Shown here in pieces: positions 1 to 64,000 of a stretch of DNA of 64,000 bases. The stretch's first letter is position 1. Every line of letters begins with the position of its first letter. The notes under the pieces are model-generated. The model saw only the letters and a program-made list of their open reading frames with translations. It was not told the origin of the DNA and made no database searches. The position numbers and the translations under genes were made by a program. This DNA is from Chitinophagaceae bacterium LGM1 (GTDB lineage: Bacteria; Bacteroidota; Bacteroidia; Chitinophagales; Chitinophagaceae), in contig CP075895.1 of the NCBI GenBank assembly GCA_018604165.1, forward strand, positions 1,201,501-1,265,500. Reading direction: 5' to 3'.

Positions 1-240
1 TCTACCTTGCTGGCAATAGGATTGTCAGTACCCTTCGCTTATTTATACGAAAAAGCTGAAAATTCAGTTTGGAGTGCCGCACTTGTCCATACCTCTATTC
101 GTACCATCGGTATGGTGTTTTTTACGGAAGATAAAAACTATACAGTCTTGGTATTGTCCTGGATGAGTGTGTCGTTACTAATTCCCAATATTCTATTGTT
201 GTGCAGTAAGCAATTCAGAAAATTATGGACAATGAAGTAA
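1..240 (+). CDS. CPBP family intramembrane metalloprotease, C-terminal fragment
   Basis: The reading frame is open from the first base, so the gene starts left of the window and only about 79 residues are visible. The stretch NSVWSAALVHTSIRT followed by a hydrophobic segment matches the last conserved motif of CPBP (Abi/CaaX-protease-like) membrane proteases, where a His in a transmembrane helix helps bind the metal. A second hydrophobic segment (about residues 50-68) and a basic tail follow. The glutamate motif that would confirm the family lies outside the window. A 31-bp gap separates it from the next gene. Base composition is AT-rich, as in the two genes that follow. Confidence 0.6.
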   Translation, partial: STLLAIGLSVPFAYLYEKAENSVWSAALVHTSIRTIGMVFFTEDKNYTVLVLSWMSVSLLIPNILLLCSKQFRKLWTMK

Positions 241-271
241 TTATTAATAATCAATACATTAGAACACTACA

Positions 272-844
272 ATGAAAAATATTATTATAGCAATAAGTGT
301 CCTTTGTTCGACTATTACAAAGGCGCAATCTAAAACTGACACTGTACAATCATCAATGTCCATCGGCTTTGAAGCTGATGTATTGCCATTTGCGACTGGT
401 GGATATTATGGGTCTATATGGCTTTCGCATAATCATTTCAGATATAGGGCTGTCGTGACAAAGGTTTCAGTGCCACAGTTTATGATATCAGATGGTTTTA
501 CAAACAACAATATGATGGTATATGCGCTAATTACAGATTATTTTATAGGAACAGGGGTAAACAAATGGTGGGTTGGAGCCGGAATAGAATATTGGGATGC
601 AGAAATTCAGACTGATTTAAAAAAACAAACAACAAGGTATGAAAGCTATATCGCTACAATAGGAGGTGGATATGTACTTAAAATATACAAGAATTTATAC
701 ATCAACCCGTGGGTAGCGTTGCATGCTACCATTGCAACAGATGATAACATAATTGTTGATGATTTAGCATATGAGCCTGCGTTTTTTATACCCGAAGGCT
801 CTTTAAAAATTGGCTGGTACTTCAATGCCAAACAAAAATATTAG
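272..844 (+). CDS. Small exported beta-barrel-like protein of unknown function
   Basis: 190 residues. A cleavable signal peptide is visible at residues 1-18 (ending TKAQ). The mature part is rich in alternating aromatic and polar residues (for example YYGSIWLSHNHFRYRA, WWVGAGIEYWDAEI) and ends in GSLKIGWYFNAKQKY, which suggests a small outer-membrane barrel or periplasmic beta protein. I do not recognise the family. It sits in the AT-rich segment left of the tRNA-Leu gene, and its stop is 1 bp before the ATG chosen for the nitroreductase gene, so the two are probably co-transcribed. Confidence 0.65.
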   Translation: MKNIIIAISVLCSTITKAQSKTDTVQSSMSIGFEADVLPFATGGYYGSIWLSHNHFRYRAVVTKVSVPQFMISDGFTNNNMMVYALITDYFIGTGVNKWWVGAGIEYWDAEIQTDLKKQTTRYESYIATIGGGYVLKIYKNLYINPWVALHATIATDDNIIVDDLAYEPAFFIPEGSLKIGWYFNAKQKY

Positions 845-845
845 T

Positions 846-1964
846 ATGAACCGGAGGGGGTTTCTTAAAATAGCGGGAGGTACAGCTGCAGCTACACTGT
901 TAGCTACCTATGCCTTCAGCGACAAACAGAATATTATGCGCGACGATGTTGCTGATATTCCTATATCGTCAGAAAAACTTTACCCTGATGAGAGGAAAAT
1001 ACTGTACCTCGCATCGCTTGCACCGAGCGGTCATAATACCCAACCTTGGATGATAAAATATCTTGCTCCCTATCACTGGATTGTATGCAATGATAAAATG
1101 AAATGGCTTCCTGCAGTAGACCCCTCACAACGAGAAACAATTCTTTCAATAGGTGCATTTATCCAGAATATCGATTACGCTGCGGACTCCCTTGGCTATA
1201 TTGCTGAGTATAAACTTTTGGCTAATAGTAATCAGGATGAAGATATGGTAGAGATAAGGCTGAATAAAACCAGTAATAAAAGCAACTATAATCTTGAAAA
1301 CATTAAACTACGTAGAACAATACGTTCAGGCTTTTTGAATGACATTATTTCAGCAAACGACATGCATTTTATTTGTAGCGGAGATAATAATCATTTTCAT
1401 TACATACCCAATAAAACAAAGGAACAACAATGGCTTAGCGAACTAACAGTTGACGCAAACCATCAACAGATATACAGAGATGATGCACAGAATGAGCTTG
1501 CAAATTGGATGAGATTATCGACAGATGATGCTCTGAAATACAAAGATGGTCTAACGACTGCGAGCATGGAAATAAGTGGTTTATCTGGTTGGATTGTAAG
1601 GAATCTTTACAAGAAAGAAAATGTGCTAAGTGTAAAGTTTAGAGAGCAAAGTTTAGCTAAAGTTAAGAATCAGGCAACGAATCTTGGTGGTTGGCTGCTT
1701 ATGACAAGTGAAAATGGTGACACTGCATCACTGTTGGAAACAGGAAAAAGACTTCAAAGAATGTTGTTGAAGACAAGAGTGAAAAAAATTGGCGTACACC
1801 CAATGACTCAGATACTGGAGGAGGACATATATAAGGCTGAACTTCAAAGTAGAATGAAAATTACTAACAGTATTCAATTTGTGTTACGATTAGGTTATGT
1901 GCAAAACTATCCCAAGCCAGTTTCTCTCAGAAGACCTATCGAAAGTTTTATTCAACTTATATGA
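846..1964 (+). CDS. Tat-exported nitroreductase-family (Acg-like) FMN protein
   Basis: About 372 residues from the ATG at 846. The N-terminus NRRGFLKIAG plus a hydrophobic stretch is a textbook twin-arginine signal, so a folded cofactor-containing protein is exported. The mature start carries LYLASLAPSGHNTQPW, the FMN-binding signature of the nitroreductase fold. The roughly 330-residue length, with the fold repeated, fits the Acg (Rv2032-like) subgroup rather than the 200-residue NfsB type. Substrate unknown. An upstream in-frame ATG at 825 would overlap the previous gene. 846 is preferred because it puts the twin arginines at residues 3-4. After the stop the same frame stays open for about 31 codons, which may be remnant sequence. 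Confidence 0.8.
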   Translation: MNRRGFLKIAGGTAAATLLATYAFSDKQNIMRDDVADIPISSEKLYPDERKILYLASLAPSGHNTQPWMIKYLAPYHWIVCNDKMKWLPAVDPSQRETILSIGAFIQNIDYAADSLGYIAEYKLLANSNQDEDMVEIRLNKTSNKSNYNLENIKLRRTIRSGFLNDIISANDMHFICSGDNNHFHYIPNKTKEQQWLSELTVDANHQQIYRDDAQNELANWMRLSTDDALKYKDGLTTASMEISGLSGWIVRNLYKKENVLSVKFREQSLAKVKNQATNLGGWLLMTSENGDTASLLETGKRLQRMLLKTRVKKIGVHPMTQILEEDIYKAELQSRMKITNSIQFVLRLGYVQNYPKPVSLRRPIESFIQLI

Positions 1965-2089
1965 AATGTAGATTATGACGATGGTAATACTGTTGAAAGG
2001 CAAATCAAAGAAGGTAAATTTACATCTGCATTCTTTTGTTCACTTGGCCCAAGCAAATAATAACAACAACACTGTTGTTCAGAATAAAG

Positions 2090-2112
2090 TTTAGTGCACA
2101 TTTTAGTGCACA
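2090..2112. repeat. Two tandem 11-bp repeats near tRNA-Leu
   Basis: TTTAGTGCACA occurs at 2090-2100 and again at 2102-2112, a 12-bp period. A short palindrome, AACAACA-C-TGTTGTT, lies just before it at 2065-2079. Both sit in the non-coding gap between the nitroreductase gene and the tRNA-Leu terminator. They could be recombinase or regulator binding sites at the edge of an integrated element. No protein in the window explains them. Confidence 0.5.
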
Positions 2113-2124
2113 TGAATTTCAGAC

Positions 2125-2160
2125 AAAAAAATAAGGAGTTACAATTGTATGTAACTCCTT
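2125..2160 (-). terminator. Rho-independent terminator of tRNA-Leu
   Basis: The 10-bp perfect stem AAGGAGTTAC / GTAACTCCTT (2133-2142 with 2151-2160) has an 8-nt loop. On the minus strand it is followed by seven T residues (2125-2131). It begins 11 nt past the tRNA 3' end, the expected place for its terminator. Confidence 0.8.
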
Positions 2161-2171
2161 GATAATCAGCG

Positions 2172-2255
2172 TGCCCAGAACAGGAATCGAACCTGCACTC
2201 CCTTGCGAAAACCAGATTTTGAGTCTAGCGCGTCTACCAATTCCGCCATCTGGGC
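2172..2255 (-). tRNA. tRNA-Leu (anticodon CAA)
   Basis: 84 nt on the minus strand. The acceptor stem GCCCAGA / TCTGGGC pairs fully, with discriminator A at 2172. The anticodon stem CTAGA / TCTGG encloses the loop CTCAAAA, giving anticodon CAA. A long variable arm marks a class II tRNA, and the T-loop reads TTCGATT. CCA is not encoded. The 3' end faces left, towards the AT-rich segment at 1-2124, which is the orientation seen when elements integrate at tRNA 3' ends. Confidence 0.95.
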
Positions 2256-2263
2256 GTGCTTGT

Positions 2264-2797
2264 TCAGCGAGGGGCTGCAAATGTATTTATTCTTTCCGAA
2301 ATCCGCAACAGGTATTTTTTACGGAAATAGCTGTCTTTTATTTGTAATAATAATGGGGTAGAGGTATCGCCGCTATTAAATTTTTCTGTCAATGGTTTAG
2401 CCAACAGCAGCCAGTCCTGCATTTGCGATGCCAGCATGTCTTCGGCCTGTTTTTTTAATATTTCGTTATCCGGTTCCATTTCATATTCACTGATGATTTC
2501 ATTCAGGTCCATCATCTCCATCAAAAAATCGTGCGGCAGGTTATATTTTTCCTCATCTTCCAGCACCCCGTGCAGCTTTAGTATATATGCCATCAGGGCA
2601 TCTTCGTTTTGTAGCGTTTTATATGCATCGTTATTCAATGCGGCCATGCGTAGTGCTTCCGCCTGTTCGGTATTATTTGCCAGTGTATATCTGTCGGGGT
2701 GGTAGCGGCGGCTCAGCTCATAGTATTTCTTTTTTACCAAAGCAGCATCGGGCGCAAAGCTGACGGGTATTTCATATAATTCAAAATAGTTGTCCAT
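2264..2797 (-). CDS. hscB: Fe-S cluster co-chaperone HscB (J-domain protein)
   Basis: 177 residues, the usual HscB length. An N-terminal J domain carries HPD at residues 33-35, the motif that stimulates the ATPase of its Hsp70 partner. The C-terminal helical region with acidic LPHDFLMEMMDLNE matches the HscB domain that binds the IscU scaffold. It acts in the cytoplasm in iron-sulfur cluster transfer. No hscA, iscU or fdx gene is adjacent, so the rest of the pathway lies elsewhere. The stop is 9 bp from tRNA-Leu on the same strand, and the gene is divergent from the dehydrogenase at 2845. Confidence 0.88.
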   Translation of the reverse strand: MDNYFELYEIPVSFAPDAALVKKKYYELSRRYHPDRYTLANNTEQAEALRMAALNNDAYKTLQNEDALMAYILKLHGVLEDEEKYNLPHDFLMEMMDLNEIISEYEMEPDNEILKKQAEDMLASQMQDWLLLAKPLTEKFNSGDTSTPLLLQIKDSYFRKKYLLRISERINTFAAPR

Positions 2798-2844
2798 ACG
2801 GCAAATGAGAGTAGCTTATCTTTACGCGTACAAATGTAAGTAAG

Positions 2845-4050
2845 ATGATTCGTATAGGTTTGATTCGTGAAAGAAAGTCACCACCAGATACCCGTGTTGC
2901 CCTCACACCGCAACAATGTGTGCAGATAATGCAGAAATACCACGGATTGCAGATAGTTGCAGAGCCATCGCCAGACAGGTGCGTACCCGATGCAGACTAT
3001 ACAGCCGCTGGTATACCCCTACAAGCAGACCTGAGAGATTGTGATGTGTTACTTGGCATCAAAGAAGTGCGTGTTGATGACCTGATACCCGATAAAACCT
3101 ATTTCTTCTTCTCGCATACCAAAAAGAAACAACCCTACAACCAAAAACTGATGCATGCGTTGATTGAAAAACGCATTCGCATGATAGACTATGAATGCCT
3201 GACGCATATAGATGAACAGCGCATACTTGGCTTTGGTTACTATGCAGGTGTGGTAGGTGCGCATAATGGCTTGCTGGCTTATGGCAAAAAGTTTGGGTTG
3301 TATGATTTGCCGCCAGCGCATCATGTAGCAGGCTTTGCAGATTTGCTACGTGCATACGAGCAGGTAAAACTGCCCAACATAAAAATCGTTGTAACAGGCT
3401 CCGGTAAAGTAGCAAGTGGTATTATTGAGGTGATGACGCATTTTGATATTGAATCGGTAGAGCCGGAAGATTATCTGACACACCAATACGACTACCCGGT
3501 ATATACCCACCTGAAAGGTGGCGACCTCTATGCCCGAAAAGATAACGACCTCTTTTCACGTGATGATTTTCACGCGCACCCCGAAGCCTATAAATGTTTG
3601 TTCACCAAATACATTCCGCAAACAGATGTACTGATGAATGGCATTTATTGGGATGCCAAGATTGCACGCCTGTTTGAGAAACAAGATATACTACGTAATG
3701 ATTGGCGGGTGCGTGTGATAGCCGACATAACTTGCGATATTGATGGTTCCGTCCCCATCAACATCGGTGCATCTACCATTGCCAACCCTGTGTATGGTAT
3801 AGACCGTAAAACAGGTGGGCAGGCAGCACCATATCAAAACAGCAACAACGTTATAGATGTAATGGCGGTAGATAATCTGCCCAATGAATTACCTCGCGAT
3901 GCATCACAATACTTTGGAGCGCACTTCGAAAAGTTTGTGTTGAAAGAATTGCTAAGTGATAGCAGCGACATCATTCGCCGAGCTACGATATGCGAAGGCG
4001 GGAAACTAACTCCCGATTACGAGTACCTGAGCGACTATGCGTACAAGTAA
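2845..4050 (+). CDS. NAD(P)-dependent dehydrogenase of the alanine/saccharopine (lysine-forming) dehydrogenase family
   Basis: 401 residues. The N-terminus IGLIRERKSPPDTRVALT is the start of the alanine dehydrogenase / transhydrogenase N-terminal domain shared with lysine-forming saccharopine dehydrogenases. FFFSHTKKKQ (about residues 87-96) is the substrate-side histidine/lysine motif, and VVTGSGKVASG (about 182-192) is the dinucleotide-binding loop of the Rossmann domain. The C-terminal part (ADITCDIDGSVP) matches saccharopine dehydrogenase-like proteins more than true alanine dehydrogenase. Substrate is uncertain: lysine/saccharopine, ornithine or another amino acid are possible. It is a single-gene unit, ending flush against the convergent epimerase gene. 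Confidence 0.75.
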   Translation: MIRIGLIRERKSPPDTRVALTPQQCVQIMQKYHGLQIVAEPSPDRCVPDADYTAAGIPLQADLRDCDVLLGIKEVRVDDLIPDKTYFFFSHTKKKQPYNQKLMHALIEKRIRMIDYECLTHIDEQRILGFGYYAGVVGAHNGLLAYGKKFGLYDLPPAHHVAGFADLLRAYEQVKLPNIKIVVTGSGKVASGIIEVMTHFDIESVEPEDYLTHQYDYPVYTHLKGGDLYARKDNDLFSRDDFHAHPEAYKCLFTKYIPQTDVLMNGIYWDAKIARLFEKQDILRNDWRVRVIADITCDIDGSVPINIGASTIANPVYGIDRKTGGQAAPYQNSNNVIDVMAVDNLPNELPRDASQYFGAHFEKFVLKELLSDSSDIIRRATICEGGKLTPDYEYLSDYAYK

Positions 4051-4956
4051 TCAACGCATCAACTGCTCAACAGCTTTGCCGATAGTAGGGTAGCGAAATG
4101 GGAAGCCTGTATCTTCTATTTTTTGGCTGTTTACGGTTGCACTTTTCAATACTTCAATACTCATTTCGCCCAGCATCAGTTGTAATACAAATGATGGGAC
4201 AGGCAGGGGAATACTAAAGCCTTTTGCATAATGCCTGATGGTGAACATTAATAAACGTTGCGATACGGGTGCGGGTGCTACGGCATTGTATGTGCCTTGC
4301 AGCAATTCATTTTCAAGCGCATATACAAACATGGCAGCTACATCATCTATATGTACCCAGCTAACTGTTTGCTGCCCGCCGCCTAATAGCGGCGCAATGC
4401 CAAATTTTACAGGTTTGGCAAATTCTTTGAATGCGCCACCATCATTACTCAGTACGATGCCTATGCGTAATAGTACCCTGCGCATCTTACCCTCAAGTGG
4501 CAAGCTTGCGTCTTCCCATGCCTTACAGGTACTGCCAAGGAAGTCGGCAGACGGATTGTCTGTTTCTGTAAATGGTGTACCACCATTATCTGCACCATAA
4601 TACCCAATAGCTGATGATGATATGAACGCTTTGCAATGTGGGGCATGTTGCAATATTTGAGAAGCTATAAACGATGTACCGATGGTACGGCTTTCCAATA
4701 TTTCTCGTTTACGTTGGGTAGTCCACCGTTTATCGGCAACACCCTCGCCGGCTAAGTGTAGTATGGCATCAACTGCTTGCAGGGCGGCGGTGTCTATGGC
4801 TTGTTTGTAAGCATCCCAATAAGCATAGCTGATATTGCCAATGCTATCCTTTGGCTTTCGGGTAAAGATGATGACTTTGTGTCCTCTGTCTGTCAATAGT
4901 TTAGTGAGCGTTCTGCCTATCAACCCCGTACCACCTGTTATGCCTATGGTTTTCAT
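4051..4956 (-). CDS. TIGR01777-family NAD(P)-binding epimerase-like protein (YfcH/SDR39U1 type)
   Basis: 301 residues of the extended SDR fold. GITGGTGLIGR (residues 5-15) binds the dinucleotide. ILHLAGEGVADKRW and the segment SSAIGYYG are hallmarks of the YfcH / SDR39U1 subfamily, which also carries a C-terminal DUF1731-like region (here LGEMSIEVLKSATVNSQK). The physiological substrate of this family is unknown. The protein is cytoplasmic with no signal or membrane segment. It is convergent with the dehydrogenase gene at 2845-4050. Confidence 0.88.
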   Translation of the reverse strand: MKTIGITGGTGLIGRTLTKLLTDRGHKVIIFTRKPKDSIGNISYAYWDAYKQAIDTAALQAVDAILHLAGEGVADKRWTTQRKREILESRTIGTSFIASQILQHAPHCKAFISSSAIGYYGADNGGTPFTETDNPSADFLGSTCKAWEDASLPLEGKMRRVLLRIGIVLSNDGGAFKEFAKPVKFGIAPLLGGGQQTVSWVHIDDVAAMFVYALENELLQGTYNAVAPAPVSQRLLMFTIRHYAKGFSIPLPVPSFVLQLMLGEMSIEVLKSATVNSQKIEDTGFPFRYPTIGKAVEQLMR

Positions 4957-5027
4957 ATTGTTACAACAACTATTGCAGGTAAAAGTTATTGCCTGACGAT
5001 GATTGCGGTAGAAAAGTTAGTTAATAG

Positions 5028-5297
5028 ATGTTAAAAAAACTTTTAGCAGATACAATAAAAGGAATAATCATGCGTTTTATTTGCAAAAGCCGTTTTTTAA
5101 TGAGGAAAACTTTACTTAAACATTTTACAGAGAAAATACCCGAAAAACCAATAGTGATGCAGATGGAAGACGCGAAAAGCGATGTGTTGACGGATTTGGT
5201 ACAAGACATGAAGCCATACCTGCAAGAGGCAGCGGCAGACTTACTGTCTCCACGCCCCGAACTGATGGCACAGCTTTTCAAAAGGGTGTTAAACTAA
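5028..5297 (+). CDS. Small protein of unknown function
   Basis: 89 residues. The N-terminal third is basic and hydrophobic and the C-terminal part is amphipathic and acidic (ending PELMAQLFKRVLN). It lies between two minus-strand genes, and its last 9 bp overlap the end of the metallophosphoesterase gene. The competing minus-strand frame (5021-5281) looks less protein-like. Start uncertain: ATG at 5028, 5070 or 5100. No family recognised, so it may be a real short gene or a chance frame. Confidence 0.45.
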   Translation: MLKKLLADTIKGIIMRFICKSRFLMRKTLLKHFTEKIPEKPIVMQMEDAKSDVLTDLVQDMKPYLQEAAADLLSPRPELMAQLFKRVLN

Positions 5298-6542
5298 TTC
5301 TACCACCGTTATTTCGGGTAGTATGCCCAACCTGCCAGGGTAACCGAGGAAGCCAAATCCTCGGTTGACGTACAGGTATTGTTCGCCCTCTTGGTAGAGG
5401 CCAGCCCATTTTTTATAAACATATTGCACGGGGCTCCATTTCAGCCCCGGTATTTCTACGCCAAGCTGCATACCATGCGTATGCCCACTGAATGTGATGT
5501 CTATATCGGTATATGTTTTGCGTACTTCCGCATCCCAATGAGATGGGTCGTGCGATAGTAGCATCTTGAACGGAATGTTCTTTTCTGCCAGTCCTGCATA
5601 GGCTTCGTTCATTTTGCCATATTTGGGAAAGCCTGCCTTTGCACCCCAGTTTTCTATACCCACTACGGCTATTTTATCATTGCCTTTTTCTATTACTACA
5701 TGCTCGTTCATCAGCAATCGCCAGCCCATTTTGCCATGCGTGTCTTTCAGCCATTGCAGGTTTGTAGCTTTGGCTTCAGGGTTGGGCCATTGCACATAGT
5801 CGCCATAGTCGTGGTTGCCTAAAATGCTGTACACACCAAGCGGTGCGCTTAGTTTCGCAAATATGTCGGTATAGGGTTGTATTTCGTCTGCTTTGTTGTT
5901 TACAAGGTCGCCGGTAAAGAAAATCATATCGGGTTTTTCTTCCAATACTTTTTCTACCCCGCGCTGCACAGCATGGTGACTATCAAAACTACCGCTGTGT
6001 ATGTCCGAAATCTGCACAATCTTCATGCCCCTGAAAGCAGCAGGCAGGTTTTTGAGCGATAGCTGTATGCGACGTATTTTATAATTGTATCGGTTGGTGA
6101 TACCGTACATAAAGCCGCCCAATGCCGTACCACCCAATATCAATGCCACACGCTGTATAAACACCGACCTTGTGATGCCATTACCCGTTACCTCGGCGGC
6201 AGTGGTAGCAGCTATTGCCGGCTTGCTGAATATACTCCATATCCATACAAAAAAGCGGCGCACTTCATCGCCCAGCATTACTATCAGTATCAGTGCTTTG
6301 CCCACAATAAAACCAAGCGTGAAAGCCACATAAATATTGCGCAGCAAATGCGGCACTTTTGCCCAGTCTATAAACCTGAAAGAGAAGAAGCCTGCCCATG
6401 TGATGATGGTGAGCAATACGTATACTACCGTCAGTATGGTTTTAATATTAGATGGCAGGGTGCGCATAGCGCTACGTACTACGGTATACGCATAATACTC
6501 TGCCAGTAAAAAAATGCCTAAGAATATGAGCAATCTTGTCAT
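5289..6542 (-). CDS. Membrane-anchored metallophosphoesterase (YkuE/YaeI-like)
   Basis: 417 residues. Three or four hydrophobic segments fill residues 1-95, with another near 130-148, then a calcineurin-like domain. Metal ligands are visible in order: SDIH (about 179-182), GDLV (211-214), GNHD (242-245), a His in LLSHDPSHWD (331) and GHTHG (353-357). Relatives hydrolyse phosphodiester or phospholipid substrates at the membrane, for example the UDP-diacylglucosamine-type hydrolases. The exact substrate cannot be read from sequence. It is transcribed just after the FMN reductase gene (3-bp gap) on the same strand. Confidence 0.88.
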   Translation of the reverse strand: MTRLLIFLGIFLLAEYYAYTVVRSAMRTLPSNIKTILTVVYVLLTIITWAGFFSFRFIDWAKVPHLLRNIYVAFTLGFIVGKALILIVMLGDEVRRFFVWIWSIFSKPAIAATTAAEVTGNGITRSVFIQRVALILGGTALGGFMYGITNRYNYKIRRIQLSLKNLPAAFRGMKIVQISDIHSGSFDSHHAVQRGVEKVLEEKPDMIFFTGDLVNNKADEIQPYTDIFAKLSAPLGVYSILGNHDYGDYVQWPNPEAKATNLQWLKDTHGKMGWRLLMNEHVVIEKGNDKIAVVGIENWGAKAGFPKYGKMNEAYAGLAEKNIPFKMLLSHDPSHWDAEVRKTYTDIDITFSGHTHGMQLGVEIPGLKWSPVQYVYKKWAGLYQEGEQYLYVNRGFGFLGYPGRLGILPEITVVELV

Positions 6543-6545
6543 CTG

Positions 6546-7046
6546 CTAAAACTTCAAAAATTCGTCTATTTGTGTTTCTATCGTCTTTAATGTGGCGGGT
6601 TTCAGCACCTCGCCGTTTTCGCCTATCTCTTCGGTTATGCGGCTGATGGGTATTTTATTGTACAGTATGTTTACACGCAGGTAGTTCAGTATGTTCGTCA
6701 TATGGTCCAGACCGCGCAGGTTGCCTGCCCGCCCGTCTGCAACACCTACCAGCATGGCTTTTTTGTACCACCATGCTTTTTTGATGTCGCTGTTATCCAT
6801 CATTAGCTTCAGTATGCCGGGGAAACTGCCATTGTATTCGGGCATTACCAACACAAACTTTTCGGTAGGTATCAGCAGGTCTTTCTCTATTTGTTTCATC
6901 TCGTCGCCACGCTCCCATACAGCTTTGCCCTCTAAGTTCAGCAAGTGTACGTTGGGGTGGTGTGCTGCCAGCATGGTATGGTAGAGGCTTGCCACTTTCA
7001 GCGTCATGCTGTCTGTACGATTGGTGCCTGCTATTACTGTAATCAT
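6546..7046 (-). CDS. NADPH-dependent FMN reductase family protein
   Basis: 166 residues with a flavodoxin-like fold. The start is ITVIAGTNRTDSMTLKVA, the phosphate-binding loop for FMN, and VLVMPEYNGSFPGILK is the conserved PEYN motif of NADPH-dependent FMN/quinone/azo reductases. It is probably a soluble cytoplasmic oxidoreductase using FMN and NAD(P)H. It precedes the metallophosphoesterase gene in a two-gene unit; no functional link is evident. Confidence 0.88.
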   Translation of the reverse strand: MITVIAGTNRTDSMTLKVASLYHTMLAAHHPNVHLLNLEGKAVWERGDEMKQIEKDLLIPTEKFVLVMPEYNGSFPGILKLMMDNSDIKKAWWYKKAMLVGVADGRAGNLRGLDHMTNILNYLRVNILYNKIPISRITEEIGENGEVLKPATLKTIETQIDEFLKF

Positions 7047-7192
7047 ATTTTTATGCGAAAGCGCAAAGGTACAGGGCTTTAGGTATAGGTTGATTAGTTT
7101 ATTTGTTGATGTGTTGATTGCTGGAAACTATGCAACAATTATTATAGGTACATAATTGGTTCACGTCAACTAAATCTTTAGTTTTGAACTAT

Positions 7193-8374
7193 ATGAGAGT
7201 GTATTGGCTGATTTTTTCTTTTGTAATACTATGTGCTGTGTCCAACGCACAAAAACCAGCATACCAATTTTCGGCAATCATAGACAGTACATTGCAGGCA
7301 GATACTACACCTTACAAATACCAAATGGCAGCTACCGCTTATTCCTATATTGGCGAGTATAAGCTTGGCTTGGAAACAAGGGATAGAGAGTATAAAAACC
7401 CTTCCGGCGAACCATCAGCATCGTACAAGGCGGTATTAGCACCATTCAATAACAAGGTACATGCAGCGTCTTATATTCTGGAACAAGCAGCCAAAACAAG
7501 TATAGTCATCTTTAATGAGGCCCACCACAATCCACGCCATCGGGTATTTGTAGCTACATTGCTGCCCGAACTAAAAAAACTGGGCTATACATATATAGGG
7601 CTTGAGGCATTACCTTATTCCGATTCCAATATCAACTTGAATAAATACCCACTAATAAACGTGAGTAGTTATACCAACGAACCTTGCTTTGGTAATATGC
7701 TTCGCGAAGCCTTGCAACTTGGCTACACTGTCTTTCCCTACGAGGCAGATTGGGAATTGCAAAGCAAAGGCGAAAGCAGAGAAGAATTGCAGGCACGCAA
7801 CATCAAAGCCATGATGGACAAACACCTCAATAAGAAATTTGTCATCTATTGCGGATACGACCATGCCATAGAAGACTCAACTAGAAACTTTATGGTATTG
7901 CCAATGGCTGGCAGGTTGAAGAAAATGACAGGCATTGACCCCTTTACAATAGACCAGGTGCAGCTAACGGAAAGCAGCAGTAAAGATTATGGTAATCGTT
8001 ATCGAAAATTGATAAGCCACAACGAAAGCATTGTATTAAAGGATAGCGCAGGCAATGTATTTAACAAAGCCAAAAACAACTTGGTGACTTTTGATTGTAA
8101 TGTATATCATCCTGACACGAAATATATCAATGGCCGCCCCGATTGGTTATATGCCAAGGGCAAAAAAGCCATTTATGTACACGATAAAATAAACATTGCC
8201 TACCCCTGCCTTGTAAAAGTGTATCGCAAAAAAGATAGTGAAAGTGCTGTGCCTATAGATGTGGTAGAGCTACTACACGCTTATGATGATAAGGTAATCA
8301 TTGTGCCTGCTAAAGGTAAGAGGCGTGTAGTAGTTATCAATAGATTGGGCGAATCGTTAGTGTTTTTTGAATAA
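7193..8374 (+). CDS. Exported protein with a ChaN/TIKI/erythromycin-esterase-like motif
   Basis: About 393 residues from the ATG at 7193 (a TTG at 7184 is less likely). A signal peptide ends near SNAQ (residue 20). IVIFNEAHHNPRHR (about residues 104-117) resembles the GE.H.....R metal-site motif of the ChaN / EreA / TIKI superfamily, with Asn in place of the usual Gly. YIGLEAL and YEAD, typical second and third motifs, follow at the right spacing, and FVIYCGYDHAIED resembles the late His motif. The C-terminal 120 residues look like a separate beta-rich domain. Catalytic role unknown; periplasmic or secreted. Monocistronic. Confidence 0.6.
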   Translation: MRVYWLIFSFVILCAVSNAQKPAYQFSAIIDSTLQADTTPYKYQMAATAYSYIGEYKLGLETRDREYKNPSGEPSASYKAVLAPFNNKVHAASYILEQAAKTSIVIFNEAHHNPRHRVFVATLLPELKKLGYTYIGLEALPYSDSNINLNKYPLINVSSYTNEPCFGNMLREALQLGYTVFPYEADWELQSKGESREELQARNIKAMMDKHLNKKFVIYCGYDHAIEDSTRNFMVLPMAGRLKKMTGIDPFTIDQVQLTESSSKDYGNRYRKLISHNESIVLKDSAGNVFNKAKNNLVTFDCNVYHPDTKYINGRPDWLYAKGKKAIYVHDKINIAYPCLVKVYRKKDSESAVPIDVVELLHAYDDKVIIVPAKGKRRVVVINRLGESLVFFE

Positions 8375-8462
8375 GTGATACCCCATTTTCCAACAATCTT
8401 ACACCCGCCCTTGCAAATTCAAGCAATAATTACCATTTTTATAACGAAATAGGGTTTTATAT

Positions 8463-8723
8463 ATGAAAAATACATTATGGTTGTGCGCACTTATTGTGGC
8501 AGGTGCTTTATTTACAGGCTCTTGCACCAAAGTGTACGACTGCAATTGCATTACCGAAATAACCGATACCGTTACCAAAGAAATGTATAAAACCAGCTCA
8601 GCATCTAAAAAGAGAGAAAACAGTAAAGGGCTTGCCAAGGCAAAATGTGAAGAAGAGAGTGCCAAATATTACTTAGGTAGAGAAAGGTACAGCACCACTT
8701 GCGCATTAGAGAATAAAAAATAA
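8463..8723 (+). CDS. Small Cys-containing lipoprotein
   Basis: 86 residues. A signal peptide with lipobox LFTGSC puts the lipidated Cys near residue 21. The mature part has a short CNC cluster (about residue 27), a Lys/Ser-rich middle and two further cysteines (KCEEE and TTCALE), which could form disulfides in the periplasm. No family recognised; such small lipoproteins are common and uncharacterised in Bacteroidota. A clear terminator follows at 8746. Confidence 0.75.
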   Translation: MKNTLWLCALIVAGALFTGSCTKVYDCNCITEITDTVTKEMYKTSSASKKRENSKGLAKAKCEEESAKYYLGRERYSTTCALENKK

Positions 8724-8745
8724 TTTACAGTCAAATAATATTCAG

Positions 8746-8773
8746 AACACCCCAACGCTGGGGTGTTTTTTAT
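8746..8773 (+). terminator. Rho-independent terminator after the small lipoprotein gene
   Basis: The 9-bp stem AACACCCCA / TGGGGTGTT has a 4-nt loop (8755-8758) and is followed by a T-run. It ends the transcript of the gene at 8463-8723. Confidence 0.85.
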
Positions 8774-8847
8774 TGTGATGCCCTATGGTTTTCTACCTGT
8801 AGCATTGCCACTACTAACAAGTCAACAAATCAACTAATTTCGCAGCC

Positions 8848-9939
8848 ATGGTTTATAAGGTTATCGGCCTGATGTCGGGCAGTTCGTTGGATGGATTGGA
8901 TATTGCATTTGTGCAACTGGAAGAAATACGCGGGCAATGGACGTATGAGATACTGGCGGCAGACTGCATACCCTATACCGACGAATGGGCGCATAATCTG
9001 AAACATGCCCAACACTTGTCTGTGCCGGAATTTCTACGATTACATACTGCTTATGGCAGATGGATGGGTGAGGCTGTCAATCAATTCATAACCGATAAAC
9101 AAATAGAACTACAGGTACAGTATATAGCCTCTCACGGGCATACGGTACTGCACGAACCTGCTAACCATACTACTACACAAATAGGCGATGGAGCAACGAT
9201 AGCTGCTATTACGGGGTTGCCCGTCATCAGCGATTTGCGGGCGTTGGATGTGGCATTGGGCGGACAAGGCGCGCCGATAGTACCTATTGGCGATAAGCTA
9301 CTCTTCGGGCAGTACGATTACCACCTGAATATTGGTGGTATTGCCAACATCACCGTACCTCACGAAGGCAAACCGCTTGCATTTGATGTATGCCCCGCCA
9401 ACCAAGTACTGAATACATTGGCACAAAAAGCAGGCAAAGCATACGATGAAAACGGCAGTCTTGCTGCAAGCGGCAGACTGCAAACGGATGTGTTGCTACA
9501 CCTGAATAAGAATGAATACTATACAAGAGAAGCCCCGAAGTCATTAAGCAATGAGGCGGCGGTGAATATGGCTTTCCCTGCATTGCTGGAGAGCGAACAT
9601 GATACGAACGACTTGCTGCATACGATGGTGTTGCATATTGCAGAGCAGGTAGCCAACGCAGTAAGGCAATACCCAAGTGACAAAGAACAACCACAAATGC
9701 TGGTAACAGGTGGGGGTGCATTCAATAGTTTTTTGATAGAAAAACTGCTGCAGGCTTTAGCACAACAACATATAAACTTAATAGTGCCCGATGCCAATAC
9801 GGTAATGTATAAAGAAGCCGTAGTAATGGCGCTGATAGGCGCACTACGTTGGCGCGAAGAAACAAATGTACTAAGCAGTGTAACTGGTGCTACGCGAGAT
9901 AGCATCAGCGGTGCGCTGTGGATGGGGCATAGTTATTAA
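8848..9939 (+). CDS. anmK: Anhydro-N-acetylmuramic acid kinase
   Basis: 363 residues, the normal AnmK length. GLMSGSSLDGLD (residues 7-18) is the family's ATP-phosphate loop. IASHGHTV, IGDGATIA, DLRALDVALGGQGAP and LNIGGIANIT are all AnmK signatures, and VTGGGAFN near the C-terminus is part of the adenosine site. The enzyme cleaves and phosphorylates 1,6-anhydro-MurNAc to MurNAc-6-phosphate, so it recycles peptidoglycan. No murQ or ampG is adjacent. It is convergent with the gene at 9936 (stop codons overlap). Confidence 0.95.
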   Translation: MVYKVIGLMSGSSLDGLDIAFVQLEEIRGQWTYEILAADCIPYTDEWAHNLKHAQHLSVPEFLRLHTAYGRWMGEAVNQFITDKQIELQVQYIASHGHTVLHEPANHTTTQIGDGATIAAITGLPVISDLRALDVALGGQGAPIVPIGDKLLFGQYDYHLNIGGIANITVPHEGKPLAFDVCPANQVLNTLAQKAGKAYDENGSLAASGRLQTDVLLHLNKNEYYTREAPKSLSNEAAVNMAFPALLESEHDTNDLLHTMVLHIAEQVANAVRQYPSDKEQPQMLVTGGGAFNSFLIEKLLQALAQQHINLIVPDANTVMYKEAVVMALIGALRWREETNVLSSVTGATRDSISGALWMGHSY

Positions 9940-10691
9940 TAAGCGCCTTTCTCTATTTCTTCGCTTGTGATGATGCGGGTGTTACCTTCAAGTAGTAGAG
10001 GGACTTTATAATCTTGTATTTCGAGAATCATTAAGCCATATACACTAGTGTTTAGTTCTAACTGAATATTTTTTGTTGTATTGTTATTTGAGGTTATTGA
10101 TATTTTTTGATACTTATAACTGGGATACTTTACAGATAATAACAAGTTAGTAGTTTCATTTTGACGAATCGTTAGTGAATATTCGCCATCTTCATTTGTA
10201 ATAGTGCCAGCAATAGCTAATGTGTCATTATATATTTGAACAACCGCCCCATAAACAGCCTCTTTATTTTCATCAATAACTCTTCCTTTTATAATAACAC
10301 TATCTCCACTTGTATTTTCTTCTTGTAGAGAGTTGTTATTGATAATTGATGTGAAAGAGTAAGGTGCTCTTGCCTTAGCTTCCTCTGATGGTATTTGTGC
10401 TAATATCAACGTAAGCCCTAAACCAATAAAATACCTGTATAATGCACTGTGTGGTTGTGGTGGTATGTGTATAGTGCGGTTGAGCTGGGTATCATAAAAT
10501 CTGCCGCATACCTGTTTTGTTTTATTTGCTAGTAGGTATTCATACAACTGCCTATCACTAAACCCTGTAAAATCCACAACGCATTTTTGGCAACTGCTGC
10601 AAAACCGCCCCTGCTCTGCAGGTGTCATTTTACTCCAATCCTCTGTACAAGGGTTGCGTATAGATATTTGTATGGGTTGTGGTTTAGGCAT
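9936..10691 (-). CDS. Membrane protein with N-terminal cysteine cluster and carboxypeptidase-regulatory-like domain
   Basis: About 251 residues from the ATG at 10691, chosen over 10718 because GAGGT lies a few bases upstream and the protein then starts MPKPQPIQISIRNPC. The N-terminal 65 residues carry Cys at NPCTEDW, RFCSSCQKCVVDF and KQVCGRF, a recurring Bacteroidota cysteine motif of unknown role (possible metal site). One transmembrane helix follows (about residues 82-98), then a beta-sandwich carboxypeptidase-D-like domain (about 128-210; GRVIDENKEAVYGAVV) expected in the periplasm. AT-rich compared with neighbours. Function unknown. Confidence 0.75.
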   Translation of the reverse strand: MPKPQPIQISIRNPCTEDWSKMTPAEQGRFCSSCQKCVVDFTGFSDRQLYEYLLANKTKQVCGRFYDTQLNRTIHIPPQPHSALYRYFIGLGLTLILAQIPSEEAKARAPYSFTSIINNNSLQEENTSGDSVIIKGRVIDENKEAVYGAVVQIYNDTLAIAGTITNEDGEYSLTIRQNETTNLLLSVKYPSYKYQKISITSNNNTTKNIQLELNTSVYGLMILEIQDYKVPLLLEGNTRIITSEEIEKGAY

Positions 10692-10792
10692 CTTACCTCT
10701 AAGATACAACAAACCCATAACTCAATTGCCATGGGTTTATCAAAAAAAGAATATGAATCTCAATAATCCCTTAATCCTAAAATCCAGGTTCG

Positions 10793-11152
10793 CTAATACT
10801 GCCCCGTACTCAACAACACTAATGTACATGCTTCCATCGTCTTGCCACCTTGCGCCTCGACCATCGTTTCCAGTTCTTCGTTTTCAGTACCAGGGTTGAA
10901 GATAACACGCTTGGGTTTGAGAGATAATATATAGTCGTAATAAGGTTGTTGATTAGCAGGGTTCAGGTAGAGTGTTACGGTATCTACATCATCCATAGCA
11001 GGATGTTCTTTGATGATGTTCACATCGCCAATCTTACCCTCACGGTTGCCGATGGCCACTACGGGATGCCCATTGGCTCTCAACCTTTGTGTAGCCATAT
11101 TGCTGTATCGTGCAGGGTTTTCAGATGCGCCTAAAACTACTGTCTTTTTCAT
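10793..11152 (-). CDS. CoA-binding domain protein (YccU-like)
   Basis: 119 residues forming a single CoA_binding_2-type Rossmann domain. TVVLGASENPARYSNMA is the nucleotide-binding start. VVAIGNREGKIGDV and YLNPANQQPYYDYIL match the family, and VIFNPGTENEE is the conserved loop near the CoA site. The role of these small proteins is not established. It is divergent from the thiolase gene, whose acyl-CoA chemistry may or may not be related. Confidence 0.85.
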   Translation of the reverse strand: MKKTVVLGASENPARYSNMATQRLRANGHPVVAIGNREGKIGDVNIIKEHPAMDDVDTVTLYLNPANQQPYYDYILSLKPKRVIFNPGTENEELETMVEAQGGKTMEACTLVLLSTGQY

Positions 11153-11298
11153 GGTGTAAAATTACACCATTCTGTAAGGATGCTGCTTATACATCTATTA
11201 TCACTGCTTATGGATAGTTTAACAAGGCATTCACCGGTATATTTGGTAACTTTAGTAAAGCAGTTTTTTGATTTTTGACTTTTAAATTTTGACTTTAC

Positions 11299-12474
11299 AT
11301 GCAGCAAGCATACATCATAGCTGGCTACCGTACAGCAGTAACAAAATCTAAGCGGGGTGCGTTTCGCAATTATCGTCCTGATGACTTGGCAGTAGATGTG
11401 ATACGTGGCTTGCTGGCAAGCGTTCCGCAATTAGATGCCAAACTGATAGACGATGTGATAGTAGGCAATGCCGTACCCGAGGCAGAGCAGGGTTTGCAGG
11501 TGGGGCGCATTATTGCCAACCGTGCAGTGGGCGAACATGCTCCTGGTGTTACAGTCAACCGTTATTGTGCGTCGGGGTTAGAGAGCATTGCAATAGCTAC
11601 TGCAAAAATACAAACAGGGCAGGCGGAGTGCATTATAGCAGGCGGTACGGAAAGCATGAGCCTTGTACCAACGGCCGGCTGGCGAACCATGCCCAACTAC
11701 GATATTGTAAAAGAGAACGGCGACTATTACCTGAGCATGGGGCTGACGGCAGAACAGGTAGCTAAAGACTACAATGTGCCACGCGATATGCAGGATGCGT
11801 TTTCTTATTACTCGCATCAAAAAGCTATCACAGCCATCAAAGGGGGGTATTTCAAAAAAGGCATACTTCCTGTAACGGTAAAAGAAGTGTACCTGAATGA
11901 AAAGAATAAACGTAAGGAAAGAGATATAATAGTTGACACGGACGAAGGGCCGCGCGCAGATACCAGCGTGGAAGCATTAGCCAAACTGACTGCCGTGTTT
12001 GCACAAGGTGGTACGGTAACGGCTGGCAACTCTTCTCAAACATCAGATGGAGCAGCATTTGTGATAGTGATGAGTGAAAGACTGATGAACCAACTCGGCT
12101 TGCAGCCATGGGGTAGGTTAGTGGGTTGTGCAGTAGCAGGGGTAGAGCCGCGCATCATGGGTATAGGCCCGGTTGCCGCTGTGCCAAAAGTATTGCAACA
12201 AACAGGCATGAACTTGGGGCAGATAGATTTAATAGAACTGAACGAGGCGTTCGCATCACAATCGCTGGCAGTGATACGCGAACTGGAACTGAACCCTGAT
12301 ATAGTAAATATAAACGGTGGAGCCATAGCATTAGGGCATCCGTTAGGGTGCAGTGGTGCAAAGCTCACCATACAAATGCTGCACGATATGGAAAGGCTCG
12401 GGAAAAAGTACGGCATCGTTACCGCATGTGTGGGTGGCGGACAAGGTATAGCAGGCGTTATAGAAAAACTATAA
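11299..12474 (+). CDS. fadA: Acetyl-CoA acyltransferase (thiolase)
   Basis: 391 residues, full-length type I thiolase. The nucleophilic Cys90 lies in VNRYCASGLE. LIELNEAFASQS carries the conserved Asn-Glu. GGAIALGHPLGCSGA gives His347, and Cys377 in TACVGGGQG is the proton-exchanging base. It catalyses thiolytic cleavage of 3-ketoacyl-CoA in beta-oxidation, or the reverse condensation. No fadB or fadE gene is next to it. It is convergent with the DUF2490 gene (6-bp overlap). The symbol is given by family; a biosynthetic role is not excluded. Confidence 0.88.
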   Translation: MQQAYIIAGYRTAVTKSKRGAFRNYRPDDLAVDVIRGLLASVPQLDAKLIDDVIVGNAVPEAEQGLQVGRIIANRAVGEHAPGVTVNRYCASGLESIAIATAKIQTGQAECIIAGGTESMSLVPTAGWRTMPNYDIVKENGDYYLSMGLTAEQVAKDYNVPRDMQDAFSYYSHQKAITAIKGGYFKKGILPVTVKEVYLNEKNKRKERDIIVDTDEGPRADTSVEALAKLTAVFAQGGTVTAGNSSQTSDGAAFVIVMSERLMNQLGLQPWGRLVGCAVAGVEPRIMGIGPVAAVPKVLQQTGMNLGQIDLIELNEAFASQSLAVIRELELNPDIVNINGGAIALGHPLGCSGAKLTIQMLHDMERLGKKYGIVTACVGGGQGIAGVIEKL

Positions 12475-13233
12475 CGTAATATACGCGTTCATTATCAACC
12501 CGCTATTGTATTGATACACTTGCCTGCCACCAACTAACGATGACTGTTGCAAGGTCTGGTTAAAAGCACCCAACTCTGCACGAAACATTTTGTTGTACTG
12601 ATAACCTGCCAATAAACTGATTCGGTTTTGGTCGAATACGTTTTGATTTACATTCTTACCGAAGCCAATAAATATCTCATCAAAAGAAGCAATGTACCAT
12701 GTATTATCTTCCATCTTTTTGCGGTTGATGGCTATAGTAGCGCGTAGCTGATAGCGTACACGGTTCAGGTACACCCAATCTGTTATAGTATGTTCGGGTG
12801 CAGCTTGGTTCACCCTGCCTATAAAGCGTTGCTCCAAACGTAAACGGTGGTTGATAGCTATACGCCCCACGTTACCATTCCATACCAATTGTTGCCATAT
12901 TCTGTGTTCGGGTATATGGTATCTGCCTGCCGGGTAGTCGCCGTATGGAAAAGTGATGATGTAGCCATAGCCCAGCAATGCACTTACATTGTTTTTGAAG
13001 TGGTATTGCAGCCCTACACGCGTCAGCGATTGTTGCCAGTTGGTTATTACATTGTCCCTACGCCATTGGTACTCCAGCCATACAGACATTTTTTGTTTTT
13101 TGCCCGTGTATATAGTGCCAAAAGTATTGTACCAGCCAATGGTATTGGGGTCGTTGAGGCGTTGGGCATATATGGCGTTGCCCATAAAACATATACAGAT
13201 AAACAGGGCAAAATGCCTTTTCAAGCTTGTCAT
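12469..13233 (-). CDS. DUF2490 domain outer-membrane-like protein
   Basis: 254 residues. A signal peptide ends near IYAQ (residue 23). The rest is DUF2490: GWYNTFGTIYTGKKQKMSVW, then repeated aromatic/basic strands such as SVWLEYQWRRDN and HRLRLEQRFIGR, ending in an amphipathic strand, consistent with a 10-12-stranded outer-membrane barrel. Function of the family is unknown. It is divergent from the His-rich protein gene at 13293, with a shared 59-bp promoter region that contains TATCTTTG (13257-13264), a good -7 box for the rightward unit. Confidence 0.8.
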   Translation of the reverse strand: MTSLKRHFALFICICFMGNAIYAQRLNDPNTIGWYNTFGTIYTGKKQKMSVWLEYQWRRDNVITNWQQSLTRVGLQYHFKNNVSALLGYGYIITFPYGDYPAGRYHIPEHRIWQQLVWNGNVGRIAINHRLRLEQRFIGRVNQAAPEHTITDWVYLNRVRYQLRATIAINRKKMEDNTWYIASFDEIFIGFGKNVNQNVFDQNRISLLAGYQYNKMFRAELGAFNQTLQQSSLVGGRQVYQYNSGLIMNAYITL

Positions 13234-13292
13234 AAGCAGTCTTAATTTGGATTACCTATCTTTGCTGGTCAGTTTTCGGCTGCTAATATACT

Positions 13293-13628
13293 TTGATAAA
13301 AAGAACGGGACATATAATTCTTTCTGCATGGCTTGCCATACTGCTGTTGTTTGGCAGTACGCCCAAAGAATACATACACCTGTTTGCCGACCACCACGAT
13401 ACCGTACACACCCATAGCGATGCAGACGGGCTGGTGATAGAACCCCAGCACCACCACTGTAGTTTTCTCAGCTACGCGCTGCCCTTATTCATTAATGATG
13501 TACAGATAATAAAGCTGCATATACCCCGATTGGTGTATCCTGTTTACAATAGCTTTATCAGCATTACATATCTACATGCAGATGTATCTACCGCTTATTT
13601 GCGTGGTCCGCCTGCTTTTCTTTCCTGA
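13293..13628 (+). CDS. Small exported His-rich protein linked to a TonB receptor
   Basis: 111 residues. The only available start is TTG at 13293, because a stop lies three codons upstream. A hydrophobic N-terminal segment (residues 7-21) would target it to the membrane or periplasm. It then has a histidine-rich stretch: LFADHHDTVHTHSDADG and EPQHHHCSFLSY, with ten His and one Cys between residues 29 and 57. This is a plausible binding site for Zn, Cu, Ni or Fe. A recurring C-terminal LRGPP motif is present. It lies 65 bp upstream of the TonB receptor on the same strand. The composition suggests metal sensing or scavenging; no function is established. Confidence 0.7.
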   Translation: MIKRTGHIILSAWLAILLLFGSTPKEYIHLFADHHDTVHTHSDADGLVIEPQHHHCSFLSYALPLFINDVQIIKLHIPRLVYPVYNSFISITYLHADVSTAYLRGPPAFLS

Positions 13629-13693
13629 TGAATGCTATCGTATGTACAGCCCTTACTGGCAAGTGCATCAATCTTTATTTATAAGCATACAAT

Positions 13694-16030
13694 ATGTATC
13701 GGATTTTAATAGCCGTATGTATATGGCTATTCGCACACTTGCCATTTGCAAGCGCGCAAGACAATTGTAATATAATCGTTCAGTGCAGGGTGGTGGAAAC
13801 ACATAATAACCAGCCTCTGTTTCCTGTATCGGTGTACATAGACGAAATGAAGCGTGAATTTGAAACCGACGAAGACGGCAGGTTTCAGATAACGAATGCC
13901 TGTGCGGGTATATATCATATACATTTTCATGCGACGGGGTACGAGCATTTGGTAAAAGAGTTGAAGATTGAGGGGAACACAACACTCAAATTCAGTCTGG
14001 CGCATATAGATAAAGAACTGGATGAAGTGGTGGTAGCAGATGAGCACACCAAAACCATTATACAAAGTAAGAGCCAGCTAAGGCGCATGGATATAACCGC
14101 CAACAGCGGCAAAACGCTGGGCGATATGTTGCAGGCAGTAAATGGTGTTTCTGTATTATCGAACGGGGCAACAATTGCCAAGCCGGTGATACATGGTTTG
14201 TATGGCAACCGCATCATCATCCTCAACAACGGCATCAGACAGGAAGACCAGCAATGGGGCAGCGAACACGCACCGAATATTGACCCGTTTCTTGCCAATA
14301 ACATTACCGTACTGAAAGGCGCGGCAGGTGTGCGATATGGTACAGATGCCATAGGTGGTGTGGTATTGGTAGAGCCAGCTGCTGTGCGTACCATGCAAGG
14401 CTGGGGCGGTGAGGTAAATCTGGCAGGGTTCAGTAACAACCGCATGGGTGTTGCATCTGCTTTATTAGAGCATGGCTTTAAATACATCAAAGGTTTGGGT
14501 ATTCGTGTACAGGGTACATTAAAGCAAGGTGGTAATTATCGCATCCCCGGTCATTGGGCTGCCAATACCGGTACACGGGAAAGTAATTACTCTGCTACAC
14601 TGGCATATAAGAAAGCCCATTTTGGTGCAGAGGTATTTTACAGCCATTTTAATACAGAATTGGGGGTGTATCGGGGAGCGCATACGGGCAATGAAAAAGA
14701 CCTGTTGTTTGCCATCAATAGCGATACGCCTACCATCCGTGCAGGGTTTACTTACAACATTGCCCGCCCCATGCAGCACATACGCCACGATTTGTGGAAA
14801 CTAAAGCTGAATGCGGATAACAGGGCAGGTGCTTTCAGCCTTGTGTATGCTTATCAGCACAATTTCAGACAAGAGTTTGATGTGATAAGGGGCAATACTG
14901 ATAAGGCACAGCTAAACCTTACACTTAATACGCAAACACTTAATCTGAACTTTGACCACAAAGCCATCGGGCACATAACAGGACAAATAGGTATTGACGG
15001 CATCTATCAGGAAAACTATATGCAGGACGGCGACAGGTTATTTATACCCAACTACCGAAGCCCGGGCGTGGCAGCCTATGCTATAGAGCGATACAGGTGG
15101 AACAAACTGACGCTGGAAGCAGGCTTGCGTTACGACTACAGGCATTATGAGGTGTACAACCCCGAGGGCAATAATCAAGCAATAGTACGCTACGATTTTG
15201 ATTACAGTAATGCATCAGGTACTATTGGTATCAAGCATAAAATAAAGCCAAATTGGGAATGGACTGCGACGCTTGCCAATGCATGGCGCGCACCGCAAGC
15301 TAATGAACTGTTTAGCGCGGGGCTGCATCATAGTGCGGCACGTATAGAACTGGGCGATAAAAACCTGCAACCCGAAAAAGCGTATAGCCTGAATCTTGAA
15401 ACGGTTTACAATGTGCCAGATAAGTTGCACCTTGAAGCATCGCTATATACACAGTATATCAATGACTTCATCTACCTGAGCCCCGGTGCCGATATACTGA
15501 CTATAAGGGGTTACTTCAAAAGCTTCGGGTATAAACAAACCAATGCATGGCTCAACGGTGCAGATATTGCATTCAGATACAATATTGTAAAACCGCTGGA
15601 AGCAAACCTTAAAGCTTCTTTTCTGTTCGCAAGAGATGTAACGCAACAAGACTGGCTGATACTGATGCCTGCAGACCGTGTGTCAGCTGGAATAAAGTAC
15701 ACATTCAACATCAGTAAATCTCTAAAAGATGTATTTGTAGGTGTGGATGGTAGATATATTTTCAATCAATGGCGTATCCCTGCCAACTTCGATGCCATCG
15801 ACAATCCACGCCCACCTGCTGCATATACAGTGCTTGATGCCCAATGTGGTGTAACTATTTACGTTAATGGCCAGCCCTTATACACAAGTATCACCATTAT
15901 GAATGCCCTCAATCAGCAATACCGCGATTACATGGATGCATTCAGGTATTTTATTAATCAACCGGGGACAAACGTAGTTGTAAGATTTCGTGTCCCTTTC
16001 AACTTTTACGGATTAAAATCTAAAAATTAA
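13694..16030 (+). CDS. TonB-dependent outer-membrane receptor
   Basis: 778 residues. Signal peptide to about residue 21 (ASAQ), then a carboxypeptidase-regulatory-like domain (about 25-105) typical of Bacteroidota receptors. The plug domain (about 125-235) contains NGVSVLSNGATIAKPVIHG, LNNGIRQEDQQWG and VLKGAAGVRYGTDAIGGVV. The 22-stranded barrel runs to the end and closes on a terminal aromatic strand. There is no SusD partner or glycan enzyme nearby. The His-rich protein before it and the lipoprotein after it point to metal or metal-chelate import rather than a polysaccharide-utilisation locus. Confidence 0.9.
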   Translation: MYRILIAVCIWLFAHLPFASAQDNCNIIVQCRVVETHNNQPLFPVSVYIDEMKREFETDEDGRFQITNACAGIYHIHFHATGYEHLVKELKIEGNTTLKFSLAHIDKELDEVVVADEHTKTIIQSKSQLRRMDITANSGKTLGDMLQAVNGVSVLSNGATIAKPVIHGLYGNRIIILNNGIRQEDQQWGSEHAPNIDPFLANNITVLKGAAGVRYGTDAIGGVVLVEPAAVRTMQGWGGEVNLAGFSNNRMGVASALLEHGFKYIKGLGIRVQGTLKQGGNYRIPGHWAANTGTRESNYSATLAYKKAHFGAEVFYSHFNTELGVYRGAHTGNEKDLLFAINSDTPTIRAGFTYNIARPMQHIRHDLWKLKLNADNRAGAFSLVYAYQHNFRQEFDVIRGNTDKAQLNLTLNTQTLNLNFDHKAIGHITGQIGIDGIYQENYMQDGDRLFIPNYRSPGVAAYAIERYRWNKLTLEAGLRYDYRHYEVYNPEGNNQAIVRYDFDYSNASGTIGIKHKIKPNWEWTATLANAWRAPQANELFSAGLHHSAARIELGDKNLQPEKAYSLNLETVYNVPDKLHLEASLYTQYINDFIYLSPGADILTIRGYFKSFGYKQTNAWLNGADIAFRYNIVKPLEANLKASFLFARDVTQQDWLILMPADRVSAGIKYTFNISKSLKDVFVGVDGRYIFNQWRIPANFDAIDNPRPPAAYTVLDAQCGVTIYVNGQPLYTSITIMNALNQQYRDYMDAFRYFINQPGTNVVVRFRVPFNFYGLKSKN

Positions 16031-16055
16031 AAAGAACAATAAAACATTCATTAGT

Positions 16056-16634
16056 ATGAAAAACAATATTATTCGATTGACTGCTCTCACTGCATTTGCT
16101 GCAATATCTTTCACAGCTTGTAAAAAAGACAAGGTAACAACACCAGAACCTGTAGAGCAAGAACTAATAACAACCGTCAGGCTAAAAGTTACAAAGCTGG
16201 ACGATATGAGCATCAAAACCTTTACCTACAAAGTAGAAAACGGATTTGGCAGCACTAGACAGGGAACGGTAACCATAGACTCTGTAAAACTGGCAGCCAA
16301 CAAAGAGTATAGTGTGGAAGTAGAACTGCTGAACGAAAAAGAAACACCCGCAGAAGATGTAACAAAAGAAGTAAAAGAAGAAAGCAATGAGCACTTATTT
16401 GTTTATCAGTCGAGCCCAACTACAGGTAATGGTTCTATTGGCTTTGGCATGGGTAATAAAGACGGAAACGGAAATCCATTCAATCAAACCATCAGATTCC
16501 TGACAGCAGGGGCGGGTAAAGGAGCCATAACGGTTACGCTTAAACATGAGCCAACCAACAAAGCGGCTACCACTCCTGATGCCACAGGCGGAGAAACAGA
16601 CGTGGAAGCTACCTTTCCCGTTGTGCTTCAATAG
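16056..16634 (+). CDS. Lipoprotein downstream of the TonB receptor
   Basis: 192 residues. Lipobox SFTACKK puts the lipidated Cys near residue 22. The mature N-terminus has a conserved-looking EQELITTVRLKVT segment, followed by a beta-rich domain with acidic patches (EKETPAEDVTKEVKEE) and a C-terminal GETDVEATFPVVLQ strand. Similar lipoproteins follow TonB receptors in other Bacteroidota (from memory), sometimes annotated as type 1 periplasmic-binding-fold proteins. It starts 25 bp after the receptor and ends at a strong terminator, so it closes this operon. Probable surface or periplasmic partner of the receptor. Confidence 0.75.
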   Translation: MKNNIIRLTALTAFAAISFTACKKDKVTTPEPVEQELITTVRLKVTKLDDMSIKTFTYKVENGFGSTRQGTVTIDSVKLAANKEYSVEVELLNEKETPAEDVTKEVKEESNEHLFVYQSSPTTGNGSIGFGMGNKDGNGNPFNQTIRFLTAGAGKGAITVTLKHEPTNKAATTPDATGGETDVEATFPVVLQ

Positions 16635-16665
16635 TTAAACAAACTATATAGGCTTTGTTAATCAT

Positions 16666-16705
16666 AAATACCCGTGAAAAACTTTTTTCGCGGGTATTTG
16701 TTTTA
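16666..16705 (+). terminator. Rho-independent terminator after the TonB receptor operon
   Basis: The 9-bp stem AAATACCCG / CGGGTATTT (16666-16674 with 16691-16699) has inner A5/T6 pairing and is followed by TGTTTT. It closes the unit from 13293 to 16634. Confidence 0.8.
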
Positions 16706-16742
16706 TAAGAAATATGTATATTTAAGTAAAGATTAAAAGTGT

Positions 16743-17009
16743 ATGATGGCAACCCTGATAGAAAAAGAGGAAGTATCTAACTATGTGATTGTGCCTGCAT
16801 TTGTAGATAATACAGAGCATTGGCAGAAGGAATTGCAGTACGCAACCCGCCTGGGCAACGAGTTTAAGGGCAAGACGACCATAAGTTTTGAAACCACACA
16901 AGGGCCGCGAAGTATTAGTACAACGGTATGGTCTGTTACAGATAAGTTTTTGCAGATAAAAGGCGGGCAAAATATCCCCCTGAACAGCATAATAGAAGTG
17001 CATTTTTGA
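16743..17009 (+). CDS. Small soluble protein of unknown function
   Basis: 88 residues (ATG at 16743 or the adjacent ATG at 16746). No signal peptide or membrane segment. It is mixed alpha/beta with a C-terminal part resembling a small beta-barrel (FLQIKGGQNIPLNSIIEV). It lies between a terminator and the acyl-carrier-protein operon on the same strand, 112 bp before the ACP start. Probably a real conserved small gene because codon use matches its neighbours; no family recognised. Confidence 0.6.
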   Translation: MMATLIEKEEVSNYVIVPAFVDNTEHWQKELQYATRLGNEFKGKTTISFETTQGPRSISTTVWSVTDKFLQIKGGQNIPLNSIIEVHF

Positions 17010-17045
17010 ACAGGGCTTTTTACCGCTAATCCGAATAAGTTTTCG

Positions 17046-17053
17046 TAGATTTG
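17046..17053 (+). promoter_or_regulatory. Candidate -7 box of the acyl operon
   Basis: TAGATTTG matches the Bacteroidota TANNTTTG -7 consensus and lies 68 bp before the ACP start. No well-spaced TTTG -33 element is seen, so confidence is limited. Confidence 0.3.
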
Positions 17054-17056
17054 CTC

Positions 17057-17074
17057 ACTGTTATTTATAACAGT
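17057..17074 (+). other. Stem-loop in the leader of the acyl operon
   Basis: ACTGTTA-TTTA-TAACAGT is a perfect 7-bp stem with a 4-nt loop. It starts just downstream of the candidate -7 box, so it may sit at the very 5' end of the operon mRNA. It lacks a T-tract directly after the stem, which argues against a simple terminator of the upstream gene. Confidence 0.4.
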
Positions 17075-17121
17075 AAAACTTTTAATTTGAAACGTAAAAC
17101 CCCGACGTTTTTAATACTAAT

Positions 17122-17376
17122 ATGGATCAGCAGGAAATAATTAGCCGTATAAAGGCATTTATGGTAGAAGACTTCGAGGTGGATGAAGATGCCATAGTGC
17201 CTGAAGCTGACTTGAAAAGCACACTCGACTTAGATAGTCTTGACTACATAGATCTGGTAGTGGTCATTGAGCAAAACTTCGGCTTCAAAGTGAAACCCGA
17301 GGATTTTCAGACAATGAGTACCATGCAGGATTTCTACGATTACGTTTCAAACAGGTTAGAAGCTGCCAATGCCTGA
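17122..17376 (+). CDS. Acyl carrier protein of the acyl-chain operon
   Basis: 84 residues, acidic and helical. The phosphopantetheine attachment Ser39 sits in LDLDSLDYIDL, the ACP helix II motif. The FGFKVKPEDFQTMSTMQDFY segment is typical of dedicated ACPs in polyene or flexirubin loci rather than the housekeeping AcpP. It would carry growing chains for the ketosynthase at 19747 and the dehydratase at 18253. Its last 8 bp overlap the acyltransferase start, indicating translational coupling. First gene of a six-gene unit. Confidence 0.88.
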   Translation: MDQQEIISRIKAFMVEDFEVDEDAIVPEADLKSTLDLDSLDYIDLVVVIEQNFGFKVKPEDFQTMSTMQDFYDYVSNRLEAANA

Positions 17377-18256
17377 TACTGCAACCTGGCAGGGACGCTC
17401 GCGGGGTACTCCTTTAGGTTACAGAATATTTGTATGGCTGCTGAAAACCGGCGGCCTAAGGTCTGCATACGCACTACTGCATTTCGTTACACTTTATTAC
17501 AGGTTGTTTGTTAAATCGGCAACAGAGCCTTTGCGCTACCTGTACACCCAACGTATGGGTTATAACCCTGCCCAGGCATCGTCTCTTATCAAGAAAAATC
17601 TAATGGTTTTCGGGCAAACGCTGATTGATAAAATAGCAGTATTGTCTGGACTTGGAAAGGAATTGAGCTTTACACATGAGGGCATAGAGCATATTGAACA
17701 ATTAGTGAAAAATGGCAAGGGGGGCATATTGGTGAGTGCACACCTCGGCAACTGGGAAACAGCGGGGCATTTGTTAAAGCGTGTAGAAGCAAAGATAAAT
17801 ATTGTGATGTATGACGGCGAGGGCGAGCAGATGAAAGCCTACATGGAGCAATATGACAGCCAGCGCTCATTTAACATTATCTACATCAAAGAAGACCAAT
17901 CGCATATTTATGAAATGTCTGCCGCGCTGAACAGGAACGAACTCATTTGCCTTCATGCAGACCGCTACCGCCCGGGCAATCGTACTATGCAACATGATTT
18001 TTGGGGCGAGGAAGCACTTTTTCCTGCAGGGCCATTTATACTGGCATCTAAACTAAAAGCTCCAGTTTGCTTTGTTTTTGCTTTTAAAGAAACTAATTTC
18101 CATTATCATTTTTATGCTTTCAAGAGTAAGACTTATGAGGGTAGGGGTACGGCAGGTATGGAAATAATGCTGGATGATTACACTGCATTGGTAGAAAAAA
18201 TGCTGGAGCAGTACCCTGAACAATGGTTTAATTATTTTGATTTCTGGAAGAAATGA
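17369..18256 (+). CDS. LpxL-like lysophospholipid/lipid acyltransferase
   Basis: 295 residues. LVSAHLGNWE carries the HX4E catalytic motif (His125, Glu130) of the LpxL/HtrB lauroyl-acyltransferase family, and CLHADRYRPGNRTM is a second conserved block with the acceptor-side Arg. A hydrophobic N-terminal region (about residues 30-47) may anchor it to the inner membrane. In aryl-polyene-type loci such enzymes move the finished chain from ACP to a lipid acceptor. It overlaps the ACP gene by 8 bp, and its TGA overlaps the next ATG (ATGA). Confidence 0.82.
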   Translation: MPDTATWQGRSRGTPLGYRIFVWLLKTGGLRSAYALLHFVTLYYRLFVKSATEPLRYLYTQRMGYNPAQASSLIKKNLMVFGQTLIDKIAVLSGLGKELSFTHEGIEHIEQLVKNGKGGILVSAHLGNWETAGHLLKRVEAKINIVMYDGEGEQMKAYMEQYDSQRSFNIIYIKEDQSHIYEMSAALNRNELICLHADRYRPGNRTMQHDFWGEEALFPAGPFILASKLKAPVCFVFAFKETNFHYHFYAFKSKTYEGRGTAGMEIMLDDYTALVEKMLEQYPEQWFNYFDFWKK

Positions 18257-18669
18257 GTGAACAAGCTATTTTACAATATATACCCCAGCGTCCGCCATTT
18301 GTAATGGTTGATAATATTGTACAGGCAGACGGTACAGTGTCTGTTACCGATTTTACGGTTAGGGACGGGCATTTGTTTGTTGAAGATGGAAAGTTCACCG
18401 AGTATGGGCTGGTTGAAAATATGGCACAAACAGCCGCAGCAGGTACTGGCTATAGTTTGCAAAATGCTGGTAAGCAAGTGCCGGTTGGGTACATCGGGGC
18501 GTTGAAAGCATTAAATATCATAGCTTTGCCACAAGTAGGCGATACTATTACCACTGAAGTGAGTTTCAAAACACAGGTGTTGAATGTACATATAGTGCAA
18601 GGCAGGGTATTGAACAACGGTCAGGAAATTGCGAATTGCGAATTGAAAATATTTTTGCAGGAGTCTTAA
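18253..18669 (+). CDS. Hotdog-fold 3-hydroxyacyl-ACP dehydratase-like protein
   Basis: 138 residues with a single hotdog domain. YIPQRPPFVMVD is the N-terminal strand equivalent to the FabZ PHR.PFLLVD motif, with Gln for His as in other Bacteroidota homologues I recall. GLVENMAQTAAAGTGY is the long central helix with the catalytic-side acidic residue. Expected to dehydrate 3-hydroxyacyl-ACP intermediates made by the ketosynthase at 19747 after ketoreduction; no ketoreductase gene is present in the operon. Its start overlaps the acyltransferase stop. Confidence 0.8.
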   Translation: MSEQAILQYIPQRPPFVMVDNIVQADGTVSVTDFTVRDGHLFVEDGKFTEYGLVENMAQTAAAGTGYSLQNAGKQVPVGYIGALKALNIIALPQVGDTITTEVSFKTQVLNVHIVQGRVLNNGQEIANCELKIFLQES

Positions 18670-18683
18670 AAAAATTTCGCGTC

Positions 18684-19313
18684 ATGAAAAATATACTCTT
18701 CTTAACAGCCATGCTGTTTTCTTTCGGTGCCTTTGCCCAAAACAAAGCAGATGTATTTAACGACAACACACCCGTAACATGGTTAGGGCTTGATTTCTCA
18801 CAACTGAAATTTATTGGTGATGCCGCACAATGGCAGGATGCGGGCGAAATAACCAATAGCCAAATGCGCGACAAGTATTTCCCTGCATGGAATAGCTTGT
18901 TTGTGAATGAGAAAGATAGATATAAAGTAGCAGATGCTATCAGGCGTACGGAAGTGGCGTATGCCATTGATGTTACTGAAAAAGCCAACAACAGCCTGAA
19001 AGGTAATTTCTTTGAAAGTGATGCCAATAAGTATCAGTTGCTGGACGAACAAAAAGTAGCTGCTCTTGTTAAAAAGTATGATTTCAAAGGTAATGCAGGG
19101 GTTGGTATGCTGTTTTTTGTAGAGGGTATGAGCAAGGGTAGAGAGCAGGCATCTATGTGGGTAACGTTTGTGGATATGAAATCAAAAACAGTATTGCTTA
19201 CAAAACGTGTTGAGGGCAAATCGGGCGGTTTTGGTTTCCGCAACTATTGGGCAAAAACATTTGTAAACGTACTGAAAGAAATAAAATCGGACTGGAAAAG
19301 CTGGAGTAAATAA
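18684..19313 (+). CDS. Exported protein of unknown function within the acyl-chain operon
   Basis: 209 residues from the ATG at 18684, which gives a clean signal peptide ending FAQ (residue 19). The mature part begins NKADVFNDNTPVTWLGLDFS and is mixed alpha/beta. Features include FIGDAAQWQDAG, VAYAIDVTEKANNS and a C-terminal SGGFGFRNYWAKTF segment. There is no lipobox Cys. It occupies the place where aryl-polyene loci often carry a LolA-like lipid carrier, but I see no clear LolA motif. Gaps of 14 and 8 bp tie it to the flanking hotdog and thioesterase genes. A periplasmic partner in lipid transport is possible but unproven. Confidence 0.7.
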   Translation: MKNILFLTAMLFSFGAFAQNKADVFNDNTPVTWLGLDFSQLKFIGDAAQWQDAGEITNSQMRDKYFPAWNSLFVNEKDRYKVADAIRRTEVAYAIDVTEKANNSLKGNFFESDANKYQLLDEQKVAALVKKYDFKGNAGVGMLFFVEGMSKGREQASMWVTFVDMKSKTVLLTKRVEGKSGGFGFRNYWAKTFVNVLKEIKSDWKSWSK

Positions 19314-19321
19314 ACACCCAT

Positions 19322-19747
19322 TTGAAAAAAACACTTACACACACTACAGAATTAGAGGTAAAATTCAGCGAGGCAGACCCTTTGGGTATTGTTTGGCATG
19401 GTCATTTTATACGTTATTTTGAAGATGGCAGAGAAGCATTTGGTAATGCGTATGGGCTGAAATACCTTGATTTTTATCGTAGTGATATAGTAGTGCCTAT
19501 TATTAAGATAGACTGTAATTACAAGCGCATACTCCGCTACGGACATAAGATAAGGCTTGAAACAACGTATGAAGATTGTGCTGCAGCCAAGTTACTGTTT
19601 CACTACGCTATATACGATGCACATACCAACGAGCAAGTAGCTACCGGTAGCTCGATGCAGGTATTTATGTACCGTGAAAGCCTTGAATTGATGTGGACAC
19701 TACCACAGTTTATGATTGACTGGAAGAAAAAATGGCTTGCTGAATAA
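19322..19747 (+). CDS. Acyl-ACP/CoA thioesterase (4-hydroxybenzoyl-CoA thioesterase type)
   Basis: 141 residues, hotdog fold. FSEADPLGIVWHGHFIRYFE contains the DxxGIVxHxxYxxxxE signature of YbgC / 4-HBT thioesterases, with the catalytic Asp. No in-frame ATG lies near the start, so TTG at 19322 is used. It would release or transfer chains from the ACP. It follows the exported-protein gene by 8 bp, and its stop overlaps the ketosynthase start by 1 bp (TAATG). Confidence 0.85.
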   Translation: MKKTLTHTTELEVKFSEADPLGIVWHGHFIRYFEDGREAFGNAYGLKYLDFYRSDIVVPIIKIDCNYKRILRYGHKIRLETTYEDCAAAKLLFHYAIYDAHTNEQVATGSSMQVFMYRESLELMWTLPQFMIDWKKKWLAE

Positions 19748-20880
19748 TGTATCCCGTTTACGCCATTGCTACCAATACTACCTCTTCTTTAGGGCTTGAT
19801 ACAAAAGCTCACTGGACTGCCGCGATGCATGGTAAAACAGGTATCAGGCAACATACAGATATTGCATTAAGCAACACACCGTTTTGGGCTGCAAAGCTCG
19901 ATGCATCGCAATGGCAGTATATACAAGTCAATACTAAAACGAACACACCACTATCTCCTTTTGAACAACTGGCATTGTTTTCTGCGAAGCAGGCACTGCA
20001 AAATTGTAATCAAGAATTATTGGCGGAAGATACGCTTGTGGTATTATCTACTACAAAAGGTAATATTGAATGGCTGGAAACGCATAGCGATGACAGGCTG
20101 GCTTTACATACCAGTGCGCAACTGATAGCCAATGAATTGGGCTTATCTCACAACAAACCTGTAGTAGTTTCTCATGCTTGTGTATCGGGCGTGTTGGCTT
20201 TGGTGTATGCAATGCGAAGATTGCAGCAGGGTACACACAAACACGCCGTAGTAATAGGTTGCGACAGGTTTACGAAGTTTGTACTGAATGGGTTTCAATC
20301 TTTTCAGGCAGTAGCAGACGAACCATGCAAGCCGTTTGATGCTGACAGAAAGGGCATTAACCTCGGTGAATGTGGTGCAACAATCGTGTTGACTACACAG
20401 CCTGAAGATGTGTCATTAGCAAGGCTTTATTCAGGTGCCAGTTCAAACGACGCTAATCATATATCAGGTCCATCGCGTACGGGCGAAGAATTGGCTTTGG
20501 CTATTAATAATGCTATAAGTCAGGCAGGCATTGAAGCAACAGATATTGATATGGTTTCTGCACATGGTACGGCTACATTGTACAATGATGAGATGGAAGC
20601 GAAAGCGTTTCATCTTTGCGGATTGTCTGACGTGCCTGTGCATAGTTTTAAAGGCTATACGGGTCATACGCTTGGCGCGGCAGGCGTTTTAGAAAGTGCT
20701 ATGATAATTGAAAGCCTGCAACAACAGCAACTAATACCTTCTTTTGGTTTTAAAGAGTTGGGTGTATCCGTTGCTTTAAATGTAACCAAGGAGACCCAAG
20801 CTGCGGATATACAATACGTTCTGAAAACCTCATCTGGTTTTGGTGGTTGCAATGCCACTGCTATATGGGGCAAAGTGTAG
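19747..20880 (+). CDS. Beta-ketoacyl-ACP synthase
   Basis: 377 residues, thiolase-fold ketosynthase somewhat shorter than FabF. The catalytic triad is complete: Cys145 in VSHACVSG, His273 in SAHGTATLYND and His307 in YTGHTLGAAG. It therefore looks active in condensation, unlike chain-length-factor partners that lack the Cys. Sequence resembles the ketosynthases of aryl-polyene / flexirubin loci. Last gene of the operon that starts at 17122, convergent with the amidohydrolase gene 1 bp away. Confidence 0.88.
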   Translation: MYPVYAIATNTTSSLGLDTKAHWTAAMHGKTGIRQHTDIALSNTPFWAAKLDASQWQYIQVNTKTNTPLSPFEQLALFSAKQALQNCNQELLAEDTLVVLSTTKGNIEWLETHSDDRLALHTSAQLIANELGLSHNKPVVVSHACVSGVLALVYAMRRLQQGTHKHAVVIGCDRFTKFVLNGFQSFQAVADEPCKPFDADRKGINLGECGATIVLTTQPEDVSLARLYSGASSNDANHISGPSRTGEELALAINNAISQAGIEATDIDMVSAHGTATLYNDEMEAKAFHLCGLSDVPVHSFKGYTGHTLGAAGVLESAMIIESLQQQQLIPSFGFKELGVSVALNVTKETQAADIQYVLKTSSGFGGCNATAIWGKV

Positions 20881-20881
20881 C

Positions 20882-22066
20882 TTACTTACTCAAAGCATTT
20901 ATGGCTATCCAGCTAAACAGGCCCATGCCTGTTTCCATTGCTTGTTCGTGTATATCAAACTTGGCATTATGTACAGGAGCGGTAAACTGTTCGTTATTGA
21001 AGTTAGTACCTATACGGAAGAAGCAACCGGGAATGTGCTGCACATAGAAGCTAAAATCTTCGGCTGCCATGCGCATATCAAGAGTGTGTACATTCTCCGC
21101 ACCAATATAATCTCTTGCCCAGTCTTCAGCGAAAGTAGTGAGTGCAGGGTCGTTATATAATGCGGGATAACCCTTTGGTATTTCAACCGTCGCTTTTGCA
21201 CCGTATGCCTCACAAGTTTTGTGTATGATGTCTTCAATCCATTTATGCGCGTCATACCGCCATTTTTCATCCATCGTGCGGAGCGTACCCAGTATCTCTA
21301 CTTTGTCGGGTATTACGTTGGTAGCAAATCCGCCGGCTATCTTGCCAAATGTCAATACAGTAGGTATCAGCGGATTGGCTTTGCGAGCTACTACTTGTTG
21401 CAGTGCTACAATAACCTGTGCCGCAGTAGCAATAGGGTCAATAGTTTGGTGGGGTAGTGCGGCATGTCCGCCTTTGCCCTCTATGGTTATGTATATTTCA
21501 TCAGCACTCGCCATATACTTCCCAGCACGGAAACCTGCAGAGCCGCTTGGTAAATGCGGATACACATGCAATGCATAAATGGCTTCAGGCTTAGGATTTT
21601 CGAGTACACCAGCCGCAATCAGCAAACTTGCGCCGCCGGGGTGTTTTTCTTCTCCTTGCTGAAATATTAGTTTGATAGTTCCTTCAAATTCCTCTTTCAA
21701 CTCACTCAATATCTTTGCAGCCCCCAACAAGCAACTGCTATGTACATCATGCCCGCAAGCGTGCATTACACCATCGTTTTGAGAACGGTAAGTAGTGTCA
21801 TTTGCTTCTTGTATCGGCAATGCATCCATATCTGCACGCAGGGCTATACATCGTTTGGTTGGGTTTTTACCTTTTATTAAAGCTACAACACCAGTACCTG
21901 CAACACCTGTTTGATGTTCTATGCCCCATTCAGATAGTTTCTCAGCAATAAAAGCGGCAGTTTTATGTTCCTCAAAAGATAATTCGGGGGTGGCATGTAT
22001 ATGATGCCGTATAGCCTGTATAGCAGGATAATACTGTGCTGCTTTTTCGCGGATAATATTAATCAT
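20882..22066 (-). CDS. M20 family amidohydrolase (N-acyl-amino-acid hydrolase type)
   Basis: 394 residues. HACGHDVHSSCLLGA holds metal ligands (Cys, His), LIFQQGEEKHPGGAS the catalytic Glu pair, and LDMRMAAEDFSFYVQHIPG the C-terminal metal-binding part. The middle region is the dimerisation domain. There is no signal peptide, so it is cytoplasmic. Family members hydrolyse N-acyl amino acids or related amides (hippurate, acetyl-diaminopimelate). The start overlaps the end of the SPOR protein gene by 8 bp on the same strand. Confidence 0.88.
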   Translation of the reverse strand: MINIIREKAAQYYPAIQAIRHHIHATPELSFEEHKTAAFIAEKLSEWGIEHQTGVAGTGVVALIKGKNPTKRCIALRADMDALPIQEANDTTYRSQNDGVMHACGHDVHSSCLLGAAKILSELKEEFEGTIKLIFQQGEEKHPGGASLLIAAGVLENPKPEAIYALHVYPHLPSGSAGFRAGKYMASADEIYITIEGKGGHAALPHQTIDPIATAAQVIVALQQVVARKANPLIPTVLTFGKIAGGFATNVIPDKVEILGTLRTMDEKWRYDAHKWIEDIIHKTCEAYGAKATVEIPKGYPALYNDPALTTFAEDWARDYIGAENVHTLDMRMAAEDFSFYVQHIPGCFFRIGTNFNNEQFTAPVHNAKFDIHEQAMETGMGLFSWIAINALSK

Positions 22067-22517
22067 CGTTCATTGTATTAATAACAACAATATCGGGTAC
22101 TATCATGCAAGGTGTATATATGGCTGTTACCTGATCGTACAATTGTTGCGCATCTCCTCTTGTCCGAAAGTCACCCACCTTTACACGAAACTGTGGTTGC
22201 ACATACGTAAGGTACGTGCGCACACCTGGGAAACGGCGAATGAAGTCAACACGTATATCATTGGCTTTTACACGGTCGTTGCCGTTGTATATCTGCACCC
22301 TGTATCCCTGCCCCGAACGGATAACACCCAACTGTACATTACGGTATTTTTTCAGCAACACATCCAGCCTCGGGTCTGCATGTAGTGTTACACCCGTAGC
22401 CATTGCCGTTGTATCATCATCGTCCTCTGCATTTTCGTTGACGATAATCTGTGCATTTGCCATATTGAGGTGGACGATGCAAACAATAAATAGGATATAG
22501 TATATAAAAGCTTTCAT
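22059..22517 (-). CDS. Exported SPOR-domain protein
   Basis: 152 residues. Signal peptide to about residue 22 (ANAQ), an acidic linker (NENAEDDDD), then a SPOR domain of about 75 residues (GYRVQIYNGNDR ... PQFRVKVGDFRTRGDAQQLY). SPOR domains bind denuded glycan strands of peptidoglycan, so a periplasmic wall-binding role, often at division sites, is expected. The gene precedes the amidohydrolase gene in the transcript, overlapping it by 8 bp. It starts 13 bp before the end of deoC, also on the minus strand. Confidence 0.85.
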   Translation of the reverse strand: MKAFIYYILFIVCIVHLNMANAQIIVNENAEDDDDTTAMATGVTLHADPRLDVLLKKYRNVQLGVIRSGQGYRVQIYNGNDRVKANDIRVDFIRRFPGVRTYLTYVQPQFRVKVGDFRTRGDAQQLYDQVTAIYTPCMIVPDIVVINTMNDD

Positions 22518-22530
22518 TGCAGGTGCTAAT

Positions 22531-23196
22531 CTACGCAGGTTTATCTTCTTTTACTATAGCTACACTGGCAGAGCAACCCAATCTGGTAGCTCCTGCAGCT
22601 ATCAGTTCTTTTGCAAATGAGGCGGTTTTGATGCCGCCCGATGCCTTAATGCCTATATTGGCAGGGATGTTTTGTTTAATTAGCTGTACCGCTTGGATGC
22701 TGGCACCTTTCTCGGCAAAGCCAGTTGAAGTTTTTATGAAATCTACATTAAGTGAAGCATAGGCTTTGCAGCAGCTAATAATTTCTGCGTCTGTTAATAC
22801 GCCGCTTTCTATGATGATTTTTATAATGCCACCCTTGTTGTGTACCAATTGGGTGCATGCTTTTACTTCAGCTACTGCATATTCCAAGTGGTTGTTTTTG
22901 ATGGCAGCAATATTGTGTACTAAATCTATTTCGGTAGCACCATGCGTCATGGCATCTTCTATTTCTGCAAGTTTTGTAGGCAGGCTGCAATAGCCCAACG
23001 GAAAACCCGCTACAGTGGCTATTTTTATAGCTGTACCAGCTAATAGCTTGCGGGCATAATCAACGTATACCGGTGGTACACAAACAGCTGCAAACCCATA
23101 AGCAATCGCCTCATTACACAAAACCACTACGTCCTGTTCGGTAGTAGTGGCTTTCAATATAGTATGGTCAATGTATTTTGCTAATACTGACATCAT
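22531..23196 (-). CDS. deoC: Deoxyribose-phosphate aldolase
   Basis: About 221 residues, the compact bacterial DeoC length. [15 protein letters not shown] is the N-terminal part of the TIM barrel, [13 protein letters not shown] is conserved, and [11 protein letters not shown] and FIKTSTGF lead to the Schiff-base Lys region, with [10 protein letters not shown] closing the phosphate site. It cleaves 2-deoxyribose-5-phosphate to acetaldehyde and glyceraldehyde-3-phosphate. The start is the ATGATG at 23196/23193, overlapping the icd stop (TGA), so the two genes are translationally coupled. A longer frame to 23340 runs inside icd and is not needed. Confidence 0.92.
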
Positions 23197-24464
23197 AGGT
23201 TCTTTATCATTTCTAATGCAAATTCGCTTGTTTTTAGCAAAGTGGCATCGTGCATCAGGTTGTAAAAGTCTATCGTTACACGTTTGCGTTTGATGGTATC
23301 GCCCAGTGCTTTGGTAATACTGTCTGCAGCTTCTTTCCAACCGATGTATTCCAGCATCATTACACCACTCAGCAGCAATGATGATGGGTTCATCGTATTG
23401 GTGTTCGCAAAACGTGGTGCGGTGCCATGTGTAGCTTCAAATACAGCGTATCCGGTGATGTAGTTGATATTTGCTCCAGGTGCAATGCCTATACCACCCA
23501 CTGCTGCAGCTGTAGCATCTGATATATAATCACCATTCAAGTTGAGTGTAGCTACTACTGAATAATCTTGTGGTGCAAGCAATATCTGTTGCAGGAAGTT
23601 GTCTGCAATAACATCTTTAATGATGACTTTGCCACTGGCTTTTGCCAGTTTCATTTCATTGTTAGCAGCTTCTTCGCCTTGTTCTTTCTTTGTTTTCTCC
23701 CACTGTTCCCATGTGTATACCTTATCGCCAAATTCACGTTCTGCCAACTCATATCCCCACATTTTGAAGCCCCCTTCGGTAAACTTCATAATGTTTCCTT
23801 TATGAACTAATGATACAGATGTACGGCGGTTTTCTACTGCATATTTTATAGCAGCGCGAACAAGGCGTTCACTACCATCTTTCGATACGGGTTTGATGCC
23901 GAATGAGGTTGTTTCAGGAAAGCGTATTTTTTTGCCTGCACCCATTTCGTTTGTCAGGAAGTCAAGCATCTTTTGTGCCTCTGGTGTGCCTGTCTTAAAC
24001 TCTATTCCTGCATATATGTCTTCGGTATTTTCGCGGAAAATTACCATGTCCACATTTTCAGGGTGTAGAATGGGAGAGGGTACGCCTTTAAACCACTTTA
24101 CAGGGCGCAAGCACACATATAAGTCAAGCTCCTGACGCATAGCTACATTCAGCGAGCGTATGCCCCCACCTACGGGCGTTGTTAGTGGTCCTTTAATAGA
24201 TACAATATATTCTTTGGCAATTTCTAGGGTTTCGGCAGGTAGCCATTCGCCTGTTTGGTTAAATGCTTTTTCACCCGCTAGCATTTCTTTCCATTCTATT
24301 TTGCGCTTGCCGTTGTATGCTTTTTCAATGGCCGCATCCATAACCATTTGGCTGGCAGACCATACATCTGGGCCTATGCCATCGCCTTCAATGAATGGGA
24401 TAATCGGGTTATCGGGTACTGATAGTTTACCGTCAGTGCCCATTGTTATTTTTTGGGGAGTCAT
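23193..24464 (-). CDS. icd: Isocitrate dehydrogenase, type I (E. coli-like), with altered cofactor site
   Basis: 423 residues. [17 protein letters not shown] holds the substrate Ser104 (Ser113 in E. coli), and [13 protein letters not shown] is the isocitrate site. The C-terminal 75 residues align without gaps to E. coli Icd, and there the four side chains that bind the NADP 2'-phosphate are all changed: Lys344 to Arg351, Tyr345 to Phe352, Tyr391 to Ile398, Arg395 to Asn402. Specificity may therefore be NAD or mixed. It converts isocitrate to 2-oxoglutarate in the TCA cycle. Coupled to deoC downstream. Confidence 0.88.
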
Positions 24465-24561
24465 TATTACTGTGTTTTGGAAGATTTACGCGCGCGAAGA
24501 TAAAGCAAAACGGGCTTACAGCCTTAGATGTAAGTGTATAATACAGGTATAGATATTTTTA

Positions 24562-25620
24562 TTATTCTTTACCTTTCTCTAACGAAAAGCCAAATGATGA
24601 GCCAACACCCAACGTACTACGCACAGTAACCGACTGTCCGTGCGCTTCTATGATGTGTTTTACGATGGCAAGTCCCAACCCCGTGCCACCGATTTCCCGG
24701 CTACGGCTACGGTCTGCACGATAAAAGCGTTCAAATATGCGCGATAGATGTTCTTCGCCAATGCCAGGTCCGTCGTCCGATATTTCAGTGTAGATATGTG
24801 TATCGTCAACTTCGTAAAAACCTGCTGTGATGGTGCCACCCTCATTGCCGTATTTCACACCATTTTCTATCAGGTTCACCAATACTTGTTTAATTTTGGG
24901 TTTGTCTGCATACACTTCAAGTGGGCGTTCCGTACCTTTTTTTATCAGCAGCTCTATATTTTTCTTTTTGGCTTTTAAGGATAGTTCTTCATATACATCT
25001 TTTACCAACTCCTGTATTACAAATGACTCTTGTATAATGGGTATGCGCCCCGATTCAAGTTTCGATATTTCATCCAAATCGTCCAGCAACTGCACAAGGC
25101 GGTCTATTCCTTTGTTGGCATTGCTAAGAAATTTACGGTTTACATTGGCATCGTCCAGCGCACCGTTCAGCAGGGTATCAACATAACCTTGTATGGTAAA
25201 TACAGGTGTACGTAATTCATGCGCAAGGTTCATCAAAAATTCCTTACGAAACTGTTCGTTGGCGCGTAGCACTTCTACTTCATCGCGTTTTTGTATAGCC
25301 CAGCGTTCCACATCGTCACGTACTTCCTCTATAGATTTTTGCGGCAGGATGTTGTTGTAAAAAAACTCTTCTTTCTTGGTTGCTTTGGTTTGATAGATGA
25401 GTTTGTAGATGAGTTTTATTTTTCGGTAGATGAACCGCTGTAGTGTGTAGTAATATATCCAATAAGTAATGACAAATGTAACACCGAACACAATGAGCGA
25501 TACCTGCCAATCGAACCGGAGAAACAGGCTAAACAGCGCGTTGATGGTGGACATCACCGCGGCCGATATAAATGAAAGCAGCCTTGGAGTTAGATTTTTG
25601 GTATTCAGTACCGATGACAT
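24562..25620 (-). CDS. Sensor histidine kinase, PhoR-like
   Basis: About 352 residues from the ATG at 25620 (a longer TTG frame would overlap the regulator). Two transmembrane helices (about residues 14-33 and 39-58) are joined by only a short loop, so there is almost no periplasmic sensor domain. The dimerisation helix carries FLMNLAHELRTPV with phospho-accepting His134. Catalytic boxes: N (NLIENGVKYGNEGG), G1 (SDDGPGIGEEHLS), F (IFERFYRADRSRS) and G2 (GGTGLGLAIVKHI). Complete. Transcribed 10 bp after its response regulator. Signal unknown. Confidence 0.9.
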   Translation of the reverse strand: MSSVLNTKNLTPRLLSFISAAVMSTINALFSLFLRFDWQVSLIVFGVTFVITYWIYYYTLQRFIYRKIKLIYKLIYQTKATKKEEFFYNNILPQKSIEEVRDDVERWAIQKRDEVEVLRANEQFRKEFLMNLAHELRTPVFTIQGYVDTLLNGALDDANVNRKFLSNANKGIDRLVQLLDDLDEISKLESGRIPIIQESFVIQELVKDVYEELSLKAKKKNIELLIKKGTERPLEVYADKPKIKQVLVNLIENGVKYGNEGGTITAGFYEVDDTHIYTEISDDGPGIGEEHLSRIFERFYRADRSRSREIGGTGLGLAIVKHIIEAHGQSVTVRSTLGVGSSFGFSLEKGKE

Positions 25621-25630
25621 AGTTACTAAA

Positions 25631-26317
25631 CTACACCATTTCAAACTTATAACCTACGCCTTTTACGGTGGTTATAAGGTCAATACCTATCTTCTGGCGT
25701 ATTTTGCGGATGTGTACGTCAATAGTTCTGTCGCCCACTATCACATCAGTACCCCATACACGCTGCAATATTTCGTTGCGTAGAAAGACACGGCCTGGTT
25801 TTGATGCCAGTAGCGATAAGAGTTCAAATTCTTTTTTAGCCAGTATTATTTCGTTGCCTTTGTAGGTAACGGTAAATTTTGTTTTGTTGATTTCCAGTTC
25901 GCCAAAAGTCAACTTCTGGTCTTGGTCATCGTCTTTGCGGAAACGGCGTAGTGCGGTACGAATGCGGGTAGCTAATAGTTCTGGTTTGATGGGTTTGGCT
26001 ATATAATCGTCAGCACCAATTTTCAAACCTTCTATTTCCGATTTTTCGTCGCTCAATGCTGTGAGGAATATGATGGCGGTTTCTTCAAACTCAGGCATCA
26101 ATCGCAATTCCTTAATAGTTTGGATGCCGTCTTTGTTGGGCATCATGATGTCGAGCAGTATCAGGTCGGGACGGAAGTCCTTCGCTTTTCTGATAGCCTC
26201 TATACCATCTCTTGCTGTTGAGATGAGGTAGCCTTTACCTTTCAGATTGTAGCTGATAAACTCAACTATATCCGGTTCATCATCTACTATCAGAATTTTG
26301 CCTGGTAATACTTCCAT
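25631..26317 (-). CDS. OmpR/PhoB-family response regulator
   Basis: About 228 residues from the ATG at 26317 (a GTG at 26338 would add seven residues). Receiver domain ILIVDDEPDIVEF with acidic pocket, phospho-acceptor Asp56 in LILLDIMMP, the Thr switch in IIFLTALSDE and conserved Lys in YIAKPIKPE. C-terminal winged helix (about 130-228; RNEILQRVWGTD, DRTIDVHIRKIRQKIG) binds DNA. First gene of a two-gene unit with the kinase, separated from the upstream gene by a strong inverted repeat. Confidence 0.92.
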   Translation of the reverse strand: MEVLPGKILIVDDEPDIVEFISYNLKGKGYLISTARDGIEAIRKAKDFRPDLILLDIMMPNKDGIQTIKELRLMPEFEETAIIFLTALSDEKSEIEGLKIGADDYIAKPIKPELLATRIRTALRRFRKDDDQDQKLTFGELEINKTKFTVTYKGNEIILAKKEFELLSLLASKPGRVFLRNEILQRVWGTDVIVGDRTIDVHIRKIRQKIGIDLITTVKGVGYKFEMV

Positions 26318-26360
26318 ATGTTCTTCTAAATCAGGCACAATATTATATCAGCTTATGTGA

Positions 26361-26416
26361 ACAAAAAACAACTGCTGCATTATCAAATTGTTACCAAAAA
26401 CAAGATAATGCAGCAG
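26361..26416 (-). terminator. Long inverted repeat, terminator between coiled-coil gene and response regulator
   Basis: CTGCTGCATTATC (26372-26384) pairs perfectly with GATAATGCAGCAG (26404-26416) across a 19-nt loop. On the minus strand the stem is followed by TTGTTTTTTG. It should end transcripts of the gene at 26449-27411 just before the regulator gene. It could also be a binding site. Confidence 0.7.
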
Positions 26417-26448
26417 TGTGTAATGAGCGTTAATTATTGATTATCAGG

Positions 26449-27411
26449 CTATTTCAGCGTTACTGAACCACCGCCTATTTTATAACCATCATTATATAGT
26501 TCTATGTTGTAAGTACCCTTCAGATAATCACTGTCTTGTTTCCAGTCTGCATTGATATCTTTTACGGGTTTGTTTGTTTCCAAAGGTATCTCTTTCAGGA
26601 ATGTATAATTCACATCATTGCCTTCTGCATCAGTCATAACACCAGAACCGTATGCAGCATTGCTCAGCAGGTTGCCACTAGGGTCTGTAATGCGTAGATA
26701 TATTTGTTTGTTACCGCTTTCTGCAATACGGTTTTCATCTATGTCAAATGTTACACGCATTACATCTACACGCCCTGCACGCCCTGTTTCTTTTTCTTTC
26801 TTGCCGCCGCGTCGCAAATCTATTGGTGTCAGCCTGATGTTGGATGCGTGTAGTACAGCACCCAATCTTGCTTTTTGTTGCAAGCCTACATTTTCTGTTA
26901 CTGCCTGGTCACGCTCTACAGTCAGCACTGTGTTTTGGTCGGATAAGTCTGCGTTTTGTTTTTCCAGTTCAGCAATACGTTCCTGATATGTTCTCACCCT
27001 GCCATTAAGTTGGGCTATGAGTTTTTTAGCCTTGCCAAGTTCTGCTTTGGTAGCATTGCCATTGCGTACAATGGCATTGATTTGACTTTTAAGTTTGGCA
27101 ATCTCACCATTCTGGTCATTTATCAGGCTATCCATCTTAGTGTTTTTAGACACTAATTCATCAAGCCTTACCAATGCAGCCTGATAGTCGGACTCTACAG
27201 CTCTACGAGAAGAATCGGCCTCGTTAAACTGGTATTGAGCTGCCGATAATCTGTCTGATAGTTTGTTGTTGTTGACAAATAAGTAAATAACAACTGCCAG
27301 TAATGCTACAATAATGCCTATGAAAAGCATATTGTTGTTTTTCTTAGGCTGTTGCGGTTGCATAGGCTGCAACGGAGTAGCAGAAGTGGGATTATTCATT
27401 TCCTGGCTCAT
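26449..27411 (-). CDS. Membrane-anchored coiled-coil protein of unknown function
   Basis: 320 residues. Cytoplasmic Pro/Gln-rich N-terminus (about 1-25), one transmembrane helix (about 28-46), then a coiled coil (about 50-180, with heptads such as IAELEKQNADLSDQNTVL). A C-terminal beta domain of about 130 residues follows (RVDVMRVTFDIDENRIAESG). This arrangement recurs in Bacteroidota as an uncharacterised protein family. It probably spans the periplasm. Transcription ends at the inverted repeat at 26361-26416, separating it from the two-component genes. Confidence 0.7.
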   Translation of the reverse strand: MSQEMNNPTSATPLQPMQPQQPKKNNNMLFIGIIVALLAVVIYLFVNNNKLSDRLSAAQYQFNEADSSRRAVESDYQAALVRLDELVSKNTKMDSLINDQNGEIAKLKSQINAIVRNGNATKAELGKAKKLIAQLNGRVRTYQERIAELEKQNADLSDQNTVLTVERDQAVTENVGLQQKARLGAVLHASNIRLTPIDLRRGGKKEKETGRAGRVDVMRVTFDIDENRIAESGNKQIYLRITDPSGNLLSNAAYGSGVMTDAEGNDVNYTFLKEIPLETNKPVKDINADWKQDSDYLKGTYNIELYNDGYKIGGGSVTLK

Positions 27412-27469
27412 ACTGTATAGTTTTAAATTATTACTTTAGTTATCGGTTACAAATATAATAACCGTTTTT

Positions 27470-28195
27470 GTGGAGTTTCTTAAACAAATCTTATTTCTTG
27501 ATATTGAAACCGTGCCTTTAGTGCCGCACTTCGATGGTTTAACAAGTGTTTTGCAAACGGAATGGGCCAAAAAAGCAAAGCATCTGAAAAGTAATATAGC
27601 AGAAAATACTGAGCCTGCTATGCTTTTTGCTGAAAAAGCTGGTGTTTTTTCTGAGTTTGCCAAAGTGGTATGCATAGTAGTAGGCAGTTTGCAACAGCAG
27701 GGCAACAACTGGAGCATCAGGTTGAAAGCCATTGCAAACGATGATGAAAAACAGTTGTTGCTCGATTTTAAAGATATTGTACAACGCTTTGCAGGCTATT
27801 ATCCTAATCTGCAGTTTTGCGGGCATAACATCAAAGAATTTGATGTGCCTTTTCTTTGCAGGCGTATGCTGATAAGCGGTATTCAATTGCCTGAATGTAT
27901 GAACCTCAGCGGTAAAAAGCCTTGGGAAGTAACGCACCACGATACACTTGAAATGTGGAAATTTGGCGACTATAAGCATTTCACTTCTTTGGCTTTGCTC
28001 GCCGAAATTTTAGGGATACCTTCGCCGAAAGATGATATGGACGGCAGCATGGTAGGGCAGGTATACTGGCAGGATAAAGACCTGCAAAGAATAATCAAAT
28101 ACTGTATGCAGGATGTGGTGACAAGCGCGAAAGTTTTTTTGCGGTTGAAAGGCATTACAGACATCCACCCCGAACCTGTTTACGTGAACGAATAG
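27470..28195 (+). CDS. 3'-5' exonuclease of the DnaQ-like (RNase H-fold) superfamily
   Basis: 241 residues from GTG at 27470. ILFLDIETVP gives the DxE catalytic pair (Asp11, Glu13). FCGHNIKEFDVPFL is the ExoII motif with Asp, HHDTLEMWKFGD is typical of the PolB-like 3'-5' exonuclease group, and YCMQDVVTSAKV gives the ExoIII aspartate. All acidic ligands for two metal ions are present. It acts on DNA or RNA ends; substrate unknown. Its stop is 1 bp before holA, so it is probably co-expressed with a replisome subunit. Confidence 0.8.
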   Translation: MEFLKQILFLDIETVPLVPHFDGLTSVLQTEWAKKAKHLKSNIAENTEPAMLFAEKAGVFSEFAKVVCIVVGSLQQQGNNWSIRLKAIANDDEKQLLLDFKDIVQRFAGYYPNLQFCGHNIKEFDVPFLCRRMLISGIQLPECMNLSGKKPWEVTHHDTLEMWKFGDYKHFTSLALLAEILGIPSPKDDMDGSMVGQVYWQDKDLQRIIKYCMQDVVTSAKVFLRLKGITDIHPEPVYVNE

Positions 28196-28196
28196 T

Positions 28197-29210
28197 ATGA
28201 CACCGGATTTCAAGAAATTATTAAAATCGCTGCAAAGCAAAGAATACGCACCCGTTTATCTGATAGATGGCGAAGAACCCTATTATCTTGACATCATTAC
28301 AAATTACTTTGAAGAAAAAATATTAGAGCCGCACGAGCGCGACTTCAATTTGATGGTATTGTATGGTAAAGATGTGGAATGGGCAGATGTTGTGAACGCT
28401 TGCCGCAGGTTTCCCATGTTTGCAGAACGGCAGGTGGTAATACTAAAAGATGCAGCACAGATGCGTACGCTTGGTGAGTTGGCTTCTTATATAGAAAACC
28501 CTGCACCTACCACGATTTTTTTAATAGAGCACCGATTTAAGAAAGCAGATGGACGTAGCAAGTTGGTGAAGTTTGCAAAAGACAAAGGCATACATTTTAC
28601 TTCCGATAAAATAAAGGACGACCTTGTACCGACATGGATACAGAACTATGGTATGGAAATCGGCTTTCATGTTGGTGAGCGCGAATCGCAAATACTGGCA
28701 ACGTATCTGGGGAATGACTTACAAAAAATAGCCAACGAGATAGAGAAAGTACGCATCAATGTACCTGATGAAAAGCAACTGACGGCAGAACAGATACAGA
28801 AATATATAGGCATCAGTAGGGAGTATAATGTATTTGAATTTCCTGAAGCACTAACATCGGGCGATAAAGACAAGTTGTACAGAATGTTAGCTTACTTCAT
28901 AGCCAATCCTAAAGTAGCCCCGATGGTATTGATTGTAGGTTCTTTCTACAATCAGTTCAATAGATTATATCAGGCTCACTTTCTGCATGGTAAACCAGAT
29001 AAAGATGTGGCTACGGCATTGGGTACATGGCCGTCGAAAGTCAGAGAAATTATGGGGATGGCTGCAAAGTGGCAGTTACCCAAAGTAGAACACGCACTCA
29101 TGTTGCTTGGTGAATATAGCAATAAGGCAGTAGGTATTGATAGTAATACGGATGGTACAGAATTGCTCAAAGAAATGGTTGGCAGGCTGGAAGCACTACA
29201 GTATAGCTAA
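28197..29210 (+). CDS. holA: DNA polymerase III subunit delta
   Basis: 337 residues, normal length. The start contains YLIDGEEPYYLDIITNYFEE, the HolA N-terminal AAA+-like domain lacking Walker A. Conserved blocks follow: FAERQVVILKDA, KIANEIEKV and the three-helix C-terminal collar domain (VGSFYNQFNRLYQAHFLHG). The subunit opens the sliding clamp in the clamp-loader complex. Follows the exonuclease gene directly. Its end overlaps the convergent ribF gene by 15 bp. Confidence 0.92.
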   Translation: MTPDFKKLLKSLQSKEYAPVYLIDGEEPYYLDIITNYFEEKILEPHERDFNLMVLYGKDVEWADVVNACRRFPMFAERQVVILKDAAQMRTLGELASYIENPAPTTIFLIEHRFKKADGRSKLVKFAKDKGIHFTSDKIKDDLVPTWIQNYGMEIGFHVGERESQILATYLGNDLQKIANEIEKVRINVPDEKQLTAEQIQKYIGISREYNVFEFPEALTSGDKDKLYRMLAYFIANPKVAPMVLIVGSFYNQFNRLYQAHFLHGKPDKDVATALGTWPSKVREIMGMAAKWQLPKVEHALMLLGEYSNKAVGIDSNTDGTELLKEMVGRLEALQYS

Positions 29211-30128
29211 CGCTCCTTTGGCATTGATTGCATCTTGCCCGAGTTGTTCTTTCAATGCATCTAATGAGGGGAAACGTTGTTCGTCACGCAATCGCTCAAT
29301 GAATATTATCTCAATTTCAGAATCGTAAATATCCTTATCGAAATCGAATAAATGGGCTTCTATATGCAGCGTTAGCTCATTGCTCACAGTAGGGCGTATG
29401 CCTATATTCATCATACCCTTGTATATATTATGCGCTACAATAGCTTGTATGGCATATACTCCGTTTTGTGGTACTATTTGTTCCGCATCCGCCGGGCTGA
29501 TGTTAGCAGTAGGATAGCCCAACTGTCTGCCTATTTTAGCCCCTGCTATTACTGTGCCTTTCAGGCTATAGTGCCTGCCCAGCATATTAGCTGCATCAGC
29601 TACATGCCCTACGGTTAGGGCGTTTCGTATTTTGGTAGAACTGATGGCGGCATCTTCAATTTGTTTGGCGGGTATCTCATATACTTTAAAGCCACCCTCA
29701 TTTTCGTATGCTTGTAGCAGGTTTATATTCCCTGCCCTGTCGTGCCCGAATTGGTGGTCATAACCAATCACAATGCCTTTTGGGTGCAGGTGTTTTACTA
29801 AAAAGTCTTGTATGTATGCCTCTGCCGACAAAGCTGCAAATTCTTTTGTAAACGGTGCAACAAACACATGGTTGATGCCCGCTTGGGTTATTAGGTCAAT
29901 TTTCTCTTGTAGCGGGGTGATGATTTTTACAGGCTGGTCGGGGAAAAGCAATTTACGTGGATGCGGTTCAAACGTTAGTACAATACTTTCTCCATTCAGT
30001 TCTTGAGCGTGAGATACTACTTGTTGTAAAATGGCATGATGCCCCAAATGCACCCCGTCGAAAGTGCCGATGGTAATTACTGCATTATTGAAATCTCTTA
30101 GCTCGTCTGTGTTGTAAAATACTGCCAT
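29196..30128 (-). CDS. ribF: Bifunctional riboflavin kinase / FAD synthetase
   Basis: About 310 residues from the ATG at 30128, the usual RibF length. N-terminal FAD synthetase: GTFDGVHLGH with the HxGH nucleotidyl-transfer motif (27-30) and IVIGYDHQFGHDRAG. C-terminal riboflavin kinase domain: GRQLGYPTANIS and GVYAIQA. It makes FMN and then FAD from riboflavin and ATP. A longer frame to 30170 would run through a terminator stem and is rejected. No FMN riboswitch was recognised in the leader. Confidence 0.93.
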   Translation of the reverse strand: MAVFYNTDELRDFNNAVITIGTFDGVHLGHHAILQQVVSHAQELNGESIVLTFEPHPRKLLFPDQPVKIITPLQEKIDLITQAGINHVFVAPFTKEFAALSAEAYIQDFLVKHLHPKGIVIGYDHQFGHDRAGNINLLQAYENEGGFKVYEIPAKQIEDAAISSTKIRNALTVGHVADAANMLGRHYSLKGTVIAGAKIGRQLGYPTANISPADAEQIVPQNGVYAIQAIVAHNIYKGMMNIGIRPTVSNELTLHIEAHLFDFDKDIYDSEIEIIFIERLRDEQRFPSLDALKEQLGQDAINAKGALAIL

Positions 30129-30156
30129 GCTATGTCGTAAAGATAGGGATAAGCAT

Positions 30157-30183
30157 AAAAAAAGGGGCATTGCCCCTTTTTTT
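30157..30183 (-). terminator. Rho-independent terminator after the VIT-domain gene
   Basis: A7-GGGGC-ATT-GCCCC-T7 is a symmetrical stem-loop with T-tracts on both strands. It ends the minus-strand transcript from 30186-32288, just before the ribF start. Confidence 0.85.
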
Positions 30184-30185
30184 AT

Positions 30186-32288
30186 TTACTGTTTTATAAC
30201 CCGTAGCATGTGGAAGTTATCGCCTGAGTGCACTTTAATTATGTATATGCCTGCAGACAATTCAGTGTTGTATTGACTTAAACCATTCCATGTATATAGA
30301 TTGATGCGGCTGTCTAATTTTCTGTAGTAGATTTTCTTGCCCATTATATCATACACCTCAATTTCATCAATGCCATATATACATTCAATATTAATGCTGC
30401 CTGAGAATGGGTTAGGGTAAGCTTTTACAGTAATACCCTGCTCAACCCTAGGTTCGGATATAGTTAGCGTGTTTTCATTTTTGCTCTCGTTTATTGTATC
30501 TCCGGTTTCTAATGCAAGGAAGGCTGTATAATTGCATAGTACTCTATTGTTGATACTGGAATCAATAATCTCTGTTGTATTGATGTTATTGGCATTATTT
30601 GCCTCAAGGTTTATCAGATGTTTGTTTATCCACGACTTTGATGCTTGTTCTGTGGCAATATATTGTGTAATCGCTGGTTGATATGTTTGCACCCCGGTAC
30701 CGGTTAATATTTGCACATTCATATTGGCATTATTAATAGTGCCTACATATTTACCCACTTCAAGGTAGTAAGAGGTTGTATTTAAACGCCTACTCCCGTT
30801 TATGTCGTAAGCAGAATGGGTGAAGCCGCCGGATACAGGTAGCGAAATAGAATACGCGGTTGTGCTATAACCTAAGTTGGGTAGGATGTATTTTAACTGT
30901 GTTTTCACATCAATTGTAGCAGGTTGTCCAAAGGTGGTGTAAGTGTTTTCGAAATAGCTACCTGATGACGCTAAGGTTAGCTTATTGAATAATAGCTCGT
31001 TACCTGTAAAGCTGGTGCCTGAAATATAATTAACAAATGAACAATTGTTGATAATGTGAATTTTATTTTTGATACCGCCAATAAGGCTGTCTATGTTCTT
31101 ATACATGGCATCTACAACGGCTTGGTTTTTAAGGTGGTTGCCATTGCTGATGATGATGGTATTGCCAATATTTACAGATTGTGTTTGTGTATATGCCAGG
31201 GCTGTTTTAAGCAAGTCCTCGTACTGTCCTGCATCGCTTGAAATACTGGCTGGCATGGCATTAATATACGCCGTCGCATTAGCAGAGTCAGCAGATATCC
31301 AGTTGCTATTAGCTTGTATTACAGTGTTTGCATTGGTATAAAAAATATTGAAATAGTCGTTGCTACCAAGGTGGTTAATGATAAAACGTTTCAATTGATG
31401 TTTTACCTGCGAAAATGAAACAATAGCGTTTGATGCGGGTGCGTCTATTACAAATGTAATACGCCTGCCACTGTTGCCCATAAGTGTAGTAGGGCTTATG
31501 GCTATTTGATAAGTGCCTGCGTTAGCGGTATTTTGGTAAGTAGATATAAACACGCCATTATTGGCAGGTATTGTATATGCCAGGTTGAAATCATTATTAT
31601 GTGTGCCATACAGCAAGTTGGGTATAGTTACCACTGTTTCAAAGGCAGAGTTTGAAGTTGTGTAGCTATTGATGTCATGTGTTTCGGTAAATACAGGATT
31701 AGAGAAAGTAGCATCTTTTTTGATTTTTATTGTGATGTCAGGTTTAGCAAACGATGCGTCGAAAATATGCAAGGGTAATTCACAGTTAACTCTGTTGTTT
31801 TGCCAATTGAACGGTACTGAATAGCTGATTTTTACTTTGCGCGGATAGGTGGTTTTTAACGGATATACATTTAGCTTGTAGCTTGTAGCACTTGTTTTGA
31901 TGAGTAAGGACGGGTCGCGCCTTCTTTTTACAATGCCTTCATATATCTGTATAGCACGCCCTTTATCTATAATAGCTGCCTTAATGATGTTAGTTTCATC
32001 TAACCACAGCCATGAGTCGTGAATGAAAGAATGTTCGGGTAGATCGAAGTACAATATAGCTTCCATTGTATCGCTGCTACTATAAGTGGTTTGTGCATTG
32101 ATTTTGAAAGTCATGTCAATCTGCGCATAAAGACCGTTAGGAGTTACTTCAATTACAGGTTCGGTTATAATGCCTTTTGTTGTAGACCAAGTATTTACGT
32201 GAGGTCTGAGTATGTCAATTTTTGTTTGACAAAATGCTGAACACGCAGTGACTACGCTCAACACAAGGGTAATTAAGAGCTTTTGCAT
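30186..32288 (-). CDS. T9SS-secreted VIT-domain protein with degenerate VWA region
   Basis: 700 residues. Signal peptide to about residue 20. VIT (inter-alpha-trypsin N-terminal) domain at about 25-165: AILYFDLPEHSFIHDSWLWL and KVKISYSVPF. A VWA-like region starts at RRITFVIDAPAS; the metal site DxSxS reads D282-A-P-A-S286, so the first Ser is Pro and metal binding is doubtful. The C-terminal 75 residues (YPNPFSG, then EIEVYDIMGKKI, ending AGIYIIKVHSGD) are a type A T9SS sorting signal. It is secreted or surface-attached via type IX secretion. Adhesive role possible; monocistronic. Confidence 0.85.
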   Translation of the reverse strand: MQKLLITLVLSVVTACSAFCQTKIDILRPHVNTWSTTKGIITEPVIEVTPNGLYAQIDMTFKINAQTTYSSSDTMEAILYFDLPEHSFIHDSWLWLDETNIIKAAIIDKGRAIQIYEGIVKRRRDPSLLIKTSATSYKLNVYPLKTTYPRKVKISYSVPFNWQNNRVNCELPLHIFDASFAKPDITIKIKKDATFSNPVFTETHDINSYTTSNSAFETVVTIPNLLYGTHNNDFNLAYTIPANNGVFISTYQNTANAGTYQIAISPTTLMGNSGRRITFVIDAPASNAIVSFSQVKHQLKRFIINHLGSNDYFNIFYTNANTVIQANSNWISADSANATAYINAMPASISSDAGQYEDLLKTALAYTQTQSVNIGNTIIISNGNHLKNQAVVDAMYKNIDSLIGGIKNKIHIINNCSFVNYISGTSFTGNELLFNKLTLASSGSYFENTYTTFGQPATIDVKTQLKYILPNLGYSTTAYSISLPVSGGFTHSAYDINGSRRLNTTSYYLEVGKYVGTINNANMNVQILTGTGVQTYQPAITQYIATEQASKSWINKHLINLEANNANNINTTEIIDSSINNRVLCNYTAFLALETGDTINESKNENTLTISEPRVEQGITVKAYPNPFSGSINIECIYGIDEIEVYDIMGKKIYYRKLDSRINLYTWNGLSQYNTELSAGIYIIKVHSGDNFHMLRVIKQ

Positions 32289-32380
32289 AAATCAAGAGGT
32301 ATAATGATAAGTTAAATTTAATACAATTGACGCCTGACAATGTATAAATGTTAGGTTGGATTGTCATTAAATTATCATTA

Positions 32381-33643
32381 TCACTTAATCCCCATCAAAA
32401 TCTCGTAGAAACGGTAGCAATCCTCGTAAGTATTGTACAGTGGTACCGGCGCAATGCGTATCACATTCGGTTCACGCCAGTCGGCTACTACACCATTAGC
32501 AGTTAATGTGTCAAATACCTCTCTGCCTCTATCGCTGAATAATAGCGATAACTGACAGCCCCTGCGAGTAGGATGAGATGGTGTGATGATAACAAATGGC
32601 AGGTGCGTTACCTGTTTCAGCAACCATTCCAGATAGCCTGTCATGTTCAGACTTTTTTCACGAAGTGCTACGATACCTGCTTTATCAAATATGTCAAGCG
32701 ATGCATTGTGTGCCACCATGTTGAATACAGGCGCGTTGCTCATTTGCCAGCTACCTGCATTGTTTTGAGGTACAAAGCCTTTCTTCATCTGGAAGCGTTC
32801 TTTTTCGTCGTTGCCCCACCAACCACCAAGTCGGAAAATCTTTGGATTGCTGTAATGATGCTCGTGCACAAATAAACCACCCACGCCGCCAGGCCCCGAA
32901 TTCAGGTATTTATAAGAGCACCAGCAGGCAAAGTCAACTGCCCAGTCGTGCAGGTTCAGCGGTACATTGCCTACCGCATGTGCCAAATCGTACCCAGCGT
33001 ACGCACCCACTTTATGTGCAGCTTCGGTAATACGTTTCATGTCGAACAACTGGCCAGTATAATAATTTACACCGCCCAGTATCACCAATGCAAGTGATTC
33101 CCCGGCATCCGCTATCGCTTTTACGATGTCGTCTTCTTCTATTATGTGCGCGCCTTCTTTATGTGTTAATTCTATAATGGCATCCGCAGGGTCGTAGCCA
33201 TACATACGCACTTGTGTTTCCACAGCATATTGGTCTGATGGAAAAGCACCTGCTTCCATTATTATTTTATATCGCTTTCCTTCAGGGCGGTAGAAAGAAA
33301 TCATCAACAGGTGCAGGTTTACTGTCAAAGTGTTTGTAGCAACTACTTCATCTTTTTTTGCCCCTAAAATCTTTGCAAGCCTTTCGCTAAATAAGTGGTG
33401 ATACGAAAACCAGGGGTTACGCGCTTGAAAATGCCCTTCTACACCATAGCGTGCCCAGTCTTCCAACTCTTGTTGCATCAGGTAGCTGACACTTTTGGGT
33501 TGTAAACCCAATGAGTTGCCACAGAAATAACGTACATCTTTATCATCGTGTTGCGGAAACCTGAATCGTTCACGATATGAAAAAAGTGTATCCGTATTAT
33601 CCATTCCTTGGGCAAACTCCAGTGTAGCTTCGTATGATTGCAT
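32381..33643 (-). CDS. kynU: Kynureninase
   Basis: 420 residues. PLP-dependent aspartate-aminotransferase fold. FCGNSLGLQPKS is the N-terminal signature, GAFPSDQYAVE and YDLAHAVGNVPL carry PLP-contact residues, and CWCSYKYLNSGPGGVGG contains the Schiff-base Lys245. The enzyme cleaves kynurenine or 3-hydroxykynurenine to (3-hydroxy)anthranilate and alanine, in tryptophan breakdown or de novo NAD synthesis. No kynureninase-pathway neighbour is present. Its start is about 135 bp from the divergent OMP gene. Confidence 0.95.
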   Translation of the reverse strand: MQSYEATLEFAQGMDNTDTLFSYRERFRFPQHDDKDVRYFCGNSLGLQPKSVSYLMQQELEDWARYGVEGHFQARNPWFSYHHLFSERLAKILGAKKDEVVATNTLTVNLHLLMISFYRPEGKRYKIIMEAGAFPSDQYAVETQVRMYGYDPADAIIELTHKEGAHIIEEDDIVKAIADAGESLALVILGGVNYYTGQLFDMKRITEAAHKVGAYAGYDLAHAVGNVPLNLHDWAVDFACWCSYKYLNSGPGGVGGLFVHEHHYSNPKIFRLGGWWGNDEKERFQMKKGFVPQNNAGSWQMSNAPVFNMVAHNASLDIFDKAGIVALREKSLNMTGYLEWLLKQVTHLPFVIITPSHPTRRGCQLSLLFSDRGREVFDTLTANGVVADWREPNVIRIAPVPLYNTYEDCYRFYEILMGIK

Positions 33644-33778
33644 GGTCGTTTTTTGAAAATTTTAGCAAAAATAGCGTTCACCCGTTAAACTTCTTTAAAA
33701 AAGAAAATAACTACTTCCGCTTATCGAACATTGGTTTCATTATTGTGTTTCATTTCGTTGAACCAAAACACTGATTGT

Positions 33779-34297
33779 ATGAAAAAGCTATTGTTTTCCA
33801 TCGGGCTTGCATTGGCAGGCGTTCTTGCAACACAAGAAACATTCGCAAAAGACGGTAAAGTTGGTTTAGGGCTACGTGCCACACCAGATGGCGGCGGCTT
33901 TGTTGCCAAGCTGTTTATGAACAAACACCTTGCATTTGAAGGACAGCTAAATGCGGGTGGCTTGACTGGCGGTTGGGGTGGTCCCAGTTTCAATGCGGTT
34001 GGGTTACTTACCTACCACATCATCCTACCAGACCCCTCTTGGCGTATATTTATGGGTGGTGGCCTTCATGCCGGTGTATGGGACAGGGGATGGCGTTATG
34101 TAAACAGTGAGGGCAGATTTATAGACGATAACCGCGCTATATTGGGTATAGATGGCATAGGTGGTGTAGAATATGTATTTAAGAAAATACCGCTTGGTTT
34201 GAGTGCAGATGTGAAGCCGGCTGTCAACTTCCTGAGCGAAGCGGATTTCTTTACACATAATATGGTAGGCGTATCAGCCAGGTTCTACCTTCGGTAA
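33779..34297 (+). CDS. Small exported beta-barrel-like protein
   Basis: About 172 residues from the ATG at 33779; the upstream frame to 33731 lacks a plausible start for export. Signal peptide to about residue 23 (ETFAKDG). The rest is Gly- and aromatic-rich beta sequence (VGLGLRATPDGGGFVAKLF, FNAVGLLTYHI, RIFMGGGLHAGVWD) ending GVSARFYLR, a terminal barrel strand. Probably a small 8-stranded outer-membrane protein. No family assigned. Ends at a perfect inverted repeat. Confidence 0.75.
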   Translation: MKKLLFSIGLALAGVLATQETFAKDGKVGLGLRATPDGGGFVAKLFMNKHLAFEGQLNAGGLTGGWGGPSFNAVGLLTYHIILPDPSWRIFMGGGLHAGVWDRGWRYVNSEGRFIDDNRAILGIDGIGGVEYVFKKIPLGLSADVKPAVNFLSEADFFTHNMVGVSARFYLR

Positions 34298-34336
34298 AGA
34301 CATATTTACCGACAGAAAACAGATGTTCACATTTTG

Positions 34337-34370
34337 ATAAATGGCAATGGCCGAAACCATTGCCATTTAT
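34337..34370 (+). terminator. 14-bp stem-loop after the small OMP gene
   Basis: AAATGGCAATGG / CCATTGCCATTT (34339-34350 with 34357-34368), extendable by two bp each side, has the 6-nt loop CCGAAA. The T-tract is weak (TTATTTAT), but the position 39 bp after the stop fits a terminator. Confidence 0.6.
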
Positions 34371-34384
34371 TTATGGGTAAATAC

Positions 34385-34392
34385 TACTTTTG
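34385..34392 (+). promoter_or_regulatory. Candidate -7 box of the LemA/TPM operon
   Basis: TACTTTTG matches the TANNTTTG consensus, 17 bp upstream of the lemA ATG. A TTG at 34360-34362 gives a 22-bp spacer to a possible -33 element. Confidence 0.4.
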
Positions 34393-34409
34393 GTTAAAAT
34401 TCGTAAACA

Positions 34410-35000
34410 ATGAAAAAAGGTTCACTGCTATTAGTCGTTTTACTTGGTTTGTTGCTTATAGGCGGTTGTATGACCTGCAATGTGCAAAAATCATTAGTAA
34501 CGTTGGATGAAAATGCCAAAAGCAAATGGGCAGAAGTACAAAACCAATATCAACGCCGTGCCGACCTGGTACCTAATTTGGTAAACACAGTAAAAGGTGC
34601 AGCTAACTTCGAGCAAAAGACTTTGACCGATGTCATTAACGCACGTGCCAAAGCAACATCTATACAGGTAAACCCTGAAAATCTGACACCCGAAAAACTT
34701 CGGGAATTCCAAAGTGCACAAGGTGAATTGAGCCAGGCTCTTGGTAGGTTGATGGTAGTGTCTGAGGCATATCCTGAATTGAAAGCCAACCAAAATTTCC
34801 TTGCTCTGCAAGACCAGTTGGAAGGGACGGAAAACCGCATAACGGTTGCTCGTAAAAACTTCAACGATGCGGTGCAGGAATACAATACCAAGCTTCGCAT
34901 ATTCCCCAATAACATATTTGCAGGGATGATGGGCTTCAGCACAAAAGGTATGTTTGAGGCAGATGCTGCAGCACAAAAAGCACCAACAGTGCAATTTTAA
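34410..35000 (+). CDS. lemA: LemA family protein
   Basis: 196 residues. N-terminal hydrophobic segment (about 5-20) with LLLIGGC that may be a lipobox or membrane anchor. LemA core: WAEVQNQYQRRADLVPNLV, TDVINARAKAT and YPELKANQNFLALQDQLEG, long antiparallel helices. LemA proteins are membrane-linked and of unclear function. In Bacteroidota they are encoded with TPM-domain proteins, as here, and the three genes form one unit with gaps of 8 bp and a 1-bp overlap. Confidence 0.93.
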   Translation: MKKGSLLLVVLLGLLLIGGCMTCNVQKSLVTLDENAKSKWAEVQNQYQRRADLVPNLVNTVKGAANFEQKTLTDVINARAKATSIQVNPENLTPEKLREFQSAQGELSQALGRLMVVSEAYPELKANQNFLALQDQLEGTENRITVARKNFNDAVQEYNTKLRIFPNNIFAGMMGFSTKGMFEADAAAQKAPTVQF

Positions 35001-35008
35001 CTATCAGG

Positions 35009-35467
35009 ATGTTTCTTTTCAATAAAAAAAAGCCGCTACTTACTGCTGACGAACAGCAGCAGGTAGTGGCTTGTATTCGCGAGGCTGAGGGTAATACAAC
35101 AGGTGAACTACGCGTGTTTGTAGAAAGCAATTGCAGTTATGTAGATGCTATAGACAAGGCATGGGAACTGTTTCATAAGTTGGGTATGCACGCTACAGAA
35201 AGGCGAAATGCGGTATTGGTATACCTTGCTATAGACGACCATCAATATGCCATAGTGGGTGATAAAGAGATATATGAAAAAGCAGGCGGCGCATTGTTTT
35301 GGGAAAGCGCAGCAGCCAAGCTACGCCAACATCTGAAACAGGGCGAGATAGCTACTGGCTTGGCAAATTGTGTAAAAGAACTGGGCGTTGCTATGGCTAC
35401 CCATTTCCCGTACGACCCGACGATAACAAAGAATGAATTGCCCGACGAAATAGTATTTGGTAAATAA
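35009..35467 (+). CDS. TPM-domain protein (soluble)
   Basis: 152 residues with no signal peptide or membrane helix. TPM-domain features: EAEGNTTGELRVFVESN, RNAVLVYLAIDDHQYAIVGD, FWESAAAKLRQHLKQGEIATGL. TPM folds occur in Psb32/TLP18.3 and MOLO-1. Biochemistry in bacteria is unclear. Encoded between LemA and a second, membrane-anchored TPM protein, so the three probably act together at the membrane. Confidence 0.85.
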   Translation: MFLFNKKKPLLTADEQQQVVACIREAEGNTTGELRVFVESNCSYVDAIDKAWELFHKLGMHATERRNAVLVYLAIDDHQYAIVGDKEIYEKAGGALFWESAAAKLRQHLKQGEIATGLANCVKELGVAMATHFPYDPTITKNELPDEIVFGK

Positions 35468-36273
35468 TGAACCGCTTCAAATCATCTACCCGAATAATCG
35501 TTACGCTGCTGTTGAGTGTATTGTCTTTTACATACACTTGGGCAGGTGATGGCGATTTTCCGCCTAAGCCCAACCCGCCGAGGCTGGTAAACGATTTGGC
35601 AGGTATGATGTCCGGCACAGAAGCAGCACAATTAGAAGCCAAATTGCTGGAGTACGAAAAAACATCCTCTACACAAATAACGGTAGTAACTGTTAAAAGT
35701 ATTGGGCTATATGATGTAGCTGAATATGCCATAGAATTGGGCAATCGTTGGGGGGTAGGACAGAAAGGAAAAGATAATGGTGTGCTTATACTCGCATCTC
35801 GCGACGACAGGAAAGTAAACATATCAGTAGGCTACGGGCTTGAGGGTGCATTAACCGATGCACTGAGCGGGCGCATCATCCGCAACGAAATAGTACCTTA
35901 TTTCAAAGCTGCCGATTATTATGGTGGTTTTGCAAAAGCTGCTGATGCCATCATATTGGCTACAAAAGGGGAGTACACAGCAGATGATAAACCCGCTAAG
36001 GGTGGTAAACCTGGTCCGTTGGTTATTATATTGCTGATCGTATTGGTCTATGTCATACTATGGATTATCAGCAAAATAGGTGGCGGTGGTGGTGGCTCTT
36101 ATATGAGTGGGCGTGGCTACCGTGGCTGGGGCAATAGCGGTTGGGGTGGTTTTACAGGTGGTGGCCTCGGCGGTGGTAGTTGGGGTGGCGGCGGACGTAG
36201 TAGTGGTGGCGGTGGTTTTGGGGGCTTTGGTGGTGGTAGTTTTGGCGGCGGCGGAGCAAGCGGCAGTTGGTAA
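35467..36273 (+). CDS. TPM-domain membrane protein with Gly-rich tail (YgcG-like)
   Basis: 268 residues. Signal peptide to about residue 24, periplasmic TPM domain (about 35-165; LVNDLAGMMSGTEAAQLEAK, TQITVVTVKSIG, NGVLILASRDDRKV), one transmembrane helix (about 180-200) and a C-terminal tail of about 65 residues composed mostly of Gly, Ser and Trp repeats. The tail's DNA is G-rich and repetitive (36085-36270) and makes long shadow frames. The start overlaps the previous stop by 1 bp (TAATG). Role unknown; closes the LemA operon before a terminator at 36306. Confidence 0.88.
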   Translation: MNRFKSSTRIIVTLLLSVLSFTYTWAGDGDFPPKPNPPRLVNDLAGMMSGTEAAQLEAKLLEYEKTSSTQITVVTVKSIGLYDVAEYAIELGNRWGVGQKGKDNGVLILASRDDRKVNISVGYGLEGALTDALSGRIIRNEIVPYFKAADYYGGFAKAADAIILATKGEYTADDKPAKGGKPGPLVIILLIVLVYVILWIISKIGGGGGGSYMSGRGYRGWGNSGWGGFTGGGLGGGSWGGGGRSSGGGGFGGFGGGSFGGGGASGSW

Positions 36274-36305
36274 ATATCAGGTAAATAATAATGTGGCTAA
36301 ATATG

Positions 36306-36337
36306 AAAGCATCAGTGTACGCATTGATGCTTTTTGC
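36306..36337 (+). terminator. Rho-independent terminator after the LemA/TPM operon
   Basis: AAAGCATCA / TGATGCTTT (36306-36314 with 36325-36333), 10-nt loop, followed by T residues. It separates the operon from the cytochrome oxidase genes. Confidence 0.7.
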
Positions 36338-36339
36338 AT

Positions 36340-36347
36340 TACCTTTG
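36340..36347 (+). promoter_or_regulatory. Candidate -7 box of the cytochrome oxidase locus
   Basis: TACCTTTG fits TANNTTTG, 35 bp before the heme O synthase start and just after the preceding terminator. No clear -33 element. Confidence 0.35.
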
Positions 36348-36382
36348 TGCCACTTTTTTCATTAAGCCACTGTTAAATTTTA

Positions 36383-37282
36383 ATGTTGCAGGAAGCGCCT
36401 ATAAAGGCTAAAAAGCAAATGCTGCTCGGCGGTAAGTTCAAAGACTACAGTCAGCTATTGAAGCCCAACCTCAGCTTCATGGTGGTTTTTTCCAGTGTTA
36501 TAGGTTATTTATTGGCTCCGGGCATCAGTTTCGAGTGGGATAAGGTGCTCATTTTGTTTGCAGGTGGCATACTCGTTACAGGTGGTGCCAACACCATCAA
36601 CCAGATATTGGAGCGCGAGGGAGATGCCCAAATGAAGCGTACTATGATACGCCCCCTGCCAGATGGACGCATGGGTACTACCGAGGCTTGGATTGTAGCT
36701 GCCATAGCAGGCTTCAGCGGTGCATTGTTATTGGGTTATTTCTTCAACCCGCTTACTGGCTTTTTGAGTTTTACTTCTTTAATACTTTATGGTTTTGCTT
36801 ATACGCCCATGAAGCGTGTACACCCCGTTGCGGTACTGATAGGTGCTATACCTGGCGCATTACCTCCACTATTAGGTTGGGTTGCAGCGACTGGCAGCCT
36901 TGGTGTAGGCGGATGGGTATTGTTTCTTATACAATTCTTCTGGCAGTTTCCTCACTACTGGGCTATTGGCTGGGTAGGGTACGATGAGTATATAAAAGCA
37001 GGCATCAGTATGTTGCCATCGCAAGAGCGTGGCTCGCGCTTTACGGCTTTGCAATGTATGTTTTACAGTATTGTATTGATACCATTAGCTATTGTACCTC
37101 GAGTAGTGGGCATGACGGATAACATCGGCATGTGGGTAACGATACTGGCAGGTGCTTTTTACTTTGCTGCTTCAGTAAGGTTCTATATTAAAAACGATTA
37201 TAAAACGGCTAAGGGCGTCATGTTTGCCTCATTCATATACCTGCCAACCGTTTTGCTTGCTTTGTTGTTTGATAAGATGTAA
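36383..37282 (+). CDS. cyoE: Heme O synthase (protoheme IX farnesyltransferase)
   Basis: 299 residues, UbiA superfamily with eight or nine membrane helices. The first Asp-rich site is NTINQILEREGDAQMKRT with TMIRPLP, and the second is GYDEYIKAGISML. It joins farnesyl diphosphate to heme B to make heme O, needed for heme-copper oxidases. It opens a block of oxidase genes (36383-40675) all on the plus strand. Subunits I and II are not in the window and must be encoded elsewhere. Confidence 0.93.
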   Translation: MLQEAPIKAKKQMLLGGKFKDYSQLLKPNLSFMVVFSSVIGYLLAPGISFEWDKVLILFAGGILVTGGANTINQILEREGDAQMKRTMIRPLPDGRMGTTEAWIVAAIAGFSGALLLGYFFNPLTGFLSFTSLILYGFAYTPMKRVHPVAVLIGAIPGALPPLLGWVAATGSLGVGGWVLFLIQFFWQFPHYWAIGWVGYDEYIKAGISMLPSQERGSRFTALQCMFYSIVLIPLAIVPRVVGMTDNIGMWVTILAGAFYFAASVRFYIKNDYKTAKGVMFASFIYLPTVLLALLFDKM

Positions 37283-37293
37283 AAACGAGTAAA

Positions 37294-37869
37294 ATGATGG
37301 AAAGAACAATGCAACAAAACACAGAAAGAAAGAAGATACACCCCCATAAATTTGCCCTGTGGGTAGCTATGGGCAGCATTATCATGATGTTTGCAGGGTT
37401 GACGAGTGCATATATAGTACGTAAATCGCAAGGAAATTGGGTAGAATACCACTTACCGCCTGTATTTTGGGTATCAACCATTGCTATATTACTGAGCAGC
37501 ATTACTATGATTTTGGGCATCCGTGCATTCAAAAACCGTGCAATGGCAAAGTTCAAAGCCATGATGTGGCTTACGATAATATTAGGTGTTGCATTTGCCA
37601 TATTGCAATATGTAGGTTTTAAGATATTGTATGCTCAAAACATACGTGTTGATGGTAATCCGAGCGAATCTTTTGTGTTTATTATAGCAGGTTTGCACCT
37701 TTTGCACATTTTGGGTGGGATAATTGCTTTATTGATTGTATTTTTCAGGGCCAGTAGAACAAGGGTAAAGGTTTACAATGCAGTGGGTTTGGAAATAGCT
37801 GGTGCATATTGGCACTTTGTAGATGTATTGTGGATTTATTTATTTGTGTTCTTTCTGGCAAATCAATAA
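37294..37869 (+). CDS. Cytochrome c oxidase subunit III-like protein (short paralogue)
   Basis: 191 residues with five membrane helices. LWVAMGSIIMMFAGLTSAYIV is the typical subunit III opening (first of five helices), VAFAILQYVGFKIL and FVFIIAGLHLLHILGG follow, and GLEIAGAYWHFVDVLWIYLF is the conserved subunit III ending with WHFVD. It is shorter than the second copy at 37936, as in other Bacteroidota oxidase loci with tandem subunit III genes (recalled from memory). It starts 11 bp after cyoE. Confidence 0.88.
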   Translation: MMERTMQQNTERKKIHPHKFALWVAMGSIIMMFAGLTSAYIVRKSQGNWVEYHLPPVFWVSTIAILLSSITMILGIRAFKNRAMAKFKAMMWLTIILGVAFAILQYVGFKILYAQNIRVDGNPSESFVFIIAGLHLLHILGGIIALLIVFFRASRTRVKVYNAVGLEIAGAYWHFVDVLWIYLFVFFLANQ

Positions 37870-37935
37870 AATTGTTTCGAAATTTGCGCACGATTCACAA
37901 CTAACTGATTAAAAAAATAGTAATTCAATCTATCT

Positions 37936-38673
37936 ATGTCACAAGCTACAACAGCAGAAACTAAAGTATGGGGCGGCGGGCGTTCACCGTTCAACGTGAG
38001 CTACGGAAAAATGATGATGTGGTTCTTCCTGCTTTCCGATGCTTTTACTTTCAGCGCGTTCCTTATTTCTTACGGTACAAAACGCTTTTTCAGCGAGGTA
38101 TGGCCAGATGCCAATAGCGTATTCCACGCTTTCCCATTCATGGGCCATGCAGACCTACCATTGTTGTTTGTGAGTTTGATGACCTTTATACTCATCATGA
38201 GTTCGGTAACGATGGTACTGGCTGTACACTGTGGCCACTATGGCGACCGTCAGGGTGTTACTAAATGGTTGTTGTGGACGATAGTGGGCGGTATATGCTT
38301 CCTTAGCTGTCAGGCTTGGGAGTGGACGCACCTAGCACACCAGACAGGTGGCCTATGGGGAACATTTGTTGACCCTGCTACACCTGTAGATAAATTTGAA
38401 CACTTTTTCAAACATGGAACAATAACGGCTGCTAATACAACTGCAGCCCTTGAAGCATCGCACAGCTTCTATAACTACTTCTTCACAATTACCGGCTTCC
38501 ACGGCGGGCACGTTGCCAGTGGTGTAGTATTGCTAATTATGGCATTGATAAACACAGTCAATGGTACGTACGATAATCGTGGTCACTACGAGATGATAGA
38601 AAAAGTAGGTCTTTACTGGCACTTTGTAGATTTGGTATGGGTATTCGTATTCACTTGCTTCTACTTGCTATAA
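37936..38673 (+). CDS. Cytochrome c oxidase subunit III
   Basis: 245 residues. NVSYGKMMMWFFLLSDAFTFSAFLI, split across helix I-II, then FLISYGTKRFF; ITGFHGGHVASGVVLLI and EKVGLYWHFVDLVWVFVF are hallmark subunit III motifs. An insertion in the middle (about 130-175) differs from the short paralogue. Non-catalytic subunit that stabilises subunit I and the proton path. It follows the short paralogue by 66 bp, and subunit IV follows. Confidence 0.92.
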   Translation: MSQATTAETKVWGGGRSPFNVSYGKMMMWFFLLSDAFTFSAFLISYGTKRFFSEVWPDANSVFHAFPFMGHADLPLLFVSLMTFILIMSSVTMVLAVHCGHYGDRQGVTKWLLWTIVGGICFLSCQAWEWTHLAHQTGGLWGTFVDPATPVDKFEHFFKHGTITAANTTAALEASHSFYNYFFTITGFHGGHVASGVVLLIMALINTVNGTYDNRGHYEMIEKVGLYWHFVDLVWVFVFTCFYLL

Positions 38674-38719
38674 TCGTCAACAACAAAACTAATATCACAA
38701 TATTAAAAATATTATACTA

Positions 38720-39136
38720 ATGTCAGCTCATCATACAAGCGATAACATACAACACCTGTACGAAGGCGATCAGTCGAAACTGTACTCTGGTGTTATGGCA
38801 CATCACACAGACATCAACTCTACCGAAAGTAAAAAACAAGTAGGCCGTATCTGGAAAGTGTTTTGGATACTGCTGGTTATAACGGTAGTAGAGGTAGTAG
38901 TAGGTATGTTCTTCAGCCACTCTATGCCGCGTGCATTGGTTAATTTCTTCTTCCTTGCATTGACCATACTGAAAGCGGGTTACATCGTATCAGTTTTCAT
39001 GCACTTGGGCGATGAGGTGAAGAGTTTTATGATTACGGTATTGATACCATTGGCGTTGTTTATATGGTTCATCATAGCGTTCCTGTACGATGGTGGTTTT
39101 TGGTTGGAAATGAATACTACAGTGCCTATCAGGTAA
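38720..39136 (+). CDS. Cytochrome c oxidase subunit IV-like protein
   Basis: 138 residues. Hydrophilic N-terminal 45 residues rich in His and Asp, then three membrane helices (about 50-70, 75-98, 105-125), as in COX4 / CyoD-type small subunits. VNFFFLALTILKAGYIVSVF and HLGDEVKSF are family features. Non-catalytic part of the oxidase. 46 bp after subunit III. Confidence 0.85.
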   Translation: MSAHHTSDNIQHLYEGDQSKLYSGVMAHHTDINSTESKKQVGRIWKVFWILLVITVVEVVVGMFFSHSMPRALVNFFFLALTILKAGYIVSVFMHLGDEVKSFMITVLIPLALFIWFIIAFLYDGGFWLEMNTTVPIR

Positions 39137-39170
39137 ACAATATGCCTGCACAGGTGTTTTAGATAACGAG

Positions 39171-39878
39171 ATGAAACAAAAAAAGACAGGTTCAAGATTC
39201 ATTATAGGTATAGCGGTAGCATTATTGTTACCGCTATCTTTTTGGTTAGTCATCAATATGCTATCCAAAGAGAAAATGCCTAAGCTGCCCAAATACTACA
39301 TAGCAGAGGGGTATGATACACAAGCTGAAGACAGCATATACCATCGGGTAGAAGAACTGACACTGACCAACCAGTTTGGCGAGCAGGTGTCGCTTAATAA
39401 AGACCTGAAAGGAAAGATGGTATTGGTAAATTTCTTTTTTACCAACTGCCCCAGCATCTGCCCGCAAATAAGCAGCAACATAGAAATGTTGCAGGATGCA
39501 TTCAAAAAAGACCCGAAGAAGAAAACCACTTTAGATACTGCCATACATTTTGTGTCAATAAGTGTAGACCCTGAGCGCGATTCTTTCCCTGCGTTGCGTG
39601 CCTATGCGGACAAGTACAAAGCCAACCCCGACCATTGGTGGTTTTTGACAGGCAACAGGCAAACTATCTATAACTTTGCCCGCAAACAGCTATTTGTTAC
39701 CATGCAAGAGGGGAGTGGGGGTATAGATGACTTCATCCATTCAGAAAAACTGGTACTGCTAGATAGTAACAGGTACATACGGGGCTACTATAATGGTAGG
39801 GATACAGCAGACATCATCCGCTGTGCAGACGATATAGTAATACTGACAAGACAAAAGAGAAAAAAGAAACAATCATAG
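39171..39878 (+). CDS. SCO family copper chaperone
   Basis: 235 residues. One N-terminal membrane helix (about 10-30), then a thioredoxin-like domain. FFTNCPSICPQ carries the CxxxC copper ligands, and the conserved His is in DDFIHSEKLVLLD. VSISVDPERDS is another SCO motif. It delivers copper to, or reduces, the CuA site of cytochrome oxidase subunit II. Placed among oxidase genes, 4 bp before the DUF420 gene. Confidence 0.93.
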   Translation: MKQKKTGSRFIIGIAVALLLPLSFWLVINMLSKEKMPKLPKYYIAEGYDTQAEDSIYHRVEELTLTNQFGEQVSLNKDLKGKMVLVNFFFTNCPSICPQISSNIEMLQDAFKKDPKKKTTLDTAIHFVSISVDPERDSFPALRAYADKYKANPDHWWFLTGNRQTIYNFARKQLFVTMQEGSGGIDDFIHSEKLVLLDSNRYIRGYYNGRDTADIIRCADDIVILTRQKRKKKQS

Positions 39879-39882
39879 GTTT

Positions 39883-40425
39883 ATGCTGACACCGATACTT
39901 AAAAAGAACGATAAGCAGGCAAGGTTACTGATACTCACCGTTTCATTCGTGGTTTTTGCCGCGGTGGTATCGTTGAAGTATATTAAAGTTGATGTGAACC
40001 TCGGCTTTGATGTACACGTCTTTGCCATGATAAATGCTATCATCAACTCTGCTGTATCTATACTGCTGGTAGCAGGATTAATAGCAGTAAAGCAAAAGAA
40101 ATATGTACAGCACAAAAACATCATGTTGGCAGCCATTGTATTGTCGGTGTTGTTTTTAGTGTCTTATATAGCACATCATTTACTGGCTGGCGATACTAAA
40201 TTTGGTGGTGAGGGTACTATCAGGTTGGTGTACTTTATCATCCTTATTACACACATTTTCCTTGCGGCAGTTATTTTGCCATTTATCCTGTTTACTGCCT
40301 ATCGCTCGCTGACTGGAGAATATGATAAACACAAGAAGCTGGCAAGGTACACTTGGCCTTTGTGGCTCTATGTAAGTGTTACGGGTGTTATTGTGTACCT
40401 AATGATTTCGCCTTACTACACCTGA
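39883..40425 (+). CDS. DUF420 membrane protein
   Basis: 180 residues with about five membrane helices. VFAMINAIINSAVSILLVAG, VQHKNIMLAAIVLS and YKLAR-like KLARYTWPLWLYVSVTGVIV are typical DUF420 blocks. The family travels with SCO and oxidase genes and probably assists cytochrome oxidase assembly; its mechanism is unknown. It starts 4 bp after the SCO gene. Confidence 0.88.
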   Translation: MLTPILKKNDKQARLLILTVSFVVFAAVVSLKYIKVDVNLGFDVHVFAMINAIINSAVSILLVAGLIAVKQKKYVQHKNIMLAAIVLSVLFLVSYIAHHLLAGDTKFGGEGTIRLVYFIILITHIFLAAVILPFILFTAYRSLTGEYDKHKKLARYTWPLWLYVSVTGVIVYLMISPYYT

Positions 40426-40459
40426 TTTTGAGATTAGATAAAAGTCGTAACTTTAGTAT

Positions 40460-40675
40460 ATGAAAAAGTGGTTGTTGATAGCGTTGTTGTTATTTGCCGT
40501 AAATCAATCTGCAAAAGCACAAGGTTGTGCCATGTGTACTAAAACAGCAGCAGGGTTGGATGAAAAAAGTGCACGTGGGCTGAATGGTGGTATCTTGTAC
40601 TTAGCCATGTTGCCATTAGGTATATTAGGTACGGTAGGCTTCATTTGGTGGAAGCACAACAGGGCAGAAGTATAA
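40460..40675 (+). CDS. Small CxxC membrane protein at the oxidase locus
   Basis: 71 residues. Signal peptide to about residue 20 (KAQ), mature N-terminus GCAMCTKTAAGLDEKSARG with a CxxC pair, then one membrane helix (about 43-63) and a short basic tail. It looks like a tiny membrane-anchored thiol or metal-binding protein exposed to the periplasm. It closes the oxidase block 34 bp after DUF420. Function not established, but context suggests oxidase maturation. Confidence 0.75.
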   Translation: MKKWLLIALLLFAVNQSAKAQGCAMCTKTAAGLDEKSARGLNGGILYLAMLPLGILGTVGFIWWKHNRAEV

Positions 40676-40710
40676 TTCTTAATTCTCCAATCTAACATAA
40701 TGTTTGCCGT

Positions 40711-41433
40711 ATGAAGAATGTATCATTGTTATTATTTGTACTGGCAACAACATTTGTTTCCTGCAAAAGAAGTGAGGAAAAGGATAGTGGCGAAGTTGTA
40801 ACGAAAGATTACAGCGTTACAGCTTTCACATCTATAGACATCAGCGCACCTATAGACGCCGAAATAAAGATAGCCAATGTAGCACAGCCTACTGTTACCA
40901 TCAAAGGCTATGGCAATCTTGTAAAAAAGATAAAGTGCGAAGTAAAGAACGGCGTGCTTGAAATATCAAAAGAGCGCATCATCAGTTTCGTTACAGATAA
41001 AGATATTGTTGCAGAAATAACTATGCCTTCGCTCACCGCGCTTACCATCAAGGGTGCTGCCGATGCGGTAATAACCGGTAAGCTAACGGGCAGTTCGTTT
41101 CGCTTGCAGGTAAAAGGTGCCGGCGATGTAGATATAGAAGATTTGCAGGTTGCCAATTTCGAAAGCACTGTCTCCGGCGCAGGCGATTTGAAAGTAAAAG
41201 CGGGTGCTGTTAATGTAGCTAACATAAGCGTGGCAGGTGCGGGCGATGTAGATGCATATGGTTTGCAGATAAAGCAGCTAAGAGCTAGAATATCGGGTGC
41301 GGGCGATATTGAAGCCAGCGTAACAGAAAGTATGGATGCTACTATTAATGGAGCGGGTTCTATCAGTTACAAAGGAAACCCATCTGTAAAGTCCGACATC
41401 AATGGGATAGGTTCTGTTGATAAGGCAGATTAA
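40711..41433 (+). CDS. DUF2807 (head-GIN-type) lipoprotein
   Basis: 240 residues. Lipobox FVSCK near residue 19. DUF2807 repeat-rich beta-helix: TSIDISAPIDAEIKIAN, LTIKGAADAVITGKL, AGDVDIEDLQV, AGAGDVDAYGL, INGAGSISYKG. The recurrent GAGD motif gives parallel beta rungs. Function unknown, envelope-located; common in Bacteroidota. 35 bp after the CxxC gene, so possibly part of the same transcript. Confidence 0.88.
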   Translation: MKNVSLLLFVLATTFVSCKRSEEKDSGEVVTKDYSVTAFTSIDISAPIDAEIKIANVAQPTVTIKGYGNLVKKIKCEVKNGVLEISKERIISFVTDKDIVAEITMPSLTALTIKGAADAVITGKLTGSSFRLQVKGAGDVDIEDLQVANFESTVSGAGDLKVKAGAVNVANISVAGAGDVDAYGLQIKQLRARISGAGDIEASVTESMDATINGAGSISYKGNPSVKSDINGIGSVDKAD

Positions 41434-41476
41434 TTAAAATAAATCAGTATATTCGGTATAAATAAAATTACCCGAT

Positions 41477-41923
41477 ATGCTTAAGTTTTTCTCTTCAAAA
41501 TTATTGTTGCTGACAGTTTTGTTTATGGGTTTTAACCTTGCCGCTAACGCACAGGCCGACCCCATAGAAAAAGTGTGGTACAATCAGGAAAAAACAGCCA
41601 AAATACAAGTGTATAAGGCTAAAGACGGCAAGTTCTATGGCAAAATGGTATGGCTGAAAGAACCATTGGAAAATGGCAAACCTAAAGTTGATAAAGAAAA
41701 CCCGGATGAAAAGAAGCGCAATACACCACTGATTGGTTTAATACTGCTGCGTGGGTTAGAAAAAGATGGCGATAAAGAGTATGACGGCGGCAAAATATAT
41801 GACCCCAAAAATGGTAAGACCTACTCTTGTAAAATAACCCACAAAGGCAATACGCTCGATTTGCGGGGTTTTGTAGGTATTTCTTTAATTGGCAGAACAT
41901 CCACCTGGACATTGGCAGATTAA
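41477..41923 (+). CDS. DUF2147 exported protein
   Basis: 148 residues. Signal peptide to about residue 25 (ANAQ). DUF2147 features: EKVWYNQEKTAKIQVYKAKD, GKFYGKMVWLKEP and GGKIYDPKNGKTYSCKI, then LRGFVGISLIGRTSTW. A small beta-barrel fold, probably periplasmic. Function unknown. Ends before a terminator at 41951. Confidence 0.88.
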   Translation: MLKFFSSKLLLLTVLFMGFNLAANAQADPIEKVWYNQEKTAKIQVYKAKDGKFYGKMVWLKEPLENGKPKVDKENPDEKKRNTPLIGLILLRGLEKDGDKEYDGGKIYDPKNGKTYSCKITHKGNTLDLRGFVGISLIGRTSTWTLAD

Positions 41924-41950
41924 CTGTATCCATAACATGATTTTATAAGC

Positions 41951-41978
41951 AAAAAGGCACTCTCGGGTGTCTTTTGTC
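41951..41978 (+). terminator. Rho-independent terminator after the DUF2147 gene
   Basis: AAAAGGCAC / GTGTCTTTT (one G-U pair) with the loop TCTCGG, followed by a T-rich stretch. Confidence 0.6.
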
Positions 41979-42061
41979 TTTGTTGCTAAAAGTTATTCAC
42001 ATATACAGATGTCAGTTGGGATTGTATATCAATTCATCACCAAAAAATCACACCAAATTGT

Positions 42062-42069
42062 TAGCTTTG
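42062..42069 (+). promoter_or_regulatory. Candidate -7 box of carA
   Basis: TAGCTTTG fits the TANNTTTG consensus 16 bp before the carA ATG, giving a very short leader. No convincing -33 element. Confidence 0.35.
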
Positions 42070-42085
42070 CACAATTTGTTTTTTT

Positions 42086-43207
42086 ATGCCTGCAACACAA
42101 GCTATTATTGTACCCGCGTATTTATTGTTGGAAGACGGCACTTTCCTGAAAGGAAAAGCTTTTGGAGCCAAAGGAACCAGTGGGGGGGAATTATGTTTTA
42201 ATACTGGGATGACCGGTTATCAAGAGGTGTTTACAGACCCTTCATATACTGGTCAAACGCTGATAATGAATACCGTTTATATAGGCAACTATGGTGTGAA
42301 AGCGGAAGATGTAGAGAGCGACTCGGTGAAAGTAAAAGGCGTTATATGCAAAAACATATCGCACCGATACAGCCGTATGACGGCAGATGATAGCCTTGAA
42401 AATTACTTTGTTAAAAACAATATTGTAGCCATCTACGATGTAGATACCCGTGCATTGGTACAACATGTACGCAATAAGGGAGCTATGAACTGCATCATCA
42501 GTACTGAAATAAGCGACCCTGCATTGCTGAAAGCTGAACTGGCAAAAGTACCATCTATGGATGGGCTTGAATTGTCATCTGTCATCAGCACCAAAGAGCC
42601 ATATACATTTGGCAACCCTGATGCAAGCATGCGCATAGCCGTGATGGATTTTGGTGTAAAACGCCACATCCTGCAATGTATGGCAGATAGAGGTGCATAC
42701 TTGAAAGTCTTTCCCGCTAAGACATCATACGCTACTGTAAAAGAGTTTCAACCGCATGGCGTGTTCATCAGCAACGGCCCGGGCGACCCTGCTTCTATGG
42801 ACTATGCAGTAAATACAGTAAGAGAAGCTGTTGAAGATAATAAGCCACTGTTTGGTATATGCCTCGGGCACCAATTACTGGCACGTGCTAATGACATACC
42901 CACATTCAAAATGCACCACGGACACAGGGGATTGAACCATCCTGTAAAGAACCTGATAACAGGCAGGAGCGAAATCACTACCCAAAACCACGGCTTTGGT
43001 GTTGTGCCGGAAGCAGCGCAAAATTCTGATAAAGTAGAAGTAACGCACATTAACCTGAACGACGGTTCAATAGAGGGCATACGCATGAAAAACAGGCCTG
43101 CTTTTTCTGTGCAATACCACCCGGAAAGTACACCCGGCCCGCACGATTCACGCTATCTTTTTGATGATTTCATCGCATTGATAAAGAAAGAGAACAACCT
43201 CAACTAA
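42086..43207 (+). CDS. carA: Carbamoyl-phosphate synthase small subunit
   Basis: 373 residues. The N-terminal domain has GTSGGELCFNTGMTGYQE. The C-terminal class I glutamine amidotransferase has nucleophile Cys259 in LFGICLGHQLL, and His345 and Glu347 in SVQYHPESTPGP. It hydrolyses glutamine and passes ammonia to CarB for carbamoyl phosphate in arginine and pyrimidine synthesis. carB is not adjacent. The gene includes a G7 run at 42182-42188 coding Gly-Gly. Confidence 0.95.
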   Translation: MPATQAIIVPAYLLLEDGTFLKGKAFGAKGTSGGELCFNTGMTGYQEVFTDPSYTGQTLIMNTVYIGNYGVKAEDVESDSVKVKGVICKNISHRYSRMTADDSLENYFVKNNIVAIYDVDTRALVQHVRNKGAMNCIISTEISDPALLKAELAKVPSMDGLELSSVISTKEPYTFGNPDASMRIAVMDFGVKRHILQCMADRGAYLKVFPAKTSYATVKEFQPHGVFISNGPGDPASMDYAVNTVREAVEDNKPLFGICLGHQLLARANDIPTFKMHHGHRGLNHPVKNLITGRSEITTQNHGFGVVPEAAQNSDKVEVTHINLNDGSIEGIRMKNRPAFSVQYHPESTPGPHDSRYLFDDFIALIKKENNLN

Positions 43208-43251
43208 ATACGATAAGTATTATATTGTACGCAAATAACTAAAGCCTTTTG

Positions 43252-44196
43252 ATGAAACAGGAAAAAGTTCTGATAATGGGTGCCGGCGGGCAGATAGGTG
43301 TTGAGCTGACGATGGCACTACGCGCTATATATGGCGAAGCCAATGTAATAGCCAGCGACATCCGAGAGGCGCATCCGTTACTGGCAGGCAAAGGCCCTTA
43401 TGTAGTGCTAAACGCTATGGATGCCAATGCCACATTGGAACTTGTAAAGAAAGAAGGCATTACACAGATATACCTGTTGGCAGCGCTGCTCTCTGCAACA
43501 GGTGAGAAAGACCCTAAACGTGCATGGGATATCAATATGCAAAGCCTGTTGCAAGTATTGGATATGGCAGTACAGGAAAAACTGACGAAGGTTTACTGGC
43601 CCAGTTCTATAGCTGTGTTTGGTTCTACAACAGCAAAACAAGACACTCCTCAAAAAACAATCGTTGAGCCACGCACAGTATATGGTATTAGTAAATATGC
43701 TGGCGAATTATGGTGCCAATACTACAACCAACGATGGGGGCTTGACGTACGTAGCATACGCTATCCGGGTTTGATAAGTTGGAAGTCTGAACCCGGTGGC
43801 GGTACTACAGACTATGCAGTAGAGATATATCACGAAGCATTGAAGCATGGCAAATACACCAGCTTTTTGTCAGAGCATACATACCTGCCCATGATGTATA
43901 TGGACGATGCCATCCGTGGGACGATAGAGTTGATGGAAGCATCTGCTGAAAAGATACAATCGCGTATGGCGTATAATTTAAGTGCAATGAGTTTTTCGCC
44001 TAAAGAAATAGCGGCATCTATTCAAAAGCACATCCCGTCTTTCGAGATAAGCTATGCCCCAGATTTCCGTCAGCAAATAGCAGATGGCTGGCCGCAAAGT
44101 ATAGATGATAGTGCTGCCAGAGCTGACTGGGGTTGGCAACATCGCTTCGATTTAGATAAAATGACGGCCGATATGCTACATCATTTAAAAGGATAG
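43252..44196 (+). CDS. SDR-type L-threonine 3-dehydrogenase
   Basis: About 314 residues from the ATG at 43252. Extended SDR: VLIMGAGGQIGVEL (NAD loop), IYLLAALLSATGEKDP, WPSSIAVFGSTT and the catalytic YGISKYAGE (YxxxK). SIRYPGLISWKSEPGGGTTDYAVEI is characteristic of the epimerase-like threonine dehydrogenases of bacteria. It oxidises threonine to 2-amino-3-ketobutyrate. The partner KBL (glycine C-acetyltransferase) is not in the window. Ends at a strong terminator. Confidence 0.85.
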   Translation: MKQEKVLIMGAGGQIGVELTMALRAIYGEANVIASDIREAHPLLAGKGPYVVLNAMDANATLELVKKEGITQIYLLAALLSATGEKDPKRAWDINMQSLLQVLDMAVQEKLTKVYWPSSIAVFGSTTAKQDTPQKTIVEPRTVYGISKYAGELWCQYYNQRWGLDVRSIRYPGLISWKSEPGGGTTDYAVEIYHEALKHGKYTSFLSEHTYLPMMYMDDAIRGTIELMEASAEKIQSRMAYNLSAMSFSPKEIAASIQKHIPSFEISYAPDFRQQIADGWPQSIDDSAARADWGWQHRFDLDKMTADMLHHLKG

Positions 44197-44216
44197 TTTT
44201 GGTATTAATACATTGA

Positions 44217-44243
44217 AAAGCAGGCTTTTAGCCCGCTTTTTTT
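44217..44243 (+). terminator. Rho-independent terminator after threonine dehydrogenase
   Basis: AAAGCAGGC / GCCCGCTTT, 9-bp stem with one mismatch, loop TTTTA, followed by seven T residues (44237-44243). Confidence 0.8.
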
Positions 44244-44308
44244 GTTAAACATCGGTTAATCAATAACAATAATTTGTTTAACGTGATGTGGATTTGCATT
44301 TTTATTCC

Positions 44309-44461
44309 GTGAAACAAAAACGTACAAAATCAGATAGGCAGCGCAGGCTCGATAAGCATCACGGCTTTCGACGCAGGAAGAAGTTGCATAAGTATGTTGC
44401 CATACTTGTTTCTGCATTGGTATTGTGTATTCCCATCTATATTAAATTCTTCGCAGAATAA
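44309..44461 (+). CDS. Small basic single-pass membrane protein
   Basis: 50 residues from GTG at 44309. It begins MKQKRTKSDRQRR, continues HHGFRRRKKLHKYVA as a strongly basic stretch, and ends with a hydrophobic helix (about residues 29-46) and KFFAE. The frame has no stop until TAA at 44459-44461 and ends 38 bp before the sirtuin gene, after a terminator, so it probably opens that transcript. Too short for common length cut-offs. Basic N-terminus with a C-terminal helix suggests N-in membrane topology. Unknown family. Confidence 0.6.
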   Translation: MKQKRTKSDRQRRLDKHHGFRRRKKLHKYVAILVSALVLCIPIYIKFFAE

Positions 44462-44499
44462 TCGTGTTGGCATAACTTAGTAAAGAATTATGACTAAGT

Positions 44500-45195
44500 A
44501 TGTCTAAACCAAAAATTGTAGTGCTGACAGGTGCGGGCATCAGTGCCGAAAGCGGTCTTAAAACTTTTCGTGATAGTGATGGATTGTGGGAAGGTTACAA
44601 TATAGAAGATGTTGCAACACCTCGCGCTTGGCGAAAAAATCCGCAGTTAGTTTTAGACTTTTATAATATGCGCCGCAAAGCGGTGATAGAAGCACAACCC
44701 AATGCAGCGCACAAAGCACTTGCTGCATTAGAGGTAGATTTTGATGTCCGCATCATTACCCAAAATATAGATGACCTACACGAACGTGCGGGCAGTACAA
44801 ACGTACTGCACTTGCATGGCGAAATATTAAAAATGCGAAGTGAGCGTACCCCACACCTTGTTTACGATATTAACACAGACATAGAGTTAGGCGATACTGC
44901 GGGAGATGGTGCTCAACTACGCCCGCATATAGTATGGTTTGAAGAGCCGGTGCCAATGATAGAGCAGGCTGTATCTATCATGTACGATGCTGATGTCTTT
45001 ATATTAATAGGGACTTCGTTAGCAGTGTACCCCGCAGCAGGGTTGGTAGATTATGTACCAGACCGTATAACCAAATACGTGATTGACAAAAATATACCGC
45101 CTGTTAGCAGGTATAGCAATGTTGTAAGGATAGAAAAAGCAGCTACAGAAGGTGTTAAGGATTTGCAGCAAATGCTGTACGGAAGCGGAAATTGA
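44500..45195 (+). CDS. NAD-dependent deacylase, sirtuin class III-like, lacking zinc cysteines
   Basis: 231 residues. VLTGAGISAESGLKTFRDSDGLW binds NAD, ITQNIDDLHERAG is conserved, and His106 in HLHGE is catalytic. DFYNMRRK gives Tyr55-x-x-Arg58, the pair that selects acidic acyl groups (succinyl, malonyl) in SIRT5/CobB-type enzymes. The sequence has no cysteine at all, so the structural Zn site (two CxxC pairs) is missing; the region between HGE and HIVWFEEPVPM is short. It should still fold if the small domain is compacted. Overlaps the convergent membrane-protein gene by 41 bp. Confidence 0.88.
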   Translation: MSKPKIVVLTGAGISAESGLKTFRDSDGLWEGYNIEDVATPRAWRKNPQLVLDFYNMRRKAVIEAQPNAAHKALAALEVDFDVRIITQNIDDLHERAGSTNVLHLHGEILKMRSERTPHLVYDINTDIELGDTAGDGAQLRPHIVWFEEPVPMIEQAVSIMYDADVFILIGTSLAVYPAAGLVDYVPDRITKYVIDKNIPPVSRYSNVVRIEKAATEGVKDLQQMLYGSGN

Positions 45196-46372
45196 TAGTG
45201 TCTGCATACACCATAATCAACGCATAAGTGGTAACAGGTATGAGTTGATGCACCAACCTGTTGAGCGAAGTAAACAAATGCCATTCTAAGTCTTGCGGTG
45301 TGATGATGTACACTATAAAATAAGATAAGCATACTGCCAATATAAACAATACACGTCTATCGGGCATTCGTTTCATGATGATGCGTATTAGTAAATGCAA
45401 TGCCACAAGGCATGTAAGCGTGTAATAATTATCAAGTACTAATTTTTTCAAAGCAGCATATACTACATCATATCGTTGTGCAGATAATAGCTTTTGTATT
45501 GTATGACCACCTTGTGCAGAAACAATATCATTTGACGGGGCATAAGCTAACTTAAAAACCAATAATGCTATCAAGGGTAATGCAATTCCAATAATGCTAT
45601 ATTTTACATTTTGCTTTTGCAGCAAGGGTTTATAGTAGAAAGCTATAAACAAGGCCGATAGTAAAATCCCTTCATTCTTCGTCCACATACACAAGCCAAA
45701 CATAGCTGTGGAAAGGCTTATATAACGTTTGTCAGCCGTTGCATTGTCTGCACATATCATAGCGCAAAGTAGCAGGAAGCCAATCAGGTTATCTGCAAGC
45801 TGGTATGCTGCAATGCCTAAGAAATAATCATTAGTACTGAGCCAGAATAATCCGATAGCTGCAAATAATATATTCCTGTTGTGTGTTTGCAGAAAAATAA
45901 CGACAGGTATACATATAGTAATGATAAGATGAAAGGCGTAAGAGGTAATGAGCATATCACCACTCAACCTGCTAAAGAAAGCAATGTTAGCAGGCAATAG
46001 CAATGGATAGTCTGTATGTGTAGCAGTTGTGTTTTTAAATAATGTTGCCCAATGCTGGCTATCCATCAGGTATTTTGCGTGCATATTCCACATAGCCCAT
46101 GTATCCCATACACCATGCTTTTCAGATAGCAGTACGAATTTTTGCCCCACAAGGCTAATGACTAATAACAGTAAAGCTAAGGGTAGTAAAGTAAGTGGCT
46201 TGTCTTCTGTTGCTATTTTATGTAGTGAATATCTTAATGGTGCTAGTGAGCCTGACAACATTAATATCATCACCAATACAGGTAGCCCTGTCATCAACCC
46301 GAAAAAATATACGATGCTGATAATGCCAAGCAATAAAGGCCAAAACAATATGTATAATGTTGTTTTCTGCAT
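45155..46372 (-). CDS. Multi-pass membrane protein, GT-C glycosyltransferase-like
   Basis: 405 residues, about ten membrane helices. A large first loop follows helix 2-3 and contains HGVWDTWAMWNMHAKY and THTDYPLLLPANIAF, resembling the first periplasmic loop of GT-C transferases, where an Asp is catalytic. It would use a lipid-linked sugar donor, but family and substrate are unproven. Its start overlaps the stop of the gene at 46372 by 1 bp. The last 41 bp overlap the sirtuin gene in opposite orientation. Confidence 0.6.
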   Translation of the reverse strand: MQKTTLYILFWPLLLGIISIVYFFGLMTGLPVLVMILMLSGSLAPLRYSLHKIATEDKPLTLLPLALLLLVISLVGQKFVLLSEKHGVWDTWAMWNMHAKYLMDSQHWATLFKNTTATHTDYPLLLPANIAFFSRLSGDMLITSYAFHLIITICIPVVIFLQTHNRNILFAAIGLFWLSTNDYFLGIAAYQLADNLIGFLLLCAMICADNATADKRYISLSTAMFGLCMWTKNEGILLSALFIAFYYKPLLQKQNVKYSIIGIALPLIALLVFKLAYAPSNDIVSAQGGHTIQKLLSAQRYDVVYAALKKLVLDNYYTLTCLVALHLLIRIIMKRMPDRRVLFILAVCLSYFIVYIITPQDLEWHLFTSLNRLVHQLIPVTTYALIMVYADTINFRFRTAFAANP

Positions 46373-46752
46373 TATCTCGGTACGCTTAGGGTGTATGTAT
46401 ATAAACTATCAGATGTTCGCCATATTGGTAGCCTGCTATATTCTATTGCATTAATCGTGCTATCGGCTACATCATTTTTTTGTATGGTTAGCAGGGTGTC
46501 TTTCGAGTCGGGAGTATGTGGTAAGATAAGTACAGGTGCTAGCACATAGCGTGCTATTGAAAATAACTGCACCATATCTTTCTGCCCTGCAAAGCTGATG
46601 GTGCTGTTGGGTTGTATAAATGGTTTTGTGCCCGATAGGCTACGCTCTATTATATCTACTTCATCTGTTTGAGCATTTATCCGCTTACTGAAATAATAAG
46701 AAGATATAGCAGCCGATATAACAATAAACGATATGATAACAACAGCCTTCAT
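46372..46752 (-). CDS. Membrane-anchored protein of unknown function
   Basis: About 126 residues from the ATG at 46752. One N-terminal membrane helix (about 4-20) then a periplasmic domain of about 100 residues (TISFAGQKDMVQLFSIARYV, VLILPHTPDSKD). No family recognised. The stop overlaps the start of the GT-C-like gene by 1 bp, so the two are coupled and may act together. Confidence 0.65.
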   Translation of the reverse strand: MKAVVIISFIVISAAISSYYFSKRINAQTDEVDIIERSLSGTKPFIQPNSTISFAGQKDMVQLFSIARYVLAPVLILPHTPDSKDTLLTIQKNDVADSTINAIEYSRLPIWRTSDSLYTYTLSVPR

Positions 46753-46800
46753 CAATGTTATAAAGTAACATCAATTTTTGTTGCCGTAAAAGCGTTACTA

Positions 46801-47778
46801 TTATCCTTCGAGGCTGAAGAGGCTGTCAACAAACTCTGCTTTATTGAAAATTTGCAAGTCTTCCATACGCTCACCAACGCCAATGTATTTTACGGGTATC
46901 TTAAATTGGTTGGCTATCGCCAGTACTACGCCGCCTTTGGCAGTGCCATCCAACTTGGTAATGGCTAATGAAGTAACATCTGTAGCAGCGGTAAATTGTT
47001 TGGCTTGTTCCAGCGCGTTTTGTCCTGTGCTGCCATCCAATACCAATAATACTTCGTGTGGTGCATCAGGCATTTTCTTGCTTACTACACGGCGTATCTT
47101 ACCCAATTCATCCATCAGGTAAGCTTTATTATGCAGCCTGCCAGCCGTATCTATGATAATGACATCGGCATCTTTTGCAAGCCCGCTTTGTACGGTATCA
47201 AAAGCAACTGAACCTGGGTCGCTGCCCATTTCTTTTTTCACAATATCAACACCCACACGTTCACTCCATATTGTCAATTGGTCAACCGCTGCTGCTCTGA
47301 AAGTATCTGCTGCACCTAATACTACTTTTTTCCCATTCTTCTTGAAGTTATATGCCAGTTTGCCTATTGTGGTTGTTTTACCAACACCGTTTACGCCAAC
47401 TACTAATAATACATAAGGCTTTTTGCCTGCGGGTATGTCAAAAGTTTCAAACTCATTGCTGGGTGCTGCCGTCAGCATACCCATAATTTCTTCCTGTAGT
47501 ATGCGGTTCAGTTCTGATGTACCTAAGAATTTATCTTTTGCCACACGCTCCTCAATACGGTTGATGATGGCAACGGTAGTATCAATACCCACATCAGCAC
47601 CCACCAATGCTTCTTCAAGCTGGTCTAGCACTTCTTCATCAACCTTGTCTTTACCTGCTATGGCTTTGGTGATGCGTGAAAAAAAACCTTCTTTGGTTTT
47701 CTTCAAACCCTCATCTAATGCTTCTTTCTGTTCCTGTTGTTCTTTATTGCGTTTAAAGAGTTTGTCGAATAAACCCAT
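46801..47778 (-). CDS. ftsY: Signal recognition particle receptor FtsY
   Basis: 325 residues. A short charged N-terminal region (about 1-30), N domain, then the SRP GTPase G domain: GVNGVGKTTTIGKLA (P-loop), DTFRAAAVDQL, DTAGRLHNKAY and TKLDGTAKGG. The long acidic A domain of E. coli FtsY is absent, as in many Bacteroidota. It binds SRP (Ffh) to target membrane proteins co-translationally. Confidence 0.95.
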   Translation of the reverse strand: MGLFDKLFKRNKEQQEQKEALDEGLKKTKEGFFSRITKAIAGKDKVDEEVLDQLEEALVGADVGIDTTVAIINRIEERVAKDKFLGTSELNRILQEEIMGMLTAAPSNEFETFDIPAGKKPYVLLVVGVNGVGKTTTIGKLAYNFKKNGKKVVLGAADTFRAAAVDQLTIWSERVGVDIVKKEMGSDPGSVAFDTVQSGLAKDADVIIIDTAGRLHNKAYLMDELGKIRRVVSKKMPDAPHEVLLVLDGSTGQNALEQAKQFTAATDVTSLAITKLDGTAKGGVVLAIANQFKIPVKYIGVGERMEDLQIFNKAEFVDSLFSLEG

Positions 47779-47858
47779 AAGTATGTTCTAAATGTAAAAA
47801 GGTAAACAAGCCGTTGCGAAGTTAGCGTTTATAGCATCATATAGTTTGTTAAATAAGC

Positions 47859-47880
47859 AACGGGGCAATTTAGCCCCGTT
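47859..47880 (-). terminator. Stem-loop after the SDR reductase gene
   Basis: AACGGGGC / GCCCCGTT, 8 bp, loop AATTTA. It lies just past the stop of the 47899-49059 gene on the minus strand. The T-tract is poor, so termination strength is uncertain. Confidence 0.5.
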
Positions 47881-47898
47881 ATATACTCATACATACTT

Positions 47899-49059
47899 TT
47901 ATGGGTCTATCGCCCCTTCAAGTATGTCTATTTTCTCTACAAAGTTCATTGATTTTGCCATGTACACATCTGCAGGTTCAGAGTTGTCAATGCCTACATC
48001 CTGCAACAGGCGGGTATTATCAAACACATGCCCCAGTTCCATAAAATCGAGATAAGGGTCTAAGCCAGCAAATAACACACGTAGTTTGCTTTTGTCTTCA
48101 AATGTATCCTTCCAATAGTCGAGGTATTTGCGGTAGGCATACAATTCACTTTCCGGTTGCAGCCTGCCTTTTGTCCAATGCTTCACTTGGTTCAGCATGT
48201 CTTTGTTGATGAAATTGAACGGTGGCATTTCATCAAAATAGGCTTCCAGTGTTTTTGATAATCGCAATGCAGTAGTGGAGCCGGCCTCACCAGCCGATAT
48301 ATGGTACACGCTATGTTTACGGTCAGCAAACAATAGTTTTACAATCGCTTCTGCAGCATAATCAACAGGTATAATGTCTAGCTGTGCATGTTCGTTAACG
48401 GGTATCAGGCGCAGGTGGTTAATAGTAGCCATAGCCCACAATATTACCGGGCTTCGTGGCATGATGGGCCTGCTATCGCCCATGATGATGGACGGGCGGG
48501 CTATCAGTATTTTCTCTACAGGCAAATGCTCGCGTATCAGCAATTCGCCCTTCATTTTGGTATATGTGTATTTTACCAAATGGGTAGCATCCAGATTGGG
48601 TGATTCGTCTTCATGTACCACACGGTCTTTCACATCTTTGCCGCATATAGTAGCTGTACCTATGTACAGGAATGTTTTGAGGTGGGGTAGTTGCTTTGCC
48701 CAGTGTAGTATTTTGGTAAGACCGCCAATATTGGCTTTCTCTACCAAATCATCATTAAACCTAGAAAAAGAAGTATTAGCAGCAGAGTGAAGTACTACAT
48801 TTACATCGTTTAGGGCTTGGTTCGCTTTCAGCGCGTCAGTTAGGTTATCGTCAAACAGGTTGCCTAGTACTGGTACTATTTTGTCAGCATCGTACTGGTC
48901 GTCGTGTAGGCAAAACACTTTTTGGAGCCTTGCTTCTGCCTCTTCAATAGTTGCAGAACGCAGCAGGCAGTATATTTTCTCTACCTCATTGCGTTTAGCA
49001 AGCGTTACCAGCAGTTCGCCACCCACAAGCCCTGTAGCTCCCGTCAGAAAAACATTCAT
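47899..49059 (-). CDS. Fatty-acyl-reductase-like extended SDR protein
   Basis: 386 residues. The NAD(P) loop VFLTGATGLVGGELL is at residues 3-17. YCLLRSATIEEAEARLQKV and VVLHSAANTSFS match the thioester-reductase / fatty-acyl-CoA reductase group (NAD_binding_4). YTYTKMKGE provides YxxxK. The C-terminal 110 residues form a separate helical region. Such proteins reduce acyl thioesters or act in lipid and polyketide release; the substrate here is unknown. Separate from the ACP operon at 17 kb. Confidence 0.78.
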   Translation of the reverse strand: MNVFLTGATGLVGGELLVTLAKRNEVEKIYCLLRSATIEEAEARLQKVFCLHDDQYDADKIVPVLGNLFDDNLTDALKANQALNDVNVVLHSAANTSFSRFNDDLVEKANIGGLTKILHWAKQLPHLKTFLYIGTATICGKDVKDRVVHEDESPNLDATHLVKYTYTKMKGELLIREHLPVEKILIARPSIIMGDSRPIMPRSPVILWAMATINHLRLIPVNEHAQLDIIPVDYAAEAIVKLLFADRKHSVYHISAGEAGSTTALRLSKTLEAYFDEMPPFNFINKDMLNQVKHWTKGRLQPESELYAYRKYLDYWKDTFEDKSKLRVLFAGLDPYLDFMELGHVFDNTRLLQDVGIDNSEPADVYMAKSMNFVEKIDILEGAIDP

Positions 49060-49177
49060 AATAGTGTATCATCAATTACAATGTAAGCCAACGCTTATAT
49101 TATAATTATTATAAATTTAGTTGTATTGAGGGGCAAAGTTAGTCATTTACAGCCATTTTCTTAAACAGACTGAAACG

Positions 49178-49205
49178 TTAAAGGCCAACGTATGTCGGCC
49201 TTTAA
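49178..49205 (-). terminator. Rho-independent terminator after the type II icd
   Basis: TTAAAGGCC / GGCCTTTAA, 9-bp stem with a 10-nt loop; a short T-rich tail follows on the minus strand (CGTTTC). Confidence 0.65.
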
Positions 49206-49224
49206 CAAGTATTGGTAGTTCTTT

Positions 49225-50454
49225 TTACTTACCCAGCTTTGCTTGCAGATTCTGGTCAAGCGCATCAAGGAACTCCTCTGTGTACAGATAGTGTTCGCCG
49301 TGATTCACTTTATTGCCATGTATGCACACCGCTAGGTCTTTAGTCATTTTACCACTTTCTACGGTTTCTATACATACCGCTTCCAGCGCATTACAGAAGT
49401 CTATCAATGCTTGGTTGCCATCCAACTTTCCACGGAAAGCCAAACCGCGCGTCCATGCAAAGATAGATGCAATAGGGTTGGTAGATGTTGGCTTACCTTT
49501 CTGATGCTCGCGATAGTGTCGTGTTACTGTGCCGTGCGCTGCTTCCGCTTCCATCGTTTTACCATCGGGGGTAATGAGTACAGAAGTCATCAAACCAAGC
49601 GAACCGAAGCCTTGCGCTACCGTATCGCTCTGCACATCGCCATCGTAGTTTTTACAAGCCCATACAAAATTACCGTTCCACTTCAGCGCGCTCGCAACCA
49701 TGTCGTCTATCAGACGGTGTTCGTACACCAATCCGTTAGCGTCAAATTGTGCTTTGAATTCATTTTGGTAGATGTCTTCAAAAATATCTTTGAAGCGACC
49801 ATCATATTTTTTCAGGATAGTGTTTTTAGATGACAAATACAAAGGCCATTTCTTTTGCAATGCCATGTTGAAACATGCACGGGCAAAGCCTTTGATAGAC
49901 TCATCTGTATTGTACATAGCCATTGCTACGCCATCTCCTTTGAAGTTGAACACTTCATGCTCTATCACCTCGCCGTTTTCACCTTCAAACTTTATAGTCA
50001 GTTTGCCTTTACCCTTTGTTACAAAGTCGGTAGCGCGATACTGGTCGCCAAACGCATGACGGCCAACGATGATGGGCGCATCCCATGTAGTTACCAAGCG
50101 TGGTATATTTTTTATAACAATCGGCTCACGAAAAACAGTGCCATCCAGTATGTTGCGGATAGTACCATTCGGGCTCTTCCACATTTGTTTCAGGTTGAAC
50201 TCCGTTACACGTGCTTCATCAGGTGTAATCGTAGCGCATTTAATGCCTACTCCATATTCTCTGATGGCGTTGGCAGCATCAACGGTTACTTGGTCGTTTG
50301 TCTGGTCGCGGTATTCTACGCCCAGGTCGTAGTATTTAATATCAACGTCTATATAAGGCGTTATCAGTTTATCTTTAATAAATTTCCAGATGATGCGTGT
50401 CATTTCATCACCATCCAGTTCCACTACGGGATTCGCTACTTTTATTTTATTCAT
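49225..50454 (-). CDS. NADP-dependent isocitrate dehydrogenase, type II (eukaryote-like)
   Basis: 409 residues, close to human IDH1/2. [14 protein letters not shown] is the start signature and [20 protein letters not shown] holds substrate residues. [15 protein letters not shown] carries the Arg-His pair that grips the NADP 2'-phosphate. It makes 2-oxoglutarate and NADPH. It is unrelated in subfamily to the type I enzyme at 23193-24464 in the same window. Monocistronic, upstream of tRNA-Arg on the same strand. Confidence 0.93.
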
Positions 50455-50553
50455 ATAATTGTCTTGAGGGTTCGCAAAAATAGCTAAATAGACAGTATAT
50501 CAAAGAACCCGAAAAAAATGGATGCTTAATAATGTAAATAAGCACTATATAAA

Positions 50554-50583
50554 CATAAAAGCCACTCATTGAGCGGCTTTTTA
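50554..50583 (-). terminator. Rho-independent terminator of tRNA-Arg
   Basis: AAAAGCC / GGCTTTT, extended by CTCA / TGAG across one mismatch. On the minus strand it is followed by TTTTATGTTT, 8 nt after the tRNA 3' end. Confidence 0.75.
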
Positions 50584-50590
50584 TTATCTG

Positions 50591-50662
50591 TAGTCCCGCC
50601 AAGAATCGAACTTGGATCTAAAGTTTAGGAAACTTCTATTCTATCCATTGAACTACGGGACC
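50591..50662 (-). tRNA. tRNA-Arg (anticodon CCU)
   Basis: 72 nt on the minus strand. The anticodon stem GAAGT / ACTTT encloses TTCCTAA, anticodon CCU (reads AGG). T arm CCAAG-TTCGATT-CTTGG. Acceptor GGTCCCG / CGGGACT pairs, including a terminal G-U, with discriminator A at 50591. CCA is not encoded. If the terminal G-U is excluded, the ends shift by one base. Confidence 0.93.
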
Positions 50663-50710
50663 AACGGGGTGCGAAAATAAGGAATATTGTATTATCATAC
50701 ACTGCTTGCA

Positions 50711-50738
50711 ACAAAAAATGCAGGCTTTGTGCCTGCAT
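50711..50738 (-). terminator. Rho-independent terminator after purE
   Basis: ATGCAGGC / GCCTGCAT, perfect 8-bp stem with a 5-nt loop (TTTGT), followed on the minus strand by a T-tract (complement of ACAAAAA). Confidence 0.75.
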
Positions 50739-50759
50739 CTAATAATGAAAATACGTAAA

Positions 50760-51254
50760 CTATTTCTTCTTTAAATCGGCGTTTTGCTTGTTCACCTTCG
50801 CTACATTTTCCTTCTTTAGTTTTGCCAGTTTTTGCTTCAAGCTGCTATCTGCAATGGCCAGCATCTCTACTGCCAACAAACCCGCATTATGTGCACCATT
50901 TACAGCAACAGTTGCTACAGGTATATCATTAGGCATTTGTACGATGGATAACAACGAATCCCAACCGTCTAATGAATTGGAAGATTTGATGGGTACACCA
51001 ATAACAGGTACAGTGCTTAATGCGGCTACCATGCCAGGTAAGTGTGCAGCACCACCTGCGCCTGCTATTATTATTTTAATACCTTTTTTGTCTACAGATT
51101 TTGCATAGTCGAACATGGCATCGGGTGTGCGGTGTGCCGATACTACGGCAAATTCATGATCCACGCCAAACTTTGTCAGCACATCTGCCGCTGCCTGCAT
51201 AATGTGTGCGTCTGAGCTGCTGCCCATTATTATGCCAACCTTAGCTTTTTTCAT
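50760..51254 (-). CDS. purE: N5-carboxyaminoimidazole ribonucleotide mutase
   Basis: 164 residues, class I PurE. IIMGSSSDAHIMQ is the phosphate-binding start, VVSAHRTPDAMFDYA the conserved AHRTP loop, and GAGGAAHLPGMVAALS the GAGG..H.PGM motif. It converts N5-CAIR to CAIR in purine synthesis, taking the product of PurK. Its start overlaps purK by 14 bp, so both are made from one message. Confidence 0.95.
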   Translation of the reverse strand: MKKAKVGIIMGSSSDAHIMQAAADVLTKFGVDHEFAVVSAHRTPDAMFDYAKSVDKKGIKIIIAGAGGAAHLPGMVAALSTVPVIGVPIKSSNSLDGWDSLLSIVQMPNDIPVATVAVNGAHNAGLLAVEMLAIADSSLKQKLAKLKKENVAKVNKQNADLKKK

Positions 51255-52380
51255 ATAAACTATTGAAAGTGTTTCGTGTTTTGTTTGCCAAAGTTACTGC
51301 TTCTTCATGGGTTTTTGCGGTGATGTTAATGTGGCCCATTTTTCTGCCCGGCCGCCCCTCGCTTTTGCCATACCAGTGTATATGCACACCAGGTATGCGC
51401 CCTATGGCTTTCAGCACATCTTCCGTATTCCCTTTTTTATCTTTTGCAGGCTCTATTATATTTATCATAATAGTGTGCGCGGTTGATGAAGTGTCACCTA
51501 ACGGCATACCTGTTATCACGCGCAGCAGTTGCTCGTATTGAGATGTGTTGCAGCCCTCAATAGTGTGATGGCCGCTATTATGCGGGCGTGGTGCCAATTC
51601 ATTTACTAATACTTTATTTTCAGCAGTTACAAACATTTCCACCGCCAGTATGCCTTTTAATTGCAATGCTTCAGCTATTTTGGTAGCAATAGTTATGGCT
51701 TGGTTGGTAATGTCTGCTCCTATATCGCATGGACTTATCTGGTAGTCGAGCAGCAGTTTTACTTTGTCAAACTCCATCAGTATCGGGTCGTAGCATTTCA
51801 CCTCTCCCGCTTCGTTTCTGGATACTATTACAGATATTTCATGCTTTATTTGTACCAAGTCTTCTAATATTGACGGGCTGTCAAAAGCATTAGCAATATC
51901 ATCGACAGTTTTTAATATCATCACGCCTTTGCCATCGTAGCCATCGCGGCGCATTTTCAGGCAGGCAGGTAATTTATTTTTATGCTGCTTCAGTTCTTCT
52001 CGATTAGCTATTTCTATAGCAGGCACTACGGGTATATTGTGTGCTTCTAAAAATCGTTTTTGTGTAAGTTTATCTTGTATGGTTTCTACCGTTTCAGGGG
52101 CAGGGTATACTTTTACTCCTTTTTCTTGCAAGGCTCTTAATGCTTTGGTATTAACCGCTTCTTTTTCTATGGTAATAATATCCAGCCCTTCTCCAAATTT
52201 CATGACGTCATCATAGCTAAGGGTATCACCCAATTGAAAACCGGATGAATAATTAGCGCATGGAGCAGCTTTATCTGCATCCAATACTGATATGTGCAGA
52301 CCGAAGTCAACGGCATGCCTTATCAGCATCGCCCCAAGCTGCCCGCCACCCAATACACCTATCTTTTTCTGAAAAAACAT
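51241..52380 (-). CDS. purK: N5-carboxyaminoimidazole ribonucleotide synthase
   Basis: 379 residues, ATP-grasp. GVLGGGQLGAMLIRHA is the N-terminal signature, and MRRDGYDGKGVMILK lies in the ATP-binding region. EMFVTAENKVLVNELAPRPHNSGH holds metal ligands. It carboxylates AIR to N5-CAIR using ATP and bicarbonate. Forms a two-gene operon with purE downstream. Confidence 0.95.
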   Translation of the reverse strand: MFFQKKIGVLGGGQLGAMLIRHAVDFGLHISVLDADKAAPCANYSSGFQLGDTLSYDDVMKFGEGLDIITIEKEAVNTKALRALQEKGVKVYPAPETVETIQDKLTQKRFLEAHNIPVVPAIEIANREELKQHKNKLPACLKMRRDGYDGKGVMILKTVDDIANAFDSPSILEDLVQIKHEISVIVSRNEAGEVKCYDPILMEFDKVKLLLDYQISPCDIGADITNQAITIATKIAEALQLKGILAVEMFVTAENKVLVNELAPRPHNSGHHTIEGCNTSQYEQLLRVITGMPLGDTSSTAHTIMINIIEPAKDKKGNTEDVLKAIGRIPGVHIHWYGKSEGRPGRKMGHINITAKTHEEAVTLANKTRNTFNSLYEKS

Positions 52381-52424
52381 CTTAATATTTTGCGCAAATG
52401 TAATACAACAGTATTAAAAGCTGC

Positions 52425-53018
52425 CTACCTCGTCCACCTCAGCGACTTCAGCATATATTCTATATCCGTCCTCAAAAACTCGTTCACTGGTTTCAGCGAG
52501 TCGGCATTGGGGGTAACATCAAAATACAATGCGCCCCTCAAAAAATGCTTTTCGTAGTCGGTAGCATAAAACTGATAAGCCGAAGCTGCATTGCCACCCA
52601 CATTGTAAAACAAGCCATGCACTTTTACGCTGTCTATATGAAAATTGATGGGTTCTATGTAATCTGCGCGTTTGTTATGTACTGTTTCAGTCATTCTGTA
52701 GGCATCTTCCATCAGTTTTTCTATGGGTTGTGTAGCATTTACCGCTTTATAACTCAGGTACACCCGCCCGCCCAAATCAGGAAAATCTATATTTATCCAA
52801 TACGGGTTCTCTGGTTTCTCGCCAAAAAAGGTAGTGTCTTTTACAATTTTGCCATATACCGGGTACTTGAAACGATAGGGGAAAGAAGGGTCGTTAAACT
52901 CTGTATAGGCATGTTCCGGAAAATTAATAAGGAAATAACCGCGCGGCTTCGGTGTGTAGGTTTCGGGCTTGCAGGCTACCACCATGCTAAGTAATAATGC
53001 GGCAATCAAGTATCTCAT
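52425..53018 (-). CDS. gldD: Gliding motility lipoprotein GldD
   Basis: 197 residues. Lipobox MVVACKP (Cys16). YTPKPRGYFLINFPEHAY is the GldD signature, followed by PYRFKYPVYGKI and HIDSVKVHGLFYNVGGNAAS. GldD is required for gliding or type IX secretion in Flavobacterium and is conserved in T9SS-bearing Bacteroidota, in line with the T9SS cargo at 30186. No other gld gene is adjacent. It is divergent from the DUF3467 gene. Confidence 0.9.
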   Translation of the reverse strand: MRYLIAALLLSMVVACKPETYTPKPRGYFLINFPEHAYTEFNDPSFPYRFKYPVYGKIVKDTTFFGEKPENPYWINIDFPDLGGRVYLSYKAVNATQPIEKLMEDAYRMTETVHNKRADYIEPINFHIDSVKVHGLFYNVGGNAASAYQFYATDYEKHFLRGALYFDVTPNADSLKPVNEFLRTDIEYMLKSLRWTR

Positions 53019-53061
53019 ACACCCTCAAAACTATAATAAAATCACTAATTCTGCTTATGGC

Positions 53062-53092
53062 TTTAAGCTCTGCCTTTCTTTTGCTAATTTTG
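53062..53092 (+). promoter_or_regulatory. Candidate promoter of the DUF3467-guaA unit
   Basis: TTTA at 53062-53065 (one off TTTG) and TAATTTTG at 53085-53092 (TANNTTTG) are separated by exactly 19 bp, the Bacteroidota spacing. The start codon is 29 bp downstream. Confidence 0.5.
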
Positions 53093-53121
53093 CATCTCAT
53101 TTCTAAAAATGTCTTAATAAG

Positions 53122-53433
53122 ATGGAAGACCCACAAGTAGAACAGCAACTCAATATAGAACTCTCTGAAGAAATGGCGGACGGTACGTATGCCAATCTGG
53201 TTATTATAACTCATTCGTTTGCAGAATTCGTATTCGATTTTGTAAATGTAATGCCCAATGTGCCTAAAGCAAAGGTAAAATCTAGGGTAGTGATGACACC
53301 GCACCATGCCAAACGCTTAATGCGTGCCTTAGTAGATAATGTTAAGCGTTTTGAAGCACAAAACGGCGTTATCAAAGAGCAGGAGTCGGTAAACGTACCG
53401 TTCAATTTTGGTGGTACTACAGGGCAGGCGTAA
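53122..53433 (+). CDS. DUF3467 protein
   Basis: 103 residues, soluble, no signal. LSEEMADGTYANLVIITHS and FVFDFVNVMPNVPKAKVKSR are typical DUF3467, followed by VVMTPHHAKRLMRALVDNV. The fold resembles a small beta-sandwich; function unknown. It lies 21 bp before guaA, on the same strand and likely in the same transcript. Confidence 0.9.
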   Translation: MEDPQVEQQLNIELSEEMADGTYANLVIITHSFAEFVFDFVNVMPNVPKAKVKSRVVMTPHHAKRLMRALVDNVKRFEAQNGVIKEQESVNVPFNFGGTTGQA

Positions 53434-53454
53434 TATTTTTTGAAAAACAAGTAC

Positions 53455-54993
53455 ATGAATAATAAAATACTGATACTGGACTTCGGCTCGCAATACACAC
53501 AGCTTATTGCACGTAGTATTCGCGAACTGAATGTTTATTGTGAAATACAACCCTGCACCAAACCTATACAATACGAGCCTTCGCTGAAAGGTGTTATACT
53601 TTCGGGTAGCCCGTTTTCGGTAAATGATGCCAATGCACCCAAGCCCGATATTAAAGCCATTGCAGATAAGCTGCCTGTATTGGCAGTATGTTATGGCGCA
53701 CAATTATTAGCCCAACAAGCCGGTGGAGAAGTAGGCAAATCTACCCACCGCGAATATGGCAGGGCGCATCTGCAAAACATTGTACACGACCCATTGCTCG
53801 CTACCATCAGCAATGGCTCACAAGTATGGATGAGCCACAGCGATACCATCAAGCAACTACCTGTTGGCTTTGAGGTAATAGCAACTACGGAAAGCATACC
53901 TGTAGCGGCGTTTAAAGCTGCGGCTTCTTATGCAGCCAATCCGTTGTATGCCATACAGTTTCACCCCGAAGTAACACATAGTACAGATGGTCGCCAGTTA
54001 CTTAAAAACTTTGTGTACGACATCTGTGATTGCGAGGCTGACTGGACACCTGCATCGTTTGTACACGAAACGGTTGAGCGTATAAAGAATGAAGTAGGCG
54101 ATAAGAAAGTAGTAATGGCACTCAGCGGTGGGGTTGACTCAACCGTAGCTGCCACCCTTATACACAAAGCTATTGGCGATAAACTCTATTGCATATTTGT
54201 TGATAACGGACTGCTTCGCAAAAACGAATTTGAACAAGTGCTGGACGGCTACAAGCATCTGGGATTGAATACAAAAGGTGTAGATGCCAAAGCACTTTTC
54301 TATAGAGAGCTGGACGGTGTTAGCGACCCCGAACAAAAGCGTAAAATAATAGGCCGCCTGTTTATTGAGGTGTTTCAGGAAGAAGCCCAATTTTTGACAG
54401 ACGTTTCATTCCTCGGGCAAGGCACTATTTATCCGGATGTGATAGAATCTGTATCTGTACACGGCCCATCTGTTACCATCAAATCTCACCATAATGTAGG
54501 TGGCCTGCCAGAGAAGATGAATATGAAATTGGTGGAGCCATTGCGTTTCCTCTTTAAAGACGAGGTACGCAAGATTGGTAAGGAAATGGGTATTGATGAT
54601 ATTTTCCTGCAACGCCACCCTTTCCCCGGCCCGGGTTTGGGCATCAGAGTATTGGGCGCAATTTCTCCTGAAAAAGTAGCTATGCTGCAAGAAGCTGATG
54701 CCATATATATCCAACAACTGCGCGATAGCGGATTGTATAGTGAAGTATGGCAGGCGGGTGCTATGTTGTTGCCTGTGCAGAGTGTGGGTGTAATGGGCGA
54801 TGAACGTACGTATGAGTACACCGTTGCGCTACGTGCGGTAACATCGGTAGATGGTATGACGGCAGACTGGGCACATTTGCCATACAGCTTCCTTAGCAAA
54901 GTGTCAAACGATATTATCAATCATGTAAAAGGGATTAACCGTGTGGTGTACGACATCAGCTCGAAACCACCTGCCACTATTGAGTGGGAATAA
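53455..54993 (+). CDS. guaA: GMP synthase (glutamine-hydrolysing)
   Basis: About 512 residues from the ATG at 53455 (a TTG at 53440 is rejected). Class I amidotransferase domain: nucleophile Cys79 in [11 protein letters not shown], and His/Glu in [13 protein letters not shown] pyrophosphatase domain: PP-loop [12 protein letters not shown], and [13 protein letters not shown] near the dimer domain. It aminates XMP to GMP. A PBP1-like gene follows 9 bp later. Confidence 0.95.
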
Positions 54994-55002
54994 AACTTGG
55001 CT

Positions 55003-56301
55003 ATGAAGCGTTTGCTGAATCTGTGTTTATTGTTTACCCTCTTGTTGTCTGCTACATCGTATCAGGCAGACGCTCAGTTTTTTAAAAAACTGTTTGGTGG
55101 CGGTAAGAAAACACAGAAAAAAACAGAGCCGGTTAAGAAAAAGCCGGCTACATCACCCAAGCCAAAACAAAAGCCTGTAGTAAAAAAGCTGGAGCCTGAT
55201 TATCCGCCATCTCAAATAAAAACTAAATACAGGATAGATGTACTTGCTCACCTTTATTTGGATGAGTTAGTGAAAGATGGCAAACCTGTTTTCAAAGGTA
55301 AACTTCCTGATAAGGCTACAGGTGGGCTCGATTTTTATGAGGGTATCAAACTGGCAGCAGATACGCTCAATAAGCGTGGCTATAATATTGAAGTGTATAT
55401 ACACGATGTGGTAAATGCTAATCATACACCTGCTTCGCTCATCACCCGAAAAATACTTGACTCTACCGACCTGATAATAGGCGCTGTGAACACCAGTTAT
55501 GTAAAAGTGCTGGCCGACTATGCCGCCAAACGAAATATCAATTTTGTATCAGCACTTTCACCGTCTGATGCGGGCGTGAAGAACAATCCTTACTTCATAT
55601 TGCTGCAACCAACCCTGCAAACACATTGCGAGTGGTTAATGGCAGCTATAGCCAAGAAGCATAAAAACAAAACACCGCTTGTATTGTACCGCACTACTGT
55701 ACCCGTAGATAGCAATGCGTTTTCTTATATGAAACTGACAGATGGTATGGCAAACAAACTATTGTGCAACGCCATGCCTACTAAAGAAAAACTAAAGCCT
55801 TATCTTGATAGTACGCGTACCAATTTGCTGGTAGTACCTGTAATGGATGGCGCATTTGCAGAGAGCCTGTTGGGGCAGTTGCACCAATGGTTCCCCAATT
55901 ACAACTTTGATGTATATGGTATGCCAACTTGGAAAGGTGTTGCGGCATTGAAAAAAGCAGATGCTTTCCCGAATGTTGCTGTGTATTTCACGGCTCCGTT
56001 TTATTTCGATATGTCAACTGGCATTGGGCAGGCAGTAGCCAATGGGTATAAAAAAGATGTGGGTGGCTCAAAGCCAAGTGATATGGTATATCGTGGTTAT
56101 GAAACCATGTATTGGTACACCTACCTGCTGCATAAATACGGTACAATATTCAATGAGAAATTCAGCGATAATGCAGCTGCCCCATTTACAAGGTTTGAAG
56201 TAGTGCTGAAAAAAGATAAAGACGAAAAATTACTCTATCAGGAAAATAAACACATCGTCTTGTACCGCTACCAGAGCAGTTCGTACATGGTAGAGCAATA
56301 A
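55003..56301 (+). CDS. Exported periplasmic-binding-protein type 1-like protein with basic linker
   Basis: About 432 residues from the ATG at 55003. Signal peptide to about residue 24 (DAQFF), then a Lys/Pro-rich linker of about 40 residues (for example KKPATSPKPKQKP), then a PBP1 fold: YEGIKLAADTLNKRGYNIEV, ITRKILDSTDLIIGAVNTSY, VPVMDGAFAESLLGQL. The domain resembles substrate-binding proteins of branched-chain amino acid transporters, but there is no transporter gene. I recall PBP1 proteins with LysM domains beside guaA in other Bacteroidota; here a basic linker stands where LysM would be. A wall-bound role is possible. Confidence 0.7.
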   Translation: MKRLLNLCLLFTLLLSATSYQADAQFFKKLFGGGKKTQKKTEPVKKKPATSPKPKQKPVVKKLEPDYPPSQIKTKYRIDVLAHLYLDELVKDGKPVFKGKLPDKATGGLDFYEGIKLAADTLNKRGYNIEVYIHDVVNANHTPASLITRKILDSTDLIIGAVNTSYVKVLADYAAKRNINFVSALSPSDAGVKNNPYFILLQPTLQTHCEWLMAAIAKKHKNKTPLVLYRTTVPVDSNAFSYMKLTDGMANKLLCNAMPTKEKLKPYLDSTRTNLLVVPVMDGAFAESLLGQLHQWFPNYNFDVYGMPTWKGVAALKKADAFPNVAVYFTAPFYFDMSTGIGQAVANGYKKDVGGSKPSDMVYRGYETMYWYTYLLHKYGTIFNEKFSDNAAAPFTRFEVVLKKDKDEKLLYQENKHIVLYRYQSSSYMVEQ

Positions 56302-56305
56302 AGCC

Positions 56306-57457
56306 TTAATTGTGGTAGATGCCTGTGGCAGAAACCTTACTGTTGCCAATCATCGGTTTCATCTTCTCTTTCATTTCGTTGATGCGTTGCATACGGCGTT
56401 TGCGCATGTAGTATAGTACGGCATACAACCCGAAAGATACGCTCACAATACCCAATATGCCTATGTTAGGGTTGAAGTCTTGCAATAGCAACGCAATGGT
56501 TATCAGCAATATGTTGGATATGATAAGTATGGTAACCGTCATAGAGTGTGTAAAGCCTGCATCCAACAGGTAATGGTGCAGGTGTGTACGGTCTGCCTTA
56601 AAAGGCGATACACCACGCATCAGGCGGGTAGAAAATACACGGAATGAATCGAATGTAGGTACAAAAAGTATTGACAATCCCACCACCAATGCGCCCGATG
56701 GGCCATGAATAATGGTAGCAACTGTCTTCATCTCATTAAACGAGTTGACAAACAATACGCATAATACAGATATGATATAACCTATCAGCAACGCGCCTGT
56801 ATCGCCCATAAAAATGCGTGCAGGGGCAATGTTGAAACGCAGAAAACCTGCAATAGCACCCATCAGGCAGAAAGCCATGCTGGCAGCCCCCGGATTGTCG
56901 CTTGCAGCAAGGCACACACCTAAAGAAAAGCTGCTGAGAATACCGATAGAACCCGCCAAGCCGTCAATACCATCTATAAGGTTAAAGGCATTGATAACGA
57001 ATATGATGCCCACTATACTGAATATGATGCTGTACCAATAAGTAAGCTGGTACACACCGCATATACCATGCAATGAAGTGAGGCGTATATCTGCAATACA
57101 AACCGTAATAGCCGCCGCGGCAAACTGTGCAACAAATTTATTGGATGGGCTCAGCGACACAAGGTCGTCCATAATACCTGTCAGGAAAAGTATCAGCGAT
57201 GAAGCTATAATATAATTCCAGTTGCTGAAACTATCGTGGTTGAGGAATAAAGAACAGGTAGTAATGAAGGCGAAGAAGATACCAACACCGCCAAGATTTG
57301 GCACTATGCGCAAATGTATCTTACGGTCGTTATCGGGTATATCAAACAAACGCTTCTTTGCCGATATGAGCATGATTTGGGGAATAGACACCAGGCTTAT
57401 TATAAGCGCACTTATAAAAGTCAACAAATAAATAAGATGTGGCGGTAGTTGCGGCAT
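56306..57457 (-). CDS. MraY/WecA-family undecaprenyl-phosphate sugar-1-phosphate transferase
   Basis: 383 residues, about 11 membrane helices. Conserved blocks: IHLRIVPNLGGVGIF, GIMDDLVSLSP (DD motif), NAFNLIDGIDGLAGSIG, RIFMGDTGALLIGY and KADRTHLHHYLLD, all typical of WecA-like (GlcNAc-1-P) transferases more than MraY. It starts envelope polysaccharide synthesis by loading a sugar phosphate onto undecaprenyl phosphate. Basic C-terminal tail (about 345-383). Convergent with the PBP1-like gene (4-bp gap). The wecB gene follows upstream on the same strand. Confidence 0.88.
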   Translation of the reverse strand: MPQLPPHLIYLLTFISALIISLVSIPQIMLISAKKRLFDIPDNDRKIHLRIVPNLGGVGIFFAFITTCSLFLNHDSFSNWNYIIASSLILFLTGIMDDLVSLSPSNKFVAQFAAAAITVCIADIRLTSLHGICGVYQLTYWYSIIFSIVGIIFVINAFNLIDGIDGLAGSIGILSSFSLGVCLAASDNPGAASMAFCLMGAIAGFLRFNIAPARIFMGDTGALLIGYIISVLCVLFVNSFNEMKTVATIIHGPSGALVVGLSILFVPTFDSFRVFSTRLMRGVSPFKADRTHLHHYLLDAGFTHSMTVTILIISNILLITIALLLQDFNPNIGILGIVSVSFGLYAVLYYMRKRRMQRINEMKEKMKPMIGNSKVSATGIYHN

Positions 57458-57553
57458 TTTCTAGATTGCTAAGCTAAGTTGAGAACTAAAAAGAAAATAT
57501 TATCATTTTGTTACTCCATTAACAATTCGTTTATATATGATGTATAACTCCTT

Positions 57554-58639
57554 TTATAGTCTTTTTAGTACGGCCAATACACGTTCGGCAGCTTTTCCAT
57601 CCCACAGGTAAGGTATGTTCCCTTTGTTTTTACCTGTATGTATGTCGCCTATCGCTTTTTCAATATCAAACAATTCTTCACCTGCCAGCCTGTTTGTGCC
57701 TGCCTCTATGGTTTCGGGGCATTCACAATACGGATATAACGTAAGCGTGGGTGTCATTAGTACAGCACACTGCTCTTGTATGGTAGTACTGTCTGTAAGC
57801 ACGGCTCTTGCATTTTGCAGCAAATATCCCAACTGCCTGAAGCCCAAACGCTTTACTATGTGCAAATTATGTGCCTGAATTGCCAGTTTTTGTAATGCCT
57901 TCTCTGTTTCAGGGTTCACAACCATAATGATGGGCGTGTTCTTCAACTGTTTCAGGCAGGTAACTATCAGGTTTTTCAGGTTAGGAGCATGACCAGTGTT
58001 ATATGGCTTGTTAAGTATCAGCATGGCATAGCCATCTTTACGCAGCCCTAACGTGTCCCAAAATTCAGGTGCTGCAAATTGCTTTTTTACTTTTTGCACA
58101 GCATCTACATACGTATTGCCTGTAAAAAATATGTTTTCATCAGGCACACCGTTTATGCGTAGGTTCTCATTCGCTATTTGCGATGCAGTAAAATAAAAGT
58201 CAGCCACCGCCTCGCTGATAATTCTGTTCAGCTCGGCAGTATATTCACGGTTATTGGTGCGTATGCCTGCATGTAGTATAGCGAGTTTTATGTCGGGTAG
58301 TTTTCTTGCTGCAATAGCGCATCCGGCCGTAGTTGCTGTTTGTCCTGTCAACAATACCAGGTCAGGTTTGTTTTTTGTCAGTACACGTGCATATCTGGAA
58401 ATAGCCGATGCCATCTGAACGCTTTCGTCATTACTGTCAATATCCAGATAAATATTGGGTCGGCTGATGGCTAATTGGCTGAACAGGTCTTTATCAAGAT
58501 TGATGTCTATATCCTTGCCTGTATAAATAAATCTGTACCCTAAGCGAGTACCTTTTTTTTGCTCATACTGAATAGCTTCCAGTACAGATGCTATTCGCAC
58601 AATATCTGTCCTGCTTCCTGCTATTATATCAACCAGCAT
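57554..58639 (-). CDS. wecB: UDP-N-acetylglucosamine 2-epimerase
   Basis: 361 residues, GT-B fold. LVDIIAGSRTDIVRIASVLEA is the N-terminal start, LVLLTGQTATTAGCAIAAR resembles the conserved VxGD(T) region with Gln-Thr in place of Gly-Asp, and LTDSTTIQEQCAVLMTPTL is the UDP-binding motif, with ECPETIEAGTNRL the catalytic-site block. It makes UDP-ManNAc for polysaccharide synthesis. Substitutions near the GD motif suggest a divergent member; a different UDP-sugar cannot be excluded. Confidence 0.8.
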   Translation of the reverse strand: MLVDIIAGSRTDIVRIASVLEAIQYEQKKGTRLGYRFIYTGKDIDINLDKDLFSQLAISRPNIYLDIDSNDESVQMASAISRYARVLTKNKPDLVLLTGQTATTAGCAIAARKLPDIKLAILHAGIRTNNREYTAELNRIISEAVADFYFTASQIANENLRINGVPDENIFFTGNTYVDAVQKVKKQFAAPEFWDTLGLRKDGYAMLILNKPYNTGHAPNLKNLIVTCLKQLKNTPIIMVVNPETEKALQKLAIQAHNLHIVKRLGFRQLGYLLQNARAVLTDSTTIQEQCAVLMTPTLTLYPYCECPETIEAGTNRLAGEELFDIEKAIGDIHTGKNKGNIPYLWDGKAAERVLAVLKRL

Positions 58640-58718
58640 ATATGGTGTAATCAGTTATCCTCTTCGTTGTGCCGTACAACGATGCTAAGTGTAAATATAA
58701 GAAAGCAATCTCGTGATA

Positions 58719-59642
58719 TTATCTGTTGTTTTCCACAACGGTATTGGCAAAGCTATATAGGTTGAACGATGGAGATTGTATGGCATCTTGCAGGTGTAGC
58801 AATAGTTTCGCCTTACTGTAGCCACTCATACGTCTGTGTTGTATTATCTGCCAGCAGCGCTCTGTTAATAACTGTAACTTCTTTTCGGGTACATTATTAC
58901 GTGTTGTCAGATAACTTTCTACAGCTGCTGCCAACGCTACAACACCATTGCTTTCGGTAGCTATTGTTTTGATGACGGGTGTTTCATCTTCACCATGGCT
59001 TCGCTCGTGTGCCAGTACGCGTAGTGTGCGGTACAACGTATCTGCATTATCTCTGTCGGCTTTGTTCACAACAAATACATCGGCTATTTCCATGATGCCT
59101 GCTTTCAGTGTCTGCACTTCGTCGCCTGCCTCGGGCACAAGTGCTACTACGGTGCAGTCTGCCAGTCCTGCTATCTCTACCTCGCTTTGCCCTACGCCTA
59201 CAGTTTCTACCAATATATAATCGAATGGGGCGTGTTTCACCACATCTGTTATCTCTATGATTTTAGCATGCAACCCGCCAAGTGCGCCCCTTGTTGCCAG
59301 CGAGCGTATATATACAGATGGGTGGTTGTAAAAATCTGCCATACGTATCCTGTCGCCCAGCAATGCCCCATAGTTGAAGGGCGATGAAGGATCAACCGCT
59401 ATCACGGCTATTTTCTTACCTGCAGTTATCCAATGGTGTAGCAGTGCATTTACGAGGGTGCTTTTACCCGCACCGGGCGGGCCTGTTATGCCTACAACCC
59501 TTGCGGTTTCTGTGTTCTGTAGCTGTTGCAGCAGTTGTTCATATCCATCCAAATCATTTTCGGCCATCGTAATGCCCCTTGCCAGTGCCTTGTAGCTGCC
59601 TGCTTGTATCTCTGCCAAAAGTTGTGTTATCTTGTCCTGCAC
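58719..59642 (-). CDS. meaB: Methylmalonyl-CoA mutase-associated GTPase MeaB
   Basis: 307 residues from GTG at 59642. GITGPPGAGKSTLVNALL is the P-loop, DPSSPFNYGALLGDRIRM the conserved switch region, ETVGVGQSEVEIAGLAD follows Walker B, and VVNKADRDNA is the guanine-specificity motif. It is a chaperone for the adenosylcobalamin-dependent mutase, gating cofactor loading. No mutase gene is adjacent. Divergent from the O-antigen ligase-like gene, with a 45-bp intergenic gap. Confidence 0.93.
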   Translation of the reverse strand: MQDKITQLLAEIQAGSYKALARGITMAENDLDGYEQLLQQLQNTETARVVGITGPPGAGKSTLVNALLHHWITAGKKIAVIAVDPSSPFNYGALLGDRIRMADFYNHPSVYIRSLATRGALGGLHAKIIEITDVVKHAPFDYILVETVGVGQSEVEIAGLADCTVVALVPEAGDEVQTLKAGIMEIADVFVVNKADRDNADTLYRTLRVLAHERSHGEDETPVIKTIATESNGVVALAAAVESYLTTRNNVPEKKLQLLTERCWQIIQHRRMSGYSKAKLLLHLQDAIQSPSFNLYSFANTVVENNR

Positions 59643-59687
59643 TAAAAATGGTTTACACCCGTTATAGAGTAATTATATTACCCATTG

Positions 59688-60935
59688 ATGGACAAAAATA
59701 ATCCTCTTAGCCAATTTATTACTGTAAAAAGCAATCTGGCTTTGACATGTTGCATTGGTATGTTAGCCAGTTTCTTTTTATCGAGAGTTTGGTTGTCAAG
59801 TTTCATGGCTGCTTTTGGTTTGGTTGCTCTAGCAGGTATTCATCCTAAAAAATGGTTTTCGGACAAATGGTGGCTCATTGGTTTTGCGTGGTTAGGTATG
59901 TATGGTATTTCATTTTTCTGGTCGGATAACAAAGCAGATTGGCTGAACGCCTATACTGTAAAATCTCCAGTCTTACTGTTACCATTGGCATTTGCCTTAT
60001 TGCATGCATTCTCTGCCAAGCAGTTGCGCATATTCACCATGAGTGGTTGTATCATTATGTTGCTAGTAGTTGGCTACAGCCTGCATTTTTATCTTGAAAA
60101 TCCCACCTACTATGCCGAGCAATACGTGTACTCGCATATATTCCCTACACTGCCAGATAACGACCATATACGCCATAGCCTATCCATCAGCCTGTTTGTA
60201 GTATGGTGTGTGTATGCATGGGTGTTTTTAGATAATCGTTTGCAGCGATGGTTGGTAGGTGTTACAGTACTGGCGTTGAGTGTATACCTGCATATATTGG
60301 CTGCCCGCACAGGTTTGGTGGTGTGGTATCTCTTTGTGTTTTTGTGGGTAATGCGTTATGCCATGAAGAAGAGTTTTGTTGCAGGGGTGGGTTTGCTGGC
60401 AGTTTTATGCATCTCAGCATTCGTTGCGGTAAAAACAATACCCACATTGGAAAAGAAAGTATGGTATGTTACCCACAGCATAGAGTTATACAAGCAAGGT
60501 AATATGCAGTCGGGTTATAGCGATATTGGCAGGCTTATATCTTACAAAGTAGCGGGTGGTGTTATTGCCGCTAATCCCGCATTGGGTGTTGGCAGTGGTG
60601 ATATGCGTACTGAAATGCTGAAAGGTTATGATGCTAAATTCAAAGAAGTACCCCAAGAATACCGCCTACTGCCGCACAACCAATTTTTTATTGTCATGTT
60701 GGCTACTGGTTTGATTGGTGTTGTATTATTTACCATCTGGGTTATCATGCCGCTTAGCTGGCTTAAAGATGGCAAGCGTACTTTCTACCTTTTTGTAACC
60801 TGGTTTGTGCTAGTACTTACGCTGCTTATAGAGCCGATGCTGGAAGTACAATACGGTGTATTCGTATATTTGTTTTTCCTGCTGTGGATAAGGCACGCCA
60901 TCCGCACAGGCGAAAACATTTACAGGCATGACTAA
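59688..60935 (+). CDS. O-antigen ligase family membrane protein
   Basis: About 415 residues from the ATG at 59688 (a TTG at 59685 is adjacent). About 11-12 membrane helices and a large periplasmic loop near residues 260-330 containing NPALGVGSGDMRTEML and RLLPHNQFFIVMLATGLIG. The loop and its H-N-Q pattern (LPHNQ) match Wzy_C / WaaL ligases that transfer polysaccharides to lipid A or proteins. Overlaps the LON-domain gene by 8 bp. Fits with the WecA- and WecB-like genes nearby. Confidence 0.85.
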   Translation: MDKNNPLSQFITVKSNLALTCCIGMLASFFLSRVWLSSFMAAFGLVALAGIHPKKWFSDKWWLIGFAWLGMYGISFFWSDNKADWLNAYTVKSPVLLLPLAFALLHAFSAKQLRIFTMSGCIIMLLVVGYSLHFYLENPTYYAEQYVYSHIFPTLPDNDHIRHSLSISLFVVWCVYAWVFLDNRLQRWLVGVTVLALSVYLHILAARTGLVVWYLFVFLWVMRYAMKKSFVAGVGLLAVLCISAFVAVKTIPTLEKKVWYVTHSIELYKQGNMQSGYSDIGRLISYKVAGGVIAANPALGVGSGDMRTEMLKGYDAKFKEVPQEYRLLPHNQFFIVMLATGLIGVVLFTIWVIMPLSWLKDGKRTFYLFVTWFVLVLTLLIEPMLEVQYGVFVYLFFLLWIRHAIRTGENIYRHD

Positions 60936-61572
60936 TTTTATACCCGTTTTTCCTCTCGAAATAGTAGTGTTCCCAGGCGAGAAGCTGAACCTGCACATTT
61001 TTGAACCTCGCTACAAACAAATGATAAAAGACTGTGTTGAACTCAAAAAGCCATTTGGCTTACCACCTGTCTTTGGCAACAAACCATCAGAGTATGGCAC
61101 ACTGATGGAAATATTAGAAGTAGCCAATGTATATGATAATGGCGAGATGGACATCCGCACACAAGGTGTTAGTGTATTCAACGTATTGGAGTATGTAAAG
61201 CAAATACCCGATAAGCTATATGCAGGGGCTATTGTAAGCTATCCTGATAATGTAATGGCACATGGCGATACGCAGCTTTCAAAACTGCTGATGAACGAGG
61301 TAAAACGCCTGTACACATTAGTAAACCTTGAACATAAATTTCCTGCCGACAAAACAGCAATGGTATCATACGAAATAGCTCATCTTGTGGGTATGACCAA
61401 AGAACAGGAATACGAAATGCTGCAACTGATGACTGAACTGCAAAGGTTGGAATACATCAGGCGGCACTTGAAAAACGTAATACCTGTTGTGCAGGAACTG
61501 GAAGCCATGAAAGAAAGGGTGCAGCGAAATGGTCATTTCCGCAACCTGAACCCCGGCGACTTTAATTTGTAA
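60928..61572 (+). CDS. LON N-terminal-domain protein without protease
   Basis: 214 residues made of the LON substrate-binding (PUA-like) domain only: IPVFPLEIVVFPGEKLNLHI, FEPRYKQMIKDC and the helical second half (KFPADKTAMVSYEIAHLVG). There is no AAA+ ATPase or Ser-Lys protease domain. Such single-domain proteins are common and poorly understood. It starts inside the ligase gene (8-bp overlap), so translation may be coupled. Confidence 0.88.
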   Translation: MTNFIPVFPLEIVVFPGEKLNLHIFEPRYKQMIKDCVELKKPFGLPPVFGNKPSEYGTLMEILEVANVYDNGEMDIRTQGVSVFNVLEYVKQIPDKLYAGAIVSYPDNVMAHGDTQLSKLLMNEVKRLYTLVNLEHKFPADKTAMVSYEIAHLVGMTKEQEYEMLQLMTELQRLEYIRRHLKNVIPVVQELEAMKERVQRNGHFRNLNPGDFNL

Positions 61573-61656
61573 TGCCTTGATTAATAAATCGTACAAGCTG
61601 TGATTTTATCAATGTTTTTACTATTTTAGCCTACTCTCAAATAAAAAATAATAGTT

Positions 61657-62403
61657 ATGTCTGTAAATCTTTGTATTGATTGGGGTAACAGCAGGATAAA
61701 AGTAGGTGTAATGAATGCCGAAGACCATCTGCTGGACTTGCACCGCTTTTCTGAAGAAGGCATCAGAGAGGGCATAGCACACATCATTAACGAATACAAG
61801 CCATCTAAAGCTATTGTATGCTCTGTTACAGAAAAGTCGGCCGCTATAGAGCCATTGTTAAAAGAAAGCCTTCGTGCTGTTATAGTATTGAATAACAATA
61901 CACCCGTACCTATTATGAATGCTTACAGCTCTCCGGGTACGTTGGGTGCAGACAGGGTAGCATTGGCAGTAGGGGCTTATATGGCAAACCCCGGTAACAA
62001 CAATCTGGTAGTATGTCTTGGTAGCTGCATCACATACAATTTTGTTCAAAAGAATAAAACATTCCGTGGCGGAGCTATCTCTCCGGGTTTACATATGCGT
62101 TTGCAGGCTATGCATCACTTTACAGATAAATTGCCCGATGTAAAGCCGGAAGGCGATTTATTACTATTGGGCTATGATACTGAAACAGGTATGCGTAGCG
62201 GTGCAGTATACGGTATGTCGGCAGAAATTGACGGTATCATCAGCGAATATGCCGCTCAATACGCCGATTTTAACGCCATATTAACCGGCGGCGATGCACC
62301 TTTCTTTGAAGGCAAGCTGAAAAGTAAGATATTTGCAGACCCTAATCTGTTGATGAAAGGGCTAAATATAATACTGAAGCATAATGCGCCACATATTCGC
62401 TAA
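61657..62403 (+). CDS. coaX: Type III pantothenate kinase
   Basis: 248 residues. CIDWGNSRIKVGVMN is the ATP-phosphate loop of CoaX, SSPGTLGADRVALAVGAY the pantothenate-binding motif, CLGSCITYNFV corresponds to the DxGTA(I/T)T block, and FRGGAISPGLHMRLQAM completes the site. In CLGSCITYNF the usual Asp (DxGT) is Gly-Ser, which may reduce activity. It phosphorylates pantothenate in CoA synthesis. Its last 20 bp overlap the next gene, a Bacteroidota arrangement (coaX, OMP, lptC). Confidence 0.85.
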   Translation: MSVNLCIDWGNSRIKVGVMNAEDHLLDLHRFSEEGIREGIAHIINEYKPSKAIVCSVTEKSAAIEPLLKESLRAVIVLNNNTPVPIMNAYSSPGTLGADRVALAVGAYMANPGNNNLVVCLGSCITYNFVQKNKTFRGGAISPGLHMRLQAMHHFTDKLPDVKPEGDLLLLGYDTETGMRSGAVYGMSAEIDGIISEYAAQYADFNAILTGGDAPFFEGKLKSKIFADPNLLMKGLNIILKHNAPHIR

Positions 62404-63643
62404 GCGTCTGCCCGTTGCAATACTTTTTTTTACTGCTATCACCACACAGGCACAAAACTCAAATAAAGAGAACTCGCCCTATTCTAGGTTTGGCATAGGA
62501 GAGTTGCGCAACAGCAATAACGTAATGCTGAAAGGTATGGGTAGTATTTCATCTGCCTATGCCAGTCCTGTAAACGTTAATACTGCCAATCCGGCATCCT
62601 ACGCCTCTCTCATACTAACTTCATTTGAAGCCGCAGGAGAGGGCAACAGGCGTACAGTAAAAGCGGCAAATGACAAGTATCAGACAGGGATGGCAACATT
62701 GTCATATATGCATGTAGGTATACCTATGGGTAAATATGCAGGTATGGCACTGGGTTTGAGGCCTGTATCTCGTGTGTATTACAAACTGAATGATACCACC
62801 AATGTAGATAGCTTCGGCAAAGCCATCAAAGGCTATACAGGTGATGGGTCGCTCAATCAGGGTTTTATAGGTTTTGCAGGCAAATATGGTGGCTTAAGCC
62901 TCGGCTTTAACTTTGGCTATATTTTCGGTACAATAGAACATATCAGCACGCTGGACCCTTATGATGAAAGTAGCAAAGTGCTGGGTGCAGGCTTCCTAAA
63001 ACGCACAGAAATTGGTGGAATCAATTGGGATGCAGGTGCTATGTACGATGATAAGCTAACTGATAAATTATCTATCAGAGGTGGTGTAACTATGAGTGCA
63101 TCACAATCGCTGAAAGCAAACAGAAGTGAGCATTGGATAGCATACCGTAATGTACAGGATACAATTCTTAGCCAGGGAACATCAGGCAAAATTATCCTCC
63201 CGACAAACTATAGTGCAGGTATACAGCTCTATAGTGGCAGCAAATGGGTAGCAGGTATAAACTATGCAGGTGCCAGTTGGAGCCAATACCGTTATTTAGG
63301 TTCAACAGACTCATTAGCGGCTGCTACCTACAAGCTAAGTGCAGGCGCAGAGTACACACCAGACATTAATGCCATGAGAAAATATTTTCAACGTGTTACC
63401 TACAGGCTAGGTGGGTATTACGGTACAGACCCTGTAATGCTGAGGGGTACACAGCTGAACTATTACGCGGTGACAGCAGGTTTGAGTTTACCTTTCAAAA
63501 AAAATGTAGCACGTATACACACATCTTTTGAGTTTGGTAGCAGGGGTACATTAACCAATGGCTTGCTACGCGAAAACTTTGTACGATTCGGGCTTGGGTT
63601 GTCGTTTAATGATAAATGGTTTATCAAACGCAAGTATGAATAG
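62384..63643 (+). CDS. Outer-membrane beta-barrel protein between coaX and lptC
   Basis: 419 residues. Signal peptide to about residue 23 (TQAQ), mature start NSPYSRFGIGELRNSNN, then many amphipathic strands (GLSLGFNFGYIFG, VRFGLGLSFNDKWF) ending in a basic tail KRKYE. PYSRFGIGE and MGSISSAYASP recall FadL/OmpP1-like transporters of Bacteroidota. Probably an outer-membrane pore or hydrophobic-substrate transporter. Overlaps coaX by 20 bp and lptC by 8 bp, suggesting one message. Confidence 0.82.
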   Translation: MRHIFAKRLPVAILFFTAITTQAQNSNKENSPYSRFGIGELRNSNNVMLKGMGSISSAYASPVNVNTANPASYASLILTSFEAAGEGNRRTVKAANDKYQTGMATLSYMHVGIPMGKYAGMALGLRPVSRVYYKLNDTTNVDSFGKAIKGYTGDGSLNQGFIGFAGKYGGLSLGFNFGYIFGTIEHISTLDPYDESSKVLGAGFLKRTEIGGINWDAGAMYDDKLTDKLSIRGGVTMSASQSLKANRSEHWIAYRNVQDTILSQGTSGKIILPTNYSAGIQLYSGSKWVAGINYAGASWSQYRYLGSTDSLAAATYKLSAGAEYTPDINAMRKYFQRVTYRLGGYYGTDPVMLRGTQLNYYAVTAGLSLPFKKNVARIHTSFEFGSRGTLTNGLLRENFVRFGLGLSFNDKWFIKRKYE

Positions 63644-64000
63644 TAACAGATATATCAATACACTATTACAATATGCCCGTGCATTCGTGCCGGGTATTTT
63701 GTTATCAGTATATATCTCGTCTTGTACCAACGACCCCAAAGAAATTGATTCATTAGTAAAAAAAGGTGCAGCACAGGAAGATAAAGCAGAGGATGTAACC
63801 ATCTATTACAGTAACGATGGTAATGTAAAGATGCGCCTCTTTGCCAAAGAGTTTGTGAAGAACGATGCTGCCAAACCACCATATACCGATATGCGCAAGG
63901 GGTTACGTGTGGAGTTTTACGACGACAGTGCAAGGGTAGAGAGTACACTGACGGCCCGCTACGCACGCTATTATGAGCAGCAGGGCAACATTCTGATACG
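63636..64000 (+). CDS. lptC: LptC-like LPS export protein, N-terminal fragment
   Basis: The frame is open from ATG at 63636 to the window edge (121 codons). A hydrophobic segment ending SVYISSC (about residues 19-29) is a lipobox or signal anchor. The domain start EDVTIYYSNDGNVKMRLFA, followed by FVKNDAAKPPYTDMRKGLRV, matches the LptC beta-jellyroll that hands LPS from the LptBFG ABC transporter to LptA. The gene is cut by the window end. It is the third gene in the coaX-OMP-lptC unit. Confidence 0.82.
   Translation, partial: MNSNRYINTLLQYARAFVPGILLSVYISSCTNDPKEIDSLVKKGAAQEDKAEDVTIYYSNDGNVKMRLFAKEFVKNDAAKPPYTDMRKGLRVEFYDDSARVESTLTARYARYYEQQGNILI

Follow-up and report, generated by a model that had tools for sequence, protein, structure and literature searches.

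Six tightly packed genes in the genome of Chitinophagaceae bacterium LGM1 very probably represent flxD–flxI, the middle block of the pathway for yellow-orange flexirubin pigments. This sequence-based reading draws on protein families, gene order, the other pathway parts in the genome, co-occurrence across genomes, and a joint absence in one congener. The flexirubin pathway itself is already known; it is the scattered arrangement that is new. We favour, with a fair degree of reserve, an account in which this pathway of some 25 genes was broken once, in the ancestor of Taibaiella and its kin, to give about ten modules that are unlinked and seem to have promoters of their own, and has since been kept whole, or lost whole in at least one congener, its function not having been lost in the break-up.

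The six-gene module and its exported protein

The module occupies positions 17122–20880 of the window, by which we mean the whole 64,000-nucleotide stretch of contig CP075895.1 that was analysed. It consists of six open reading frames, all on the plus strand, with junctions of −8, −4, +14, +8, and −1 bp, which bears out the tight packing, with gaps of at most 14 bp, described in an earlier note on this DNA. The flx letters used here match the genes to those of C. pinensis by position, the order being read from Chitinophaga species other than C. pinensis DSM 2588. The acyl carrier protein (ACP; flxD, 17122–17376; PF00550, 2e-10) has its DSL motif, and among the 80 named loci, which are the best 80 of at least 580, 79 have an ACP gene that precedes the acyltransferase by no more than 200 nt. 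The LpxL/HtrB-like acyltransferase (flxE, 17369–18256; PF03279, 2e-18) keeps the HX4E motif at 125–130 and is the single LpxL ortholog in the genome, the only other match being 23% identical; a literature search on the LpxL-like acyltransferase found no paper. The hotdog 3-hydroxyacyl-ACP dehydratase (flxF, 18253–18669) keeps its catalytic His and Glu, has no Pfam match, and matches NCBIfam FabZ at 2e-8, with 34 bits against a cut-off of 113. The exported protein X (flxG, 18684–19313) is followed by a 4HBT hotdog thioesterase with a TTG start (flxH, 19322–19747; PF13279, 5e-14; DPLGIVWHGHF motif) and by a beta-ketoacyl-ACP synthase (flxI, 19747–20880; PF02801, 7e-23; PF00109, 4e-12). The active site of this ketosynthase had been called complete, and the motif check indeed finds C145, H273, and H307 all present; the three motifs are intact in 55 of the 58 KS2 proteins checked (exceptions L129, L132, and L144). 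None of the six window proteins is named by a curated model in the Pfam and NCBIfam search. PMC3992019 gives FlxC and FlxI as ketosynthases and FlxF as a dehydratase.

Two genes outside the module form its borders, a conserved 88-aa gene on the left (16743–17009, plus strand) and an M20 amidohydrolase on the right (20882–22066, minus strand; TIGR01891, 378 bits against a cut-off of 154). A KS3-profile match about 5 kb upstream within the window is most likely a thiolase (11299–12474) and was set aside.

X, which has a signal peptide by inspection, belongs to no family in Pfam or NCBIfam, and a sequence search for relatives of solved structure returned none at E up to 1. Comparison of its AlphaFold model (pLDDT 92) with known folds gives best Z scores of 7.0 for HpaA, 6.9 for CsgG, 6.8 for PelC, and 6.3 for PqiC, all below 8, and Foldseek gives a best E of 5e-4 with TM up to 0.47 among the matches listed. 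Such PelC/CsgG/PqiC-like matches are middling and may reflect merely a common arrangement. X is present in 19 of 59 genomes and in 35 of the 80 named loci (best 80 of at least 580), and is absent from some members of the scattered clade (G001, G013, and L089). An unannotated exported protein family is now tied to flexirubin loci.

Gene order, co-occurrence, and the dispersed pathway

Within the genus, the order and strand of the six genes are kept in ten other loci compared, with identities of 60–96% and all six frames open. More widely, the exact order LpxL-DH-X-TE-KS2 recurs in 30 of the best 80 of at least 580 loci, and 24 of these 80 combine it with KS1 at most 2.5 kb upstream. The arrangement is thus not a product of chance. 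In Chitinophaga, Flavihumibacter, and other Bacteroidota, one flexirubin cluster holds these genes in unchanged order. The earlier note had entertained a split locus, the option that proves right, and had named beforehand a full cluster in relatives, holding these genes in matching order, as the sign of a known locus fragment; this is what the relatives have. The free-standing module comprises 22 rows in one branch of the acyltransferase tree, from which L031, L033, L036, and L044 were dropped as same-genome copies and in which the near-copies L037 and L087 were retained. In this tree the scattered state marks the branch, Taibaiella and kin; L154, outside the main branch, is labelled scattered solely because KS1 and ACP were undetected nearby. 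Some relatives keep pieces of the module in different places: in G021, X and the thioesterase lie with an OMT and a FAD gene, on a separate contig from LpxL.

The acyltransferase of the module co-occurs with KS1 of the pathway. Among 59 genomes, 23 have both the flexirubin ketosynthase KS1 and the LpxL ortholog, one has KS1 only, none has LpxL only, and 35 have neither, in raw counts that ignore kinship; the LpxL ortholog was found in 0 of the 35 genomes lacking a KS1 ortholog. At the genus level the two sets are identical (11 of 44 genera). In the sole KS1-only genome, G002, the flanking genes are absent too, and the exception most likely reflects a hole in the assembly. In one congener, G003 (97% complete, 90 contigs), six of six pathway markers tested were not found, and at the empty site the 88-aa and M20 flanking genes lie 74 nt apart. 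This single genome is the joint-absence case.

What else of the pathway does the genome contain? A search for the remaining genes, as the earlier note proposed, located homologs at nine other places in this one-contig genome. The polyene genes do not lie side by side as one contiguous cluster, and occupy about ten places on one contig, all at least 66 kb apart. Curated models identify the tyrosine ammonia-lyase FlxA at 189.6 kb (NF053541, 810 bits against a cut-off of 700), the 4-coumarate-CoA ligase FlxY at 2,548 kb (NF053551, 620 against 520), the transport protein LolA2 (LolA2_flexi; NF053544, 201 against 125), and DarB, of dialkylresorcinol synthesis, at 1,739 kb (NF053539, 570 against 550). 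A probable darA at 1,738 kb (L084, 7708–8637) has no Pfam or NCBIfam match, and its profile matches the gene adjoining darB in 29 of the 80 loci (best 80 of at least 580). A module at 351.0–356.3 kb contains a methyltransferase, a FAD enzyme, u216, a KS, and a CLF, without the second ACP found in compact clusters; another at 1,979–1,981 kb has the order deacetylase-LolA-u211-DH2; and homologs of the exporter, the glycosyltransferase, the 561-aa gene, and the second FAD gene lie at 1,663, 1,911–1,913, and 2,068 kb. The absence of ketoreductase, ammonia lyase, glycosyltransferase, and exporter noted earlier therefore holds locally and not genome-wide, homologs of each lying elsewhere. The supposed borrowing of FabG is likewise unsupported, as the genome has a dedicated ketoreductase, FlxB (NF053542, 388 against 340).

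A candidate promoter element, TAGATTTG, lies upstream of the ACP gene (17046–17053, plus strand). It matches TAnnTTTG, the Bacteroidota-type −7 consensus, and precedes the ACP gene in 11 of 11 aligned same-genus sequences, the window counted in. The element is also found in 5 of seven module upstream stretches (P 1e-4 relative to how often it occurs in the window), all from modules other than those of the exporter, the glycosyltransferase with the 561-aa gene, and the second FAD gene; no operator common to the modules was obvious across the seven.

Alternative readings and a proposed route

Might the six genes instead tailor lipids as an operon of their own, with no link to pigment and with FabG and FabD borrowed, as the earlier note also suggested? 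LpxL homologs are lipid acyltransferases, the module carries its own ACP and ketosynthase, and it stands free throughout the 22-row branch. However, the acyltransferase ortholog never occurs without the flexirubin KS1 in the 59 genomes, and a free-standing lipid set is thus unsupported; moreover, relatives carry the module inside the flexirubin cluster, G003 lacks it along with five other pathway markers, and the genome has its dedicated FlxB. We reject this very improbable reading on co-occurrence and genomic context. That the module stands alone, and that X has gone from three clade members, might instead suggest the dead remnant of a disused cluster, yet the open frames across the genus, the intact catalytic motifs, the −7-like element, and the retention of the other pathway genes make this scarcely credible, and the conservation of frames and motifs led us to reject it.

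The module could also serve a related product distinct from flexirubin, an aryl polyene or a lipid made in parallel, perhaps together with the KS/CLF pair at 2,271 kb. A second ACP-KS-CLF set does lie there, so that a different product could draw on one of the ketosynthase sets, and the separation of module parts in G021 points the same way. Against this, the genome has only one LpxL ortholog and one FlxA-like lyase, to which a second lyase is 39% identical, and the relatives' gene order is that of the flexirubin cluster; we consider a different product very improbable.

In flexirubin an aryl polyene is esterified to a dialkylresorcinol, and alkali shifts the colour of the pigment. The protein families, taken with published studies of flexirubins and aryl polyenes, suggest a route to it. 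FlxA would convert tyrosine to 4-coumarate, which FlxY would activate for loading onto an ACP such as that of the window. Extension to the aryl polyene would fall to FlxB, to ketosynthases that include FlxI of the window, and to FlxF, the dehydratase of the window, and the window thioesterase might release or proof-read the chain. The dialkylresorcinol would come from DarB and the probable DarA. The most likely role of FlxE is acyl or polyenoyl transfer at the membrane, while X may aid periplasmic or outer-membrane handling alongside LolA2 and the exporter. The pathway would work in trans from about ten separate transcription units. Most likely, a single large ancestral cluster was broken up in the Taibaiella-like clade, the window operon being a surviving piece.

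Significance and known flexirubin systems

We found no description of scattered flexirubin genes in the open-access PMC literature, and no report of the Taibaiella pigment type in the literature searched. Genome-mining tools seek adjacent biosynthetic genes and, in this clade, would probably output several odd fragments and not one flexirubin pathway. Taibaiella is second in its phylum for cluster load according to PMC9248904, and inflated cluster counts in this genus are a possible consequence. The clade also offers a natural test of why pathways cluster, as its genes are unlinked and yet co-retained, and once co-absent.

According to PMC6767994, F. johnsoniae has one flexirubin cluster and C. 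pinensis two. The C. pinensis cluster flxA–flxY (PMC3992019) resembles the LGM1 set in the kinds of genes around and within the six, their order being that of other Chitinophaga species, and the FlxA, FlxB, FlxY, LolA2, and DarB models match in the LGM1 genome; there, however, one main cluster and a dar locus hold what LGM1 spreads over about ten places. The F. johnsoniae type, seen via flavobacterial loci among L129–L165, similarly has KR-KS1-ACP-LpxL, dehydratases, the thioesterase, and KS2 in one locus, but DarA-DarB is inserted after LpxL and X was not detected. DarA and DarB stand side by side in 29 loci among the best 80 of at least 580, with X in L119 alone. The aryl polyene cluster ApeA-R of E. 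coli CFT073 (PMC8253772) resembles the LGM1 set in its types of enzyme, with an ACP, acyltransferases, a dehydratase, a thioesterase, a ketosynthase, a LolA-like chaperone, and an RND transporter, and differs in its 4-hydroxybenzoate starter and in forming one contiguous cluster.

Six packed genes and their compact counterparts

The operon at 17122-20880 of the plus strand encodes, in order, an ACP, an LpxL/HtrB-like acyltransferase, a FabZ-like hotdog dehydratase (DH), an exported protein that we call X (18684-19313), a 4HBT thioesterase (TE) and a ketosynthase (KS2, the second in cluster order). As the earlier note described, the genes are packed with overlaps or gaps of at most 14 bp (junctions of -8, -4, +14, +8 and -1 bp) and the ketosynthase is complete in its active site, with all of the C-H-H triad present. 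Each of the ten other same-genus loci fetched has the genes in this order and on one strand, along with the 88-aa gene on the left. The motif TAnnTTTG, which we take to be the Bacteroidota -7 type element, lies upstream of the operon in 11/11 same-genus sequences and upstream of five of the seven modules examined (about 0.1 expected per stretch, P = 1e-4); the modules are apparently promoted separately. Directly after this candidate -7 element, a perfect inverted repeat, ACTGTTATTTATAACAGT at 17057-17074, is partly kept in the genus and is a possible operator. Further left, at 13293-16634, a TonB-dependent receptor has a short His-rich ORF of 111 aa on one side and a lipoprotein-like ORF of 192 aa on the other; judged by eye, the three resemble a metal-uptake group.

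Genomes G017, G020 and G022, from three further genera of the family, carry the six genes in identical order within a larger cluster: ammonia lyase, ketoreductase and a first ketosynthase (KS1) precede them, and O-methyltransferase, FAD enzyme, u216, ACP, KS3, chain-length factor (CLF), polysaccharide deacetylase, LolA and u211 follow KS2. A fourth genus (G023) has a comparable row, but with LpxL and DH about 8 kb apart. The surrounding cluster is a flexirubin cluster, the setting that the earlier note had named as marking the operon a fragment of a known locus. For C. pinensis, PMC3992019 describes flxA as encoding the lyase, FlxB as a reductase, FlxC and FlxI as being among the ketosynthases, FlxF and FlxS as dehydratases, and flxP-flxU as comprising deacetylase, acyltransferase, LolA, glycosyltransferase and exporter. 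By position, the six genes of the operon correspond to flxD-flxI: the letters were assigned by counting along the gene order, and the dehydratase then falls on F and the ketosynthase on I, in agreement with the published FlxF and FlxI.

A named-genome scan with the acyltransferase alignment yielded at least 580 confirmed relatives, of which the best 80 were used as loci. Among these best 80, profiles of 22 cluster genes show that Chitinophaga, Flavihumibacter, Hymenobacter, Chryseolinea and others share the arrangement; the exact order LpxL-DH-X-TE-KS2 occurs in 30 loci (KS1 within 2.5 kb upstream in 24, not in 6), and 79 have an ACP no more than 200 nt upstream of LpxL. Genes for MeaB, a LON-substrate-domain protein and type III pantothenate kinase and an unnamed gene stand in the same order at window 58719-63643 and beside the G022 flexirubin cluster (L052 3713-8154), which may reflect an old neighbourhood or chance.

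Ten places in one genome

The earlier note had offered a separate lipid-tailoring set or a split locus; the latter is borne out, as homologs of lyase, ketoreductase, glycosyltransferase and exporter lie elsewhere in the genome (G000), a single contig of 3.32 Mb with the window at C1:1201501-1265500. The stretch at 189.6-193.8 kb holds FlxA, FlxB and KS1, and that at 351.0-356.3 kb O-methyltransferase, FAD enzyme, u216, KS3 and CLF. A homolog of the exporter (41% across the piece used in the search) is encoded at 1,662.7 kb, and DarB with a DarA-like neighbour at 1,737.7-1,739.8 kb. Homologs of the glycosyltransferase (59%) and of a 561-aa gene (62%) follow at 1,910.6-1,913.0 kb, then deacetylase, LolA, u211 and DH2 at 1,979.1-1,981.5 kb and, at 2,068.4 kb, a second FAD gene (48%). 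The last two places are those of a second ACP-KS-CLF set (2,270.6-2,273.2 kb) and of FlxY (2,548.4-2,549.8 kb). With the window counted, the total is ten places, the nearest pair about 66 kb apart. FlxA, FlxB, FlxY, LolA2 and DarB pass curated NCBIfam cut-offs. The DarA-like protein matched no curated model in Pfam or NCBIfam, and it is labelled by its position next to DarB, both in G000 and in 29 of the best 80 of at least 580 loci. Two ketosynthase/CLF pairs are present in G000 (L025 8625-11184, the second set with its own ACP, and L026 9052-11300); in G017, G020 and G022, a single pair occurs in the sequence retrieved around the compact cluster.

Spread of scattering and an empty site

Six markers (FlxA, LpxL, FAD enzyme, deacetylase, DarB, FlxY) were surveyed in 17 genomes. 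They are scattered in ten (G000, G002, G006, G007, G013, G014, G015, G025, Taibaiella soli, T. koreensis), with distances certain in the one- or two-contig genomes G000 and G006 and many markers elsewhere just on different contigs; six are compact (G017, G020, G022, G023, C. varians, Flavihumibacter petaseus). Scattering is not always full, however, as the FlxA and FAD markers share a contig about 32 kb (G007) and 26 kb (G014) apart. Even the compact genomes have DarB outside the cluster in five of the six cases (in G017 at a distance of about 11 kb), and in G023 FlxY is outside it as well. In a 99-row acyltransferase tree, made by a quick method and rooted for drawing only, 22 of 23 scattered rows fall in one branch (SH-aLRT 97%), and a single break-up in the scattered clade is the simplest reading; the remaining row, L154, lies outside, its scattered label doubtful. 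Other, smaller splits occur in G021 (L068/L069/L042; X, TE, O-methyltransferase and FAD genes on a different contig from LpxL) and G054 (L071/L046; X on a different contig from LpxL).

Do the separated parts still travel together? KS1 orthologs (at least 63% identity) occur in 24 of 59 genomes and LpxL orthologs (at least 45%) in 23, all among those 24; counted by genus, KS1 and LpxL occur in exactly the same 11 of 44 (Fisher 1e-10, kinship ignored). The exception, G002, is also without the genes that flank the operon: the 88-aa gene, the M20 amidohydrolase gene and the TonB receptor are missing, and the one match, to the isocitrate dehydrogenase, is a 35% relative. Because these neighbours are missing too, an assembly gap is most likely. 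The same-genus genome G003 (97% complete, 90 contigs) lacks all six markers, its only match being a lyase at 40%; the markers stand for the operon and for the places at 189.6, 351.0, 1,737.7, 1,979.1 and 2,548.4 kb. In G003 only 74 nt separate the 88-aa gene from the M20 gene, compared with 3,872 nt in the window: an empty site at the operon position.

Protein X and a proposed pathway

X has 209 aa and, by eye, a signal peptide and no lipobox. It matched no Pfam or NCBIfam family, and no sequence relatives were found in the PDB. A confident structure model from 36 sequences (pLDDT 92, pTM 0.87) gave best fold matches at Z 5-7, below the level showing kinship, to the mostly periplasmic or outer-membrane proteins HpaA, CsgG, PelC, FlgT, PqiC, TolB and LptE, followed by unrelated cytoplasmic folds at Z 4-5. 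Of the 59 genomes searched, 19 have X, among them 11 of the 15 in its own genus (own genome counted). Loci without X between dehydratase and thioesterase include L067 9056-12154, L079 3492-5471 and L089. Since X is cleanly absent there from three members of the scattered clade (G001, G013, L089), and is present in only one of 29 loci with DarA and DarB side by side (best 80 of at least 580), its role is probably helpful and not essential.

Presence, order, catalytic motifs, co-occurrence and the empty site are the observed basis for a pathway in which FlxA and FlxY would supply a coumaroyl starter, extended by the ACP, the ketosynthases, FlxB and FlxF. The thioesterase may release or proof-read the chain; in E. 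coli, deletion of ApeK caused only partial pigment loss, according to PMC8253772. The LpxL-like enzyme would carry out an acyl transfer at the membrane, and LolA2, the exporter and X may serve export. The pathway itself is known; its scattered arrangement is the new part.
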